Below are positions 1-64,000 of a DNA stretch of 64,000 nt, piece by piece (the first letter of the stretch is position 1; every line of letters starts with the position of its first letter). The stretch covers positions 62,001 through 126,000 of the forward strand of contig JAGVKG010000060.1 in the NCBI GenBank assembly GCA_020050685.1. Direction: 5' to 3'. The notes beneath the pieces were generated by a model. It made no database searches, was not told the origin of the DNA, and saw only the letters and a list, made by a program, of their open reading frames with translations. A program made the position numbers and the translations under genes. The DNA comes from Candidatus Obscuribacterales bacterium. GTDB lineage: Bacteria > Cyanobacteriota > Vampirovibrionia > Obscuribacterales > Obscuribacteraceae.

Positions 1-3000
1 ACTAGTCCGCCAACAGATCCTGCTGGGTCCGTTGCCTTTGCTTGAATGGAGCTTGCGAAAGTATCAATTGCAAAGTAAACAGAGTTAATCAGCACACTAC
101 CACCAGCAGTAGCACCGTTTGCGCTAATCGTAGCGGTACTGGTGCCAGTGCAGCAAATCGTGTTGTCGCGAATAACATTTACTGCCAATGGTCCAATCAA
201 ACTAACCGTGCCACCAAATCCCAATGTAGATGATGCATCAATATTGGCATTGTAATGGTTAGTGGTATCCCACTCAGAGAAAACATAAACTGGTCCATTA
301 ATTGATTGCAGCAATATTGAACCGCCGGAGACCGATGTGCCTGTAGCCAAAATAGACGTTTCGTAATCAGTCACACCCCAACCGTTCGCATCCTGACCAG
401 CAAGAATGCTAATTGAGCCACCGGTTTGACCAGAAGCATTTACGGTGTTGCCAGTCTGATTATCGGCAGCACCCAAGAATACAGAACCATTTAGACCTGC
501 CACCAAAATAGATCCGCCGAGTCCCACATTGCCAACTGAATGAGCAAGCAGAGATGAACCACTTGGAACGTTAACACCAGTTTGTCCAACTACTGCCATC
601 AATCCACCAGTAGTACCACTAACGTCCACGCCTTGAACAGAAGTGAAGCCCACCGTACTTTCTATATAAGCAAGTCCACCAGCTTGCGTAGCACTGGCAG
701 AGGTCACATTACCAGTTAACGTGATACTGCCTGCACCAATTAAGGTAACAGGGCTTGGTCTGTTGCTTGTCACAGCGCCAGTCAATCCAGCAAGCGAAAT
801 ATCTCCGCCATGGGCAACAACCGGAACAATCAAGCGGTTATCACCGTGCGTATCAATAGTCAGTACATTGCCAGGTGCATTGATAGAAGTAAAGCCACCA
901 GGATTAAAGACACTTACTCCCGAAGTTTGGAAGTCCAATGTTGCTGCACCGGTAATCGATGAGCTTATGCTGGTCGGCGTGCCACTAAATGTTGCGCCAG
1001 CCGTGCCACCAGTTTGCGACATTGTCCCCAAACTGGTCGTTACGCCTGTGCTGTAAACAAAATAGGCATTGCCACCCAAATTGCCAGCACCACTGCCGGT
1101 GGCATTAAGGTTGATGTTGCCAGTCGTGATGCCTGTACCGGCTGTATTCTTGCCCGGTGACAAGAACAAGTCACCAGCTTGAGCAGTAGTGCTCGAACCA
1201 TTGCTATTTGCATTTGCCGTAATTGCGCCAAGCGCAATTGTGGAAGCATTACCTCCAGCCACCATGCCAATGCTGCCTGCCACTCCATTCAATCCAGTTG
1301 CACTTGTGGTAATTGCGCCACCGGAAATATTGCCATCGGCATTAGCAACAATAAGATGTCCACCAAAGGCAACTGCAGATGTATTGACGATACCGAATGT
1401 CAATGTTCCGCTTTGAGCTGGTGCTAAAGGTGTTCCGGTTGTGCCGGCTGCCATAAATACTGTGCCGCCGCGCCCTGCGGTACTTGTGGTGGAAGTAGTA
1501 ATGTTACCGGCGGAAACCGTTCCAGGAGCCGTCAAATTCACTCTGCCACCATTGCCAACATTACCGGCACCTGTACTGGATAGTGCCCCAGTAGAAAGAT
1601 TACCGGTATAAATATCGCCAACGCCAGCCGCAAGTACGATGTCACCACCACTGCCGGATGCAGTACCACTATTAGCAGAAATGCCCAAAGTAGTGATATC
1701 GTTCATGGCCGCCACAAATACGTTGCCACCATTGCCACCAGTTCCGGTGTTAGAAGTAGTAATACTTCCGGAATTCATTACAAACGAATCGCCAACTGCA
1801 CTCACCGAGCCAGCCGTCGCACCAGATGAGCTGCTCGTATCAATGCCACCCGTAATAGCAACTGCACCAGTTGTAACCGTAAAGCCATCAAAGTACCAAC
1901 TTTGAATTGTGACACTGCCAGAGCTTCTGCCACCACCCGTGCCGTTCGTCTTAATACCATTTGTCGTAATTGTGATGCTCTCTCCCAATTGCGAAATCAA
2001 GACAACATCATGTCCACTGCCTATGGCACTTGACGTATCAATACCGGCAATTGAAATTCCGCCGTAAGGACTGACGTTGACTGTACCGGAAACTGTCATC
2101 AGTCCAATGTTCACATCTGAAGCTGAAATTGCAGTGATGCCAACTGCTGCATTGGGAGCAACTGAACCAAGTGCGGTAATGTTGCCAACGTTAACTTCAC
2201 CGGCAGTATTGATGTTATTTGATGAGTTAATGCCCATACTGCCTGGCGAGCCAGCAGTTGAACCACCAGAAATTGTAATGTCACCGGTGTTAACCGAATC
2301 AAAAGCATATAAATAGATGTCACCACCACTACCAGAAGCGCCGGCAGCAGTGACAATATTACCGGTGGTGATTGTAGCGGTCGGTTCTGGATTTGTAGTG
2401 ATCTGAACAGACCCGCCATTTCCAGCAGTAACACCACCGGTTGTGGTGATAGTTGAGGTCGTCACCGAACCAGCATTGGATCCAAAACCAACTTCAAGCA
2501 ATACAGATCCGCCACTTCCATTTGTGGTTCCACTTGTGGTGATTGTTTGACTAGAAAGGTTGATGGTTTGACCAGCATGCAATATGACATCGCCACCAGT
2601 ACCGGAGCTTGATGGAGTGGTGCTCAAGTTACCTTGCATGGTGATGGCACCGGTATTGTTATTGGTGGCTGTCATAGTCACATTGCCACCAAAAGTAGTG
2701 ACATTTCTCGTGCCGATAGTCAAAGCAGCTTGCAAGGTCACACCACCTGTGCCGGTAATGTGCGCGCCAACAGCACTGGCAATGTTGCCTGATGCATGTG
2801 AATCGATCAAACTAAACAAGCCACCGGAAGATGATGCACCGGCCAAAGTAACTGTCGAATTCGAATCAGTTATATAAACATCGCTGCCAGCATTAGCGAT
2901 CAAGTTCGGTGTATTGGTCAACAAGCGTTGAGAAGAGGTTGCAATCGAGCCACCAGTTGCCGTTAAATTCAAGGTGCCTGTTGCTAATTGCAATGTGCCA

Positions 3001-6000
3001 GTACCGGTAATAATCGAACCGCCGACATTGATAGTCAGGTTCTGACCTTGAGCATTAATATTGTTGTTATTGCCAGTGAAGTCTCCGCCATTTCTAAATT
3101 CGAGATTGTACAGTCCGGCTGTCGTGCCTGGAGTACCAGCAGCAGGAAGTGTAAGTGCTGTTGTCAGACTCAATCCACCAGAAACACTGGTAGAACCGAC
3201 AATCAATGTACCAGCAATTACCTGTCCCAGAATTGTGGAGGTAATATTCAAATTGCCACCAGGCGTTGTTGCTCCGTTAACCAAAACTGGTTCAACCACA
3301 CCCGGTCTCAGCGTCACAGTACCCGTTGCTGCATCAAGATAGTTGGTAGCAAGAACTATGTTTGTTATGTCACTTGCAGTAACAGTAATATTTTGACCGT
3401 GCGTTTGAATCGAATTGCTATTAGCATCAAATACGCCACCATTTTCAAAATCAAGATGATAGACACCGGCAGTTATGCCCGGCGTACCAATCGGCTCGTT
3501 AATTGGTGCATCCAAAGTGGTGCCACCAGTGTTGGTCGTTGTTCCGACAACCAGAGTTCCAGCTGTAATTGCATTCAATAATGTAGTTGGAACTTCCAGT
3601 GTTCCTGATGTGCCGGCAACCGATGTGGTTTGTGAAGCGACACTAGGAATGATTGACACAGTACCTGTGCCGGCATTCATGGCATTGGTTGTATTGGCAA
3701 AATTCACATTGTTAGCGGTAACTGTAATTGGACTGTTGGTCGAGCTGACGACAACGGAGGCACCACTATTAACCAGACCGGTGTTATTAGCAGTGATAGT
3801 CACACCAGCAGCACCTGCAACGTTAGCATTAACGTCGACATTTGCAGTTGACGCGCCTGTCGTTTGAATATTGACTGTGCCGGTAGAAGTTTCGGTGATC
3901 GTACCATTAACAGCTACACCGTTGCCTGTGATAGAGACAACTCCACCCGTACCTGAGATTGTACCGATACCGGTATCAGCCGATCCACCAACGTTAATTG
4001 TGAGATTTTGTCCGCGAACATTTATATTGTTGCCCGTGCCACCAACATATGTTCCACCAGCTCCGGCATTTTGCAAGCTCAAGTGATACAAGCCTGCTGT
4101 TACACCAGGTGTGCCGGCAGCCGGTTCAATAATTGATCCGGTTAAGGTCATGCTGCCTGTGCCGGATGCTGATCCGACTGTAACAGTGGTGCCCGTGAGA
4201 TTGGCCATGTTAGCAGCCGTTGCATTGAAGTTGCCACCGACTGGGGATGAACCACCTAATAATACAGGAAGTGTATTGCTGTTTGGAACCAAAGAAATTG
4301 TTGAAATACCAGCGTTAACACTGCCGGGCAAGCTGACATCCCCAGCAGTAATTGAAATTGGTGCATTGGTCGAGCTGAGGGTCCTTGTCAAATCGACAGT
4401 CACTGCTCCAGTACCATCAGTCAAAAGTGTAACACCGGATGCACCAGAAGCATTGGCACTAAATTGAATGCCACCATTGTTTGCCGAGGTCGTCATGTTT
4501 AGAGCACTAGTTGCCGTAACACCACCAGTAACCGTAATTGCCCTGTCATTCGTCAATGTAAAGTTTGCGCCGGTGCTCGTGCCACCACCAACTGTCAAAC
4601 CTGCTCCAGCGCCCGAATTATTTACGGTGACGTTGCCGGTGGTGTTAGCGGTCATGTTGGTCGTGCTGGTTGCCAATGTGCCGATAGTTCCACTTCCTGT
4701 TGAAAGTGTCAATGTGCCACCAGTCAATGTGCCTGTAGTTTGACTAATATTGCCGGCATTGTGAGCAGCAACAGTAACGCTACCGGATGCAGCACCTCCC
4801 GAAGAAACCGATCCGCTTAGTGTGACATCTGCTGTGCTTGCCGCTGTTGTATTCAAGCTAATTGTTGCCGGTCCGCTTTGGCTAATACCACCAGCTCCAA
4901 CCGTTAAACTATTACCAGTAATATTAACGGTACCAGTGGAACCAGCAATTGCACCGGCACCGGTATTGGCCGTACCTAATACATTGATAGTCAGATTCTT
5001 ATTACCAAGAGTAAGAGCAGCACCACCAACAGTCGAGTAGTTGCCACCATTTTCAAAATCAAGATGATAAGCCGGCGAGCTCAGCGATGCTTCCAAGGAC
5101 AATCCACCAGTTTGTGAAGTCGTTCCCAGCACCAATGTGCTAGCAGTAATGTTGGCCAAAGCTCCGGAGGTCAGATTCAAATTGCCACCCACCGCGCTGG
5201 CTGCATTAACCAAAATTGCTTCGGCCGTATTTGGCAATATTGTCACAGTGCCATTTCCTGCACTAACATTGCCAGTAAAAGTAATATCGCGCGTGGTAAT
5301 CAAAATTGGCGAATTGCTTGTGCTTACAGTTTGCGATCCAGAAACTGTCACAGTGCCGGAGCCATTAGTTGAAAGGGTGGCACCAGTTGCTCCTGAACTA
5401 TTAGCGTTAAATGTGATGCTGCCATTATTAGCATTAGTGGACAGCGCCAAGGCACCAGTTGCGGTAACTGCCCCAGATACGTTTATTGATTGATCGTTGG
5501 TAACCGTAAAGTTAGAGCCGCTGCTTGTGCCGGAACCAATTGCAAGCGCTGCACCAGCACCAGTGTTATTAACGGTCACACTGCCTGTGGTGTTAGCTGT
5601 CAAATTGGTTGTGCTTGTAGCCAGTGTGCCAATCGAGCCACTTCCAGTAGACAATGTTAATGTGCCACCAGTCAGAGTGCCTGCTCCTTGCGTCAAGCTA
5701 CCTGAGTTATGCCCGGTCAACGTAACACTTCCGGTAGTGGCACTACCTGAAGACACACTGCCATTAAGTGCAATATTTGCCGTGCTACCAACCGTGGTTG
5801 CCAAAGTCACAACTGCTGGGCCGCTTTGTGATATGCCACCAGAACCGACGGTCACCCCATTGCCGGTAATACTGATTGTACCAGTCGAACCGCTAATGGC
5901 ACCACCGCCTGTAGTGCTTGCTGTTCCTAATGCATTGATCGTCAAATTCTTCGCGCCAAGAGTAAGACCGGCGCCTGCTGCAACACTAAAATTACCGCCG

Positions 6001-9000
6001 GTCTCAAAATCAAGATGGTACAAGGCGCTCGCATCGAACGAGCTTTGCAGAGTCATATTCCCAGATTGCGATGTCGTGCCTGCCACCAAAGTACCTGCTG
6101 TGATATTTGCAAGTGCAGCTGCAGTCAAATTCAAATTTCCACCAGTTGGACTTGAATCATTCAAGAGAACATTCTCGCCATTGTTTGGAGCAATTGTGAC
6201 TGTGCCATTGCCGGCATTCACGGTGCCTGCAAAGCTGATATCTCTTGCTGTGATTGAAATTGGTGAATTGGTTGAACTGAGATTCCTTGTTGAAGAAACA
6301 GTCACAATGCCTGTTCCATTTGCCGAAAGTGTGACTCCGGTAGCGCCGGACGAACTAGCGTTGAATGTAATATCACCGTTGTTGGCATTGGTAGTCAATT
6401 GCAGATTGCCGGTTGCAGTGATGGCACCGGATACATTGATCGAACGATCGTTAGTGACAGTAAAGTTAGCGCCAGAGCTTGTGCCAGAACCAAGAGCCAG
6501 AGTTGCTCCAGCGCCAATATTGTTAATTGTGACACTGCCTGTCGTGTTAGCAGAAACATTGGTTGAACTTGTTGCCAATGGACCGATATTTCCACTTCCC
6601 GTAGAAAGTGTCAACGTGCCACCAATCAAAGTACCCGTGGTTTGGGAAATATTGCCGGAATTATGGCCGGTTATCGTCACACTACCAGTGGTGGCACTGC
6701 CTGACGAAACCGATCCAGACAATGTCACGTCAGCAGTACTAGCAACTGTTGTGGACAAGGTAATTGCAGCCGGTCCGCTTTGAGCTATACCACCGGCACC
6801 GACCGTGACACCATTACCAGTAATATTGATTGTGCCGGTTGATCCGGAAATTGCACCGGCTCCTGTACTAGCAGTACCTATTACATTGATAGTCAAATTC
6901 TTATTACCAAGAGTAAGGGCAGCACCACCAACCGTGGAATAGTTGCCACCATTTTCAAAATCGAGATGATAGGCAGGTGAGCTCAATGATGCTTCAAGTG
7001 AGACACCACCAGCAGTAGCTGTTGTTCCTAATACCAAGGTGCCGGCGGTAATATTTGCCAAAGCGCCGGTGGTAACATTCAAATTGCCACCAACTGCGCT
7101 GGCACCATTCACCAATATTGCCTCAGCAGCGTTTGGCAAAATTGTCACAGTGTTTGTACCGGCATTGACATTACCAGTAAAGGTAATGTCACGAGCAGTG
7201 ATCGAAATTGGTGCATTAGTGCTGCTAAGCGTTCTGGTTCCACCAACAGTTACTGTACCAGTACCATTTGTAGAAAGAGTAACGTCGGTTGCACCAGAGG
7301 CATTGGCATTGAAAGTAATATTGCCATTGTTTGCGTTGGTGGTTAACTGCAATGCACCACTTGCTGTGATTGCACCGGATACATCGATTGTTCGATCGTT
7401 AGTTACGGTAAAGCTGGAACCCGTACTTGTGCCAGAACCAATACTGAGAGTAGCGCCAGCGCCAGTATTATTAACGGTCACACTGCCTGTGGTATTGGCT
7501 GTCATATTTGTAGTACTGGTGGCAAGCGCGCCAATCGAACCGCTACCTGTTGAAAGCGTCAATGTCCCACCGGTTACAGTTCCTGTCGTTTGAGTTATAT
7601 TGCCGGAGTTGTTCGCAGTAAGCGTCACACTGCCTGTGGTAGCACTGCCAGAGGAAACGTTGCCACTCAAGGTGAGATTAGCAGTACTGGCAGCTGTTGT
7701 AGCAACAGTGACTGTGGCAGGTCCACTTTGAGTGACACCACCAGCACCAACCGTCACGCCATTTCCAGCTATATTGATTGTGCCGGTTGATCCCGAAATT
7801 GCACCAGCACCGGTATTGACTGTGCCCAACATATTTATTGTCAGGTTTCTGGTTCCCAGGGTAATACCGGCTCCACCAACGGTTGTATAATTGCCACCAT
7901 TTTCAAAATCAAGATTATAGGCAGGTGCGCTAGTAATTAATGCTTGCAGAGCCAAGCCACCTGTCTGACTGGTTGTACCTAAAACTAACGTACCGGCGGT
8001 GATCGCATTTAGTGCACCGGATGTCACATTCAAATTACCAGGAGTGGTACCGGAAGCATTCACCAAAATAGCTTCACTTGTATTTGGTGCAATCGTCACT
8101 GTGCCATTTCCGGCATTCACAGTACCAGAGAAACTTATATCTCTAGTCGTAATTGAGATTGCCGAATTAGTCGAACTCAAACTGCGGCTCGTGGCAATCG
8201 AAAGAGTACCGGTGCCATTGGTTGTCACGGTTGCACCATTTGTGCCAGTGGCATTTTGATTCAAGGTAACAGTGCCGTTAGAACCGGAAGTGATCAGGGA
8301 CAAAGTATTGCCAGAAATTGCATTAGAAGTCGTGATATTGCCATTAGCGGTCATTTGCAAAAGTCCACTAGTCGCCGCCAATGCACCGGACGTCGTGATA
8401 TGCGCGTTGGTTCCGGTTGTAGTTACATGGAAATTATTGCCGACAGTAGAGGCACCGAGTGCCACAGCCACTGTATTTGAAATATAAGCATTACCGGTTG
8501 TATTTGCAGTCAAGGTCGCAGTCGCAGCCGTAGCAATCGGATTGGCAGGGCTATTGCTTGAACCATAGATGCCACCAGAGCCAGATTGCAAATTCACAAT
8601 TGATCCAGAAACCTGTCCAGCAGTTTGAGAAATGTTACCTGCACCATTGGCATTAATAGTAGTGGTAACACCGCTGCCGCCAACATTGGCTGCCAAGGCA
8701 ATTGAACCACCACTTGTTGTGGCTAGAGTCAGCGTACCACCGGAAGCAGCACTTACTGCCCCACCAATAGACATGTCACCACCAACTGTAGCGAACAAGC
8801 TGCCATCGCTAGATAAAAGTCCTGTGTTTTGAATGACCAGTACTGGTCCTGGTTCTGTTGAGGTTATATTGATTACACCGTTAGATAATCCACCATTTGA
8901 AAATTGCTTGGTGCCACCAATAATCACCTGCGAAGTGGTGCTAGCGCCAGTAATGTCAATGTTCATCGGATTACCAACTAAAAAGCCGTTTAGTGTCACT

Positions 9001-12000
9001 ACAACATTTGCCGGAATATTTTCCGCAGTCAGTGACGGTGCTAAGTTGGTCGGTGCAATGATCACATTGCCACCAGTTGCCACCCCAAATCCATCTACTA
9101 CTAGTGTTCCACCAAGGAATCCGCCAAGCTGTAGACTGATGATTTGACTAGTGACGGAATTTTGAGTTAAATCCAGGCTAGTAAGCAGTGAGACAACTGG
9201 TGCAGCTAAGGCATTAATAATCACACCACCGTCCAAGTTGATGGCAGTACTTGCCAAAGTATCGGTATTGAAAATTACTTGGCTGCCATTCGATGTCACA
9301 CTATTTGTCGGAGGATCAGCCGTAATGCTATTCGTGCCAAAGTAAATTTGACCACCATTTAAAGTATTAGTCGATACATTTGCAGGTGTTGAACCTGTTA
9401 CTGGTGAGCCAGGCACCGGTCCGATGACAATGTGAACTCTTCCCAAAGTTGATCCGACAGTACTCGCACTGATGTTGGCATATGCACCAACTCTAATTGA
9501 CCCTGCCGATGTATTGTCATTTTCCAGTGTCACATTGCCTTCCGTAGCCGAAATAACCGCACCTGGTACAACCCGCAAAACAGCCCCAGTAGCACCAACG
9601 GTGGCTGTTATCGAACCATTGGTAGCCGTCATGTTTGCTACCGCGGTTGAATTAGTGCCAGCAATCGTCACTTGCGTACTTGCACTAACTGGTCCATAGA
9701 TCGAGACATCTTGTCCGGAAATTGTAGATTGGCCACTGGCAGTCATCGAACCCGATGACGCCATAAATACTGCACCAAAATTAGTAGAAGCAAAAACATT
9801 ACCGGCACTAGCACTCGTCGTACCTAGCACAAGTGCAGCTCCGGAAAGCTCCGGCTCAATACCGACAATATTGCCAGAGGCATTAACTGTACCGACCAAT
9901 GAACCATGTCCTGGCGTGGAATTAACGGTCACTGATTGCCCGGATGCCGGAGTGAAGGTCATTGAGCCCAGCGTTCCCGACATTGTGTTTGCGGAAATTC
10001 GCGCATTTAAGGAACTGAGAGTAACCTGCAATGCACTTGCATTCGTATTTGTTATTGTAATAGTGCCACCAGCACCGGAGCCTGGAGCGTCAGCAGTAAT
10101 ATTGCCACTGACACCACTGTTTGTAACGGCTGTACCCACTGTAAACGCGTTTGAAGATCGATAGGAAATACTGATATTGCCGGCAATACCACTGCCTGTT
10201 GCGTTGGTGCTTAAGTCTCCACCTAGTACTTGCAGATTGCCTGCTGCTGCCGTGCCATTTGTCAAACTAATATTGCCACCATTACCGCTTGCACCGGATG
10301 GTCCGAAGGTCAAACTGCCTACATTGACAGTTAAATTGCGACCAGCCGATAAAGTAATCTCACCATTGCGAATTGGATCACCAAAACCATCAACACCACT
10401 TGCTCCTCCCAGAGCAGAAATGTTCAAATTGCCCGAGGACGAACCAACCGTAATGTCACCAGCTGCTCCGGAATTCGTCGTAGTTACCGAGATTGTTCCA
10501 CCTTTGCCAGTACCAGCACCATTTGCTGTCAATGGAATTGCGGTTCCGGCAGTAACTTGGCCGCCGACGATGGTAATGCTGCCTGCATCAAAATTACCAT
10601 TAAGAGACGCGTTAGCATTTAGGGTGACTATGGTGCCTGTTGGAGGTGTGACAATAGAAGCAGTATTGGAACTAATCAAACTGACACTGCCGCCATTGCC
10701 ACCAGTGTATGAAGGACGAACACCAAGATTCGACAAACCATTAAATGTAAGGTTGGAAACACTAATTCCACCATTACCATTACTGGTAATTGAAATACTG
10801 CCACCATCTACTCCGGAACCAAGGGTGCCGAAGCCACCAAAGGCTGTAATTATTGAATCTGCTCCATTTGTTCCCAACGTACCGGCGCCAGTGCCAGCCA
10901 AAAATGCCGATGAACTATTTGAGGTAATATTAACGGAGCCACCAGAACCTGTGCCTATGCCATTTGCTGTCAAGGCACCAGAAATTGCGACATCCTGACC
11001 AGACAGTACATAAGTTGCACCTTGACCGTTAAGACCTAAAGGTCCAGCCAAGGCTGAGGCTGTTTCAACCAGTAAATCACCGGTGGTTAACAAAGTTATA
11101 TTGCCACCGTCTCCAGCACTTGATCCAACTGATCCACCAGTTGCCGCTAAATCAATCACGCCAGAACTAATTGACAAATTAGCACTGCCGGCATTCATAT
11201 AAATGTCTCCGCCATTACCTGTACCCGCACCATTTGCTTGGAAAGCAATGGCTCCACTAACCGAAAGCGCCCCGCCAATGGTCTCGAGATAGAAAGAGCC
11301 GCCATTGTTATTGCCCACAGAATTACTGGCATATGTTCCGGGTTGCATGGTTAAAGTGCCATTGGCAATGAGGGTGACCGAGCCACCATTGCCACCACCG
11401 GCAGATGCTGCGGACTGGAAACTAGCAGCATTTTGTAAAGTGACTGCGCCACCCTGATTCTCAACATGCACAGTACCGCCGGATCCAGCGGTAGCACCAG
11501 CATTTACTTCTATGTCACTGCCATAGCCGTTGGAACCGGTCAGTCCAACAACGAAGGCAGTGGCACTATTGGTAATAATACTTATGTGGCCTCCATCACC
11601 AAATCCAACACCATTGCCGTCATTGAATATGGGATTCATGGTAACTGTCGTACCTTCTAAGGTAAGGGTAGCACCATTACCGTTTGTGCCAAGTGGCCCG
11701 AGAGAGGGAGCAGTTGTTACATTCAATATTCCACTTGCCTTCAGATTAGCCGCGCCACCATGGCCACCGGAGGCGCCACTGGTTGCAGAAACCGTGACGC
11801 GGTTAGCTACAGAGGTACCACTGATCGTCAAATTGCCAGAATCAACAGTGAAGTTAACTGTGCCCCCATTGCCAAAATTAACACCGTTTGCCACAATGGC
11901 GCTTGCCGCCGCAGAAGCAGTTAGGAAGGTAGAGCATTTGACTGTATAAGTGCCGCCATTGTAATCACTAGTTGCCGTAGAGGCTGCAGCGTTGACAGAA

Positions 12001-15000
12001 AGCGAAGCACCAACCGGCAATGTCACAGTACCCTGTCCGAGACCGCCTGTACCATTTGATGTATCAAGCGTGATACTGCCGCCATTTCCGTTTACTGGCG
12101 CAACTGTAAGACTAGTCAAAGCACCAATTGTGATACCACCCGTTCCGGAGTTTCTGATCAAAATTGTGCCGCCATTTCCGCGACCGGCTCCGCCATTTGC
12201 CGTAATCGCTGGTGCTGCGTTATTAACACCATTCACGGTAGCACCGGTATTGACATTGAATACGGTAGTGCTGTTGGAAATCAACGAAATTGATCCGCCA
12301 TCACCTACGGCACCAGCGGTTTGAGAGGCGTTTGCAGAAAGCGCTGAGCCGGTAATGAAAAGATTTCTTCCGGCGGTGAGAGAAATAGTTGCACCATGCC
12401 CATGACTTCCCAGAGGTCCTGCTAACAGATTGCTCGTTGGGGTGTTAATGGTTAAATCACGTCCAGAAGAAACAATGATTGTGCCGCCATTGCCCATATT
12501 TGAGGAAGCAGATCCGCCAGTTGCCGTGAGCACCAGATTGCCTGCTCCACCAATCGTGCGATCAGCAGACGTAGAAGTTGAAGTAACGGAAATGAATCCA
12601 CCATTTCCACCAACCACAGCGTTAGCATTGATCGTTAATGCTCCGGATATCGATATGGTATTACCTTCTAAGACAACTGTACCACCGCTGTAATTGCCAC
12701 CAGTTCCTACAGCATTCATATTCCATGTGCCACCACTACCGGGTACTGTTAAGATGCCTGTACCCAATGCCTTTAATGTAATACTGCCACGGCTGCCACC
12801 ACTTGCAGATGGTGCGACGGAAATATTGGCAAGGCTAGGCAGAGTCAATCCGCCTGTCCCATTGGAAATAACGCTGACCGTTCCACCGGAAGCTCCGGCC
12901 GTTGCACCACCGGCAACTGTAATTGCTCCATTGATACCATTGGTGCCGCCGCTTCCCACACTAAACGTTGTGCTACTGTTTGTAGAAATACTTACGCTAC
13001 CGCCATTACCTGAGCCGGCTCCGCTCAAAGTAACAGCTCCGCTAATTGCGGCGTTACGTCCGGCAGTCAGCGAAACATTACCCCCATTTCCGTTTGTACC
13101 TAAAGGTCCCAAACGCATATTCGTGCCAGTCGGATCAACAGTAATGTCCTGACCGGCAGCCAAATTCAATGTGCCACCATTACCTGCCGTCGAGGCAGCC
13201 GAACCACCGCGAGCAGTAACGTTGATGTTTCCACTTGCGCTACCGACAATAATATTCGATGTGCCACCACTTGCGGTTACGGACACAGTACCACCGTTGC
13301 CAGTACCGGCACCGGACGCATTAAAGGTTATTGCTCCGCCCGTTACCGTCAAACTTGTACTAGCGAGCGTTAGATTACCACCACTGCCACCACTAGCACC
13401 AGAGTTAGCGGAAATCGAGCCAGTGGCGAGAGTCACTGCACCACCTTGAATGCTTACCGTGCCACCGGAACCAGTTCCATTACCATTGGCGGTAATGGTC
13501 GTGCCAGTAATGCTAACTGCACCTGTACCTGCATTAATCGAAACTGTTCCACCGGCCAAGTTAGTGCCACCATTAACCGAAATAGCACCACTGCCCAAAG
13601 TAATAGCACCATTATTATTCGTTGCCAAGTTCAATTGTCCAGCCAAACCGGTTCCTGCGCCTGCCACTCCGCTAAAAGATCCGGTAACTGTTAAGGCGCT
13701 AGTCACCGCTGTTCCAGCAGTCAAACTAATAGTGCCACCATTTCCATTGGCTGCTTGCGGGCCAACAGTAAGTCCGGCAGTATTCACATCCAGCGAACGT
13801 CCGGTAGAGACCGTTACTTGTCCACCGGCTCCACCGGATGCTCCGCTGATTGCGGAGAAGCGCAAATTACCTGCCGCCGTACCAATGGATATCGGCATTT
13901 CAGTAGAGTCAACAGAAATTGTGCCGCCATTGGCCGAGCCATTGCCATTTGCTCTCAACAAAAGCGCAAGACTGGCAGACGTAGAGAAATAAGCACAAGT
14001 GATAGTAATTTGCCCACCAGCACCACTTGTACCACCATTAGCACTAATCGTATTAAGGGGTGTCACATCAACGATATTACCTGAACTCATGGAAATAGTG
14101 CCACCCGTACCCGAGCCAATACCGTCTGCCGCAAAAACTCCACCTGAGCCAACTAGAGATAATGTACCAGCACCAGCAGTACCGGCACGGAAGGTAATGT
14201 TAGCTCCATTGCCGTTTCCAGCCTGGGGACTAACAAGGAAACTGGAAGCCGCCGGAGTCCCCGATAAGTTACGACCGGCAGACAAATACACCGTGCCACC
14301 ATTGCCGCCGGTGGCTCCACCAATTGCCGAGATTTTTATTCTGCCGTTACCCGGTCCAATTTCAATGTCTGATGTTGTACTTGTAGTAATAATTGAAACG
14401 GTCCCACCAGCAGCGGTACCGGTGCCGGCATTGGCATTAATCTGCAGGTTGCCGTTTGTGCTAAATTCCAAACTTGTGCCTTGCAAAGCAATTGTGCCAC
14501 CACTAAAGGCAGCTCCGGCTGCATTAACAGACAAAGTACCGCCGGATGGCATAGTCAGAGTACCAAACGGTGCATAAAGATTTAGGGTTCCACCATTGCC
14601 GGATGTTGCAGCATTTACCGAGACATCGCTCAAGTCATCTAGCGTGATGCCACCAGTGCCTAAGTTGTTAACAACAACAGTGCCACCGGCGCCAGTACCA
14701 GTAGCATTAGCAGTGACAGTGCTTGAGGTGCCGTTGGCACCACCACCACCTATGTCAAATGCAGTCGTGCTTCGCGAAGTTAAAGTAATTGAACCACCGG
14801 CACCGCTGGTTACACCATTAGTAGATAACGCACCAGTGATGGCTAAATTTCCCGAACCGGCTGTACCTGCTGTCAAACTGAGAATGCCACCACGTCCGGA
14901 ACTTGGTGCCATGGAAAGATTAGCAGACGTAACTGTTAAGTTACCTCCGGCAGAAAGTGAAACATTAGTCTGGATGGTGGCATTAGTACCACCAGTAGCC

Positions 15001-18000
15001 GAAATCACAAGACTACCGGCCGCCGAGCCGACAGTGAGAGTCGATGAGGCTCCGGTAGCAACAACGCTAACTGTCCCACCAGTAGCATTTGCCGATGCCG
15101 TGTTCGCTGAAAGCGTATAGTTATTGGTGAAGCTATAGCTGCTGGCGAGCAGAGCAATATCTCCACCAGAGCCATTGGCACCAACACCATTAAATGCACC
15201 GGCACCACCTGTGCCTCCGAGCGTGCCGCTTGCCGGACTTATGGTTATTGTCGAATATGGAGCAGATAAGGTCAGGTTGCCACCGGCACCATTTGTTGCC
15301 GCCGTCGCAGAAACGTTTGTCAGCACCGGAATAGTAATGCCACCAGTGCCAAGATTGGTAATGCTAATAGTTCCACCGGAACCAGTTCCTGCAGCATTGG
15401 CCGTAAATCCACCCGTGACACCATTAGTGCCTCCAACATTCGTATTGAAAGCATTGCCACTGTTTGTCACTACCGTAATCGAACCGCCGGAACCTGTTCC
15501 CACGCCACTGGCGCTGAGAGCACCACTGATTGCCACGTTCCCACTGCTGTTGGTTTGTGCAGGATATACCGTTCCGGCGCTAAAGTTAAATGTAGCACCA
15601 GTTCCATTTGATGGTGCAGCTGTCAGTCCAGCTATTGTAATATCGAGATCATCTGCAGCAGATAAGGTCACATTGCCACCTTGACTGACACCAGTAGCGG
15701 AAATGGTAAAGACTTCGGTACCGGTATTGCTAATATCGATGTCAGAACCTGAACCTAAAGTAGTAACCGAAATAGTACCACCGGCTCCGGACGTGCCAGC
15801 ATTGGCAGAAAGTGTGTATCTATTAGCAAGATCCAAAGAGTTAGCAACAATAGTTATCGATCCGCCTCCAAAAGCACCCAAGCCATTGTTTCCCTGTGAA
15901 CCACCAAGTGTGCCAGAAGAAGGTGTGATTGTCAGCAGCCCACCCAAGGCTTGAAGGGTCGTTGAACCACCTTGTCCGGTACTACCCGGACCAACCAAAA
16001 TATCCCCCAAGGCATTAATTTCTATGCCACCACTGCCATAGTTGATGACCGTAACAGAACCGCCTGAACCCGGGCTGCCAGCTCCTGTAGCACTAATCGA
16101 ACCACTGACTCCGTTGCTGCTTGCTGCTCCAATCGTAAAAGCAGCAGCACTATTGCTAATGAGGGTGGCAGTACCTCCATTTCCCAAGCTTTGCGCACTT
16201 GTATCATTAATATCACCGTTGTAATCCATATCGCCAGTGCCGGCATAACCGGCTTGCAACCACAGTGTTCCCCCTTGTCCAGTCGCCGGATTGAAGTCCA
16301 ATTGCCCGGCCGTAACATTGAGATCTCTTCCCGCAATAAGTGTTACGATTCCCCCTTGGCCGGCGCCAACCCCGAACGCCTCAATATCAAAATCACCATT
16401 GTTGATCTCAAGATCAGAATCCGCTCCACTAACAAAGATAGAAACTGTGCCACCACGGCCATTTCCAGTTCCATTTGCCCGCAAGTTCAGTTCATTAGAT
16501 CCTGGAGTGTTAATGGCAAAGGCATTAAACTCAATTGTTCCCCCGGCTCCCCCTGTTCCACCAGAAGAACCATTGACCGACATTATTCCTGTCGGTACGG
16601 TCAAGAGCCCATTGGGTGCATTCAGCTCGATAGTCCCACCTTGGCCGGAATTAGTACCGGCAGCAACGTTGATGTTCGTTGATGCTTGCAATGTCATGCC
16701 GCCGGTACCATTGTTGGTCAAACTAACGGTGCCGCCTTTGCCGCCTGTGCCGGAAGCACGCGCACTTATCGTGCCATTGATACCATTGACGGTGGCACCA
16801 CCATTAACATTAAAGACGCGGCGAGAATCCGTAATCACGCTCACCGACCCGGCATTGGTAGTGCCAGTGGTCGTAGCAACAATCGCCACGCCCCCAGTAC
16901 CGATTGAGGCATTATTTCCAGCAACAACATCAATCAGAACAGACCGAATCGTCAAAGTACCAACTGAAAGCGATGCATTCTGAGCCACGACATCCGATCC
17001 GATATCTCTTGTCGCATCGAAAGCTCCAGCGGTAATTGCCCCTACACTGTTAACCGTCACACAAGGAGCGCAACCCCCGCCGCCGCTAATACTAGGAGTG
17101 GATGTGTAAATGCTGATATTGCCGGTAGTTTGATTTCCACCAATTGTACTAATCGCCCCCGTGGTTATCGACGTGTCTCGGCTGGCACCAGCAATGATCG
17201 TGACATTGCCATTCGCACCTGTACCACTGCCACCGGAAATTATTTGTATGCCCGTCGGCAAAGTAATCGTGCCGGAGCCTGCACCGGTGCCTTCGTAAGC
17301 CACCAAAGTAATATTGCCGCCAATTGCGTTTCCAGAAGTTCCTCGCGAACTCATGTTGCTTGTCAAAGTCGGCAAACTAATTCTGCCACCGCTTGTAGAA
17401 CCACCAGTAATTGTCAAATTGTTCGAAGTGTCGGCAGTGAAATTTGCACCAGCCACCATTAATAGTGTCCCACCGCCAGCAGCAGCATTGGTAGTAATTG
17501 CCGTCGCCGCACCGGTGGAAATAATATTGCCGCGCGCGACAACGGAAAGCGGAGCACCACCAGTATTTTGGCTGGCAGAAATCGTCACATCGCCGAGCGT
17601 ATTGAAGATGGAAGGGTCACCGGAAACTATGGTTTCACCGATGTTCAAATTCGGCGTTGCTGCCGTTACGTGAACTTCACCGGCATAGGTATTAACAACG
17701 CCTGTCACATCCTCTGCATAAACATTGAGAATGCCGCATCCCGAGTAAAGCTTCATCTCTTGCGAGAACAAGTCACCACCCAAGATTTGCAAATTGGCTT
17801 TATCGGTATAGCTTGCATCGCGCACATTGATGCTGCCTTTCATTGCCTCCATTTGCCCACCCATGTTGTTCAATAAAATGTTCGCGGCATTATTGGCATT
17901 GAAATTCATGTTGCCGTTCAAAGCCGAAATCAAACCACTGTTTACAAAAGTGCCCGAACCGGCAAACAAGTTGGCATTAGCATAAGCCTGCATGACAGGA

Positions 18001-18746
18001 GCGGTCCCGGAAATACCTTGAGGCAAAGCGTTAGTAATCAAACCGCCGGCATTAATAGTCAAATTACCGGAGCTGGAAATTGTGCCGGCGTTAACCACAT
18101 TGCCAGAAGCGTTTAAGATCAAATCCAAACTGGAGTGCACCCCAGTCATGCCGACTGGCAAAACAGAACTTAGCAGTGCTCCTTGATTGTTGTAAATATT
18201 GGCAGCATTGACGGTCGCAGCGCTAACCTCAGGCACCGTCGAAATAGCATGAAACTTTCCGGAATTAGACAAGTCGCCCATCAAATTCATAACTGGCACC
18301 TGCCCAAAATCAGAAATGACGGTTACGCGAGCTGGAACTACCAAGCTGGAAAGAGCCTGGCTCAAATTAGAATTGGTAAGCGAAAGGCGTCCACCGACAG
18401 CCTCACCGCCTGCACCTAATCTCAAAGACTGATACCCAACATTCAAAACCTGCATTGCAGCAGCGAATTCGGCAGGCGTCAGCATATCAGCCGGATTAAT
18501 TGCCCGACTTGCGCCATTCACACTAATGTTGACAGCACTGGCTTGCCCAAGCGCAGCAGCCGAAATACTGGCAGTCGTCGATGATAAATCCAGTTCGACA
18601 CTACCGGCTGTCGGCATAGGCACCGGCTGAGCAGCCTGATTCTGGCGGCCCTCTCGATCCCAGCCATAAGCAGGTATCTGCCATGGAAGAATCAATTGAA
18701 ACGCAATCACCAAAACCGCAAGGCTGCGACTGTTTACACCAAACAT
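1..18746 (-). CDS. Giant secreted beta-helix repeat protein (adhesin-like), C-terminus beyond the window
   Basis: A single minus-strand frame is open from an ATG at 18744-18746 to the left edge, more than 6,240 codons, with a GGGGATC-like ribosome site just upstream. The N-terminus is a Sec signal peptide (hydrophobic core about residues 8-27, ending near IPAYG). Residues ~60-310 match the neighbouring gene at 19079-23809, with shared NALPQG(I/V)SG and (V/L)RDASY motifs. The rest is a low-complexity Gly/Ser/Thr/Asn/Ala-rich series of short beta-strand repeats (GNGGT-, LNLSAG-, ITANGTG-type phrases), the usual look of filamentous-haemagglutinin-like right-handed beta-helices. Cysteines are few; one CAPC pair lies near residue 559. 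A block of ~317-residue tandem repeats covers roughly residues 3490-4885. No clear TPS secretion domain and no transporter gene were recognised. A role as surface fibre or adhesin is inferred from architecture; the anchor must lie outside the window. Confidence 0.85.
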   Translation of the reverse strand, partial: MFGVNSRSLAVLVIAFQLILPWQIPAYGWDREGRQNQAAQPVPMPTAGSVELDLSSTTASISAAALGQASAVNISVNGASRAINPADMLTPAEFAAAMQVLNVGYQSLRLGAGGEAVGGRLSLTNSNLSQALSSLVVPARVTVISDFGQVPVMNLMGDLSNSGKFHAISTVPEVSAATVNAANIYNNQGALLSSVLPVGMTGVHSSLDLILNASGNVVNAGTISSSGNLTINAGGLITNALPQGISGTAPVMQAYANANLFAGSGTFVNSGLISALNGNMNFNANNAANILLNNMGGQMEAMKGSINVRDASYTDKANLQILGGDLFSQEMKLYSGCGILNVYAEDVTGVVNTYAGEVHVTAATPNLNIGETIVSGDPSIFNTLGDVTISASQNTGGAPLSVVARGNIISTGAATAITTNAAAGGGTLLMVAGANFTADTSNNLTITGGSTSGGRISLPTLTSNMSSRGTSGNAIGGNITLVAYEGTGAGSGTITLPTGIQIISGGSGTGANGNVTIIAGASRDTSITTGAISTIGGNQTTGNISIYTSTPSISGGGGCAPCVTVNSVGAITAGAFDATRDIGSDVVAQNASLSVGTLTIRSVLIDVVAGNNASIGTGGVAIVATTTGTTNAGSVSVITDSRRVFNVNGGATVNGINGTISARASGTGGKGGTVSLTNNGTGGMTLQASTNINVAAGTNSGQGGTIELNAPNGLLTVPTGIMSVNGSSGGTGGAGGTIEFNAFAINTPGSNELNLRANGTGNGRGGTVSIFVSGADSDLEINNGDFDIEAFGVGAGQGGIVTLIAGRDLNVTAGQLDFNPATGQGGTLWLQAGYAGTGDMDYNGDINDTSAQSLGNGGTATLISNSAAAFTIGAASSNGVSGSISATGAGSPGSGGSVTVINYGSGGIEINALGDILVGPGSTGQGGSTTLQALGGLLTITPSSGTLGGSQGNNGLGAFGGGSITIVANSLDLANRYTLSANAGTSGAGGTISVTTLGSGSDIDISNTGTEVFTISATGVSQGGNVTLSAADDLDITIAGLTAAPSNGTGATFNFSAGTVYPAQTNSSGNVAISGALSASGVGTGSGGSITVVTNSGNAFNTNVGGTNGVTGGFTANAAGTGSGGTISITNLGTGGITIPVLTNVSATAATNGAGGNLTLSAPYSTITISPASGTLGGTGGAGAFNGVGANGSGGDIALLASSYSFTNNYTLSANTASANATGGTVSVVATGASSTLTVGSAAGSLVISATGGTNATIQTNVSLSAGGNLTVTSANLSMAPSSGRGGILSLTAGTAGSGNLAITGALSTNGVTSGAGGSITLTSRSTTAFDIGGGGANGTSSTVTANATGTGAGGTVVVNNLGTGGITLDDLSDVSVNAATSGNGGTLNLYAPFGTLTMPSGGTLSVNAAGAAFSGGTIALQGTSLEFSTNGNLQINANAGTGTAAGGTVSIITTSTTSDIEIGPGNGRIKISAIGGATGGNGGTVYLSAGRNLSGTPAASSFLVSPQAGNGNGANITFRAGTAGAGTLSLVGSGGVFAADGIGSGTGGTISMSSGNIVDVTPLNTISANGGTSGAGGQITITCAYFSTSASLALLLRANGNGSANGGTISVDSTEMPISIGTAAGNLRFSAISGASGGAGGQVTVSTGRSLDVNTAGLTVGPQAANGNGGTISLTAGTAVTSALTVTGSFSGVAGAGTGLAGQLNLATNNNGAITLGSGAISVNGGTNLAGGTVSINAGTGAVSITGTTITANGNGTGSGGTVSIQGGAVTLATGSISANSGASGGSGGNLTLASTSLTVTGGAITFNASGAGTGNGGTVSVTASGGTSNIIVGSASGNINVTARGGSAASTAGNGGTLNLAAGQDITVDPTGTNMRLGPLGTNGNGGNVSLTAGRNAAISGAVTLSGAGSGNGGSVSISTNSSTTFSVGSGGTNGINGAITVAGGATAGASGGTVSVISNGTGGLTLPSLANISVAPSASGGSRGSITLKALGTGILTVPGSGGTWNMNAVGTGGNYSGGTVVLEGNTISISGALTINANAVVGGNGGFISVTSTSTSADRTIGGAGNLVLTATGGSASSNMGNGGTIIVSSGRDLTINTPTSNLLAGPLGSHGHGATISLTAGRNLFITGSALSANASQTAGAVGDGGSISLISNSTTVFNVNTGATVNGVNNAAPAITANGGAGRGNGGTILIRNSGTGGITIGALTSLTVAPVNGNGGSITLDTSNGTGGLGQGTVTLPVGASLSVNAAASTATSDYNGGTYTVKCSTFLTASAAASAIVANGVNFGNGGTVNFTVDSGNLTISGTSVANRVTVSATSGASGGHGGAANLKASGILNVTTAPSLGPLGTNGNGATLTLEGTTVTMNPIFNDGNGVGFGDGGHISIITNSATAFVVGLTGSNGYGSDIEVNAGATAGSGGTVHVENQGGAVTLQNAASFQSAASAGGGNGGSVTLIANGTLTMQPGTYASNSVGNNNGGSFYLETIGGALSVSGAIAFQANGAGTGNGGDIYMNAGSANLSISSGVIDLAATGGSVGSSAGDGGNITLLTTGDLLVETASALAGPLGLNGQGATYVLSGQDVAISGALTANGIGTGSGGSVNITSNSSSAFLAGTGAGTLGTNGADSIITAFGGFGTLGSGVDGGSISITSNGNGGISVSNLTFNGLSNLGVRPSYTGGNGGSVSLISSNTASIVTPPTGTIVTLNANASLNGNFDAGSITIVGGQVTAGTAIPLTANGAGTGKGGTISVTTTNSGAAGDITVGSSSGNLNISALGGASGVDGFGDPIRNGEITLSAGRNLTVNVGSLTFGPSGASGNGGNISLTNGTAAAGNLQVLGGDLSTNATGSGIAGNISISYRSSNAFTVGTAVTNSGVSGNITADAPGSGAGGTITITNTNASALQVTLSSLNARISANTMSGTLGSMTFTPASGQSVTVNSTPGHGSLVGTVNASGNIVGIEPELSGAALVLGTTSASAGNVFASTNFGAVFMASSGSMTASGQSTISGQDVSIYGPVSASTQVTIAGTNSTAVANMTATNGSITATVGATGAVLRVVPGAVISATEGNVTLENDNTSAGSIRVGAYANISASTVGSTLGRVHIVIGPVPGSPVTGSTPANVSTNTLNGGQIYFGTNSITADPPTNSVTSNGSQVIFNTDTLASTAINLDGGVIINALAAPVVSLLTSLDLTQNSVTSQIISLQLGGFLGGTLVVDGFGVATGGNVIIAPTNLAPSLTAENIPANVVVTLNGFLVGNPMNIDITGASTTSQVIIGGTKQFSNGGLSNGVINITSTEPGPVLVIQNTGLLSSDGSLFATVGGDMSIGGAVSAASGGTLTLATTSGGSIALAANVGGSGVTTTINANGAGNISQTAGQVSGSIVNLQSGSGGIYGSSNSPANPIATAATATLTANTTGNAYISNTVAVALGASTVGNNFHVTTTGTNAHITTSGALAATSGLLQMTANGNITTSNAISGNTLSLITSGSNGTVTLNQNATGTNGATVTTNGTGTLSIATSRSLSSTNSAISITTRDISFSGTVNAGNGTVTIAPNTSEAILVNASGTTPGNLNVTSGALNAITAGTLVLGTTSQTGGLALQALITSAPAYNLDFENGGNYTTVGGAGITLGTRNLTINMLGTVNTGAGAISGSTGTINIAGNGVTVGAGGVTQSGPATVTVATTAASTANLTLSGNVSSGSATTGSVTLTANNSGNITQTTGTVTGGTLTLSTGSGSIGALATSTTNMTANTTGSVTVNNTGAGATLSIGSGTSTGSSFTVTNDRTIDVSGAITASGALQLTTNANNGNITFNANASGATDVTLSTNGTGTVTVGGTRTLSSTNAPISITARDITFTGNVNAGTNTVTILPNAAEAILVNGASAVGGNLNVTTGALANITAGTLVLGTTATAGGVSLEASLSSPAYHLDFENGGNYSTVGGAALTLGNKNLTINVIGTASTGAGAISGSTGTINITGNGVTVGAGGIAQSGPAAITLSTTVASTADVTLSGSVSSGSATTGSVTITGHNSGNISQTTGTLIGGTLTLSTGSGNIGPLATSSTNVSANTTGSVTINNIGAGATLALGSGTSSGANFTVTNDRSINVSGAITATGNLQLTTNANNGDITFNASSSGATGVTLSANGTGIVTVSSTRNLSSTNSPISITARDISFAGTVNAGNGTVTIAPNNGENVLLNDSSPTGGNLNLTAAALANITAGTLVAGTTSQSGNMTLQSSFDASALYHLDFETGGNFSVAAGAGLTLGAKNLTINALGTASTTGGGAISGSTGTISITGNGVTVGSGGISQSGPAVVTLATTVGSTANIALNGSVSSGSATTGSVTLTGHNSGSLTQGAGTLTGGTLTLSTGSGSIGTLATSTTNLTANTTGSVTVNNTGAGAALAIGSGTSSGSNFTVTNDQSINVSGAVTATGALALSTNANNGSITFNANSSGATGATLSTNGSGTVTVSGSQTVSTSNSPILITTRDITFTGNVSAGNGTVTILPNTAEAILVNAASAVGGNLNLTSGALANITASTLVLGTTSQTGGLSLEASLSSPAYHLDFENGGNYSTVGGAALTLGNKNLTINVLGTANTGAGAIAGSTGTVNITGNSLTVGAGGISQSGPATISLNTTAASTADVTLSGSVSSGGAASGSVTVAAHNAGNISQTTGTLTGGTLTLSTGSGTIGTLATSTTNMTANTTGNVTVNNSGAGAGLTVGGGTSTGANFTLTNDRAITVTGGVTATSALNMTTSANNGGIQFSANASGASGVTLLTDGTGAVTVDLTRTLSSTNAPISITAGDVSLPGSVNAGISTISLVPNSNTLPVLLGGSSPVGGNFNATAANMANLTGTTVTVGSASGTGSMTLTGSIIEPAAGTPGVTAGLYHLSLQNAGAGGTYVGGTGNNINVRGQNLTINVGGSADTGIGTISGTGGVVSITGNGVAVNGTITETSTGTVNIQTTGASTANVDVNANVAGAAGVTITANNTGLVNSGASVVVSSTNSPITVTANNVNFANTTNAMNAGTGTVSIIPSVASQTTSVAGTSGTLEVPTTLLNAITAGTLVVGTTTNTGGTTLDAPINEPIGTPGITAGVYHLDFENGGVFDANSNSIQTHGQNITVTASDITNIVLATNYLDAATGTVTLRPGVVEPVLVNGATTPGGNLNITSTILGQVIAGTLIVGSTSVSGGLSLTTALTLPAAGTPGTTAGLYNLEFRNGGDFTGNNNNINAQGQNLTINVGGSIITGTGTLQLATGTLNLTATGGSIATSSQRLLTNTPNLIANAGSDVYITDSNSTVTLAGASSSGGLFSLIDSHASGNIASAVGAHITGTGGVTLQAALTIGTRNVTTFGGNVTMTATNNNTGAITMQGNLSTTPSSSGTGGDVILHAGQTINLSSQTITTSGTTNGSGGSVLLEVGFGSNAGSVTTSTITTTGGVTAGNGGSVQITTNPEPTATITTGNIVTAAGASGSGGDIYLYAFDSVNTGDITISGGSTAGSPGSMGINSSNNINTAGEVNVGNITALGSVAPNAAVGITAISASDVNIGLMTVSGTVNVSPYGGISIAGIDTSSAIGSGHDVVLISQLGESITITTNGIKTNGTGGGRSSGSVTIQSWYFDGFTVTTGAVAITGGIDTSSSSGATAGSVSAVGDSFVMNSGSITTSNTGTGGNGGNVFVAAMNDITTLGISANSGTASGSGGDIVLAAGVGDIYTGNLSTGALSSTGAGNVGNGGRVNLTAPGTVSAGNITTSTTSTAGRGGTVFMAAGTTGTPLAPAQSGTLTFGIVNTSAVAFGGHLIVANADGNISGGAITTSATGLNGVAGSIGMVAGGNASTIALGAITANANSNGSSTTAQAGDLFLSPGKNTAGTGITTGNINLNATGSGAGNLGGNAYFVYSTGVTTSLGTMSQTGGTAGATFSGTPTSISSSITGAATLDFQTSGVSVFNPGGFTSINAPGNVLTIDTHGDNRLIVPVVAHGGDISLAGLTGAVTSNRPSPVTLIGAGSITLTGNVTSASATQAGGLAYIESTVGFTSVQGVDVSGTTGGLMAVVGQTGVNVPSGSSLLAHSVGNVGLGGSILVAGLNGSVFLGAADNQTGNTVNASGQTGGSISILAGQDANGWGVTDYETSILATGTSVSGGSILLQSINGPVYVFSEWDTTNHYNANIDASSTLGFGGTVSLIGPLAVNVIRDNTICCTGTSTATISANGATAGGSVLINSVYFAIDTFASSIQAKATDPAGSVGGL
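4090..8270 (-). repeat. Tandem ~950-bp coding repeats inside the giant gene
   Basis: Several landmarks recur about every 950 bp. The plus-strand phrase CCACCATTTTCAAAATCAAG or a close variant falls near 5044, 5998, 6948 and 7900. An AATTGTCACAGTGCC-like phrase falls near 5241, 6190, 7140 and 8091, with a weaker copy near 4290. This is about four full units plus a partial one, each ~317 codons and in frame. The encoded unit reads through motifs such as TGTINITGNG, LSTGSGSIG, TNDRSINVSGAIT and PNTAEAILVN. Shorter, more degenerate relatives continue to about 3,000. Copy number could vary by recombination, and short-read assembly could miscount it. Confidence 0.85.
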
Positions 18747-19078
18747 TTAAAAGATCCCCACTGCTTGCCGTTACCAAGTCTTACGTCCAGCCACCCGCGC
18801 CATTCGGTGTTTATTCCCTCTAATTACGTACCCCGAATGGGTGACCTAATATCAGACTAATAATTGAACTGTAATTAACCTACTAATTAATCTATATACT
18901 TTAGGTGAACTATAAGTGAAGAGTTCAATTTTTATTCAATCCAATTTTATGCAGTTACCATACGCGCGGCGGCGGACCCGATATAGAGCAAAAATTTGCC
19001 CCTTAATCCTATCCGATTTGAAAAAAAACGATCTGGCTAATTCCTTGACCCGTCTGGGGTCAAGCGGTCTTTGAATCT
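18747..19078. promoter_or_regulatory. 332-bp gap upstream of the giant gene; AT-rich promoter region and leader inverted repeat
   Basis: No gene is seen here. The part at 18850-18960 is AT-rich and should hold the minus-strand promoter of the giant gene; TATAGAT- and TATAGT-like boxes exist, but no convincing -35/-10 pair can be picked. Within the presumed leader, CCATTCGG (18800-18807) and CCGAATGG (18833-18840) form a perfect 8-bp inverted repeat with a 25-nt loop, extended imperfectly by flanking CACC/GGTG. It could be a regulator site or a leader hairpin; function is unknown. Confidence 0.4.
19021..19064 (-). terminator. Possible terminator after the second beta-helix gene
   Basis: CTTGACCC (19044-19051) and GGGTCAAG (19057-19064) form a perfect 8-bp stem with a 5-nt loop, beginning 15 bp beyond the stop codon at 19079. 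On the minus strand a run of eight T residues follows (19028-19021), but about 15 nt after the stem. That spacing is looser than in a classic intrinsic terminator. Confidence 0.4.
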
Positions 19079-22000
19079 TCAGAGTCCGGCATTGGCAATG
19101 GGAGAATCAGAGTTATCAGCCACGTCTACATCACCCGTATCGACAACCAACTCCAAGTTTTGCTGGACATCAGATGCTTGATAAGACACCGGCGCATCGA
19201 CTCGGAAAGTAGATGAATCGATATTGATTTCCGATGTAGCACCTTCAGCCTCGAACAAGGTCACACCACCAAACACATCAATTTGCGAATCGGTGCCAAG
19301 AAAGTTAAGAGTAACGCTGCCGCCGCCAGTTAGCGTGGTTTTGACCAAACCACGACTGGCACCTGGGAAAATTGTCGCTCCGTCCGGCAAGCCAGCCGGT
19401 GTAACTGTGAACACTGGTGGGCGATTGGCAAGCTCAAATTCAATCGTCGGCTCAACAATGCCGACACCAAGCTCTATGCCACCACCGGTAAATCTATTTT
19501 TTGTACCCACGGCTCGAGCCAAGAAACTATTGGCCATGCCGCCTGTGATGCTCGCTTCATCCGAGGTGAACAAAATGACATTGCCACCATTGGCGGTGAA
19601 TGCGGCATTGTCGCCAACGGTCAGATCACCATCAGCAAAATCCACTGCCACATCGCCACCGTTGGCAACAAATGTAGTCGGAGCCAAGGCTGACGAATCG
19701 ATGGTCATTGCACCCAACGACGAGACCAGCACGAATCCAGCCGTACGAATATCAGATTGTTTCAAGACTCCAGTTGTTGGTGCAGTTGGCTTAAGCGACC
19801 CAGCCACAAATGAAGAACCTTCGCCAATTGAAAGGGCTCCGCCAGAAATGACGAACAGCTCGCCCCCTGGCGCTGAATAATTGTTTGCCATTCCGAGGAT
19901 TACATCCCCCTCAAACGAGCCGACACCAAGGTCAGTATTGGCCGACAAGGTTGTATTGTCGCCAACTGCTAGAGAAGCGAAACCAACAATCTCCATGCTA
20001 CCTTTGACAGCAGTAAAAAGTCCGAGAGAAAGACCACCGCCATTTACGACAGCGTCGTCAAAGGCTCCCATTATCAAGTCACGACCGGCTGTGAAATCAT
20101 TGCTCGTACCGGCAACTGAACCAAGTGTGAAAGCTCCATCGACTCCCTCGGCAACAACAAAAATGTCTTGTCCGGCAGAAAGTACATTGCCACCACCCAA
20201 GTTTAGATCTCCACCCAATGCATCTATACCAATATTACCCTTAGTTCCGGGAGCAAAGAAGGAAGTTGTTTCGCCAAAAGTAATTGTGTCTTCAGCAGAA
20301 ATCAATATGGATGAATTCGGGCCGTTAACTGTAAAAGTGCTGCCAGCGGCAAGCTCAGTAAGCATGCCTTCGGACGTCAACGTCAGATCTCCATTACTAG
20401 TTGTGAATGAAAGTCCCGCACCGACAGCTGTGCCAAATTGCATATCCCCAGTTGAAATAACATCAATGGTCCTGCCAAAAACCGCCGCACCATTGACGAA
20501 TATGGCATCACCACCAATTGAAAGTGATATTGCCTTACCGGCAGTAAAATCACCCAGTTGACCATCAGACAAAGCCGAGGTAGTCAGTGTGATTGTAGAA
20601 GTATTGGGGACGGATGCACCTATAGTTGTATTTGTATAAGCACCACCGAAAACGAGAAGATTACCGCCGACGTTGAAAATAGTGACACCACCTGCGGTGC
20701 TGCTGCCAATTGATCCGGTTGGCAGCATTTCAAACGTGAGCGCCTTTCTTGTATTGATAAACAGCTCACCAGCTTCCAGCACACCATTATTTGCCCAGGC
20801 CGCAGTTCCCCCTTCGCCGAACAGCGTCAAGCTTGAATCACTGGTAGCCAAAATGGAGCCAGTTTCGCCAACGAACATCGGCGATTTGCCGAAATTAATT
20901 GAATTTGTGGACTCACTGGTTGTAAACGATAATATACCATTTATAAAAGTTGGCGTATTCGAAGGTAAGGTCAACGCGGTTGCCGGACCTTCAATATTGA
21001 CAGTAACATCATTGACACCAACCGTAGAAATATTGAAGCTCATAAATGGGGAAAATATTTCGTAGCTAGGAATTGTAATATTGGAACCTTCAAATGGTGC
21101 TTCCGGTGCGATATCCGTTACCTGTCCATCTGCATTTAAACCAATTTGTTGCGCGGTAGCTGACGAATCACGACTAACTTGAAAGAGCGCTAACGCTTCA
21201 CCTGGTGTGACCATTCTCCGAACACCTGGTGCTAAAAGAACACTAATTAAGACTGGTGCTCCACCTTCAACAATTGTGAAACTGGAATTAGTGACATTGA
21301 TATCGACATCACCAGTTTCAAATCCAGGATCCAAAACATTGGCGGCATTGGCGGAACTGGCTATGTCCGCACCACTAACTATGGTGCCTTTTGTGCCGTT
21401 TACATTTGGATTACCGACATTGAACAAACCACCCGGTATGGCTAATTGCGTTTCAGACATGCTGATCAAATTGAAATCCGTCGGCACAAATTGGGTGCCA
21501 AATGTTGAAACATCTATGCCACCATCGGTGCCACTGCCACCATTGCCTGTACCCGCTGAAGCATTAATACTGGCACCGCCACCGGCGGAAGTACCAAACA
21601 CTTGTAGCGTGCCGGAACTGGTAGTAATATCGCCACCATCACCACCGATACTGCCGGATGTGTTGCCCCCACGAGAATCCAATGCTCCTCGGACAACAAT
21701 TGAACCGGTGAAGACAGGACGAGGTGTAGTGCCTTGGCCATTTTCTTTTGTGGAAAGAATGATACCGCCGCCATCTCCACCCTCACCCGTGCCAAGATTC
21801 GAACCACCGCGAGTAATGATTGAACTATTGACCAGGATATTGCTTGCCCCAAATATCGAGACCAGTCCACCAAACGGTGCAACACCAGAGGTAACAGTGT
21901 CTCCGCCTCGCGATCTAATCGGTCCGTTCACCGTCACAGACGACTGAAAGGACGAGAGAATCACAGCACCACCATTACCTGTGACCGAAGTACCACCAAA

Positions 22001-23809
22001 AGTGGATATTCCATCACGAATGTTTATCTCCAAGTCGGCAGAAACATTTACTTCACCACCGTTAAACCGGCCGGCATAAGTAGTGATCCCGCCACCAAGC
22101 ATGACTTGCGAACCATTCACTCCTGGCGCAGGGATACCCGATCCGACAAACTCACCGGCACCACCTTTGGTACCATTCAAAAACGTAATCGGTCCACCGG
22201 TAATCATCGGTTCCTCACCTAGGACATCCACATCACCGCCAGTTAAACCTGTGGTATTAATTCCTTGAGCCAAGCAGACGCAATCTTGCCCGATTAAGCG
22301 AACAGTGCCACCAGTCCCGGATTTTGCGGAAGCATCAACAGAATGCACGCTAACCAGTCCCGAATTTGTATCGCCTCTATGAGCAACAACGGTAACGTCA
22401 CCAGCATCATTTTTTGCCCCGCTTGTCTTAAGAGAAAAGTTTGGCAAATTTACGCTGCCACCACCTGTGGATGGACCATCGAGAGTGTAAGTAGTGGTTG
22501 TGTTAGTCACTTGTCCGGCTGTTGCCGGAGTGAAATCATAACCAGCAACAATCCAAATATTTCCAGAGTTCGTGCAATCCTTGCAGGTACTGATTGTCAC
22601 AAGCAATCCGGAAGTCAAAGTCCGCACGTTGCCGGAAGAAAGAATTGCCAAATCCTCTCCTTTAAAGGAAAGGCTACCGAGAAGCACAACGTCACCACCG
22701 GAATTGGCAATGGTCGGATCGCCGGTAACAGTCCAATCACCAGTTACCAAAGTACCGCCATTGGAATTTATTGACGCCATGCCGGCATGCAAGTTGACGA
22801 CACCATCAATTTGATCGGCTAATACTTTTACCAAACCTTCACCGCCATAAAAATTGATAGTGCTTGCCGAGAGTCTGCCGCCATCGACACCTGTAAACTG
22901 CTTGAGCGCATAAGATGCGTCACGCAGTGACAACGCCCCCTGCAAGGCGGAAACTTGTCCACCAATGTTGTTAATCACCAAATCAACATTTGGTGCTGCG
23001 CTTATGTTGACGTTTCCAGTTTGCGAATCAATCAAACCAGCATTTGTCACTTGACCCGAGCCAACATATAAATTAGTACCCAAGGCTCCCGACATTATCG
23101 GGGCCGCACCAGATACTCCCTGAGGTAAAGCATTAACGATTGATCCTGCAGCACTTAAGTTGAGAGTGCCGGAGGCAGTAATCGAACCAGCGTTAACAAT
23201 GTTTGATAGGGAATAGATATTCAGATCAATTGGGCGCGTCGTAACAGTAGAAATGCTTCCGCCTATTCCAACATCGACTGAACCAGCACGTAAAGTAAGC
23301 GACCGATTTACGTCGCCCAAGATTTGACCGCGAGCCGAAAGCGCACCGGCGACGTTCATGTTATTGTACAGTCCCTGACTAACGGCAACCACGCCCTCTG
23401 GCACAACAAGCGAAGCCAAATGCCGGGAGCCAATAGTATTAAGCGCAAAGGTTCCACCATTTGCCGCCCCTTGAGCATCCAAAAGCAAACTCTGCGTTCC
23501 CTGACTCAGCACCTGCCTCAAGGCAACAAATTCTGCCGCCGTTAGCATGTCACCCGGCTGAACCGTACGCACCTGCCCCCCTACATTTATATTGGCTGCC
23601 GAAGCGGAAGCAAACATTTCATGACCGGCAGTCAAAGATGCTGTCTGAGATGCCAGGTCAAATTCTTGGCCCGCGGCCCCAGTATTGACTTGCTCGTGCC
23701 TTTCACTGCCTCGCCAAGCCATTGCTGGCGTAATCTGATTAAGCAGGACAAGACAAGCGACCAACAGAAAAGCGCCTGCCCGACTGGTTCTATTCAAGTT
23801 CATACTCAT
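19079..23809 (-). CDS. Exported beta-helix repeat protein, short paralogue of the giant gene
   Basis: The protein is about 1,576 residues. I chose the ATG at 23807-23809 because GGAG lies 8 nt upstream and it places the signal peptide (MSMNLNRTSRAGAFLLV..., ending near PAMA) at the N-terminus. An in-frame ATG at 23908 would add 33 basic residues. Residues up to ~300 align with the giant neighbour: (I/V)NALPQGVSG near 224 and LRDASY near 295, plus MLTAAEF near residue 95. Repeats of GGDV-, GSGSIN- and FTAGRDL-type follow, consistent with a right-handed beta-helix. CxxC and CxC pairs occur near residues 407 and 513. The C-terminus (…DNSDSPIANAGL) carries no LPXTG, PEP-CTERM or beta-barrel signature that I can see. 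It is probably secreted and surface-associated; export route unknown. Tandem orientation with the giant gene suggests duplication. Confidence 0.85.
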   Translation of the reverse strand: MSMNLNRTSRAGAFLLVACLVLLNQITPAMAWRGSERHEQVNTGAAGQEFDLASQTASLTAGHEMFASASAANINVGGQVRTVQPGDMLTAAEFVALRQVLSQGTQSLLLDAQGAANGGTFALNTIGSRHLASLVVPEGVVAVSQGLYNNMNVAGALSARGQILGDVNRSLTLRAGSVDVGIGGSISTVTTRPIDLNIYSLSNIVNAGSITASGTLNLSAAGSIVNALPQGVSGAAPIMSGALGTNLYVGSGQVTNAGLIDSQTGNVNISAAPNVDLVINNIGGQVSALQGALSLRDASYALKQFTGVDGGRLSASTINFYGGEGLVKVLADQIDGVVNLHAGMASINSNGGTLVTGDWTVTGDPTIANSGGDVVLLGSLSFKGEDLAILSSGNVRTLTSGLLVTISTCKDCTNSGNIWIVAGYDFTPATAGQVTNTTTTYTLDGPSTGGGSVNLPNFSLKTSGAKNDAGDVTVVAHRGDTNSGLVSVHSVDASAKSGTGGTVRLIGQDCVCLAQGINTTGLTGGDVDVLGEEPMITGGPITFLNGTKGGAGEFVGSGIPAPGVNGSQVMLGGGITTYAGRFNGGEVNVSADLEINIRDGISTFGGTSVTGNGGAVILSSFQSSVTVNGPIRSRGGDTVTSGVAPFGGLVSIFGASNILVNSSIITRGGSNLGTGEGGDGGGIILSTKENGQGTTPRPVFTGSIVVRGALDSRGGNTSGSIGGDGGDITTSSGTLQVFGTSAGGGASINASAGTGNGGSGTDGGIDVSTFGTQFVPTDFNLISMSETQLAIPGGLFNVGNPNVNGTKGTIVSGADIASSANAANVLDPGFETGDVDINVTNSSFTIVEGGAPVLISVLLAPGVRRMVTPGEALALFQVSRDSSATAQQIGLNADGQVTDIAPEAPFEGSNITIPSYEIFSPFMSFNISTVGVNDVTVNIEGPATALTLPSNTPTFINGILSFTTSESTNSINFGKSPMFVGETGSILATSDSSLTLFGEGGTAAWANNGVLEAGELFINTRKALTFEMLPTGSIGSSTAGGVTIFNVGGNLLVFGGAYTNTTIGASVPNTSTITLTTSALSDGQLGDFTAGKAISLSIGGDAIFVNGAAVFGRTIDVISTGDMQFGTAVGAGLSFTTSNGDLTLTSEGMLTELAAGSTFTVNGPNSSILISAEDTITFGETTSFFAPGTKGNIGIDALGGDLNLGGGNVLSAGQDIFVVAEGVDGAFTLGSVAGTSNDFTAGRDLIMGAFDDAVVNGGGLSLGLFTAVKGSMEIVGFASLAVGDNTTLSANTDLGVGSFEGDVILGMANNYSAPGGELFVISGGALSIGEGSSFVAGSLKPTAPTTGVLKQSDIRTAGFVLVSSLGAMTIDSSALAPTTFVANGGDVAVDFADGDLTVGDNAAFTANGGNVILFTSDEASITGGMANSFLARAVGTKNRFTGGGIELGVGIVEPTIEFELANRPPVFTVTPAGLPDGATIFPGASRGLVKTTLTGGGSVTLNFLGTDSQIDVFGGVTLFEAEGATSEINIDSSTFRVDAPVSYQASDVQQNLELVVDTGDVDVADNSDSPIANAGL

Positions 23810-24015
23810 TACTTTTACTCCAGAGCTCGCCAAAATAATTCTCCAAAAATTCGCCTGAGATCTCATGCGAGATCCCGATTTCGATTTAGACCTGACCCCA
23901 ATTGCCAATGCCCCTCGTCCGCCGGAAGAACAATATTTTGCGCACCCTACTTATTATTATTACTGTATGGCCTTTGTTCTGACACATAATGTAAAAATTA
24001 AACGGTCATTTTCGA

Positions 24016-26595
24016 CTAGCTAATGGCCGAGGCTATGTTGCTTGCTTCGCGTTGTTTGAACAAAACCGCAACGTGCAGCTTTTCCAAATGCTGATCGATG
24101 GTCTTGCCACCTTGCTTCACCTTGTGGTTTTTGAAAAACTCAATTACTTGTTTTTCGATGACCGGATCAACCAAATAGGTAACACCTTCGCTCATGCGCG
24201 GAATCGTATTTTGCGGATACTGCTCAATGAACTTATCCCAGTTCTTTTGGAAGAACTCCCAAGCTTCTTGGCGGGCAACTACATTGCCCAAAATGCGCTG
24301 CATCAAGTAAGGTGCATTTTGGGTGCGCACTTCGCCATTCACAGTCATTTCCATTGTTTCCTTAGCCAAGTCAGGATTCTGGAAATCAGCCAAGGCAAAT
24401 AGGAAACGCACTTCGTCTTGCGGCGTGGCAGCTTTCTTAAACTCTTCAGTAAATTGATCGTAGCGCTTTTGATCGCCTGCGTAAGCAAGAACATAGACAA
24501 CGGCTTGCGCTACGTTTGCATCTACGGAAGTACGATCCTTGATGTACTTGTCATAGACTTTGGCTGCTTCTGCTTGAATTTCCTTGTCATTGCCGACCGT
24601 ACCCAAAGCATTAATCACCATGCCACGCAATTGACCAGAAAGCTCATTATCAGTTGGTTTTGCAGACCAGCCAAGCTTATTCATAATTGCAGTCAATTGT
24701 TTCACGACAAAGGCTTGCAACTTTGGTCGCTCAGATGCATCAATCACACGAGCCATGTGGCTAAGCGAAGCAATAATAATTGCCCAGACATTTTTGTCTT
24801 CCTCTTCAACAAATAGCTTGATCATCTTGAGATAATCAGCCGCTTTAGTGTGACCAGCCAAAACTGATGCCCAGGTGTCGTTAACCAAATTGAACCGCTC
24901 AATTGCACTGAGCTCCTTGAGGTTTTCGGTCAGTTTGACCAAAAGCTCAGGCGCATAAGCAACGCGATAGAAGCCATGACCGCCTTCATTCACGACCACC
25001 CATTCAACTTTGCCTGGCAATTCGATGGACATCTTGTCCTTGTCCATAATGAACTTCTTGGTGATGGTGCCCTTGTCCGTTTTAGCCTTGTACATAATTG
25101 GCACGTGGAACAATTGCTTGGTGTCAGCACCTTCAGCTAAATAGAAGAAACGCTGTTGGGTGAGAGTGATACCATTGCCAGACGGCGTAACAGAAATCAA
25201 AGGATATCCAGGATTGAATATCCAGGTGTCCATCATTTGACGCACTGGTTCTTTCGAGGCTTCTTCAATGCCATCCCAAAGATCGGTTGTTTCCGCATTG
25301 GCATATTCATGCTTTTTCAAATAAAGACTCACACCTTTGCGAAATACATCAGCACCTAAATATTGCTCGAGCATACGCAAAACAGATGCGCCCTTTTCAT
25401 AAGTCAAAACATCAAACATGGCACCAGCATCATCCGGACTGATAACCGGAAACTCAATTGGTCTTGTGCTCTTCAAACCATCAACCGTGGATGCGGTTGC
25501 ACGCGAAACACCAAAAGAATCCCAACGCTTCCAATTTGGTTTCCACTTATCGACAGCCAACATTTCGGCAAATGTAGCAAAGGCTTCGTTCAACCAAAGT
25601 CCGTTCCACCACTTCATCGTCACCAAATCGCCAAACCACATGTGGGCAATTTCATGTGCCACCACATCGGCAATCCGCTCAAGTTCCGCATGCGAGGCTG
25701 TCTTTTCTTCGACAAGCAATGCGGTCTCGCGGAAAGTAATTGCGCCCAAATTCTCCATAGCACCGGAGGCAAAATCGGGAATAGCAATCAAATCCATTTT
25801 GTCGCCCGGATAAGCAATGCCATAATAATCAGCAAAGAAATTGGTGGAGAAGACAGCAATGTCTTGAGCAAATTTTGTCAAACGCTCTTTGCCTGGCACT
25901 GCCCAAATGCGAATTGGCGTCGAACCTGCAAACACAGGCTCCGTGCCAACAAATTCACCAACAATAAATGCCACAAGATATGTCGACATTTTTATTGAGT
26001 CAGCGAATACCACTTCCTTCTTACCTGAAATTTTAGATGGCTTTTCCGAGACAACCGCAGCATTGGAAATGGCAGTCAACTTTTCGTCAACAATTAACGT
26101 CACGCCAAAAACCGCTTTGTGCTCCGGTTCATCCCAGCAAGGAAATGCCCGACGCGCATCTGTCGATTCAAATTGAGTGGTCGCCAAAGTCTTTTCTTCG
26201 CCCGCATCATTTTTATAAGTCGAGCGATAAAAGCCATGCAACTTGTCATTAAGAATGCCGCTAAACTTTACCGCGAGCTTACCCTTGCCCGCCGGTATCT
26301 GCTTGGCAAATTTAAAAATTGCCCGCTCGGCAGTTTCGTCATACGAGATTTTGGCTTCGTGCGCCGCACCATCGGCACCCTCAAAAACCACCTTGTCGAT
26401 CTTCAATTCCGCGGCATTTAGCTGAATTTCATCGGTCGGCTTTTCCACCACAACATGCACTGTCTCATTGCCATCAAAAGTGAAATTTTTCAGATCAGGC
26501 GTCAAACAAATTTCGTACTTCTCTGGCCAAACTGTGCGCGGCAGTCTGTAGGTTTGTGACTCAGCCTCCATGACAGCGGTAGTGTGATTTGACAT
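24016..26595 (-). CDS. M1 family zinc aminopeptidase, cytosolic type
   Basis: Removes N-terminal amino acids from peptides (aminopeptidase N/ERAP-like family). Counted from the chosen start the protein is 859 residues. The exopeptidase motif GAMEN is at 278-282. The zinc site is HEIAH at 314-318 with the third ligand in NEAFA (E337), and a YEKG motif with the expected catalytic Tyr follows. The C-terminal half looks like an ERAP1-C helical domain. The start MSNHTTAV (ATG 26593-26595) has GAGGG upstream; an ATG 30 nt earlier lacks a ribosome site. There is no signal peptide, so it is probably intracellular, unlike the exported paralogue at 42555-45563. It is divergent from transketolase. Confidence 0.93.
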   Translation of the reverse strand: MSNHTTAVMEAESQTYRLPRTVWPEKYEICLTPDLKNFTFDGNETVHVVVEKPTDEIQLNAAELKIDKVVFEGADGAAHEAKISYDETAERAIFKFAKQIPAGKGKLAVKFSGILNDKLHGFYRSTYKNDAGEEKTLATTQFESTDARRAFPCWDEPEHKAVFGVTLIVDEKLTAISNAAVVSEKPSKISGKKEVVFADSIKMSTYLVAFIVGEFVGTEPVFAGSTPIRIWAVPGKERLTKFAQDIAVFSTNFFADYYGIAYPGDKMDLIAIPDFASGAMENLGAITFRETALLVEEKTASHAELERIADVVAHEIAHMWFGDLVTMKWWNGLWLNEAFATFAEMLAVDKWKPNWKRWDSFGVSRATASTVDGLKSTRPIEFPVISPDDAGAMFDVLTYEKGASVLRMLEQYLGADVFRKGVSLYLKKHEYANAETTDLWDGIEEASKEPVRQMMDTWIFNPGYPLISVTPSGNGITLTQQRFFYLAEGADTKQLFHVPIMYKAKTDKGTITKKFIMDKDKMSIELPGKVEWVVVNEGGHGFYRVAYAPELLVKLTENLKELSAIERFNLVNDTWASVLAGHTKAADYLKMIKLFVEEEDKNVWAIIIASLSHMARVIDASERPKLQAFVVKQLTAIMNKLGWSAKPTDNELSGQLRGMVINALGTVGNDKEIQAEAAKVYDKYIKDRTSVDANVAQAVVYVLAYAGDQKRYDQFTEEFKKAATPQDEVRFLFALADFQNPDLAKETMEMTVNGEVRTQNAPYLMQRILGNVVARQEAWEFFQKNWDKFIEQYPQNTIPRMSEGVTYLVDPVIEKQVIEFFKNHKVKQGGKTIDQHLEKLHVAVLFKQREASNIASAIS

Positions 26596-26740
26596 CGTGG
26601 CTAAACCCTCATAAATACATAACATTCAACTAGAAATGACAGAGTATCATATTAGGATGATTTATCTTGCCTAATGCCTCTTGCCCGGAGGCATTTGACG
26701 CAAACATTCACAAGCCCACATACTAAAAGGAAGGACTTCT
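26596..26740. promoter_or_regulatory. Divergent promoter region between the aminopeptidase and transketolase
   Basis: This short AT-rich gap must serve both directions. AATGCCTC (26673-26680) and GAGGCATT (26688-26695) form a perfect 8-bp inverted repeat around a 7-nt loop in its centre, a candidate regulator site. A TATGAT-like box near 26645 could be the -10 for the minus-strand gene. TTGACG (26695) with CATACT 18 bp on would start transcription too close to the tkt start, so the tkt promoter is not settled. Confidence 0.35.
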
Positions 26741-28606
26741 ATGCAGGAATCTGCGACCGTGGAAAGAGACAATCTCAAAGTTCAGACTTGGAAACAACTG
26801 GCTCAGCAATTGCGCGTTGATAGCATCCGCTCGACTACCGAGGCTGGTTCCGGACATCCTACGTCTTCCATGTCAGCAGCCGATTTAATGGCTGTTTTGC
26901 AAGCCAAGTACCTGCATTACGATTTCGAGAATCCGAAAAACGCCAACAACGACCGCTTGGTATTTTCCAAGGGTCACGCTTCGCCCTTGCTCTATTCCAT
27001 GTATAAGGCAGCCGGAGCTATTGACGACAAGGAATTGATGAGCCTGCGCAAAAATGGCAGCCGCTTGGAAGGTCATCCGGTGCCGCAAATTTGTCCTTGG
27101 GTAGATGTGGCGACAGGATCGCTTGGTCAAGGTTTGCCAATTGCGATTGGTATGGCATTGAATGGAAAGTATTTGGACAAGCTGCCATATCGCGTTTGGG
27201 TACTGCTTGGCGACAGCGAAATGGCTGAAGGTTCTCAATGGGAAGCTTTTGAACATGCTTCTTATTTCTCCTTGAGCAATATCACCGCAATTCTTGACAT
27301 GAATCGTCTGGGACAGCGCGGTCCAACCATGCTTGAGTGGAATGCAGAAATTTATGCTGAGCGCGCACGTGCCTTTGGTTGGAATGTGATTTCCATCAAT
27401 GGTCACGACTACGATCAAATCGACAAGGCATATACCGATGCAATTGCCGAGACCATGCAACCAACATTGATTATTGCCAAAACCGAAAAAGGTCATGGCG
27501 TATCTTTGACGGCAAATAAAGAAGGTTGGCACGGTAAGGCATTGAGTGCTGATCAAGCCAAGGAAGCAATTGCTGAGCTTGGTGGCGAGACATCAATAAT
27601 CGTCAAACCAGCCAAACCAGAAAATCTCAAAGCAACGGTTGCTGCAGGCTCGGGCAAATTTGCACCATGCAATTATTCAGCACCAGTTGCGACACGCGAA
27701 ACCTATGGCGATGCACTCAAAGCACTTGGGGCTGCCTATGGTGATGTAGTGGTTTTGGATGCGGAAGTTGGCAATTCAACTTTTGCAGACAAGTTTGCTG
27801 CAGCCTATCCTGAGCGTTTCTTTGAAATGTACATTGCTGAGCAACAAATGATAGCAACGGCAGTCGGTATGGCGGCTCGCGAAAAGAAAGCCTTTGCTTC
27901 GACATTTGCTGCATTCCTGACTCGTGCTTATGACTTCATTCGCATGGCTGCAATTTCCCGCGTGAAGATTCACCTTTGTGGATCGCACGCCGGTTGCTCC
28001 ATTGGTGAAGATGGTCCATCACAAATGGCCATGGAAGATTTAGCCATGATGCGCGCCATCGACGGCTCGACAGTAATTTATCCATCCGACGGTGTGTCTG
28101 CCTATCACCTGACACGCGCTATGTACGATCTGCCAGGCATTTCTTACATGCGTTCAACTCGCGAAAAGACACCAATCATTTACAAAAATGACGAGTCGTT
28201 CCCAATTGGTGGCAGCAAAGTTGTGCGCAAGTCAGACAAGGACAAAGCCACCATCGTTGCCGCTGGTATCACTTTGCACGAAGCTCTTAAGGCTTATGAT
28301 GAACTGGCAAAAGCCGGCATCAACGTGCGCGTGATTGACGCATATTCCGTCAAGCCGATTGATAAGAAGACACTGGCTGAAGCTGCTAAGGAAACTGGCA
28401 CATTGATAGTCGTGGAAGACCACTGGCCGGAAGGTGGGCTTGGCGATGCAGTCTTAGAAGCGTTCGCCAATCAAGATGCAGTTTTGCCACGCGTGATCAA
28501 ACTAGGCATTCGTCAAATGCCAGGATCCGCAAAGCCTGCTGAATTGATGAACGAAGCTGGAATCAGTTGGAATCACATAGTAGATGCCGTCAAGAAATTG
28601 AAGTAA
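26741..28606 (+). CDS. tkt: Transketolase
   Basis: Thiamine-diphosphate enzyme moving two-carbon ketol units between sugar phosphates in the pentose phosphate or Calvin-type pathway; cytosolic. The protein is 621 residues, the compact transketolase form with all three domains in one chain. Landmarks are GSGHPTSSMS (36-45), SKGHAS (76-81), the TPP motif starting GDSE (157-160), and the Glu of YIAEQQM (E367) that activates the cofactor. A strong AAAGGAAGG site precedes the ATG. The stop overlaps the next start (TAATG), so tkt heads a four-gene operon to 31178. The first motif is GDSE rather than the common GDGE, a tolerated variant. Confidence 0.95.
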   Translation: MQESATVERDNLKVQTWKQLAQQLRVDSIRSTTEAGSGHPTSSMSAADLMAVLQAKYLHYDFENPKNANNDRLVFSKGHASPLLYSMYKAAGAIDDKELMSLRKNGSRLEGHPVPQICPWVDVATGSLGQGLPIAIGMALNGKYLDKLPYRVWVLLGDSEMAEGSQWEAFEHASYFSLSNITAILDMNRLGQRGPTMLEWNAEIYAERARAFGWNVISINGHDYDQIDKAYTDAIAETMQPTLIIAKTEKGHGVSLTANKEGWHGKALSADQAKEAIAELGGETSIIVKPAKPENLKATVAAGSGKFAPCNYSAPVATRETYGDALKALGAAYGDVVVLDAEVGNSTFADKFAAAYPERFFEMYIAEQQMIATAVGMAAREKKAFASTFAAFLTRAYDFIRMAAISRVKIHLCGSHAGCSIGEDGPSQMAMEDLAMMRAIDGSTVIYPSDGVSAYHLTRAMYDLPGISYMRSTREKTPIIYKNDESFPIGGSKVVRKSDKDKATIVAAGITLHEALKAYDELAKAGINVRVIDAYSVKPIDKKTLAEAAKETGTLIVVEDHWPEGGLGDAVLEAFANQDAVLPRVIKLGIRQMPGSAKPAELMNEAGISWNHIVDAVKKLK

Positions 28607-29895
28607 TGAAATCGGTTCATCCGATCACAATCTCATTAGTTCTAATTGCCGCGTTTAGTGCGGGCACAGTTACATGTGCCCGCACTATTTCTTCTGCCAC
28701 CACAGATACACCACTGCTTTCACCTACGCAAGAAAAGCAATTGATCCGCAGACATAAGTCCGGCTTTGATACTAAAGTTGGCGGCTGGGGAGCCTTTCAA
28801 AAATTCCTTGACGCTGATTCTGTTGAATATAGTTTGAGACTCGCATCACGCGGTGATAAAGATGCAGAACAGCGAGCGCATCAGACATTGGCTCGCGAAC
28901 TTGCCTTAGTAGATCCTGAAAAAATCATGCTCAGGCAAGCGGACAACATGCGCATTTATGCAGAAGCCTATAAGATTTGGCATGATAGCCAATATTTAAA
29001 GGCCGCCAAAAGTATTGCTGGTTATCTGACAAACTTTCTCACCAGTCCTGATGGTGCATTCTATGCCAGCGTACCAAAAATTGATAAGCACATTTACGCT
29101 CGAGAAAACGGCATGGCGATCAATGCCTTTGCTGCACTTTACCAAGCAACTGGCGATAAGCAATATTTGGATCAAGCAATTAAAGCCACCAACTGGGTAA
29201 TAGCAAATCGAGCAATTGCCGGCGGCGGTTTCCGCCACGACGAGCATGATGATGCTGGTCCCTATTTGGGCGACAACTTGCAAATGGGACGCGCCTTGCT
29301 TTCACTTTATCAAGCCACAGCAGAGAGACATTGGCTGATGCGCGCAGAAGAAACGGCAAATTTCATTGCCAGAAATTTTGTGTCCGATAGCAGGGTCGGC
29401 ATTGCCGAATCAAGTACAAATAATAAGACCAAGCTTCCACCAGCCATAGCAATCGACGACAATGTGCTGGTAGCGCGCTTTGCCAATTTGCTCTATCACT
29501 ACTCAGGCGATAAAGCATACAAAAACCTCGCCGAGGATGCCATGCGCTATCTTTCAAGCGAGCAAACACTTGCCATAAGAAAGTATCTTGTTGCAGGTAT
29601 CTTGCTTGCGAATATGGAATTAGCAAAGGACCCCGATCATATTGCCGTTGTCGGTCACAAAGATGATCCAAAAGCAAAGGCTCTATTTGAAGCTGCGCTT
29701 GCTTATCCCTCCACATATAAGCGCGTGGAATGGTACGACAGCAAAGAAGGACCATTGCCAAACATGGATGTTGACTATCCTGAATTGCCAAAAGCCGCCG
29801 CCTTTGGTTGCGCTAATCAAAGATGTTCAACGCCAGCCTATGAACCTGATGAAGTCAAACAAGTAGCAGACAGTTTCAACCACGATATCAAATGA
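28606..29895 (+). CDS. Exported YyaL/Spata20-type (alpha/alpha)6-barrel protein lacking the thioredoxin domain
   Basis: 429 residues from the ATG that overlaps the tkt stop by one base (TAATG); a start 39 nt upstream lies inside tkt and is rejected. A Sec-type N-terminus (MKSVHPITISLVLIAAFSAG) is followed by helical-barrel sequence with paired motifs such as NGMAINAFAALYQATGD and DDNVLVARFANLLYHYSGD. The tail has the characteristic C-x4-C element (CANQRC) near the end. Similar barrels form the C-terminal part of DUF255/YyaL proteins, where a thioredoxin domain comes first; here that domain is missing and an export signal stands in its place. Catalytic function is unknown; six-hairpin glycosidase or epimerase-like folding is family knowledge. 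It overlaps the next gene by 4 bp (ATGA). Confidence 0.75.
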   Translation: MKSVHPITISLVLIAAFSAGTVTCARTISSATTDTPLLSPTQEKQLIRRHKSGFDTKVGGWGAFQKFLDADSVEYSLRLASRGDKDAEQRAHQTLARELALVDPEKIMLRQADNMRIYAEAYKIWHDSQYLKAAKSIAGYLTNFLTSPDGAFYASVPKIDKHIYARENGMAINAFAALYQATGDKQYLDQAIKATNWVIANRAIAGGGFRHDEHDDAGPYLGDNLQMGRALLSLYQATAERHWLMRAEETANFIARNFVSDSRVGIAESSTNNKTKLPPAIAIDDNVLVARFANLLYHYSGDKAYKNLAEDAMRYLSSEQTLAIRKYLVAGILLANMELAKDPDHIAVVGHKDDPKAKALFEAALAYPSTYKRVEWYDSKEGPLPNMDVDYPELPKAAAFGCANQRCSTPAYEPDEVKQVADSFNHDIK

Positions 29896-30779
29896 CAAAA
29901 AACAAAATCACTATTGCATTATTCATCGCTGCATTTTGCAGTCTGCTGTCGCAGCTGAGTGTTTATGCATTCGATCATGAACATAAATTGTTTACCGCCG
30001 AATTGCACAAGTATGTTGATAAAGATCTTGTTCACTATAGCCGCTGGAAACATTACCAAGACGGCTTAAAGTTTTACATTGCCACTTTATCTGCTTTAAC
30101 CGGTGAAGAATACAAATCATTTAGCGAAAGCGAAAAGAAAGCGTTTTGGGTGAACGCCTACAATGCGCTAACCATCAAGCTTGTATTGGATAATTATCCA
30201 ATTAACGGAAAAACTTCCTGGTACCCCAAAGATAGCATCCGCCAAATCGATGGCTTCTGGGAAAAGAACCACTTTAAAATTGCCGAGCGTGATGTAACTC
30301 TGGAAACAATCATGCACAAGTTGATTCGCAGCCGTCATGGCGATCCGCGTATGCATTTTGTTGTCGTGCCAGCATCCAAGGGTTGCTTGCCCTTGCGCAA
30401 TGCTGCTTACACAGCCGATGCCATGGAAAGTGATCTAAAAATTGCGGCCGACAAATTCCTAAACGATCCCAAGCAAGTGCGATTTGATCCAAAAAACAAG
30501 CAAGTATTTCTTTCCCAAATATTTGAATGGTTCCCTCTGGATTTTGCCAAGGCTGCCGGCTTTATCAAAATGCCAATGCCACCACCATCAGATGAAGAAA
30601 TTGTCCTGACTTACATATTGGGCATAGCACCACCTGCGGTGCGCGAGCAGTTTTCTATAAAGGATACGAAAGTAAGTTTCATTGCCTACGATTGGTCGCT
30701 TAATGACGCAGACAAACCTGTATCAACTCAGCCCAATCGGTCGAAGAATAAGAATCAAAAATCGAAGAAAGGGAAATAA
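29892..30779 (+). CDS. Exported DUF547 domain protein
   Basis: 295 residues with a Sec signal peptide (hydrophobic ~7-22, ending near SVYA). The DUF547 signature is clear: KKAFWVNAYNALTIKLVLDN, then DPRMHFVVVPASKGCLPLR (normally hFA.v...sCPpL), then FLSQIFEWFPLDF. A Lys-rich tail (KNKNQKSKKGK) closes it. The family has an uncharacterised, possibly transglutaminase- or protease-related fold; the conserved Cys in KGCLPLR is kept. Start and upstream stop overlap as ATGA, so translation is likely coupled to the preceding barrel protein. Both are exported, which suggests a joint envelope task; that is inference. Confidence 0.85.
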   Translation: MTKNKITIALFIAAFCSLLSQLSVYAFDHEHKLFTAELHKYVDKDLVHYSRWKHYQDGLKFYIATLSALTGEEYKSFSESEKKAFWVNAYNALTIKLVLDNYPINGKTSWYPKDSIRQIDGFWEKNHFKIAERDVTLETIMHKLIRSRHGDPRMHFVVVPASKGCLPLRNAAYTADAMESDLKIAADKFLNDPKQVRFDPKNKQVFLSQIFEWFPLDFAKAAGFIKMPMPPPSDEEIVLTYILGIAPPAVREQFSIKDTKVSFIAYDWSLNDADKPVSTQPNRSKNKNQKSKKGK

Positions 30780-30782
30780 GAC

Positions 30783-31178
30783 ATGGCATACTGGCTCTTA
30801 AAGACAGAACCTAGCTGCTATAGCTATGAAGATTTAGAAAGAGACAAAAAGACAACTTGGGATGGCGTAGCCAATAATCTCGCTCTCAAATATTTGCGTC
30901 AAATCAAAAAAGGCGATCTAGCAATCATTTATCACACAGGTGACGAAAAGGCAGCCGTCGGCATTGCCGAAGTAGCATCAAATCCTTATGTCGATCCCAA
31001 AGAAAATGATCCCAAGCTGGCAGTCATCGATCTCAAAGCCAAAAAGAAATTAGCCAAAGAAGTTACACTAGCCGAAATCAAAGCCAACAAATCCATGCAA
31101 AATTTCCTCTTGGTAAAAATGGCAAGATTATCTGTCATGCCAGTCACCGACGAACAATGGAATCTAATTTGCGGATAG
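30783..31178 (+). CDS. EVE domain protein (Thy28 type)
   Basis: 131 residues, the usual length of a single-domain EVE protein. Recognisable pieces are MAYWLLKTEPSCYSYEDLE, the TTWDGVANNLALKYLR segment that builds the base-binding pocket, GDLAIIYHTGDEKAAVGIAEV, and LVKMARLSVMPV near the end. EVE domains belong to the PUA/YTH-like class and are thought to bind modified nucleic-acid bases. The ATG sits 3 bp after the DUF547 stop, so it is the last gene of the tkt operon. It is cytosolic. Confidence 0.92.
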   Translation: MAYWLLKTEPSCYSYEDLERDKKTTWDGVANNLALKYLRQIKKGDLAIIYHTGDEKAAVGIAEVASNPYVDPKENDPKLAVIDLKAKKKLAKEVTLAEIKANKSMQNFLLVKMARLSVMPVTDEQWNLICG

Positions 31179-31330
31179 AGGTAGACAAAAGAGTGTCATT
31201 CATTTGTATGTGTATGAAAATGCCAGATTTAATACAGGTCGAAAACTTAATTTACAAATGGGAAGATTTAACCCATCCGATTTGAATGCCATTTTGCGAA
31301 AACCATTACTCTATTAAATCGTTCAAAAAC

Positions 31331-31356
31331 AGCCCCTCAGAGTAATCTGAGAGGCT
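31331..31356 (+). other. Hairpin with GUAA tetraloop between the tkt operon and the cas9 fragment
   Basis: AGCC-C-CTCAGA (31331-31341), loop GTAA (31342-31345), then TCTGAG-A-GGCT (31346-31356): ten pairs with one C/A mismatch and a GNRA-class tetraloop in the RNA. No T-run follows directly, so it is not a standard terminator. It lies about 145 bp upstream of the cas9-fragment start and may be the operon end, a leader element, or a remnant of a cas9-linked RNA. Nothing else is seen in 31179-31393. Confidence 0.4.
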
Positions 31357-31415
31357 TGGTAGGTTTTACCCCATTGGGATATCCTGCAGAGCTTTGCTCT
31401 TTATTGTGAAAAGCA

Positions 31416-31436
31416 GGGCAGGCACCAGTCAGCTAT
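31416..31436 (+). repeat. Left arm of a perfect 21-bp inverted repeat flanking the cas9/Rhs island
   Basis: The sequence begins GGGCAGGCACCAGTC and ends AGCTAT; its exact reverse complement occurs at 34704-34724. The match stops at both ends. A perfect 21-bp inverted match is unlikely by chance in 64 kb. It lies 65 bp upstream of the cas9-fragment start. Confidence 0.8.
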
Positions 31437-31501
31437 TGACTGAATATAACGATATACTAGTTTCACATATTTTACAAGAGCAAATCGGGAAGGAGTTGCA
31501 A

Positions 31502-32302
31502 ATGAGCACCACTCTTGGCCTTGACTTGGGCACAAACTCAATCGGCTGGGCGCTAACAGAAGAAGGTACCGAAAATAATCCGAAAGGATTAGTCGCGTGC
31601 GGCGTCAGAATTTTCCAAGAAGCAGTAGATGCAAAAACCCGAACACCGAAGAACCAGGCTCGCAGAGCTGCACGTAGTGCCAGAAAGATTATTGCCCGCA
31701 GAAAAATGCGTAAGCAGGCTCTAGCAGCAATTCTCAAGCACGTCGACCTACTACCATCTGATGACTGCTCCTATCAGGCCATCGTAGCCAATTCCGAAAC
31801 CCTCAACCCATATCTTCTCAGAAAGCGAGGACTTGATGAAAAGCTAGAGCCTTATGAACTCGGGCGTATACTCTATCATCTTTGTCAACGGCGAGGATTT
31901 AAAAGCAACCGCAAAGCACTGGACAAGTCACATGAAGACGGCAAAATAAAGCAGTCAATCACTAATCTATCTAAACAAATTCAAGACTCCGGTTGCAGAA
32001 CTCTGGGTGAATTTCTCTTCAATCAAAAACAAAAGCGAAACATATACACAGACAGATCAATGTACGAACGAGAATTTGAATTGATCTGGAACAAGCAATG
32101 CGAATTTTATCCGAGCATTTTGACCAACGCCCTAAAAATCAAAATTCATCGCACAATATTTTTCCAGCGTGACTTAAAGATCCAAAAGTATCTTGTTGGC
32201 TATTGCTCGCTGGAACCTCAGCGCAAACGTGCCGCAAGAGCACGTCTTGAATTTCAAGATTTTCGTCTACCCTTTGTGTCTATGATGGATGAGACACCCT
32301 AA
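31502..32302 (+). pseudogene. cas9: 5' fragment of a type II cas9 gene (RuvC-I, bridge helix, part of REC)
   Basis: 266 residues from an ATG with a strong GGAAGGAG site 6 nt upstream; a start at 31394 is possible but has no ribosome site. GLDLGTNSIGWAL holds the RuvC-I catalytic Asp (D8). Residues ~47-75 are the Arg-rich bridge helix (KNQARRAARSARK). Then comes the REC start with LRKRGLD, YELGRILYHLCQRRGFKSNR, RTLGEFLF, and EREFELIW, as in compact Cas9s of the II-C kind. Homology fades at about FQDFR (near 32265) and the frame stops at 32302. The rest of REC, RuvC-II, HNH, RuvC-III and the PAM-interacting domain are missing from the window, and no cas1/cas2 or CRISPR array is seen. It cannot be a working nuclease; the intact ribosome site means the stub could still be made. 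Confidence 0.88.
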
Positions 32303-32632
32303 GTAACAGCATTACCAGCCATCCCAGACGACAATGATCCTCCCGATCCTGCTCCCCATAAAGAAAAAAGACCCGCTCAATATTCTGGCTCAGGAGGCTC
32401 TACCGGTGGAGGAGGCGCTGGAGGGCGGACTAAAGTCAAACGGCCGGACGACGATGACGAAGAGGCAATAATTGATGAGATGATAAGATTATGGAAGAGA
32501 AAATTCAACGAGAACCCGTCACGCCAACAGATAAGTGATTGGAGAGGGATGCTGTATGGTAAAAACGGTGAAGCTAGACTACGCGAATATGTAAATAGGT
32601 TCCCGCATCACTTAGAGAATATCGGCGAATAA
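32303..32632 (+). pseudogene. Promoterless toxin-tail-like frame fused in frame after the cas9 fragment
   Basis: Immediately after the cas9-fragment stop, the same frame stays open for 109 codons and ends at TAA 32630-32632. It has no sensible start codon. The product would begin VTALPAIPDDNDPPDPAP, then a Gly/Ser linker, an acidic stretch (RPDDDDEE), and a helical end with IIDEMIRLWKRKF and YVNRFPHHLENIGE. A proline-rich and glycine-rich run leading to a short charged C-terminal module, with a gene starting 2 bp later, resembles the tip of an Rhs/polymorphic toxin and its immunity gene. The toxin activity is not recognised. The last residues of the cas9 frame (LPFVSMMDETP) probably already belong to this module. 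Confidence 0.55.
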
Positions 32633-32634
32633 CA

Positions 32635-33156
32635 ATGATCAACTCATTATTGCAACTGTTGTATAAGAACAAAGATTCCTTAGAGCTAGAGCAACTTTTC
32701 GAGTCTGTCACAGAAGTTCCCGAATTTGTGCAGTACCCAAAACAAAGTTTCTATAGCTTTAAGAAATCTGGAATTGAACTTGAATACGATGAGAGATCAT
32801 CCCAGTTCAAAACTGTACGTTTATATATACACCCGAGTGAGGGGTATTCCGCGTATCACGACCAACTCCCGTTCGAGCTAGTCCCTGCCGACGACCGTAA
32901 ATCAGTTAGGCTTAAGATTGGAACACCACGCAAGTCTGGAGAACACCGGCGAATTATTAGTCCTCCTCCTGATGCAAGCCAAGATGAGATGGAGGCTTTT
33001 TTCAAACATGTCAAACAACAGCCGCTATGCATCCAATGGGATTTATATGTAATCAATGAATATGCTGTCAATATTCAATTTGATTTGGAGCGTGGTGGCA
33101 CAATTTCCCAAATTGTTATGATGACACCAGATGATGATATTTTGGCAGACGATTGA
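32635..33156 (+). CDS. Candidate immunity protein for the adjacent toxin tail
   Basis: 173 residues, no signal peptide, no known enzyme motif. The segment DQLPFELVPADDRKSVRLKIGTP resembles the LP.gl.fG.sr..v...lG.P pattern frequent in small immunity proteins of polymorphic toxin systems. The gene starts 2 bp after the stop of the toxin-like tail and ends directly at the following Rhs remnant. The position fits an orphan toxin-tip/immunity cassette; the specific immunity family was not identified. The start has no strong ribosome site, so it may depend on translation from upstream, which the cas9-fragment stop would interrupt. Confidence 0.65.
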   Translation: MINSLLQLLYKNKDSLELEQLFESVTEVPEFVQYPKQSFYSFKKSGIELEYDERSSQFKTVRLYIHPSEGYSAYHDQLPFELVPADDRKSVRLKIGTPRKSGEHRRIISPPPDASQDEMEAFFKHVKQQPLCIQWDLYVINEYAVNIQFDLERGGTISQIVMMTPDDDILADD

Positions 33157-33849
33157 GCGAACGATTCATTGATTATCCGACTAAAGTATTTCCTGAACTT
33201 CCAGTATGCCGGGTATTATATGCATCCAAGAAGTGGATTGAACCTTACTTTATACAGGGCTTACAACCCGTCGATTGGAAGATGGCTAAGCAGAGATCCT
33301 TTAGAAGAATTATTTACGCAGATTCAGTTGCGACAAATTCCTGCCGGTGTGTTTGCAATAAATACAGTTTCTCTGGGAGACTATCAGCGTTTTGCATTTA
33401 GTCAAACATCAAATTCTAATCTTTATGCCTACGTAGGAAATGATCCGGTTCTGTTTGCCATTAACACGAAGGACTGTTTGGGATTTCTGTCAGCGGTGGA
33501 TTCGCATATGGGCCAGTCGGTGTTCAATTTGCTGCAGGCGTAACAACCTCTGGAGTTTTCGGAACTGTAGGCAATGCCGTTGGATTAGGTGGCGGATTAT
33601 CCGGCAATGTGGTTTTCAGTGACCAAAGCTCTGCGGGGGGAAGTGGATACTCAGGAGCTGCAAACTATGGGCCATTCTCTGTAAGTGGTGGCACCAGGCG
33701 CAGGAACATCCTTTGAGACAGGTGTTGGCTTCGGCTTCGGTGGATGGGCTGGACAAACCCATACCTGGAATGATCCTAGTCGAGGAAGAGATCTTCGAGG
33801 ACAGCCAAAAACAGACAAGACTCCTCCCTGGAATTGGTGTCCCAAATAA
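33157..33849 (+). pseudogene. Rhs core end with C-terminal tip, broken by two frameshifts
   Basis: The first frame encodes the Rhs-repeat-associated core: NFQYAGYYMHPRSGLNLTLYRAYNP, IGRWLSRDPLEE and NLYAYVGNDPV. A full Rhs protein would carry over a thousand residues before this; here the frame begins next to the immunity-gene stop. After GNDPV the frame runs to a stop at 33543. The sensible continuation (GLFGISVSGGFAYG, then VGLGGGLSGNVVF) is in another frame. A second shift near 33690 is needed to reach APGAGTSFETGVGFGFGGWAG and the end PPWNWCPK (stop 33847-33849). Two shifts in 690 bp mark it as decayed, unless they are assembly errors. The arrangement matches orphan core-tip cassettes found downstream of Rhs loci. 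Confidence 0.8.
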
Positions 33850-33905
33850 CAGCCACTAGTGGTGGACGCAGTGTAAACTATTGTTTGTCAAAGAGAAAGC
33901 CTATA

Positions 33906-34580
33906 ATGCAACATCCAATAATGTCGTGCTTTCAACAAATAATATTTTTGATTGCTACTTGCATGGCCATAACAGGTTGCTCCGTGCAAATGGACTCGCA
34001 TGGTACCGATTTGACCAGTTCTGATAATCCGCATCAAATAATTACTGAACAATCAGCAGAGACCCAACTGACAGAAGCGTTCCGCCAGGGAAAAGATCTT
34101 TTTGACAAGGGGGACTATGAAGGAGCAATTGATTATTTTAGCTCAGAAATTAGGCTGAATCCAGCTAACGCAATACCTTATGAATATAGAGGCTTAGCAC
34201 TCTATAGAATGGGGCAATACAAAAAGGCAGTTGAGGATTTTAGTGAGGCAACTCGCCTACAACCGAATGACCCACACATTTATTTCAATCGGGCTTTAGC
34301 TTATGGTGCTGACTATCAAAAAGCAATTTCCGACTATGGTAAAGCAATTGAACTTGATCCCAATTATGCTTTGGCTTATAACAATCGTGGAAATCTTTAT
34401 GAGCGACAGCTAGCATTTCGTGAAGCCTTGCGTGATCGGCGCAAAGCTATAGCTCTCAATCCGTACTTGGTAGTCAATACACCAGGATTATGGATGGCAA
34501 TTTTCTTTGGAGTAATAGTAGCTGTCTGGAAAACCAGAACTCACTCATCAAGGGAGAATCGGTCATCCTCTACAAATTAA
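33906..34580 (+). CDS. TPR lipoprotein, possible partner of the Rhs tip
   Basis: 224 residues from the chosen ATG. The N-terminus is a lipoprotein signal (hydrophobic IIFLIATCMAITGC with lipobox ITGC). Four TPR units follow, e.g. GKDLFDKGDYEGAIDYFS and RGLALYRMGQYKKAVEDFSE. A hydrophobic segment near the end (GLWMAIFFGVIVAVW) is followed by a basic tail. A membrane-anchored TPR protein directly after an Rhs tip could be its immunity protein, but TPR proteins are common in this genome (also 37513 and 46290), so it may be unrelated. A longer start at 33834 would overlap the Rhs end and hide the signal. Confidence 0.75.
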   Translation: MQHPIMSCFQQIIFLIATCMAITGCSVQMDSHGTDLTSSDNPHQIITEQSAETQLTEAFRQGKDLFDKGDYEGAIDYFSSEIRLNPANAIPYEYRGLALYRMGQYKKAVEDFSEATRLQPNDPHIYFNRALAYGADYQKAISDYGKAIELDPNYALAYNNRGNLYERQLAFREALRDRRKAIALNPYLVVNTPGLWMAIFFGVIVAVWKTRTHSSRENRSSSTN

Positions 34581-34703
34581 ACTGGTGCAACTTAACAGTA
34601 TTAGTTTGCTTGTGCCTGCTAAATGCAATTCAATCATGTGCCGATAATGGGGTGTCCCCCAATTCACAACATACGCAAGCCTCTGGTACGAGCTTCCAGA
34701 ATT

Positions 34704-34724
34704 ATAGCTGACTGGTGCCTGCCC
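34704..34724 (-). repeat. Right arm of the 21-bp inverted repeat
   Basis: Reads ATAGCTGACTGGTGCCTGCC plus one C on the plus strand, the exact reverse complement of 31416-31436. It is 6 bp from the stop of the zinc-ribbon gene at 34730. The gap 34581-34703 holds only a lipoprotein-leader-like frame without a normal start (…CLCLLNAIQSCADNG, ending at 34711). This may be a remnant of another small lipoprotein; no functional gene is claimed. Confidence 0.8.
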
Positions 34725-34729
34725 GCAAT

Positions 34730-36331
34730 TCACGCAATGCTCTTTTGACCCCGACAAAAAGGGCATGCGTTCGGGAACTGTACACGATCATTGGGTTTGG
34801 CGATCCAGGAGTGCCGGTTGTCCTTTGGGCAAAGCCACCAAACCTTTTTGTTTGAGTGAGCCGTAAGATCACGAGCAGTCAAACTGCCATTTTTAGTTGG
34901 GTGCAATTGTTGTGCCAGTTCGGGATAGTTCGTAGCCAATGAATTAGTATTGCAGGCAGCGCGACCGCAGCAGAAAGGACATCCTGCTCCATTAAACGAT
35001 CGTCTGGCTATTGGCGCTTGCCATATATGTTCTTTATTTGATTTGCATTGCCACCAAACTTTTTTCTGTGAAAAGGGTCTATATTGGTCGGGCATCAATT
35101 TGCCATTTTTAGTCTTGTGCCATTGTGCCGCTAGCTCGGGGTTTGCTTTCAATAAGTTGCATTCCGGCGTCGCCTTTTTGCCTGCACAGTACGGGCATTC
35201 GCTTTTGTTAGAAGTTCTGTTGTGAATGCCGGTTATCCACTCATGCTTTTTTGAACATTGCCACCAAACTCGTTTGCCTTGAGATGGGGTAACTGCATCT
35301 GCCGTAAGACTCCTGTTTTTTGTAGGATGCCATTCTCGAGCCAGATCTGGAAACAGTTTTGCCAGCGAATTGCCTGTGCAAACTTTCCTCCCTGAGCAAA
35401 AAGGACATCTCGCTCCTTTACTTACACGATCATTTACGCGGCAGTGCCATTCGTGGGATTTATCATTTGAGCACAACCACCAAATAACTTTTTGAGATCC
35501 CGGAGTTATGTCCTTTGCGCTGAGGTCTCCATTTTTGATCGGATGCCATTCCTGCGCAATGTCCGGATGCAGTGTGGCAAGACAATTTGTGCGGCAAGCG
35601 CGTTTACTTGCACAATATGGACATCCAACATTGTTTTTGGTTCTTGCGCTCACGGCGGCAAGCCAGGCATGAGACCCCTCTTTCGTACACTGCCACCAGA
35701 TCTTTTTGCGGGCGCCAAAAGAGACGTCTTTCGAAGTCAGTGCCTTGTTCTTGGTAGGATGCCATTCTTTTGCAAGCTGAGGAAACAATGACGAAAAGCG
35801 ATTCGTATTTGAAACGCGATGACCACTGCAGTATGGACACCCGGATTTAGAGTTTGTACGATCTGCTATACTTGCTTTCCACACGTGCTTAGTGTTTGCC
35901 GCGCACTGCCACCAGGCATCTTTTTGGGATTTGGGAAGGAATTGCTCCGGCCTCAACTTTCCATTTTTTGTCGAGTGCCATTCAGCGGCGACATCTTCGT
36001 GAACTCTGCCCAGGTTGTATTCTTTAGAGGGCTTTTTCCCAGCGCAATAGGGACAGCCTGCGCCCCTTCCCCTCCTTGTTCTTGTATGAATGACTGCCGG
36101 CCAAATATGATCATCACCTTGGTCACAAATCCACCATATTTTCCTTTTTGAGCCGTACGTGAATTGATCAGGAGTCCAGTTTCCATTCTTATGATGATGC
36201 CATTGAGCTGCAATTTCCGGATCTGTTTCAGCAAGCGACTGGTCACCACGAAAATGTTCCATGGATTTGTCTATGGTAGAACCGCGTTCGGCAGTTTTTC
36301 TTGTATGCACGTAACTTCTTAGCATAGCCAT
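34730..36331 (-). CDS. Protein of seven DUF4379-type zinc-ribbon repeats
   Basis: 533 residues from the ATG at 36329-36331, chosen for the GGAGG 9 nt upstream; an ATG at 36424 is less likely. It has seven near-identical units of ~70 residues. Each has a W(H/Q)xTKNG-like opening, a W-W-x-C pair, a HxW, and a CP(Y/F)C closing pair (e.g. IWWQC … GCPYC). The spacing makes seven treble-clef-like zinc sites (C…H…CxxC). This is the Probable Zinc-ribbon/DUF4379 family, often near or fused to nucleases in accessory DNA; nucleic-acid binding is likely. No nuclease domain is seen here. It lies outside the inverted repeat but next to it, with toxin-antitoxin genes upstream. Confidence 0.88.
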   Translation of the reverse strand: MAMLRSYVHTRKTAERGSTIDKSMEHFRGDQSLAETDPEIAAQWHHHKNGNWTPDQFTYGSKRKIWWICDQGDDHIWPAVIHTRTRRGRGAGCPYCAGKKPSKEYNLGRVHEDVAAEWHSTKNGKLRPEQFLPKSQKDAWWQCAANTKHVWKASIADRTNSKSGCPYCSGHRVSNTNRFSSLFPQLAKEWHPTKNKALTSKDVSFGARKKIWWQCTKEGSHAWLAAVSARTKNNVGCPYCASKRACRTNCLATLHPDIAQEWHPIKNGDLSAKDITPGSQKVIWWLCSNDKSHEWHCRVNDRVSKGARCPFCSGRKVCTGNSLAKLFPDLAREWHPTKNRSLTADAVTPSQGKRVWWQCSKKHEWITGIHNRTSNKSECPYCAGKKATPECNLLKANPELAAQWHKTKNGKLMPDQYRPFSQKKVWWQCKSNKEHIWQAPIARRSFNGAGCPFCCGRAACNTNSLATNYPELAQQLHPTKNGSLTARDLTAHSNKKVWWLCPKDNRHSWIAKPNDRVQFPNACPFCRGQKSIA

Positions 36332-36535
36332 GGATAAACGCCTCCGTCTATGATGACTGATTATATTTCGTAGGCACGCGATGGATAAGGTCATAAGTGG
36401 GGAAATCCGCAACCGTATGAGCATTTAGTGGGGGCGCCGCTTCACCCAAGCGCAGAAAAGGAAGACCCCAAAGATTCTCAAATCTAAACGGAGGTATATT
36501 ATATGCATGGTCGCCACACGCTGAGAAAGGCTCTC

Positions 36536-37093
36536 CTAACCGATGATGCCGTTTCTTCTTAACGTCTGCTCTATCGTTTTCATCGGCAGGAAGAACCTGG
36601 CGGGATTATCCCGAAAAGGAATGAAGTTGTTTTTGGTGTAGAAATCTGTAGGATCTCCCTTTTCACCGGTTAAAACATCTACAACCAGAGCATAGGAAGC
36701 CACTTTCTGCGATGCCAACCACGCTGTTCGCATGGCATCTATTAAAAGGTGTTCTCCCAGTCTCAATTCACATTTGCCTCGTTGCCAATTTTCATCGATT
36801 GCCAGCTTGCCCATGAGAGTTGTTCCAATTGCCTTATAGTTTGGCAGTTTCACAAGAATAGATTCGGGCAGGCCATCCATTGGTATCAAAAGAGATGAAA
36901 GCGAATAATAGCCAATGATTCTCTCCGGCATTTCTCGCAGGGTTAACACAAAAGTACGAGAAATATTCTTTTCTGTATCTCCAACAGCGCGGTCATGCAA
37001 ATAGTTGTCGAGCTTCTTAACGCCGGAAACAAAAGACTTGCGGTCATGACTCCTGGTGATTAGTTCAATAAGATTTAGATCTAAAAAATCCAC
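36536..37093 (-). CDS. GNAT-type acetyltransferase toxin (TacT/AtaT-like)
   Basis: 185 residues. The pattern fits acetyltransferase toxins that block translation by acetylating aminoacyl-tRNA: KKLDNYLHDRAVGD near the N-terminus, ISRTFVLTL, IIGYYSLSSLLIP, MGKLAIDENWQRG, LGEHLLIDAMR, ALVVDVL and the end signature FYTKNNFIPF…RFFLPM. The acetyl-CoA loop reads QRGKCELRLGEHLL, apparently a few residues longer than the usual QGxGLG form. The gene starts 3 bp after the antitoxin stop, the normal antitoxin-first order. The substrate tRNA cannot be deduced. Confidence 0.88.
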   Translation of the reverse strand: MDFLDLNLIELITRSHDRKSFVSGVKKLDNYLHDRAVGDTEKNISRTFVLTLREMPERIIGYYSLSSLLIPMDGLPESILVKLPNYKAIGTTLMGKLAIDENWQRGKCELRLGEHLLIDAMRTAWLASQKVASYALVVDVLTGEKGDPTDFYTKNNFIPFRDNPARFFLPMKTIEQTLRRNGIIG

Positions 37094-37096
37094 TAA

Positions 37097-37393
37097 TTAT
37101 TTTGCCATTCGTTGTTTATATCGCTTTGCGGCTGCAAGCAAATTTTTTCCAGGCGCGGGCGGGCTTATAAGCGCACTGGCAAAAGCTTCCCTGCCGCGCT
37201 GTGTCAGTTGCATAACTTCACTCTCTTGAATGGTCTTATCAGCATCAGCGAGCAACGTACTTATGACGTAAGAGGTCAAGTCTAGCCCTCTGAGGTCCGC
37301 AGCATGCTGAATTCGTTTCTTTAGATTTGAATTGAGCCTGGCATAGATTCGGTCATTTGCCTTATCTTCTCTTTTTCTGCTTACTGCTTCCAC
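37097..37393 (-). CDS. DUF1778-family ribbon-helix-helix antitoxin
   Basis: 98 residues, start codon GTG (37391-37393) with an excellent GAGGTGATC site. The N-terminal half RIYARLNSNLKKRIQHAADL then GLDLTSYVISTLL is the RHH DNA-binding fold of TacA-like antitoxins. The C-terminal tail (…PPAPGKNLLAAAKRYKQRMAK) is the toxin-wrapping part. It forms an operon with the GNAT toxin at 36536-37093 and probably represses it through the palindrome upstream. Confidence 0.9.
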   Translation of the reverse strand: MEAVSRKREDKANDRIYARLNSNLKKRIQHAADLRGLDLTSYVISTLLADADKTIQESEVMQLTQRGREAFASALISPPAPGKNLLAAAKRYKQRMAK

Positions 37394-37420
37394 AGGATCA
37401 CCTCAAATACCATTCAATAC

Positions 37421-37447
37421 CATTGTACGCCAACTGGACGTACAATG
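37421..37447 (-). promoter_or_regulatory. Palindromic operator of the toxin-antitoxin operon
   Basis: CATTGTACG (37421-37429) and CGTACAATG (37439-37447) are perfect 9-bp inverted arms around a 9-bp spacer, 28 bp upstream of the antitoxin GTG. An AATACCATT direct repeat lies between the palindrome and the start. Such sites are bound by the RHH antitoxin, alone or with toxin, for autoregulation. It also lies about 65 bp upstream of the divergent TPR gene at 37513 and could affect it. Confidence 0.7.
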
Positions 37448-37512
37448 CAAGTCAAGGAGGACCGAGCTCTCAATGGGTATATTTGGGTAGTATTCCAAAT
37501 TGAAAGGCGACA

Positions 37513-38673
37513 ATGAAAAGAACGCTAAATCTTTTTACAATTATCAGCCTGCTGATTTTTTTGCTGCCATTATCATCATCGGGTCAGCAATCGGCGGATA
37601 AGCGAACTACAAACAAGCAATCGAAGGCTACGGCAAGTAATCCAAGCACAAATAAATCGGCGAGGAAACCCGAGATGAGTCAAGAGACCAACACAAAACC
37701 ACAAAAGTTGGTGGTTCGCAGAAACTATCTTCCGGATGGTGGCATTGACTTGTACATTTTTTATGATGGTGGCAAGGATGCAATTGCAGCTGTGGTAGGC
37801 AAACAAATAATCGTGACCAAACAAATTGCAGAGAGTGACACAGCCAGAGTCATGGATCTGCAACTTGCCCATACACTTGGTGCAATTGGTTTGGAGAAAA
37901 GAGCCAAAGGCGACTATGTTGAGGCCGAAAAGGGTTACAAGAGCTCAATTCAGTATGCCGAGAAAACAGATCAGGACACGGGCATGCTGGCTTGGAGCTT
38001 AATGAATTTGGCAGGACTTTATCTTCACATGGATAAAGCGCAAGAGGCAGAAGCGCTATACAAACGTTGTCTCGGTTTGTTGGGCAAAGAAGACAAGTTC
38101 GGTTCTTCGGACCGAGCTGCGATTTTGGACAACCTTGCTCAAGCACTCGATGAGCAGGACAAATTTAGCGAGGCTGAAGATTACAACAAGCAATCGCTCG
38201 CCATTTATCAAGCACAATCGCCAGTACAACCTTCAGACGTGGCGAAATGTCTCGGCACCCTTGCCTACATTGAAATGAAGCAGAACAAAACGAAAGAGGC
38301 AATGGACCACATTCAGGAAGCAATTAAGCAGGCAGAAATTTCCGCGGATCAAAAAGAATTAGCGATACTGCATGACGAATATGCATCCATTTATTTTTAT
38401 CAACAAAAATTCAAAGAAGCCGTCGACGAGCATTTGAAGGCTCTGCCACTTTTAGAAAAATCCTATGGTGCCGAGCACCCAGAAACGGGAGTCTGCCTGG
38501 CAAGTCTGGCTCAATCATACAAGCAGCTCAGCGATTGGAAAAATGAAAGCGACTGTCTCAAACGCGCTTTGAACATTTTCCAAAAATCACAAGGGCAAAA
38601 CAGCACTATGGCGCAACGCCTGAATGCTGAGTATCAAGACTGCACAGCTAAATTAAAAGAAACAACAAAGTAA
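37513..38673 (+). CDS. Exported TPR protein
   Basis: 386 residues. A Sec signal peptide (MKRTLNLFTIISLLIFLLPL, cleavage after about SSSG) is followed by a Gln/Lys/Thr/Asn-rich linker to about residue 60 and a small domain (LPDGGIDLYIFYDGGKDA). From about residue 115 tetratricopeptide units of the kinesin-light-chain/NB-ARC-associated type run to the end, e.g. ALAEAY-like LAWSLMNLAGLYLHMDKA, AILDNLAQALDEQDKFSEAE and ETGVCLASLAQSYKQL. It is probably an extracytoplasmic protein-interaction scaffold; partner unknown. It is monocistronic and divergent from the toxin-antitoxin pair. Confidence 0.85.
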   Translation: MKRTLNLFTIISLLIFLLPLSSSGQQSADKRTTNKQSKATASNPSTNKSARKPEMSQETNTKPQKLVVRRNYLPDGGIDLYIFYDGGKDAIAAVVGKQIIVTKQIAESDTARVMDLQLAHTLGAIGLEKRAKGDYVEAEKGYKSSIQYAEKTDQDTGMLAWSLMNLAGLYLHMDKAQEAEALYKRCLGLLGKEDKFGSSDRAAILDNLAQALDEQDKFSEAEDYNKQSLAIYQAQSPVQPSDVAKCLGTLAYIEMKQNKTKEAMDHIQEAIKQAEISADQKELAILHDEYASIYFYQQKFKEAVDEHLKALPLLEKSYGAEHPETGVCLASLAQSYKQLSDWKNESDCLKRALNIFQKSQGQNSTMAQRLNAEYQDCTAKLKETTK

Positions 38674-38778
38674 ATGCGTATTCTCGCTTGAAGTTATTCG
38701 GCATGTTTTATTCGGCAGGCACAAGCGTTAGCCGTGTGCATCTTATAATGCACATAGCAATTGCTAAGATGTCTTGCG
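38674..38778. other. Convergent gap with two palindromes
   Basis: TGTGCAT (38735-38741) and ATGCACA (38748-38754) form a 7-bp stem with a 6-nt loop. A perfect 12-bp palindrome TAGCAATTGCTA (38755-38766) follows immediately. They separate two convergent genes. There is no T-run, so terminator activity is doubtful. Confidence 0.35.
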
Positions 38779-39024
38779 CTATGAAGTCTTGCGTCTAAAT
38801 GCCTTTGGTTTGGCAGGCATGTCGGCGTTGTTCACGATTGAGCGCAAGGAAGCTAGAGCCGTCAGGCTTGGCCAAATTACTTCCTTCATTTCCTCAAGTT
38901 CATAGATACCAATTTCCCGACGCTCATACCGCCCGCAAACATCTTCCCACAGCTCAAACAATTTCTTGGGGTCGCAAGTTTCTCTAGCTTTTCGCAAGTA
39001 TTCAACTAGATCGAAGGCTTCCAC
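38779..39024 (-). CDS. Small hypothetical protein
   Basis: 81 residues starting with GTG (39022-39024), preceded by TGAGGA at a workable distance. Charged and probably helical (EAFDLVEYLRKARET, LFELWEDVCGRYERRE), with a basic C-terminal tail (KPKAFRRKTS). No family recognised, no signal peptide. The composition looks like a real soluble protein, but support is only the ribosome site and the amino-acid make-up. Confidence 0.5.
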   Translation of the reverse strand: MEAFDLVEYLRKARETCDPKKLFELWEDVCGRYERREIGIYELEEMKEVIWPSLTALASLRSIVNNADMPAKPKAFRRKTS

Positions 39025-39349
39025 GGTTTGGTCCTCATAGTACCAACATGTAAAGGATGTTGCTTTTGGAGAAGAAAGTCAACGACCATAAATATATCGA
39101 AAAGATATCCAAGAAATACGCAATTTAGCCCATAGACACATATGCTTAATATCCGTACGATATCCATTAGCCCAAGCTCTCGCACGTACAATATTTTAGA
39201 CGGCTGATAACGTGACCCTTTTACCTTATCGGACGTCGGATAAACACGTGCGGCAGAATGCTCTCAAGCAAGCCCAGGATTTAATCTTGGACATTATGGG
39301 TACAAAATTAAGGGTTTTACTGACATTAAATGCATCATGAGGCAAGAAC
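39025..39349. other. 325-bp divergent intergenic region
   Basis: No credible gene in either strand. It should carry promoters for the small gene on the left and the cysteine protease on the right. AT-rich segments near 39060-39130 and 39280-39330 are suitable places, but I cannot name a convincing -35/-10 pair. Confidence 0.5.
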
Positions 39350-41839
39350 ATGGCCGGGTTTTCGAGCAAAGAACATCGAGAACAATTCGATAAAATTCCG
39401 GAAGGGGGCGGCACTCCAGGCGCCACCTCGGACCATGCCGGCTCAATCCAGGCCCAACGAGCCACATTAAAAGACGCCGACAAGCATGCTTCCAACCGAG
39501 AAGCCCAGACCACAGAGCAACTCGAAAAGTCTGGTCAGTTACCTGAATCAAAGAATCTTTTGGCGCTTTTAAAAAAGGCTGAAGCCAAAAATCTGGCTGT
39601 AATCACCGATGCAAAACCTCAGTCACCTCAAGACGTCCTGGTTAAACTCAAAGACAGCGCCGGTGACGGCAAAACTGGTGGGGCGAAGCCGAGCGATCAG
39701 GGCAAAGACCAAACGGAAAAATACAAAACTGAAGTAGGCGAAGACGGCAGCAAAATCGAGCGGAACAAAGACGGCTCCGTTCATAAGATTGAGTACAAGA
39801 ATGGCAACTCGAAAGAGTTCGCGTATGGACCCGATGGCAAAGTCGCAGAAATAAAATCCAAAGATGGTGAAGTCTGGACAAAAACGCCGGGCACAGAAGA
39901 TTCCTGGACTGTTGATCGCAGTAAGGTCAAAGATCGCGATCCGAAAAAGCCGGATCACTATACTGCGAAAATGAGTGTTGATGTCGATGACGAAGGTTCA
40001 TTAAATTGGACACTGAAAGATGGACCAAATAAGGGAAAGGTTCGCTCGGTCACCACAGATGGCAAATATCACGGAGATGAAGAGGCCGAAGAGAAAGCCA
40101 AAGGCAAACATAAACCGCAAGCTGTGCCAGGCGATACGGAAAAGCCTCATCCAACCGGACAGGACAAGCCGCAACCAGTTGTTGGCGATAAACCTCAACC
40201 AACCGGACAAGACAAACCGCAACCAGTCGTTGGCGATAAACCTCAACCAACCGGCCAAGATAAACCTCAGGCAGTCATAGGTGAAAAACCTATTCCTGGC
40301 AAAGATCAACCAGGAGAAACTAAACCCGAAAAACCTGCAGAGAAAGGCAGCCCTGAAGCTGATCTGAAAACGCAGAAAGATCGCTTTGAACACAAAGTGC
40401 AAGAGCTTCCTAAAGATCAGCAAGAACGAATCAGGAAATACGAAAAAGAATTTGACGCGCGCGCAAAGCAAATGGAAGACAATTACAAAAAGGAAATTGC
40501 GCATAAGCATCCGGAATTGCGCGGTAATCAGGAAGAAATTGCCAAACAAGCTCATGAGCGAGCTGTCAAAGAAATGGCAGGCACATATGAAGCAACCGCT
40601 CGACTTCTGGAGAAAAAATCGACAGTACCAGGTGTAACGGATAAGGTACGTGCCGACGCGGCCGAACAAATCATGCGACACGCGGGAGAACCATCAAAGA
40701 TTGATCAAGGTTGCTACAATACTTGCGCGCTGCAAGGCACCGAGTCCCGCTTATACAACAAGGCGCCAGCAGAAGTTGCCAAAATGATCTCCGATGTCAC
40801 TCTGACCGGCAAATATCACACCAATGGTCATCCTGGTTATGATGTAACAATCAAACCGGAAAGCATTGTTCCTCAGGGGCAATCACGCAACTTCCCACCA
40901 ACACCAGATGGTCAAAGAGATCATGCAAGCCAAATATTTGCCGTTACTTCAGCCAATATCTATTTTGAAAATCCTGCGCATCATTCCAGCATTCGTTACG
41001 AGCAACACAAGCCCGATGATGCAAACGGCACCACCGGCGAAGTACTTTGGGATTATTCTAAAAATCCACCAAAAGGTGAAGAAGTTAAAGGACCAGACGG
41101 ACATTTCGTCCGCGCACCAGAAGATGCCAGCACAATTGATGCACTCGTAGAAATAAACGAACAAATCACTGGCAAGCATGAAACAGGCTGGGCTTTCGAA
41201 GGACCATATGGCGGCTCGCGCGACAGTTATAAAGCCAAGAGCCCTGAGGATTTAGCTGCAAAAATGAAACAAGCCATCGATAACGGCGATGGTCCGCTAG
41301 TTTTGAGAGTACATACAGGCAATCAACCATTCTGGGGTGATTCAGGACATGGCGCGGCTGGTGGCTCGGGCGGTGCAGGCGGCGGTTGGCACATTGTTGC
41401 CATTGATGGTTACACTCCATCGAACCAGCCTGGCGGCCAACCGGATTTCAAACTAAATAATCAATGGGGATCTTTTACAGACCACCCGCATACAAGTGCC
41501 ACCGATTTATTCCGTGCATCCGTGGATGCCGCGGTCACACTACCAACAGATGGCAAGCAGCCACCCGTAATTCAATATCCGGGTTTCAGACCAGTTTTGC
41601 CTGATCTCCCAGTCTTACCACCTTTACCGAAAGATGTCGGATTCAAGGACTTGCAATTACACGTCGATAAACTTGGACAAGAATTACATCAAAATCCGGA
41701 AATTGACGTAGCTCCGCATGCTGTACAGCTTGGGGAAACAATCGGTCGCCTTCCTAAAGACGAACAAGATTCAATTCTCAAACAAATGAAGCGCGTTGGT
41801 ATCATTGATCCGGGATACAACAAGCCCGGTCTCGAGTGA
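39350..41839 (+). CDS. Papain-like cysteine protease with long disordered N-terminal region
   Basis: 829 residues. Residues 1-~100 are polar. About 110-215 contain beta-hairpin repeats of YD/Rhs-like style (IERNKDGSVHKIEYKNG, FAYGPDGKVAEIKSKDG). About 230-340 is a Pro/Lys/Gln linker with a tandem 16-residue repeat (DKPQPVVGDKPQPTGQ). About 345-430 is a charged coiled-coil-like stretch. The C-terminal part has a papain-type active site in order: Q453 and C459 (QGCYNTC, spacing of six as in papain), H681 (GGWHIVAIDGY) and N704 in NQWG, matching the papain NSWG. No signal peptide is visible, so secretion would need another route. The gene at 41909 follows 69 bp on and may encode a partner or inhibitor. 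Substrate unknown. Confidence 0.8.
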   Translation: MAGFSSKEHREQFDKIPEGGGTPGATSDHAGSIQAQRATLKDADKHASNREAQTTEQLEKSGQLPESKNLLALLKKAEAKNLAVITDAKPQSPQDVLVKLKDSAGDGKTGGAKPSDQGKDQTEKYKTEVGEDGSKIERNKDGSVHKIEYKNGNSKEFAYGPDGKVAEIKSKDGEVWTKTPGTEDSWTVDRSKVKDRDPKKPDHYTAKMSVDVDDEGSLNWTLKDGPNKGKVRSVTTDGKYHGDEEAEEKAKGKHKPQAVPGDTEKPHPTGQDKPQPVVGDKPQPTGQDKPQPVVGDKPQPTGQDKPQAVIGEKPIPGKDQPGETKPEKPAEKGSPEADLKTQKDRFEHKVQELPKDQQERIRKYEKEFDARAKQMEDNYKKEIAHKHPELRGNQEEIAKQAHERAVKEMAGTYEATARLLEKKSTVPGVTDKVRADAAEQIMRHAGEPSKIDQGCYNTCALQGTESRLYNKAPAEVAKMISDVTLTGKYHTNGHPGYDVTIKPESIVPQGQSRNFPPTPDGQRDHASQIFAVTSANIYFENPAHHSSIRYEQHKPDDANGTTGEVLWDYSKNPPKGEEVKGPDGHFVRAPEDASTIDALVEINEQITGKHETGWAFEGPYGGSRDSYKAKSPEDLAAKMKQAIDNGDGPLVLRVHTGNQPFWGDSGHGAAGGSGGAGGGWHIVAIDGYTPSNQPGGQPDFKLNNQWGSFTDHPHTSATDLFRASVDAAVTLPTDGKQPPVIQYPGFRPVLPDLPVLPPLPKDVGFKDLQLHVDKLGQELHQNPEIDVAPHAVQLGETIGRLPKDEQDSILKQMKRVGIIDPGYNKPGLE
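40151..40291 (+). repeat. 48-bp tandem coding repeat in the protease linker
   Basis: Units begin CCAACCGG(A/C)CA at 40151, 40199 and 40247. The first two are nearly identical and the third is divergent and incomplete. They encode a 16-residue Pro/Gln/Lys repeat, an extended linker. The 48-bp period keeps frame, so copy-number change would alter linker length without breaking the gene. Confidence 0.85.
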
Positions 41840-41908
41840 TTATTTAAGATGACAGAATGAAATCAAAGTTGCAAGATACACAGAAGTAGAGAGAAAGGAA
41901 CAATAAAA

Positions 41909-42577
41909 ATGGCTGATGCTCCCCAACCAATTGAACCAAACAAGCAAATGGAAGTTCGCCAGACACTAAATAAGTTTAGCGGCGACTTTTGGCGAGGATT
42001 CCACGTTACGAACTCGCCAGACATTAAGCTTGATGGACAGCGAATTGCCAAAGAGATGGGTCCAATTGAGGCAATGACATTGCCCGGGAATTGGACTGGT
42101 GGCACACCGGAATATGGCAGAAATTCTCCTGCGTACATTCGGAGAACCTATCAATTGGCAGATGAGCCGCAAGCAATTTTGAAATACAACGATCGTGGGC
42201 TACGCATTCCTCAGACCGATGGAAACAAGTTTGAAGCACTGCTCTCCGAGTCATTCGACAAGAGCACTCATGCACATCAAATCAATGATCCTGAATCGCT
42301 AAAGACATCACAGTCGCGAGTCTTGAACTTTATGGATCCGGACAACATTGCCCTGGAAAAGGCCTCGGTATTGGAAATAGGCGGTAAACGCGTGCTGATG
42401 ATTCGCGGCGACTATAAAGAACAAGGCAAATCATTTCTCAAAATGTACTTTCCTGCCGATGAGAAAGGCACAGCTGTTCGCGAAGTCGAGTATCAGGCTC
42501 CACCCAGCGTATTTGCCAAACATTTAAAGGCTGTAGAGGAAGCGCTATGGTCGATTAAGTGGAGGACCGAAGAGTAG
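41909..42577 (+). CDS. Hypothetical protein downstream of the cysteine protease
   Basis: 222 residues, with AGAAAGGAA upstream of the ATG. Soluble, no signal peptide or membrane segment. Segments include PGNWTGGTPEYGRNSPAYIRR, VLEIGGKRVLMIRGDY and SFLKMYFPAD, which suggest a mixed alpha/beta domain. No family recognised. Its position 69 bp after the protease gene suggests a cofactor, chaperone or immunity/inhibitor role, which is inference from context only. Its 3' end overlaps the convergent aminopeptidase gene by 23 bp. Confidence 0.7.
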   Translation: MADAPQPIEPNKQMEVRQTLNKFSGDFWRGFHVTNSPDIKLDGQRIAKEMGPIEAMTLPGNWTGGTPEYGRNSPAYIRRTYQLADEPQAILKYNDRGLRIPQTDGNKFEALLSESFDKSTHAHQINDPESLKTSQSRVLNFMDPDNIALEKASVLEIGGKRVLMIRGDYKEQGKSFLKMYFPADEKGTAVREVEYQAPPSVFAKHLKAVEEALWSIKWRTEE

Positions 42578-45563
42578 ACTCAAGATATTCTTGTAATTCT
42601 TGTCCGTTGTCTTGCACAAAACGTACATTTACACGTACGCGCTCCAGCATGCGTTTCACGTCCGATGTGCCAGCCGGCACTGGGTGTGCGGCAAAAAACG
42701 TTCGCAGGTCAGCTTCTTGCTGAGGAAGATTGAACCAAACCATGCGTTCGACAACGTGCGGTAAAGCGAACACTGACCATTTGCTGAGCATGACGTTCCA
42801 GTTTTTCTTGAAGAATTGCCAGGCAAGCAAACGCTCAGGATTACGATCAAATATGTTTACCATAAGTCTTGGTCCATCTTGTTTGTGCACATCATCGGAA
42901 ATTGCCAAGTCGAGAGTCTGCTTGAGCAAATCCGGCGTGCGGAATAATCCCAATGCCATCAAATTGCGTTGTTCGTCTTGAGGATTCTTAGCAGACTGCC
43001 ACAATTGCTTGATGGCGCGATAGTCTTCCGCATCACCATTGTAAGCAACAACATAAGTAATTGCATCGATCAAATCCGAATCGACGGCAGTGTAATCTGC
43101 TTGATACATGCGGAAAAGATCTTTGGCACGGTTAATCGTGTCGTCATCCTGACCAATTGTTCCAAGACATTCAATAACCTGACCACGCAATATCCTCACT
43201 TGCTCTGATTCACCAGAGGCGGCGGTCCAACCTAGGCGCGCCTTAATTGCCGACAAGCGTGATTGCACAAGTTTGGCAAATGCTGGACGGTTAGCTGGCT
43301 CAATAAAATTACTTAGCGCATGAAATTGGCTAAGCAATTGTTGCGTTGGTGCTGGCTCTGTTTCACTTTGATAGAACGAAGTCAGATCCAAATACTGGGC
43401 AACAGGAATTTGGCTTGCCTTCAATTGATACCACTGATCTCGCAACAAATCTCGGCGTTCTTTGCCTTGCAGCTTTGTTTGAATCAAAGGCTCAAGCGCG
43501 CGCAAATCGGCACTTTGATATCCGGTGACAAAATAACCATAACCAGAAGCATTAGCCAAGAATTGTTTGATCTTGCCACCCATTGGGAAAACCAATTCTT
43601 TTGTTTCCAGCAATTTAGTACTGACAGAATTTACATCGCCAGCAAAACCACTTTTACCAGACCAAGTCTTAATCGAAACCGGCACGAACCAGACAACCGG
43701 TTTGCCGGCGGCTTTTGGTTTAAGAGGCGAGTCCAGCAAGAATCTTTCCTGCGTCAGTTTCATTTTCTTGATATTTTTGACTGCATCCTGAAAAAATTCC
43801 ACAGATACTTTCGGATAACCAGGTTCGTTCACCCAATTTTTCATCAGCTGCACAATTGGTCGCCCGGACACAGCTTGAACGGCTTGCCACAAATCAGCAG
43901 TGGTGGCATTGCCGTAAGCATGCAATCTCAAATAGCGATCGACACCAGCCTGGAAAACCCGATCACTAACAAATTGCTCGAGCATGCGCAAAATTGAGGC
44001 GCCCTTTTCGTAAGTGATCTCATCAAACATTTCATTCACGTCGGCAGGCTCGACCACATGGAAATGAATTGGTCGCGTGGAGAGCATCGCGTCAGTCTCC
44101 ATGACTTCGTTATGGTGATCATCTAGATGCACGCCAAACTCATCACAAGCATGCCACTCAGGAAACAAGTTATCAATTGCCTTACAAGACATCCAAGTAG
44201 CAAATGCTTCATTCAACCAAATATCATCCCACCACTTCATGGTGACAAGATCGCCAAACCACAAATGGGCCATCTCATGTGCCACCACGCCGGCAACCCA
44301 TTGTCTATCTCGAGCGGAAGCCTTATCGCTCAGCAAAAGCAATTGCTCCTTAAAGGTAATCGCTCCGACATTTTCCATCGCACCTGCTTCGAAATCCGGA
44401 ATGGCGATTAAATCCAATTTTTGTGCCATATAACGGATGTGGAAATAAGAGTGGTAATAAGTCATCAATCGGCTGGCAACATCTTGTGCAAATTTGCCCA
44501 TCGCACTTTTTCCTCTGACAGACCAAACTCGAATTGGAATGCCGGCGGAAAATATGGCCGGAGTCGCTTCCAATTTGCCTATGACCAAGCAAATTAAATA
44601 CGTGGACATCTTTGGCGTCGGAGCAAAGGTGATTATCTTCTTGTTGCGAGTTGCATCTTCTCTTTCACTCTGCACTTCCGCATTAGAGACAGCTTTCAAG
44701 TCCGAATCAACAATGGCTGTGATTTGATAACTTGCCTTGAAATCCGGCTCATCAAAACAAGGGAACATGCGACGCGCCTCGGTCGGTTCCATTTGCGTTG
44801 CCGCCAAAATTTGCTTGCCACCATTTTCGTCTGTGTAATAGGCTCTGTAAAACCCGCGCAACTTCTCATTGAAACAACCTTTGAATGCCACCGATATCTC
44901 ATAGCGGCCAGCCTCAAGTTTTCGCCCGAAATCAAATGTCGCCTGCTGAAGATGCGGATTGATTGAAACGCGTGCCTGTATGGGCGAGGTCTCCTCGCCC
45001 TCTTCTCCACGAATCGCAACTTTCTCAACTGTCAGATCAAGCGAGTTGACCGTAATTGCACTCACCGGTTTTGAGAGCACAACAGAAATCTTTTCGTGTC
45101 CTTTGAAAGTACCTTCAACAAGATCGGGCTCGACGGTAATTGCATATTTAAAGGGACGAACAAAACGAGGCAAGCGAACACTGCTTGTCACTTTTGCTTG
45201 TGGGACTTTGCCACCACTTCTTGTGAGATTTTGCTTTTCGCTTGCCGATTCCAATCGCAATTCCGACTTAGCTTCTTTGTGCGAATTCTTCTTGTCCCGA
45301 AATCTGGATTTGTCACCAGCAATCGCCTGTGAAGCTCCCTTATCCGATGTATCATCGGACACATTTTTCAGATTGTGAGACTTCCCGCGTGCCTTCGAAT
45401 TCTTCTTTTGTTGTTTGGCCTTAAATGGATGCCCGGACAGCGCCTTATCCTGTTTGCCCTCAATCGTATAGGCAATTGATGTCGTCGCCTGCGCCATGAG
45501 CGTCAAAGCAATTACCAGAGACATACCGATTCTCAAAAGCGATGATGACTTTGTAAACAACAT
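42555..45563 (-). CDS. Exported M1 family zinc aminopeptidase
   Basis: 1,002 residues, about 140 longer than the cytosolic paralogue at 24016-26595. Extra at the N-terminus are a Sec signal peptide (hydrophobic ~10-30, ending near TTSIA) and a Lys/Ser-rich linker to about residue 125. The catalytic core is intact: GAMEN 394-398, HEMAH 429-433 and NEAFA with E452 as third zinc ligand, then YEKGAS. The ERAP1-C-like helical domain follows. The two paralogues share order and length of domains, so one probably arose by duplication and gained export. A GC-rich hairpin repeat is inserted in frame near residues 188-196 (EGEETSPIQ). The 3' end overlaps the convergent gene by 23 bp. Confidence 0.92.
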   Translation of the reverse strand: MLFTKSSSLLRIGMSLVIALTLMAQATTSIAYTIEGKQDKALSGHPFKAKQQKKNSKARGKSHNLKNVSDDTSDKGASQAIAGDKSRFRDKKNSHKEAKSELRLESASEKQNLTRSGGKVPQAKVTSSVRLPRFVRPFKYAITVEPDLVEGTFKGHEKISVVLSKPVSAITVNSLDLTVEKVAIRGEEGEETSPIQARVSINPHLQQATFDFGRKLEAGRYEISVAFKGCFNEKLRGFYRAYYTDENGGKQILAATQMEPTEARRMFPCFDEPDFKASYQITAIVDSDLKAVSNAEVQSEREDATRNKKIITFAPTPKMSTYLICLVIGKLEATPAIFSAGIPIRVWSVRGKSAMGKFAQDVASRLMTYYHSYFHIRYMAQKLDLIAIPDFEAGAMENVGAITFKEQLLLLSDKASARDRQWVAGVVAHEMAHLWFGDLVTMKWWDDIWLNEAFATWMSCKAIDNLFPEWHACDEFGVHLDDHHNEVMETDAMLSTRPIHFHVVEPADVNEMFDEITYEKGASILRMLEQFVSDRVFQAGVDRYLRLHAYGNATTADLWQAVQAVSGRPIVQLMKNWVNEPGYPKVSVEFFQDAVKNIKKMKLTQERFLLDSPLKPKAAGKPVVWFVPVSIKTWSGKSGFAGDVNSVSTKLLETKELVFPMGGKIKQFLANASGYGYFVTGYQSADLRALEPLIQTKLQGKERRDLLRDQWYQLKASQIPVAQYLDLTSFYQSETEPAPTQQLLSQFHALSNFIEPANRPAFAKLVQSRLSAIKARLGWTAASGESEQVRILRGQVIECLGTIGQDDDTINRAKDLFRMYQADYTAVDSDLIDAITYVVAYNGDAEDYRAIKQLWQSAKNPQDEQRNLMALGLFRTPDLLKQTLDLAISDDVHKQDGPRLMVNIFDRNPERLLAWQFFKKNWNVMLSKWSVFALPHVVERMVWFNLPQQEADLRTFFAAHPVPAGTSDVKRMLERVRVNVRFVQDNGQELQEYLESTLRSST
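44977..45003 (-). repeat. REP-like hairpin inserted in the exported aminopeptidase gene
   Basis: GGGCGAGG (44982-44989), loop TCT, CCTCGCCC (44993-45000), with flanks TGTAT and TCT. It matches the copy at 48172-48198 in all but four of 27 positions, and two of those differences are a compensatory A-T to G-C change in the stem. It is translated as EGEETSPIQ in a loop of the N-terminal domain. Confidence 0.75.
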
Positions 45564-45610
45564 ATACAGAATAACCTCATATCAAAATGCAGCGAAGCTG
45601 GAAGCGGCCC

Positions 45611-46156
45611 TCAGATATTCGAGCCGGATAATTGTCTTTTATATATCTCCGAATACTCTACATAGTTTTGCCAGCCGCGGTCGATTTTTTCACGATCGTC
45701 CGGTTTGACTTGTCTAATTACTTTGCCGGGCGTTCCCAGGACAAGCGAATTGGGCGGAATAATTGTGCCCGGTGCCACCGTGCATCCAGCGCCAACAACA
45801 GAACCGGCACCGACAACTGCCCCATCCAAAACAATTGCGCCCATGGCAATTAAGCAATCATCTTCAATGGTACAGCCATGGATAATCGCACCATGACCAC
45901 ATGTCACGCGGTCCCCGACAACAACCGGCAGGTCATCCGTCACATGCAAAATACAACCATCTTGAATATTGCTCTTGACACCAATTGTTATGGAATTTAT
46001 ATCTCCCCGCAAGACACAGGCAAACCAAACTGAGGCTTGTTCCTTCAGCTCGACCGCACCTATCAAAGAGGCAGTCGGCGCAACGAATGCAGTTGGGTGA
46101 ATCTTGGGCTTGACGTCATTAAATGTAATCAGCATAGGCACTAACTTTAGCAGCAT
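45611..46156 (-). CDS. Gamma-class carbonic anhydrase family protein
   Basis: 181 residues (174 if the second Met, 46135, is the start; neither has a strong ribosome site). Left-handed beta-helix hexapeptide repeats (GAVELKEQASVWF, IGVKSNIQDGCIL, GAVVGAGSVVGAGCTVAPG) form the core. Family-conserved residues are present: Arg and Asp in LRGD, Gln in NIQDG, the His in CILHV, and the two His of CGHGAIIHGC, which supply the trimeric metal site. A C-terminal helix follows. Likely reaction is CO2/bicarbonate interconversion, but many members have untested activity. It lies 47 bp upstream of the exported aminopeptidase on the same strand. Confidence 0.92.
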   Translation of the reverse strand: MLLKLVPMLITFNDVKPKIHPTAFVAPTASLIGAVELKEQASVWFACVLRGDINSITIGVKSNIQDGCILHVTDDLPVVVGDRVTCGHGAIIHGCTIEDDCLIAMGAIVLDGAVVGAGSVVGAGCTVAPGTIIPPNSLVLGTPGKVIRQVKPDDREKIDRGWQNYVEYSEIYKRQLSGSNI

Positions 46157-46289
46157 CAGCGCCAGGGGACGAAGGAAAAAATCTTAAGTGGCAGCCCCAA
46201 TGCCATATCTAAAAATATGCCGGCCCCAAAAATATGCCCTACGTGTCGCGTTATAATACATCTGAGTCTTTGATCCCTGTGAAGAGGAA

Positions 46290-47348
46290 ATGCGCGTGAA
46301 TACGAAAACTTCTTTATCCCTAGCCGTTGTGGCAGCATTGCTGTCAGTTAATTCCATTGCATTTGCTGCGGATAACAATGCTGATAGCCACGTTCAAAAG
46401 GGGAATAGCTATCTCGATCGCATGGATTTGAAGAAAGCCGTTGCCGAATTTAGAGAAGCAATTCGCATTGACGCAGACAATGTCAAAGCTCACCAAAGAC
46501 TGGGCGCCGCATTGGCAGCCATGGAAGATTACCAAACGGCAATCTTGGAAGAGCAAACAGCAATTCGCCTCGATCCCAAGTACTTTTTGCCCCACGTGAT
46601 TTTGGGCAAAGTTTATGGCAACCAGAACAAAATTAGCGATTCAATTGCTGAATTCAAGAAAGCCCTTGAGTTGAAGCCGACCAGCTATCGCACACACCTC
46701 GATTTGGGTCTCGTGCTTTCATCAAACGGTCAAACTGATGAGGCAATCCAAATTTATCGCAAAGCCGCAGAGCTCAGCGATAAGGATCCAGTGCCACACG
46801 TGAACCTGGGCGTGCTCTTTGCCCAGAAGGGACAATATCAAGAAGCAATTAAGGAAGAAGAAGCAGCAATTGCTTTGAACAAGAATTTCCCCAAAGCCCA
46901 CTTAAACCTTGGCAACGCCCTGGCTGAATCTGGTGATTTTGATGGTGCGATTCGTGCTTTTGAAGCTGAGTTGAAAATCACGCCAAACGATCCCAATGCT
47001 TTCAGCGGACTTGGTTGGATGCAACAACAAAAGGGAAATATTGCTGGCGCAATTGAAAGCCAAAAAAAGGCAATCAAAATCTTCCCGCAATTTGCACCAG
47101 CCCACCGCCGCTTAGCATCAGCCTTGGCTCAAAAAGGTGAAATTGCTGCTGCTACCAAAGAATACGCAGAAGCAATTAAGTTGAACAATCACGATACCAA
47201 TACCATTGTCGAATACGCTGACTTTTTGGCCGAACACGGACAAGTTAAGGAAGCAGAAGCACAATACAAAAATGCTTTGGGCATAGACAAGAATCTCAAA
47301 CCAGCACTTGCCGGTTTGGAGAAACTATCCAAGCCGCAAGTTAAGTAA
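46290..47348 (+). CDS. Exported TPR-repeat protein
   Basis: 352 residues with a Sec signal peptide ending at AFA-ADNN, then about nine consecutive TPR units of 34 residues (e.g. AVAEFREAIRIDADNVKAHQ, AIAEFKKALELKP-like). The GAGGA at 46284-46288 is too close to the ATG at 46290 but ideally spaced for the GTG at 46296, which may be the true start. The repeats fill almost the whole mature protein, so it is a pure scaffold in the periplasm or outside. A strong hairpin terminator follows. Confidence 0.88.
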   Translation: MRVNTKTSLSLAVVAALLSVNSIAFAADNNADSHVQKGNSYLDRMDLKKAVAEFREAIRIDADNVKAHQRLGAALAAMEDYQTAILEEQTAIRLDPKYFLPHVILGKVYGNQNKISDSIAEFKKALELKPTSYRTHLDLGLVLSSNGQTDEAIQIYRKAAELSDKDPVPHVNLGVLFAQKGQYQEAIKEEEAAIALNKNFPKAHLNLGNALAESGDFDGAIRAFEAELKITPNDPNAFSGLGWMQQQKGNIAGAIESQKKAIKIFPQFAPAHRRLASALAQKGEIAAATKEYAEAIKLNNHDTNTIVEYADFLAEHGQVKEAEAQYKNALGIDKNLKPALAGLEKLSKPQVK

Positions 47349-47368
47349 TTAGCTTCTAAAAAACAACG

Positions 47369-47404
47369 AAGGGATCTTTGACATAGCTCAAAGATCCCTT
47401 TTCT
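47369..47404. terminator. Bidirectional intrinsic terminator
   Basis: AAGGGATCTTTGA (47369-47381) and TCAAAGATCCCTT (47388-47400) form a perfect 13-bp stem with a 6-nt loop between two convergent genes. T-rich sequence (TTTTCT) follows on the plus strand, and a U-rich tract follows on the minus strand from the AAAAAACAACG before it. Confidence 0.9.
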
Positions 47405-48794
47405 ATGTACCCGAAAGAGCCAGTCCACGCGCCGCCAGAATTTTTTGCAGCTCAAGCAGGCAAGTGTACGTAGGCATGACCCAGAGCGTCTCTGCACTGT
47501 CAGTCAAGCCAATCGCGCGATCGAGAGCTTGGGACAAATCAGAAACTACGACGATTTTTTGCGGGTCTATTCCTGCGTACTTCATACGCACGGCCATATC
47601 TTCCGCGCGCTGACCGGCAACAACGACTTTGCCTTTATGCTCAGACAAGCGCTCAAATTCCGCATCCCAGAGCCAAGATATATCGCGACCATCAGCATAA
47701 TTGTCGTTGATGGCAATCAGGATTTGTTTTTCTGAATCTGTGGCGCAAGCACTAATAACTTGGGTGGCACCAGAAGGATTTTTGATCAATTGAATCAGAA
47801 CACTTTTGCCGGAAATTTCCACGCGCTCCGACCGACCAAAAAGTGTTTCGTAATTTTCTAAACCATTTTTGATCGTCTGGGCATCGATGCCAATTTTGTA
47901 CGCCATGGCAGCAGCCGCCAGGGCATTGTAAACATTGAAAAGACCGGGCAAGGCAATTTTGATTGATTGCACTTCCTGGTCTAGTCTCAATGTAAATGTG
48001 GATCCACTGGCGCTAACAGCAATGTCGGATGCAACGACTGTCGGTTGTGGACGAGCATTGCCGCAGTTTGCACATCGCCAATGTCCTAATTGACCGTAGA
48101 ATAATAAACTGTACGCATATTCATTTTCGCAATTTGCGCAATAAGATAATTCGCGTATCGCACCATGATATTGTAGGGGCGGGGTTTCCCCGCCCTCTGA
48201 TGCGGATGCGGAAAGCGATTCAATGCCATAATAAATCCGCCGGCTGCCGGCTGCCAGCTTAGCCACATTGGGATCATCGGCATTGAGAATGGCAGGCGAA
48301 TGGTTGATGGCAATACCTTTTTCGATCAAGCGCGCCGTCGTATCTAGCTCGCCAAATCGATCGAGCTGATCACGGAAAAGATTGGTGACAACAATGGCAG
48401 CAATATCAATTTCCGCTGCCACCACAGGTAGTGTCGCCTCATCTATCTCGAACAAGCAATAATCGGCATCCAATTTGCCTTGCCAGCTAGCTTGATCAAT
48501 GAGAGTAGCCGTAATTCCTGTGACTAGATTGGCACCTTGCCGATTGTGAACAATCTTCAATTGAGCCTTATTCAATATAGAAGAAATAAAACCGCAAGTT
48601 GTGCTTTTGCCATTCGTGCCGGAAACGGCCAAGACTCCCTTGCGGCACTGGACAGCTAATTGTTTCAGTACATTTGGTGCGACACGTCGGGCAATCCGTC
48701 CGGGTAAATTCGAGCCAAGACCAAGTCTCAACGAACGAATCGCATTGGTAGAAAGCTTAGCAAGACTAACTGCCAGGTTCTCTTTGAGATTCAT
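47403..48794 (-). CDS. murT: Lipid II isoglutaminyl synthase subunit MurT
   Basis: 463 residues from the ATG at 48792-48794 (GGGGACC upstream). Mur-ligase family enzyme that activates the D-Glu carboxylate of lipid II for amidation to iso-Gln, working with the glutaminase GatD. The ATP loop VSGTNGKSTTCGF lies near the N-terminus. Also seen are FEIDEATLP and TNLFRDQLDRFGELD, a four-Cys zinc ribbon (CANC…CANCG) typical of MurT, and the C-terminal DUF1727 domain with NDNYADGRDISWLWD. gatD, usually adjacent, is not in this window. A REP-like hairpin is inserted in frame just before the zinc ribbon (EGGETPPLQ). Confidence 0.93.
   Translation of the reverse strand: MNLKENLAVSLAKLSTNAIRSLRLGLGSNLPGRIARRVAPNVLKQLAVQCRKGVLAVSGTNGKSTTCGFISSILNKAQLKIVHNRQGANLVTGITATLIDQASWQGKLDADYCLFEIDEATLPVVAAEIDIAAIVVTNLFRDQLDRFGELDTTARLIEKGIAINHSPAILNADDPNVAKLAAGSRRIYYGIESLSASASEGGETPPLQYHGAIRELSYCANCENEYAYSLLFYGQLGHWRCANCGNARPQPTVVASDIAVSASGSTFTLRLDQEVQSIKIALPGLFNVYNALAAAAMAYKIGIDAQTIKNGLENYETLFGRSERVEISGKSVLIQLIKNPSGATQVISACATDSEKQILIAINDNYADGRDISWLWDAEFERLSEHKGKVVVAGQRAEDMAVRMKYAGIDPQKIVVVSDLSQALDRAIGLTDSAETLWVMPTYTCLLELQKILAARGLALSGT
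48172..48198 (-). repeat. REP-like hairpin inserted in murT
   Basis: GGGCGGGG (48177-48184), loop TTT, CCCCGCCC (48188-48195), with flanks TGTAG and TCT. Second copy of the element at 44977-45003; the stem difference is compensatory. Translated as EGGETPPLQ in the linker before the MurT zinc ribbon. Confidence 0.75.
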
Positions 48795-48836
48795 ATTAAG
48801 GTCCCCTTGGTCTGGGCTCCGCAGGCTCGTCTTCAT

Positions 48837-49784
48837 TTAGGCAAACTGGTCGTTAACGTGAGAGTCAACATAGGCCATTAGGTCATGGGGACTCGCCTTA
48901 ACGATAAGCTCATCACCAAGAGTAAAGCGATAAACAATGTGCGGGCCATCGACAAAGATTGCACCCGTACGCATGCCGGATATTACTTTTAGCGCCTTAC
49001 CATCTTTGAGTATGCCACGAGTGAGCGACCAACTTTCCGTCGGACGCGGACAAGGCTCCCGTACAACATATTGGAACTCCCGAGCGTTAATGGCCATGAC
49101 CTTCCCGCCAGCTGCACGTAGAGCGCCAGTCGATCCGGAAGGCGGTCCCACCCAAATGCCGGATGATTTTTGTTCTTCTTGCTTGCCATCTACATCTAGA
49201 AAGTAACGCGTCGTGCCAGCTGGATTAGAGTGGCTGAGCAAGACCTCGTTCAAAACCAACTTAGGCAAAACATTGCCATTCATCGTAAGCTCCAAGCGCA
49301 TTAAGCGCTCTGGTTTAATCGCACCACTTTCAATTTGATTGAGAATCTGAGCAAAATTCGTTTCATTGCCCAAGCAAAAATGCCCGAAGCTGGATGATCG
49401 TGCCGAGTTTATGCCGACCAAGGGCACACTTTGAAGCGAATGGGAGGCATCCAAGAAAGTGCCATCACCACCCACCGACACAGCCAAATCAAACGCCTCG
49501 ACAAAAACGCCACCCATGTCGTCAAGCTCTTGTCGAGCCAGACATTCATATTCAATGCCGCGCGCTTGCAGCTCGGTCTTTACAGCTTCCAGAGTACCGT
49601 AATGCTCTTCATGGGCCAGCTTAACCCGCGTGACGAGCGCATGCCCCTCTTCCACAAGCTTGATGAAGCGCGGCTCTTTGTGCTCAACGCCTTGCAGTTG
49701 CAGCGTCGACTTTTTAAAAACTATCAGTACTTTTTTAAGCTTCAAAGCCAGGTAATCTCGCGGGGATTTGTCCAAATGTCTCAA
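48837..49784 (-). CDS. nadK: NAD kinase
   Basis: 315 residues; phosphorylates NAD+ to NADP+ in the cytosol. The family motif GGDGTFLDASH is present, followed by GINSARSSSFGHF, the conserved NE pair in LVLNEVLLSH, and the glycine-rich SSGIWVGPPSGSTGA. A helical N-terminus precedes the core. The start is uncertain: the frame opens with TTG (49782-49784) without a good ribosome site, and a later TTG at LKLKKVLIVF is possible. It is followed by murT about 40 bp on, same strand, so they may be co-transcribed. Confidence 0.92.
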   Translation of the reverse strand: MRHLDKSPRDYLALKLKKVLIVFKKSTLQLQGVEHKEPRFIKLVEEGHALVTRVKLAHEEHYGTLEAVKTELQARGIEYECLARQELDDMGGVFVEAFDLAVSVGGDGTFLDASHSLQSVPLVGINSARSSSFGHFCLGNETNFAQILNQIESGAIKPERLMRLELTMNGNVLPKLVLNEVLLSHSNPAGTTRYFLDVDGKQEEQKSSGIWVGPPSGSTGALRAAGGKVMAINAREFQYVVREPCPRPTESWSLTRGILKDGKALKVISGMRTGAIFVDGPHIVYRFTLGDELIVKASPHDLMAYVDSHVNDQFA

Positions 49785-49868
49785 TGGGAAAGTTTGAATC
49801 TTTAGTTGTAAGTAAGGTTAGCAGATTTTGCTAAAATAGAGAATTCCATAGAGATTGGGAGTTTGGTC

Positions 49869-52574
49869 ATGACATTGACTGGTGCAGAAATCCGAGAAAA
49901 ATTTGTCGCTTACTTTCGGGATAAGCGTGGTCACTCGCATCTGCCGTCAGCCAGCCTGATTCCAGATAACCCCACCTTGCTTTTGACCTCAGCCGGCATG
50001 GTTCCTTTTGTGCCGATATTTCTCGGGCAGGCTCCGGCTCCAGACCCACCGCGAGCTGTGACCGTACAAAAGTGTGCCCGGGCTGGCGGCAAAGATTCAG
50101 ATATTGAAAACGTCGGACGCACGGCCCGGCACCATACATTTTTTGAAATGCTGGGCAATTTCAGCTTTGGCGATTACTTCAAAAAGGAAATAATTCCCTG
50201 GGCATGGGAATTTGTCACCCAGGATTTAGGTCTGGATGGGGAGCGCATTCACGTAGCGACATTTGGTGGTGACGAGCACGTTTGTGCCGATGACGAAGCC
50301 TATGATATTTGGCACAAGAAAGTCGGAGTACCTACTGAGCGCTTACATAAACTTTCGCGCAAACACAATTTCTGGGGACCACCTGGCCCAACTGGACCAT
50401 GCGGACCTTGTACGGAACTCTATTACGATCGCGGTGCCGAAAACGGTTGCTCTGACGATCCGGAAAAGTGTGCAATCGGCGTTTGCGATTGCGATCGTTA
50501 TTTGGAAATTTGGAATTTGGTTTTCATGGAGCTATTCAAAGATGAGAATGGCAACTTCACTCCGCTTGCCCGCAAAAATGTAGACACTGGTGCAGGACTT
50601 GAACGCATCACAACAATTTTGCAAAACAAAGCCAACACTTTTGAAACCGATTTGCTTCTGCCAATTTTGCAAGAGCTGGAAAAACTTTCCGGCGTCAAAT
50701 ACACATACGGCACCTTCGCCTCCAACACGGAAGAGTACAAGAAAAATCTCTATCTTAAGATCATTACCGATCACACACGTTGCATAACATTCTTGGTTTC
50801 CGACGGTGTGCGTACAAGCAATATCGGGCGCGGTTATGTCTTGCGCTTCATCGCTCGCCGCGCTGCGCGTTTTGGCAGACTGCTTGGTTTAACAGAACCA
50901 TTTCTCTATAAATTGGTCCCGAAAGTGGTGGCCAACTATAAGATGCATTATCCGGAATTGGCGGCACATGAGGAAACAATTATTGCCGTGATTCGCGAAG
51001 AAGAAGAACGCTTCGCCAAGACAATTGATAAAGGCATGATTTTCCTTGAGGAATTACTTTCTGGTAACAAAAAAGAAATTGACGGCTCGGAAGCCTTCAA
51101 TCTTTATGCAACCTACGGATTCCCGTTTGAGTTGACCAAAGAAATTGCTGAAGAACGAGGCAAGACAGTCGACATGACTGGTTTCATTGCAGCCCGCAAG
51201 AAACACGAAGAAGTTTCTTCCGTCAGCAAGTTCAATGTGATTATCACAGGCGACGAAGCGCTCGGCAATATCATCAAAGAACACGGACAAACAAAATTCA
51301 CTGGTTACGATCGCTTAGCGGACAAAGGCAAAATTATTGCCCTAATTAAAGATGGCAAAGTTGTCGATCATGCTGATGAAGGACAAGTTGTAGAAGTGGT
51401 GTTGGATAGAACACCATTTTATGCGGAGTCCGGCGGACAAGTTGGTGATGCTGGTATGTTGTCCAGCCAAGAAGTAACGCTGCATGTGGTCGATACGAAG
51501 AAGCACGAAGGTCTGCACGTACACAGAGCAGTAGCGATGTCCGGCACGATTGAACCTGATCATAACGTTGAGGCGGAAGTTGATAAGTCCCGTCGCGAAC
51601 AAACAGTTCTGCACCATTCAACTGCTCACTTGTTCCATGCGGCGATTCGCGAGATTTTAGGCAAGCACGTAGTGCAGGCTGGCTCGCAAGTTGGTCCGGA
51701 GACAATGCGCTTTGACTTCACATTTGAAAAGCAACTCGATCATCAAAAACTTTCACAAGTAGAAAACTTGATGAATGAATGGGTGCGTTTGAATCTTCCA
51801 GTCAAAACCGTGGAAATGGGGCTTGATGAAGCGAAACGCACAGGTGCAATTGCCATGTTTGGTGAAAAATATGGTGACATTGTACGCGTTGTACAAATGG
51901 GCGATGTCAGCTTGGAATTTTGTGGTGGCACCCACGTTGCTTCAACTGGCGAAATCGGACCGGTCAAAATCATTTCCGAAGGCAGCATTGCCTCGGGCGT
52001 CCGGCGTGTTGAAGCATTGTCCGGTCCACGTGCTTGGCATTTCATTTCCCAGCATTTGAACATTCTTTCGCAAGCAGCTGGTCAATTGAAAATCAAACCG
52101 ATTGAATTGCTTGGCCAAATTGAACGCTTGCAAGATCAGCTCAAGCAAAAAGAGAAAGCCCAAACTGCACTGGAAGAAAAATTGGCTTTAGCCAATGCTG
52201 CTGATTTGCTGGAGCGCGCAGAAACGATTGGCAATATTCGCTTTGTCTCGGCAATAATCCCCGACTTAAGTGCCGATGGATTAAAAGCCTTGGTCGATCA
52301 TTTGCGCAATAAGGGAGAAAATCTGGTTGTTATCCTCGGTACAAAACTTGATCCAGACAAAGTATCTTTGGCAGCCGGTGTTTCAAATGCAATTGTAAAA
52401 TCCGGTATCAATGCCGGCAAATTGATCAAAGAAGCGGCTGCAATTTGTGGTGGCGGCGGCGGTGGCAGACCAGAACTAGCCCAAGCCGGCGGCAAGGACC
52501 CATCCAAATTGCAAGAAGCCCTAAACAAAGCCAAAGAAATGGTCAAACAAGACGCCAAATCTTTGTCCTCGTAA
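49869..52574 (+). CDS. alaS: Alanyl-tRNA synthetase
   Basis: 901 residues from the ATG at 49869, with GGGAG 7 nt upstream; a TTG two codons earlier is rejected. Class II catalytic core: motif 1 region around RHHTFFEMLGNFSFGDYFK, WGPPGPTGPCGPC, and GAGLERITTILQ. The editing domain carries HSTAHLFHAAIRE and the zinc motif CGGTHV. The C-terminal C-Ala domain ends with a Gly-rich CGGGGGGRPELAQAGG, as is normal. Divergent from nadK with an 84-bp gap. Confidence 0.97.
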   Translation: MTLTGAEIREKFVAYFRDKRGHSHLPSASLIPDNPTLLLTSAGMVPFVPIFLGQAPAPDPPRAVTVQKCARAGGKDSDIENVGRTARHHTFFEMLGNFSFGDYFKKEIIPWAWEFVTQDLGLDGERIHVATFGGDEHVCADDEAYDIWHKKVGVPTERLHKLSRKHNFWGPPGPTGPCGPCTELYYDRGAENGCSDDPEKCAIGVCDCDRYLEIWNLVFMELFKDENGNFTPLARKNVDTGAGLERITTILQNKANTFETDLLLPILQELEKLSGVKYTYGTFASNTEEYKKNLYLKIITDHTRCITFLVSDGVRTSNIGRGYVLRFIARRAARFGRLLGLTEPFLYKLVPKVVANYKMHYPELAAHEETIIAVIREEEERFAKTIDKGMIFLEELLSGNKKEIDGSEAFNLYATYGFPFELTKEIAEERGKTVDMTGFIAARKKHEEVSSVSKFNVIITGDEALGNIIKEHGQTKFTGYDRLADKGKIIALIKDGKVVDHADEGQVVEVVLDRTPFYAESGGQVGDAGMLSSQEVTLHVVDTKKHEGLHVHRAVAMSGTIEPDHNVEAEVDKSRREQTVLHHSTAHLFHAAIREILGKHVVQAGSQVGPETMRFDFTFEKQLDHQKLSQVENLMNEWVRLNLPVKTVEMGLDEAKRTGAIAMFGEKYGDIVRVVQMGDVSLEFCGGTHVASTGEIGPVKIISEGSIASGVRRVEALSGPRAWHFISQHLNILSQAAGQLKIKPIELLGQIERLQDQLKQKEKAQTALEEKLALANAADLLERAETIGNIRFVSAIIPDLSADGLKALVDHLRNKGENLVVILGTKLDPDKVSLAAGVSNAIVKSGINAGKLIKEAAAICGGGGGGRPELAQAGGKDPSKLQEALNKAKEMVKQDAKSLSS

Positions 52575-52584
52575 CGGCATGCAG

Positions 52585-52653
52585 ATTGTCATCCTGAGGC
52601 ACTAACAATAAATTGTCATCCTGAGGAGCTCTAACTAGATTGTCATCCTGAGG
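52585..52653. repeat. Three 27-bp-spaced copies of ATTGTCATCCTGAGG
   Basis: Exact 15-mers start at 52585, 52612 and 52639. The bases between are variable, and the last copy runs on into AGCGCCAGCGACGAAGGACC. The same core occurs in both orientations at 59781-59905. It is an intergenic dispersed repeat downstream of alaS. Confidence 0.85.
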
Positions 52654-52709
52654 AGCGCCAGCGACGAAGGACCTCTCATAATCACCAAAGATCAACTTGG
52701 ACAATAAAC

Positions 52710-53129
52710 ATGTCAATCCCAACCAACGACCAATTAATTATTTATGCCGACGGCGGCTCGCGCGGCAACCCTGGCCCAGCCGGCGCCGGCGCTGTGCTTT
52801 TTAAGGGCAACGAAAGCGTCGCTGAAATTAGCCACTTCCTCGGCGTGGCAACCAACAATGTGGCCGAATATACAGCACTTGTCCTCGGACTGGAAAAAGC
52901 ACACGAGCTTGGCTATCAAAACGTGGAAGTGCGCATGGACTCCGAGCTTGTAGTGCGCCAAATGATTGGTCAATACAAAGTCAAAAATGCCGGCCTAATT
53001 CCCCTTTTCATGAAAGCCCGCGGACTAGCTTCACGCTTCCCCAAATTTGCCATCGTCCATGTACGACGCGAACTAAATAAAGATGCAGATCGTCTGGCAA
53101 ATCTGGCCATGGACAGTAACAATCTGTAA
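52710..53129 (+). CDS. Ribonuclease HI family protein
   Basis: 139 residues. Cleaves RNA in RNA-DNA hybrids if active. The four acidic catalytic residues are in place: Asp in YADGGSRGNPGPAG, Glu in NNVAEYTAL, Asp in RMDSELVV, and Asp in NKDADRLANLA. The short form without the basic handle is the archaeal/Sto-RNase HI-like subtype rather than E. coli RnhA. No ribosome site of note before the ATG. Follows the repeat-containing gap after alaS. Confidence 0.9.
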   Translation: MSIPTNDQLIIYADGGSRGNPGPAGAGAVLFKGNESVAEISHFLGVATNNVAEYTALVLGLEKAHELGYQNVEVRMDSELVVRQMIGQYKVKNAGLIPLFMKARGLASRFPKFAIVHVRRELNKDADRLANLAMDSNNL

Positions 53130-53223
53130 TACAATGTCTATTAAGAAATAGTGCTGGAACTTATCAAGATAAAACCAGTCTTTCACTTGGTTAAAATGGG
53201 TGAAACTACAAACGGGGTGAGCC

Positions 53224-54168
53224 ATGAGCAAAAGCAAGTCTTATGCATTCTTCCAAGGCAAATTTGTACCAATTGAAGAAGCAAATGTCTCGATTATGAC
53301 TCATGCCTTCATGTACGGCACCGCAGTATTTGAAGGTATACGCGGCTATTGGAATCCGACCCATGAGGAACTTTACCTCTTCCGCTTGAAAGAACATTTT
53401 GAGCGTTTGCTGCAAAGCATGAAGGTCATGCGTCTGGAAACAAAACACACGCTAAATGAACTTTGCGATTTGGCAGTCGATTTGGTCAGGCGCAATGCTC
53501 CGAAAGAAGATGTCTACCTTCGCCCGTCTGCATATAAGGCTGGACAATGGATCGGACCAAGCTTGCTAGAGAATCCCACCGATTTGTATATGTTTACTGT
53601 GCCTTTCGGTGATTACTTTCATGGCGCTCCTGGCTTAAAAGTTGTCGTCTCCAATTGGCGACGTGTGGACGATAATGCTATTCCGGCCCGCTGCAAAATT
53701 ATTGGCGCTTACGTCAATACTGCATTGGCTAAAACCGATGCGCAAGCAGCTGGCTTCGATGATTGCATTATGCTCACCGAACAAGGACACGTTTCGGAAG
53801 GTTCAGCCATGAACATTTTCATGGTCAGGCACGGCAAATTGATCACGCCACCAGCCACAGACAATATTCTGGAAGGCATAACGCGCGCATCAATAATTGA
53901 ATTTGCCGAAGTGGAACTGGGATTCAAGACGGAGATCCGCGCAATTGACCGCTCAGAACTTTATATTGCTGATGAATTATTCTTTAGTGGCACAGGCGCC
54001 CAAGTCACACCAATCATTGAAGTGGACCGCCGTACCATTGCCAATGGTCATGTTGGTCCCGTAACACACAAGATACACGACATGTACATGGCAATTTGCC
54101 GCGGCGAAAATCCCAATTACAAACATTGGACAACGCCAGTCTACGCCGGCTCGAAAGTTAAGGCCTAA
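53224..54168 (+). CDS. ilvE: Branched-chain amino acid aminotransferase
   Basis: 314 residues; PLP fold-type IV enzyme transaminating Leu, Ile and Val. THAFMYGTAVFEGIRGYW opens the family signature. The PLP Lys is in RCKIIGAYVNTALAK. Later come GFDDCIMLTEQGHVSEGSAMNIF (shortened family signature) and EGITRASIIEFA, then FFSGTGAQVTPI. A GGGGTGAG site lies 3-4 nt before the ATG. Followed 17 bp later by the hemerythrin-like gene. Confidence 0.95.
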   Translation: MSKSKSYAFFQGKFVPIEEANVSIMTHAFMYGTAVFEGIRGYWNPTHEELYLFRLKEHFERLLQSMKVMRLETKHTLNELCDLAVDLVRRNAPKEDVYLRPSAYKAGQWIGPSLLENPTDLYMFTVPFGDYFHGAPGLKVVVSNWRRVDDNAIPARCKIIGAYVNTALAKTDAQAAGFDDCIMLTEQGHVSEGSAMNIFMVRHGKLITPPATDNILEGITRASIIEFAEVELGFKTEIRAIDRSELYIADELFFSGTGAQVTPIIEVDRRTIANGHVGPVTHKIHDMYMAICRGENPNYKHWTTPVYAGSKVKA

Positions 54169-54185
54169 TTCAAGGCATAAGACTG

Positions 54186-54890
54186 ATGCAAAATAGTCAA
54201 TCCCGCCGCCAAATCCTTCTTGCCTGTGCCACCGGCATGCTTGCTTCCGCAAATGGCAAAGCGGATGCTTTTAGCATTGGCAAATCAATTCAAATTCAGG
54301 CTGGCGAGGATTTGATGCAAGAGCATGGAATTCTCGGACGCACACTGCTGATTTACGAAGAGCTTGCTGATCTCTTTGAGCACGACAAGCCCGATCCGCA
54401 AGATTGCTTGCCGGGTGCTACCGAAATCATTATCAAATACGTGCAGGGACAACACGAGCGGGTGGAAGAGTTATTGATTTTCCCGGCTTTGACGAAGGCC
54501 AATGCACTGCCGGATCTCGTATCTGTTTTAGTCACCCAGCACAAAGTTGGACACGAGTTAACTAATACAATTAAGAAGAAGACCGAGCAAGGCAGTCATA
54601 AAACCAAACAAGGACGCCTTGATCTAGCAAACCTTTTGAAGATGTTTTCCACAATGTTCCGCCCGCACATGCTGCGGGAAGACACAGTGATATTTCCCAG
54701 GCTGCATGAGATCATGAACGAAGCTCAATATGAGGAACTGTCCACCAAGGTCCAGTCGCTGGAAAGCAACATGGTAAATAGTACCGACCTGGGAAGTATT
54801 CTCCGACAGCTAGAAGGCATTGAGGGCGCGCTTGGCATCCACAATCTAGCAAAATTCACCGCTGAAATTGCGCCAAGCAATCAAACCTAA
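54186..54890 (+). CDS. Exported hemerythrin-like HHE domain protein
   Basis: 234 residues. The N-terminus (SRRQILLACATGMLASANGKADA) has twin arginines and a short hydrophobic core, so Tat export is likely. His/Glu positions suited to a di-iron site appear in order: MQEHG, HERVEE-LIFP, TQHKVGHE, and FRPHMLREDTVIFPRL. Length is larger than bare hemerythrin because of a C-terminal helical extension. Roles in the family include oxygen, NO or iron handling; none can be assigned. Export in folded, cofactor-loaded form by Tat would make sense. Downstream of ilvE with 17 bp spacing. Confidence 0.82.
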   Translation: MQNSQSRRQILLACATGMLASANGKADAFSIGKSIQIQAGEDLMQEHGILGRTLLIYEELADLFEHDKPDPQDCLPGATEIIIKYVQGQHERVEELLIFPALTKANALPDLVSVLVTQHKVGHELTNTIKKKTEQGSHKTKQGRLDLANLLKMFSTMFRPHMLREDTVIFPRLHEIMNEAQYEELSTKVQSLESNMVNSTDLGSILRQLEGIEGALGIHNLAKFTAEIAPSNQT

Positions 54891-54899
54891 CCAGATAAA

Positions 54900-55271
54900 T
54901 TAGCGGAGCTGAGTGCGCTTCTGTGCATCTGGGCTCATCGGCACTTTTGATTTAACACCGTCAGGTCTAATTTCTTTGGGCTCAGCATTTTTTGCTTTAG
55001 GTACAGTTGGTTTGATACCAAAGGATTTAATTTCCTTTGGCTTATCATTTGTTTGAATGTCCACTTTTTGCATTGGCATGGGCTTGGGGCTTTCTAGGTC
55101 GGAAACAGTAGCGTATATTGAAAATGATCCAGGTTCGTCGGCATCAAGAGTGACAGCCTGCGTAAAGCTATCTGCTTGCAATTGTGCGTCTTCTGCCAGG
55201 ACGGGCATAGCAGCTATCGCGGAAAGCACTGTGATTATCGTCAAGCTAACGAGATTATTCTGTTTGCTCAT
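54900..55271 (-). CDS. Small exported hypothetical protein
   Basis: 123 residues with a clear Sec signal peptide (LVSLTIITVLSAIAAMPVLA-ED). The mature part is short and polar, with a repeated K-P-K-E-I-(K/R) pattern (KPKEIKSFGIKPTVP and EPKEIRPDGVKSKVP), so it is mostly disordered. No family recognised. It starts 11 bp after the RNase D stop and is probably the last gene of that operon; it converges on the hemerythrin gene with 9 bp between stops. Confidence 0.7.
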   Translation of the reverse strand: MSKQNNLVSLTIITVLSAIAAMPVLAEDAQLQADSFTQAVTLDADEPGSFSIYATVSDLESPKPMPMQKVDIQTNDKPKEIKSFGIKPTVPKAKNAEPKEIRPDGVKSKVPMSPDAQKRTQLR

Positions 55272-55282
55272 AAGAGATTGGC

Positions 55283-56455
55283 TCAGATCAAATTGAGTTT
55301 GATTGGTTGCCCGGCTTTTCCAAGTTTAATAGCGACTTCTTTCCCCATAAGTATAGCCAAAAGTACGTCACCGGCAACCTCTTTTCGCCAACCAGTCATA
55401 ACCGGTAGCTCATGTGAGTCCAAAGTGCCTTCTCTGAATACTCTTAAGAGATGCTGCAATTCATCTCTGGTAGCAACAATCTCGGCAGCCAGGTTTTGCT
55501 CATAACACAAAGTCTTAAGTACAAGGAAAAGCACATCTCCCTGAATCAGATCTTCTTTGCTCGGGATTTGCCCGTGACCGAGAACCGGTAATTCACTATC
55601 CGGAAGGTTAATCGCTTCCTGCACAGCATTCACCACGAGTGCCCCATAGGTGCGAATTTGATCCGGCCGTACGCTGCGAATGCGTCCCAATTCTTCCGGC
55701 CTTCTTGGCGGGCGGCGAGCCACTTCCATGAGTACTGCATCAGAAAGAATCGAGCGCGGCGGTCGATTGTGGGTTTTGGCCACCTCGTCACGCCAGTTAC
55801 TCAAGGCTTTCAATATCGCCTGCCCTCGACGCGGCAGACCGCTTGCCCCTTTGATTCGCAAATATTGGCGCGACCTATCCTTCTCATAAAAGGAAGGATC
55901 GCAATAAAGCTCACATTCTTCTGCCGCCCAATCAAATCGCTTATTTGCATTCAGCTTTTCCGTCAATTTGTCGTATAGCGGCAAGAGATGGCGAACATCA
56001 TCAAGCGCATAATCAATTTGTTCTTCCGTAAGCGGACGAATCAACCAATCGGTAAAACTTTCTGTCTTGGAAATGGAAATTCCCTTTAGGACTTGCAAAA
56101 GCTTGGCATAACCAATCGGAAAACCAAAGCCGGCAAAGCCAGCCGCAACTTGAGTATCCATAATATTTTGCGGTAATAAAGACGAATAGCGAAAGACAAG
56201 ATCCAAATCTTGATCGGCCGCATGCAGGACCACCAAAATATTGGGATTGGCCACTCTTTGCCAAAGTGGCTCTAAATCTTTCAATGCCAAGGGATCGATT
56301 ATATAAGCACCATAATCGGTGGCCACTTGCACCAAACAAAGTTCCGGCAAATAAGTACGCTCAGGAATAAATTCCATATCCAAAGCAAAGCGCCCGCCTT
56401 TATCTATTTCTTCGCAGAGCTCTTGCAATTTTTGATTATCAATAACTATTGTCAT
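55283..56455 (-). CDS. rnd: Ribonuclease D
   Basis: 390 residues from ATG 56453-56455, which follows the upstream stop by 10 bp; a longer frame to 56527 would overlap that gene. 3'-to-5' exoribonuclease of tRNA and other stable RNAs. DEDDy catalytic residues: FALDMEFIPE (D, E), HAADQDLDLVF (D), and YALDDVRHLLPLYD (Y/D). After about residue 200 an HRDC domain follows (LSNWRDEVAKTHNRPPRSIL, RRPEELGRI). Same operon as the inositol-monophosphatase-family gene. Confidence 0.93.
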   Translation of the reverse strand: MTIVIDNQKLQELCEEIDKGGRFALDMEFIPERTYLPELCLVQVATDYGAYIIDPLALKDLEPLWQRVANPNILVVLHAADQDLDLVFRYSSLLPQNIMDTQVAAGFAGFGFPIGYAKLLQVLKGISISKTESFTDWLIRPLTEEQIDYALDDVRHLLPLYDKLTEKLNANKRFDWAAEECELYCDPSFYEKDRSRQYLRIKGASGLPRRGQAILKALSNWRDEVAKTHNRPPRSILSDAVLMEVARRPPRRPEELGRIRSVRPDQIRTYGALVVNAVQEAINLPDSELPVLGHGQIPSKEDLIQGDVLFLVLKTLCYEQNLAAEIVATRDELQHLLRVFREGTLDSHELPVMTGWRKEVAGDVLLAILMGKEVAIKLGKAGQPIKLNLI

Positions 56456-56465
56456 ATGAATTTCG

Positions 56466-57290
56466 CTAAGGAACAAACCGAGGAGCCAAATGTTTGCGCG
56501 ACCAAGAAAGCGAGCCTGGACGGCCAATAATTACCGAGTGCTCGTGCAAAATTTTTGGCAGGGGGAAATGAAACTGATCAGAATCAAGTGAGCCGACATC
56601 CATGCCGGCAGCCAGGGCAATTGATACTGGTCCAGCAGTGTCCCAAGCTTTCAACTTGCTCGATAAATGCACATAGATATCCGCTTCGTCTTCCAATATT
56701 TTTACGACCTTCATACCAATAGAGCCGGAGACAACAAAATCAATTTCCGGCACTTCGGCAATCCAAGGATTATTCTTGCGGTCTCGGCTGCCAATTACCA
56801 AACGAGCTTTATCTTGGTTTGGCAGTTGATTAACCGGGTGAATTGTTTGTTTAGTCCCATCGGGCAAACGTTTCCAAAGACCAACGTTTGGTCCACCAAA
56901 ATAGACAGCCTCGCGAGCCGGACCAAAAACCCAGCCAAAAGCCGGTTTGAGATTCTGCAAGACCCCGACCATGACGCAATATTGCCCGTCATTTTTGACA
57001 TAATTGTCAGTGCCATCAATCGGATCTATTAACCAAACCCGGCCGGAAAGATCATCACGCCGGTGATCTTCATCTTCCTCAGAAATTATTACTGCATTCT
57101 CAAAGCGTTCATTCAAGCCTTTCACAAGCATATGAGAAATTGCCATATCCGCTTCCGTCACCAAATCATGCGGCTCGGATTTTTCCTTGATACCAACACC
57201 CTCGCGCATAGTGACGGCTAAATGTCCTGCTTGAAAGACAAGATTGCAAACGTACTCGATATCGTCCGTGGTTAGATTGTTATCTTTCAC
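56466..57290 (-). CDS. Inositol monophosphatase family phosphatase (CysQ/SuhB-like)
   Basis: 274 residues. Metal-binding motifs are complete: HDLVTEADMAI, ISEEDED, WLIDPIDGTDNYVKNDGQYCV, and the late KAWDTAGP. The WDTAGP end and the DGTDNYVKN string lean toward 3'(2'),5'-bisphosphate nucleotidase (CysQ), but inositol-1-phosphatase cannot be excluded. It sits between a YbjN-like gene and rnd; recycling of pAp together with RNA degradation would be logical, since pAp inhibits several exoribonucleases. That link is inference. Confidence 0.88.
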   Translation of the reverse strand: MKDNNLTTDDIEYVCNLVFQAGHLAVTMREGVGIKEKSEPHDLVTEADMAISHMLVKGLNERFENAVIISEEDEDHRRDDLSGRVWLIDPIDGTDNYVKNDGQYCVMVGVLQNLKPAFGWVFGPAREAVYFGGPNVGLWKRLPDGTKQTIHPVNQLPNQDKARLVIGSRDRKNNPWIAEVPEIDFVVSGSIGMKVVKILEDEADIYVHLSSKLKAWDTAGPVSIALAAGMDVGSLDSDQFHFPLPKILHEHSVIIGRPGSLSWSRKHLAPRFVP

Positions 57291-57308
57291 AATTCGATCA
57301 GCCTGCCC

Positions 57309-57776
57309 TTAGTCTACATACATTTTGGCGCCAAACTCGTCTGCCAAAACATTGTCCAAAGTATCTGCCACGTATGCACAATTCCATACCAAATCATCAA
57401 GCTCAACTTGATCGAGAGCAGACGTATGCCGCTGTGCCACCACAAGCACCACGTCCTCATGCAAGGACAAGGCGCAGCCGCTCAAACTTGCATTAGCTTC
57501 CAGCAAGCGGCGAAAAAACGCCTCGCGGTTTGCTTGCGGCACACGCACAATCGGACTGGTTATACGCAAGACCGGCCCGGAATCGGTTTCTTGCACAAAA
57601 ATATAAGTCTTGGCCGAGCCCTGCATCAGCCACCAGCCGTAACCAGAGGCGGAGGATTTTGCATCCAATTCTTGCAAAGCCGGGTCCATGCCGCGAGACT
57701 TAAAATAATGATGCACCATGGTCGCCACTTGATCGACTGTGCCCTTACTGACCTTGCTAGTTCCGAACAGGCTCAT
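57309..57776 (-). CDS. YbjN domain protein
   Basis: 155 residues from the ATG at 57774-57776, chosen because GAGGG lies 7 nt upstream; two ATGs further up lack it. The pattern (DQVATMVHHYFKSRGM, YGWWLMQGSAKTYIFVQ, VLRITSPIVRVPQANREAFFRRLLEAN, SGCALSLHEDVVLVVAQR) matches YbjN/secretion-chaperone-like folds. The role could be binding of a partner protein; none is evident here. First gene of the operon running to 54900. Confidence 0.75.
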   Translation of the reverse strand: MSLFGTSKVSKGTVDQVATMVHHYFKSRGMDPALQELDAKSSASGYGWWLMQGSAKTYIFVQETDSGPVLRITSPIVRVPQANREAFFRRLLEANASLSGCALSLHEDVVLVVAQRHTSALDQVELDDLVWNCAYVADTLDNVLADEFGAKMYVD

Positions 57777-57931
57777 CAAAGTTCCCTCAATTGCCATCCC
57801 ACTCATCTTCTGCCACTTTACTCAGACCTTAACAAGTATACCCAAATCGGCAGTTTTATTTTTTAGCCATATGTTCATATATAAGGTATAAAAGAATCTG
57901 GTGGGAATAGCGTTCTTTACAAGTCGGGTAC

Positions 57932-59011
57932 ATGCCAATGGGTTTTAAGTTGATGCCAACATCCACTCACAGGCTCGGTCGTTTGGCGTTCGGGGCAGGC
58001 AAAATCGCGCTAGGCCTCTTTTTCTTTGCCAATTCCACTTTTCTACCTCAAGCCCAGGCTTTAGTTGCCGTCAGCACTTCCTCAAAAACGGCTGAGGGGG
58101 TCCGGGTCACAAGTTTTGAAACCGCCAATGGCAAGCTGGTTGTTTTTTTGCCGGAAGACATGCAAGCCACCGACTTAATTTCCAGCACAATCGAGCTTGA
58201 ACCAAAGGGCAACTCTGAAATTGAGCTCAAGCAAAACAAAGCGGAGCTGAGCAAATACATTTTTGAACTGAGGGAATTCACGAGTGCTGATTCAACAAAA
58301 GAATCTCCGATCAGCCAGTCTGTTAATTTCACATCCATACAAAACAATCATCTGACATTTCCTTTGGCGATTCCGGAAAAGTGCACAAAGATAGTTCTTG
58401 CTTTGCGCAATGCTCAAGGAGAAGAAATAGCTGTCCGCACATTTCTATTAGAAGCAAAGCCCGGGCAATCAGCACTTGCGCCAGATATGTGTTATGTGCC
58501 CGCCTCCACGCAATCTGGGCACATTGCCACTATTGGCATGATCAATGATGGCAAGCTGGATGATTTTTTTGCCACCATCGGCAGTGCTACGAATACACTT
58601 TCCTGCCAAAATGTTGCTGCCTCACCACGAGCGATTTTCATTCGCACGCCGCGCACTCTGGTAGGACAGCTCGAGCTAAAAATTACCAAGGGTGACAAAA
58701 TGGTAAAGACAAAAGTGAATAACTTGGAAGTGAATGTAACATGTCCAAAATCGACAATGCAAAAAGGTGAGCAGACTGAGCTCATCGTAACGGTGCGTGG
58801 ACTTGCGGGTTTGGCAGCGCCAGTAAAATTGACTCTGGAGAATCGCACACCACAAGTGGTGCAAATGTCCGGCGGCGATACTCAGACCTTCACAATTCCC
58901 GGACGCAAACCTGGCGAAGATCAAGCAATGAAGAATCAAGATGAAGTCAAAGACAAAGACAATAAAGATAACCAAGATCAGAAAATAGAAAACAAGGCCA
59001 ATCAAAAATGA
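57932..59011 (+). CDS. Exported protein of unknown function, Lys/Asp-rich tail
   Basis: 359 residues; several ATGs (57932, 57938, 57953) are possible and none has a good ribosome site. The N-terminus is a signal peptide (IALGLFFFANSTFLPQAQA). The body contains beta-rich segments (VTSFETANGKLVVFLPEDM, FPLAIPEKCTKIVLALRN) and IPT/TIG-like or Ig-like repeats (RTLVGQLELKITKGDKMV). The last ~35 residues are a charged stretch of K, D, Q and N. No family recognised. Overlaps the next gene by 4 bp (ATGA). Confidence 0.7.
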   Translation: MPMGFKLMPTSTHRLGRLAFGAGKIALGLFFFANSTFLPQAQALVAVSTSSKTAEGVRVTSFETANGKLVVFLPEDMQATDLISSTIELEPKGNSEIELKQNKAELSKYIFELREFTSADSTKESPISQSVNFTSIQNNHLTFPLAIPEKCTKIVLALRNAQGEEIAVRTFLLEAKPGQSALAPDMCYVPASTQSGHIATIGMINDGKLDDFFATIGSATNTLSCQNVAASPRAIFIRTPRTLVGQLELKITKGDKMVKTKVNNLEVNVTCPKSTMQKGEQTELIVTVRGLAGLAAPVKLTLENRTPQVVQMSGGDTQTFTIPGRKPGEDQAMKNQDEVKDKDNKDNQDQKIENKANQK

Positions 59012-59769
59012 TAGTAAAAAAGATAGTTTGCATTTTTCTTTCGTTAGGACTAGTTGCTGCCGCTCTGGATATTTCACTAGCATCCGCTGCGCAATCAATT
59101 GAGCGGTCAGTCACACGATCAGTTACACGATCAGTCGCAGCAAAATCATCGACTGCACAATCAACTGCCGCGGACTCGCAGGCGACAGAATCAGCGGCAC
59201 AAGAATCAATTACAGCCAAGCCCGTGCCGAATGCTGAGACGAATTTAGATCAGCCTGATGGGGAACGAAAAGAATCGAGCACAATCTTGGGTGTCGGACC
59301 GGACATGCAATACAAAAGTGATGCGGCAATTGAATCTTTTGGCAACACTTTGCCAACGGCGATTCGCGACAAGCTAGATTACGATATTCTCAATCCGCTC
59401 ACACCCTGCGACGATAACGATGCGGTTTGTGGCTATGCACGCGCCTTGCAAGCAAATGATTTTGTCGCCATGGATAAGTGGGCAAAAGATCGCCTTTGGG
59501 CGAGCGACACGCTTGGGCAAATTAGTCTCTTAGGCGTTGCCGGAGCAGTGGCAATTAAGGTGAGCAACAGGGCAACTGCCGGTGCCGACTTGCAGGCTCA
59601 AGCTCGCAAATTCCTAGGACAAATTGCAGAAGATCTCAAAAATGCGGCTGCCAATCTGCCCAATCAAGGCGACATCAACACAAAGGTCCTGACCATCGTT
59701 CAGGACGTGGTGCCAATTTGGCAGACCTACAGCCAAGGACACGCCATCCCGGAAACCTCGCGCAAGTAA
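59008..59769 (+). CDS. Exported protein of unknown function, Ser/Thr/Ala-rich linker
   Basis: 253 residues with a Sec signal peptide (MIVKKIVCIFLSLGLVAAAL, ending near ASA). Residues ~28-75 are a low-complexity linker with direct repeats (RSVTRSVTRSVA). The C-terminal ~170 residues form a soluble, mostly helical domain (LDYDILNPLTPCDDNDAVCGYARALQ, with two Cys). No family recognised. The start overlaps the stop of the gene before it, so the pair is translationally coupled and likely act together. Confidence 0.7.
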   Translation: MIVKKIVCIFLSLGLVAAALDISLASAAQSIERSVTRSVTRSVAAKSSTAQSTAADSQATESAAQESITAKPVPNAETNLDQPDGERKESSTILGVGPDMQYKSDAAIESFGNTLPTAIRDKLDYDILNPLTPCDDNDAVCGYARALQANDFVAMDKWAKDRLWASDTLGQISLLGVAGAVAIKVSNRATAGADLQAQARKFLGQIAEDLKNAAANLPNQGDINTKVLTIVQDVVPIWQTYSQGHAIPETSRK

Positions 59770-59780
59770 ACCCGCTTATC

Positions 59781-59905
59781 TTGTCATCCACTTGCCACTT
59801 TGTCATCTACTTAGCGTTTCGTCATCCACTTATCCTATTTTGTCATCCTGAGTCGCCTCGGTGCTCCTCAGGATGACAGTTGTGTGCATGGTCCTCAGGA
59901 TGACA
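59781..59905. repeat. TGTCATCCTGAG-type repeat cluster
   Basis: Degenerate forward copies start near 59782, 59801, 59820 and 59841, spaced 19-21 bp. The last, TGTCATCCTGAG (59841-59852), pairs perfectly with CTCAGGATGACA (59867-59878) across 14 nt, and another reverse copy lies at 59894-59905. Same core as the three copies at 52585-52653. Confidence 0.8.
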
Positions 59906-59991
59906 AGAAACTTCATGACAATTTCCTTGCTAAGAGCCAAGATAAACGGCGGCATGATAATATAAATAACCTGCCTCAATGAGGCAGCTAT

Positions 59992-60063
59992 TCCCGAGTA
60001 GCGCAGTGGTAGCGCAGGTGACTGTTAATCACTTGGTCGTTGGTTCGAATCCAACCTCGGGAG
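59992..60063 (+). tRNA. tRNA-Asn (anticodon GUU)
   Basis: 72 nt with a complete cloverleaf. The acceptor stem TCCCGAG pairs with CTCGGGA (60056-60062), discriminator G. D-arm GCGC…GCGC. Anticodon loop CTGTTAA on a GTGA/TCAC stem gives GUU. T-arm GTTGG-TTCGAAT-CCAAC. CCA is not encoded. A perfect 7-bp hairpin (CTGCCTC/GAGGCAG, 59971-59987) and an AT-rich GATAAT box (~59956) precede it, and a T-run follows directly as a likely terminator. Confidence 0.96.
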
Positions 60064-60329
60064 TTTTTTATTGGACTTGTATCGCATATCATACATCGCG
60101 AAACCGATTCGGGTGAAGGAATTATCATCGCCGGCGGTCACGAGTCGCTTTTGTGATTAGAACAAGCACAGAAACACTGATTATGAGCCAATTCCACTTG
60201 ACTACCCCTGAATCCCTGTGCTAGCGTCGTAATAAGTCCAAACCTATTTTCGAAGTTCTTGGTGCTTTTTTGCACCACGCGGCAGAACTTTTCCGTTTAC
60301 TTTACTAAAAAATCAAAGGGTACATAGTA
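60064..60329. other. Gap between tRNA-Asn and the TadG-like gene
   Basis: No gene or clear repeat is seen. The T-run at its left end fits tRNA termination. The promoter of the TadG-like gene should be in its right part; TTTACTAAAA-type AT-rich sequence near 60298 is a possible site. Confidence 0.5.
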
Positions 60330-60410
60330 ATGGAAAACCAAAGTTTCCTTAGCCGCCGCATGGCTTTGCTGATAAACAATCTCGGACAAACGGTTGCAAT
60401 AGCGCCATGA
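60330..60410 (+). CDS. Possible 26-residue leader peptide before the TadG-like gene
   Basis: ATG at 60330, product MENQSFLSRRMALLINNLGQ then TVAIAP, stop TGA at 60408-60410 overlapping the next start as ATGA. The 4-bp overlap looks like translational coupling. There is no strong ribosome site and no family match, so it may be chance or a truncated gene. Confidence 0.3.
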   Translation: MENQSFLSRRMALLINNLGQTVAIAP

Positions 60411-62002
60411 GCGCCTACACAGCCGTGAATGCAAGACGCCGAAACAATCGGGGAGGCATGCTTGTTCTAGTCTTTGTTTTGGTATGCACATTCGTTGTAC
60501 CTTTAGGTATGATGGGCACCAAAATAAGCTTATTTGCTATGCATAGGCAACAAGCTCAGACTCTGGTTGATGCAGCTTCACTGATAGCAGCCAATGATCT
60601 GTCCAAGATAACAATAAATGATCCGCATTTTGGCTACGTGTCTCTCAGTAATTATCCAGCAATCGGCAAAGCAACTCGCGCTCCGGATGGTGAGCCTTTG
60701 CCGGTAGTTGGCATAAACACTTTAATAGGCACTGTACGACAAAATGCACTGATCGCTCGTGAGCTAGACAACGAAAATATGAGCTTATTGGCAGAGCAAG
60801 ACAGATTGGCGTTGGACGACACCATCAAGCAATTGAATGAGGCCTTGAGCTACGCGCTTGGTGAGCCCAGCAAATGCAAGAAGACTCCGAAGGATATTAA
60901 TGGGCAAGTTGTTGATCCGGTTTCCGATGTAACCAATTTCTTGAGTGCAAACTTGCCCGCCAATATGGAATTGGAATCGGTACAATTGTCGGCCGGTTGG
61001 TTAACCAATGGTGGCCCAACCACAATTCCTTGTCCGCCGCCGAAGCTATCGGCGCCGGTGCATAAAAATGATAAGACTGAGAGGCCGATGTACCGAGCCT
61101 TCAGTGATTTACCTGTGGGTAAGTTATCCTTTTGTTTTGCCGGAATTGGTCCTCGTTCGAGTTTAGTAAATCCCTCGGAGTTTTGTAACGCCGACGAGGA
61201 GCATATTTGTTCAATTGTGAGAGTAGAGTGTACTTTCGTCTTAAAAGATTCCAGCCTTCCTGGAAAAGTTACCTCTGTTGCTTGCAGCCAGCCTTTCACT
61301 CTACCGGATGCCACCACCAACGGTGTCATGACGCTGAGGTTTTTGGGAGGACCACCAGCCGGTCTGCAATCGTGGCGTGACTTATTGAGAAAAAACACAT
61401 TTCAGGATCACCAACTTGTCAGCTATGACGCAGTGGGCGGAGACTTTCCCCTTCATGCGTCTGCCAAATTGCGGCTATCGTATCCTCAATTAGCATCTTC
61501 CACAGCCCAACAGTTTGCCGAACATTTGTACTTTTGGCTGAGAAGCGGGCATCTACGTCCACGAGCCGATGCTATTCTGGCTATGCTGAATGAGCCATTT
61601 CAAACGGGCGACAATCAGGTGTATGTCTATCAGTTTGAAGCAAATGGAGAAATTTCGCGCAGAATTGTACCCGCAAATATTTTTCCGGCTGGAGTGGTTG
61701 CCGACAACCAATTTTCGTCTGTGGCCGATACGAGCACTAGCTTCGTAAACCCAGTAATAATTTTTAGAGATAACGTGATGAATCTCAGCACCACAGAAGG
61801 TGGACTGCATTGCGGGCAACCTTTGGCAGGTTTTCCCCTCAGCCAGCAAGAGTTACTCTATTGTCGTTTCGATGAGTTGGCACCGCGTTTTAGTCAAAGG
61901 GCGACTTACAGTCGTGGCCTGGCGCTAGATATTGAAGTCAGCGATACGAATACTCGGGAAGTTACTTCCATGAGGAGCCTTCCAGCCGGGAGAAAAATAT
62001 AA
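60407..62002 (+). CDS. TadG-like (Tad/Flp pilus-type) membrane protein
   Basis: 531 residues. The N-terminus NARRRNNRGGMLVLVFVLVC and MMGTKISLFAMHRQQAQTLVDAASLIAANDL has the basic head, single membrane helix (~17-40), and the QxxvDAAaLAAA-type segment of TadE/TadG pseudopilin-like proteins. The long extracytoplasmic part contains about eleven Cys, some in close pairs (CPPPK, CFAG, CNADEEHIC), so disulphides are likely. No vWA domain seen. Other tad genes are absent from the window. The role in a pilus or secretion apparatus is family inference. Confidence 0.75.
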   Translation: MSAYTAVNARRRNNRGGMLVLVFVLVCTFVVPLGMMGTKISLFAMHRQQAQTLVDAASLIAANDLSKITINDPHFGYVSLSNYPAIGKATRAPDGEPLPVVGINTLIGTVRQNALIARELDNENMSLLAEQDRLALDDTIKQLNEALSYALGEPSKCKKTPKDINGQVVDPVSDVTNFLSANLPANMELESVQLSAGWLTNGGPTTIPCPPPKLSAPVHKNDKTERPMYRAFSDLPVGKLSFCFAGIGPRSSLVNPSEFCNADEEHICSIVRVECTFVLKDSSLPGKVTSVACSQPFTLPDATTNGVMTLRFLGGPPAGLQSWRDLLRKNTFQDHQLVSYDAVGGDFPLHASAKLRLSYPQLASSTAQQFAEHLYFWLRSGHLRPRADAILAMLNEPFQTGDNQVYVYQFEANGEISRRIVPANIFPAGVVADNQFSSVADTSTSFVNPVIIFRDNVMNLSTTEGGLHCGQPLAGFPLSQQELLYCRFDELAPRFSQRATYSRGLALDIEVSDTNTREVTSMRSLPAGRKI

Positions 62003-62026
62003 TTGTTCCAAACCAAGCGGCCGTCT

Positions 62027-64000
62027 TCAAGTTACTGGAAAGCCGCGATCGCGCATAAGGGCATTGGTATCGACATCGCGTCCTCGGAAATTACGGAAAG
62101 CAATATCCGGAGCAACCGAATTACCAACCACAAAAATGGAATCGCGAAAACGATCGCAAGTTTTACGATCATAAAAACTGCCAGCTTCGCGGAAGGCTTC
62201 AGAAGCATCCGCGGACATCGTGTCTGCCCAAATGTACGCGTAATAACCGGCAGAATATCCATCGCTACCAAATATATGGGCAAATTGAGTCGGTCGATGG
62301 CGCATGACAATTTCTTGTGGGCAGCCAATCTCTGTCATCGCCAGCTTTTCAAATTCATCGGCATTGATAGATTGGCTCGGCGTGGCAGCCAGGTGAATCT
62401 TCATGTCATATAAAGCAGAGGCAAGATATTCACCAGTGATAAAACCTTGATTGAAGTTTTTAGCTTTGCGAATTTTTGCGACCAAATGATCTGGAATTGG
62501 CTTGCCCGTCTTGTGATGTAAGGCAAACTTGCTCAGTACTTCATTTGTGATTAACCAACGTTCGTTGACCTGGCTGGGAAACTCAACAAAATCAAGTTTA
62601 ACGTTCGTACCGGCAAGAGTGGGATAGTCAACATTCGATAGCAAACCGTGTAGAGCATGACCAAACTCGTGGAACATTGTCGAAGCATCATCCCAAGAAA
62701 TTAAAATCGGCTCGCCTGGTTTGCCTTTGACAAAATTGGAGTTGTTAGAAACAACCGGCGTGATTGGCTGACGGAATTTCTCTTGAGTACGGTACTCGTT
62801 CATCCAAGCACCAGAATTCTTTCCGTTGCGCGCATAAGGATCAAAATACCACAGCCCAATTTGTTTACCATCACGGCGCACTTCGTAAACCGTGACATCA
62901 GGTTGCACTACTGGCACACCTTCAATCTTCACCATCTCGATACCATAAACTTTGTTAGCCGCGAAGAACATGCCTTCAAGAATCTTATCCAGCTGCAAGT
63001 ACTGCTTCACTTCATCTTGATCTATTTCGCATTTAGCCTTGCGTACTTTTTCCGCATAATAGCGATAGTCCCAAGGTTGAATAGTTAGCTTGGCGTTTTC
63101 ACCATCGGCAATTGCTTGCATGTCGGCAACTTCTTCATGGACGCGAGCCACAGCAGCCTTCCAGACTCGCATCATCAAATCCAAAGCCGCTTGCGGAGTC
63201 TTGGCCATCGTATCATCTAAGATCCAATGTGCATGAGTAGGAAATCCGAGAATTTTTGCCCGCTCCGCTCGCAACTTGAGAATCTCACTAATCGTTTGTT
63301 TATTATCGTGTGCATCAGCGTTGTCGCCGCGGCGTGTCCACATGCGCCAGCCTTTTTCGCGCAGATCGCGACGCGAAGAAAACGTCAGGAATGGTTCCAT
63401 GGAAGAGCGGGTATTGGAAATTACCCATTTGCCCTTCAAGCCCTTTGCCTCTGCTTGTGCGGCAGCACTAGCGCGCAAGTCATCGGTAAGACCGGCTAAG
63501 TCCGCTTCACTTTCGAGAACGAGAATATGTCCTTCTTCATCTGCCAGCAAATTATGGCGGAAGTCGGTGTAATGCCCGGCTAACTTTTCATTGATCTGGC
63601 GCAGCCGCTCCTTATTCTTTGCATCAAGACCAGCTCCCTGACGCGTGAATTGTCGATAATACACTTCAGTCAAACGCTTCTGCTCTGGCGTTAATTTCGA
63701 ATTTTGGCGTACATCGTATACAGCCTTAATGCGCTGAAACAATGCATCGTTCTGAATGACCTCATCTTCGAACTTAGAAATGGCTGGCTTCAACTCGCTT
63801 TCGATGCCCTGCATTGTCTTGTCGTTCATCGACGAAGTGTAAATGTCAAAAAATCGATTCACACGAGTGTAAGGACGCCCAGCATTTTCATAAGCGAGAA
63901 TACTGTTCTCAAATGTCGGAGCTTCTATCTGGCTGGTTATATTCTGGATATCTGCACGCTTGAGATCCATCGCCTTAAACAGCGCCGGTTTAATATTTTC
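62027..64000 (-). CDS. M3 family oligopeptidase / peptidyl-dipeptidase, N-terminus beyond the window
   Basis: The frame runs from the stop at 62027 through the right edge. An ATG at 63968-63970 is internal, because the 10 codons before it (ENIKPALFKA) continue the family N-terminus, which normally reads …KPAF…, then EAPTFENSI. At least 657 residues are in the window. The zinc site is HEFGH (62657-62671) in MFHEFGHALHG, with the third ligand Glu further on in the FVEFPSQ region. DAHDNKQTI and the ending SDGYSAGYYAYIWAD are typical of Dcp/oligopeptidase A. Cleaves short peptides; whether exported depends on the missing start. It converges on the TadG-like gene with 24 bp between. Confidence 0.93.
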   Translation of the reverse strand, partial: ENIKPALFKAMDLKRADIQNITSQIEAPTFENSILAYENAGRPYTRVNRFFDIYTSSMNDKTMQGIESELKPAISKFEDEVIQNDALFQRIKAVYDVRQNSKLTPEQKRLTEVYYRQFTRQGAGLDAKNKERLRQINEKLAGHYTDFRHNLLADEEGHILVLESEADLAGLTDDLRASAAAQAEAKGLKGKWVISNTRSSMEPFLTFSSRRDLREKGWRMWTRRGDNADAHDNKQTISEILKLRAERAKILGFPTHAHWILDDTMAKTPQAALDLMMRVWKAAVARVHEEVADMQAIADGENAKLTIQPWDYRYYAEKVRKAKCEIDQDEVKQYLQLDKILEGMFFAANKVYGIEMVKIEGVPVVQPDVTVYEVRRDGKQIGLWYFDPYARNGKNSGAWMNEYRTQEKFRQPITPVVSNNSNFVKGKPGEPILISWDDASTMFHEFGHALHGLLSNVDYPTLAGTNVKLDFVEFPSQVNERWLITNEVLSKFALHHKTGKPIPDHLVAKIRKAKNFNQGFITGEYLASALYDMKIHLAATPSQSINADEFEKLAMTEIGCPQEIVMRHRPTQFAHIFGSDGYSAGYYAYIWADTMSADASEAFREAGSFYDRKTCDRFRDSIFVVGNSVAPDIAFRNFRGRDVDTNALMRDRGFPVT

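Follow-up and report, generated by a model that had tools for sequence, protein, structure and literature searches.

Two 27-bp hairpins that lie in protein-coding genes of an Obscuribacterales bacterium belong, with a probability of about 0.92, to a family of about 51 GTAG-tagged REP copies that was mobilised by a RAYT transposase, spread mainly through intergenic DNA, entered a few genes in frame and is now probably orphaned. REPs are small palindromic repeats whose spread to new sites is attributed to RAYT transposases (HUH/Y1 tyrosine enzymes), which would recognise the hairpin with its GTAG tag in single-stranded DNA. Both hairpins lie in what we call the window, the whole stretch of 64,000 nucleotides that was analysed. 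The source genome (Obscuribacterales, Ca. Melainabacteria) is 4.2 Mb in 70 contigs and 98.7% complete, and the best named matches to its MurT come mostly from Candidatus Obscuribacterales / Melainabacteria.

An earlier, sequence-only reading of the window had reported a 27-bp hairpin in an exported aminopeptidase gene and in murT. We recovered both copies in those places, far above chance expectation: the pattern TGTAKGGGCGRGGTYTCCYCGCCCTCT matches twice in the window (Table 1) and not once in 100 dinucleotide-preserving shuffles. The copy in the aminopeptidase gene (TGTATGGGCGAGGTCTCCTCGCCCTCT) and the copy in murT (TGTAGGGGCGGGGTTTCCCCGCCCTCT) differ at four positions, as had been reported, and two of these form one matched stem pair, A-T in the former versus G-C in the latter. 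DNA folding gives both copies an 8-bp stem and a 3-nt loop, with z-scores of -4.2 and -3.5. The tag of the aminopeptidase copy is degenerate, with GTAT in place of GTAG. The frame is kept in both genes, where the element is read as EGxETxPxQ (EEGEETSPIQ in the aminopeptidase, SEGGETPPLQ in MurT).

Table 1. Hairpins, host genes and composite sites (plain positions are those of the window; prefixed positions are those of the contig or locus named)
Feature	Position	Strand	Remarks
M1 family aminopeptidase, 1002 aa	42555..45563	-	Pfam PF01433, PF17900, PF11838; Peptidase_M1 E=1.3e-73
REP copy 1, A-T stem subfamily	44977..45003	+	In M1 aminopeptidase gene, strand opposite to gene
REP copy 1, perfect 8-bp stem and 3-nt loop, GGGCGAGG-TCT-CCTCGCCC	44982..45000	+	DNA fold
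MurT, 477 aa	47403..48836	-	Pfam PF08353; MurT_C E=8.1e-35
REP copy 2, G-C stem subfamily	48172..48198	+	In murT, strand opposite to gene; TGTAG tag intact
GTAG tag of REP copy 2, unpaired tetranucleotide diagnostic of GTAG REPs	48173..48176	+	Definition from PMC3733652
REP copy 2, perfect 8-bp stem and 3-nt loop, GGGCGGGG-TTT-CCCCGCCC	48177..48195	+	DNA fold
RsmA gene with insert	L036:1469-2497	-	Residues ~126-150
GTAG hairpins between second-repeat arms, G000	C2:68509-68555, C10:58323-58369, C16:70428-70474, C39:72797-72842, C41:32915-32961, C46:34110-34156, C50:241-287

A pattern search of the whole genome returned 39 exact and 11 one-mismatch copies (50 in all), and the reversed control returned none. 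Allowing up to two substitutions at the sites retrieved gave 52 copies; one of these, at L032:1950, lacks GTAG and was set aside as a chance match, to leave 51, spread over more than 20 contigs. These figures come from pattern search and retrieval of the sites and therefore under-count strongly decayed copies. With a looser GTAG pattern the number of matches rose to 67 (control, 0), and a second stem type appeared, GGGCGAGGC-NN-GCCTCGCCC (also written GTAGGGGCGAGGC-NN-GCCTCGCCC), which carries the A-T form at the variable pair. Genome-wide, the G, T and A of the tag are each present in 51 of 52 copies and the final G in 50 of 52. The tag is one-sided, with CTAC on the opposite side in a single copy (L041), and the flanks are poorly conserved across copies except for a partial 3' extension resembling TCATCGCGACGAA. 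Twelve of the 51 copies are arranged as six inverted head-to-head dimers, offset by 43 bp in four cases and by 69 bp in two.

The exact stem was not found in the 59 relatives searched. The exact family is confined to the source genome among these relatives, and no orthologous empty site can be read at the DNA level, because the stem is absent from all of them. Two relatives have larger families that follow the same design on a different stem, GTAGGGGCGGATTGCATCCGCCC or a variant of it, with 18 matches in genome G016 and 72 in genome G044. On contigs C1 and C2 of G044, which is of the same class, the GTAGGGGCGGATTGCATCCGCCC family often forms inverted pairs 42-43 bp apart, and REP-flanked RAYT genes are present. 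G044 is a RAYT-bearing population that can be compared with the RAYT-less genome of the window.

At the variable stem pair, 44 of the 51 copies have G-C, 5 have A-T and 2 have C-G. Stem cells are paired in 99% of cases, a figure that falls to 57-71% when the partner is slid by one to three columns, and the seven two-sided changes, all at one pair, were equalled in 0 of 500 shuffles; these covariation counts are of copies within a few subfamilies, not of independent events, and picking by pattern favours intact stems. The matched pair had earlier been taken to mean that the hairpin itself is under selection. We cannot agree with that conclusion: the R-Y pair marks a subfamily and is common to copies elsewhere in the genome, and because the matched change separates subfamilies of a dispersed mobile repeat, it is no evidence of selection at the two sites. 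What it shows is that the stem of the family stays palindromic, not that the aminopeptidase and murT loci are selected. Quasi-palindrome correction by template switching, rather than selection for a hairpin recognised by a transposase, would likewise account for matched changes without selection and for near-complete pairing in a genome where no transposase is now detectable, and the same picking of intact stems works in its favour. However, the matched change falls mainly at a single pair and recurs in several copies, as would be expected of descent from a small number of source copies; the second stem type has A-T at that pair; and template switching would not make about 50 dispersed copies. 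We consider this origin of the stems highly improbable.

To place the copies relative to genes, we trained a gene caller on the codon usage of the window, 85% of which is coding. The sequence-only reading had suggested counting copies inside and outside genes across the genome, and the count reveals a dispersed family that is mainly intergenic: 42 of 51 copies (about 80%) lie between genes and 9 inside them, the two in the window being part of this minority. Among the intergenic copies, 33 are set between co-directional genes, 6 between convergent and 2 between divergent genes, and 1 is at a contig edge. Four further copies (two dimers) fall in DUF1574-type ORFs that the caller had shortened; even with these included, for 13 genic copies, the depletion from coding DNA has a p value of about 4e-21. 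Copies near predicted N-termini (L032, L033, L040 and L043) were left out of the intragenic count because the gene caller or the domain start puts translation downstream of them. In seven copies (L017, L018, L023, L027, two in L038, and L047), the REP supplies the stop codon, TAG, of the open frame before it.

The many copies just downstream of genes, with their almost perfectly paired stems, would also suit RNA-level regulatory or terminator structures that are held in place by selection and are not mobile. Such structures are hard to reconcile with an asymmetric GTAG tag and with copies that point either way, lie within genes or pair up as inverted dimers, or with the lack of the exact family in 59 relatives. 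A Rho-independent terminator was rejected, since the aligned copies have no consistent T run after the hairpin on either side, and an Rfam search of the tested locus gave only matches far below gathering scores. A selected RNA structure is therefore a very unlikely basis for the family, while some intergenic copies may have a secondary RNA role.

We next consider the host proteins. In the aminopeptidase, the REP-encoded segment occupies residues ~188-196 (GEEGEETSPIQ) of the N-terminal domain, and in MurT it occupies residues ~214-222 in a variable linker ahead of a Cys-rich segment. The idea that the element was inserted is borne out for MurT, which has about 8 residues more than its closest homologues within a linker of widely varying length, but not for the aminopeptidase, where the linker exceeds that of the nearest relatives by only 2-3 aa and sequence comparison gives no clear case of a net gain in length. 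The MurT linker is also longer than in S. aureus-type MurT (6gs2), and an AlphaFold model of MurT has pLDDT<50 at residues 211-226 and is otherwise confident (mean 83). QueA, RsmA, homoserine kinase and a protein with weak similarity to DNA polymerase IV are likewise encoded by genes with an internal copy, and in PurQ-like and glycosyltransferase proteins the copies come close to the C-terminus. Only two frames are used by the internal copies, EGGETPPLQ and VGAGxPRP. By alignment to solved structures, the REP-holding segments of QueA and RsmA are roughly 30-40 residues longer than in homologues.

If the EGxETxPxQ loops were ancestral protein sequence, the hairpin would be a by-product of codon choice, and the aminopeptidase linker is indeed about as long in homologues. 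Yet the same DNA element sits in about 50 places, mostly non-coding, and other genes read it in the VGAGxPRP frame. Homologues sharing the loops, which the earlier reading had named as the sign of ancestral sequence, did not appear: none of EGxETPP, EGxETSP, GGETPPL or VGAGxPRP occurs when the 146 other loci scanned, homologue-bearing loci among them, are translated in all six frames. An ancestral origin is contradicted for MurT and is hardly credible overall.

We also asked which transposase might have moved the family. Searches with PF01797 and with two RAYT-type profiles, A1 and A2, detected no RAYT or other Y1 transposase in the source genome, although PF01797 was found in 19 of the 60 genomes searched. 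Profile A1, built from four RAYT-like proteins of relatives, matched 6-7 of 8 relatives, six of them at strong or moderate E-values, in the same run that returned nothing from the source genome. It gave five matches at E <= 1e-53, or four when the weaker relatives in G020 and G030, which are of a different RAYT type, are left out; three of the five are profile members and two are new (G021 and G044 C2:171137). Two RAYTs of relatives have NF047646 as their best match, at 79.5 and 79.8 bits with a cut-off of 80. GTAG-tagged GC hairpins stand beside the RAYT gene in all five loci examined in relatives (L214-L218). In G021, which MurT identity places among the close relatives, the RAYT gene (L217) is flanked on both sides by CGTAG-GGGCGCAT-TGC-ATGCGCCC hairpins in inverted orientation (8-bp stem, 3-nt loop). 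The REP/RAYT comparison made from the sequence was the right one; the REP-associated tyrosine transposase that it led one to look for was detected in sister genera and not in the source genome. Because of this, the driver is inferred from relatives, which together with the literature point to mobilisation by a RAYT.

A second family of repeats has the form TTGTCATCCTGAG(G)-stem-CGACGAAGGACCTCTCAT, in which the stem varies but is self-complementary. One copy lies in the window at 52642-52671 (+), and upstream of it are two half copies, near 52587 and near 52612. The pattern GTCATCCN{4,34}CGAAGGA has 85 matches in the source genome and none in the reversed control. Many differing central stems are still palindromic, and the covariation seems much richer than in the GTAG hairpin. 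At several sites (Table 1), a GTAG hairpin lies exactly between the arms of this repeat (GTCATCC[T]-GTAG-hairpin-...CGACGAAGGA), an arrangement that looks nested or modular, and the insert in rsmA, the gene of a core rRNA methyltransferase, reads DCHPDAQPNDCHPVGAGSPRPHSDEE, apparently a second-family arm plus a GTAG REP. The loop of the second repeat (GTCATCCTGAG-variable stem-CGACGAAGGACCTC) might be a preferred landing site for GTAG REPs, producing nested mobile hairpins with one such composite in rsmA; we raise this tentatively and think it somewhat doubtful, one modular element family being the alternative. A literature search on the second repeat (CHPERSEG / GTCATCCTGAG) gave only unrelated papers among the matches listed.

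GTAG REPs are defined by a one-sided GTAG tag (Di Nocera, De Gregorio, Rocco 2013, BMC Genomics 14:522, PMC3733652), and the sections of that paper drawn on here describe complementary stem subfamilies, head-to-head dimers, donation of TAG stops, a preference for unidirectional and convergent spacers, and copies inside genes, which are catalogued in several species and may be neutral in flexible linkers or loops. The present family is like these elements, cyanobacterial GTAG-15/16 included, in its one-sided unpaired GTAG, 8-bp stem and 3-nt loop; in the complementary stem residues that set its subfamilies apart; in head-to-head dimers with spacers of 20-100 bp; and in its mostly unidirectional or convergent intergenic settings, TAG stops and minority of copies in genes. 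It also falls within the described limits of a 20-40 bp palindrome with a one-sided tag, a 6-13 bp stem and a short loop; the match to the 24 families of that paper is one of description. Every defining feature of GTAG REPs that we tested was found, and a RAYT in the same genome was not, which separates this family from RAYT-linked GTAG REPs. It differs as well in its host, a non-photosynthetic member of the Obscuribacterales, an order absent from the species named in those sections.

Palindromes invading coding sequence had been called rarely described, but according to the same sections (PMC3733652) intragenic GTAG REPs were catalogued in 2013 and Rickettsia palindromic elements (RPEs) earlier. 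RPEs, as presented there, are likewise palindromes in frame in protein genes but are CGTC-tagged or longer, whereas the tag here is GTAG and the copies are mostly intergenic. With REPIN/RAYT systems (Bertels and Rainey 2011, PMC3116915; 2021, PMC8049555) the family shares inverted REP doublets with a short spacer and, in sister genera, RAYT genes flanked by REPs; unlike those systems, it consists mostly of singlets in a genome without a detectable RAYT. REPIN singlets are usually decaying REPIN remnants (PMC8049555). No paper in the literature searched names Melainabacteria together with REPs. What is new is a lineage-specific GTAG REP family in the Obscuribacterales, with intragenic copies of an already described type.

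We propose that a REP family copied by a RAYT would have spread mainly into the intergenic DNA of this lineage, while a minority would have landed in frame inside murT, the M1 aminopeptidase gene, queA, rsmA, the homoserine kinase gene, a Pol IV-like gene and others. The translated REP may be tolerated as a flexible loop or tail, and such loops are presumably neutral. The cognate RAYT would have been lost later; because it is undetectable in this genome, the REP population is probably an orphan remnant. These data bring the Obscuribacterales into the range of GTAG REPs and show RAYT genes in sister genera; they change no established idea. A genome without a detectable RAYT that carries REPs in core genes (murT, queA, rsmA and homoserine kinase) is useful for the study of how long orphan REPs last and how proteins accommodate them.
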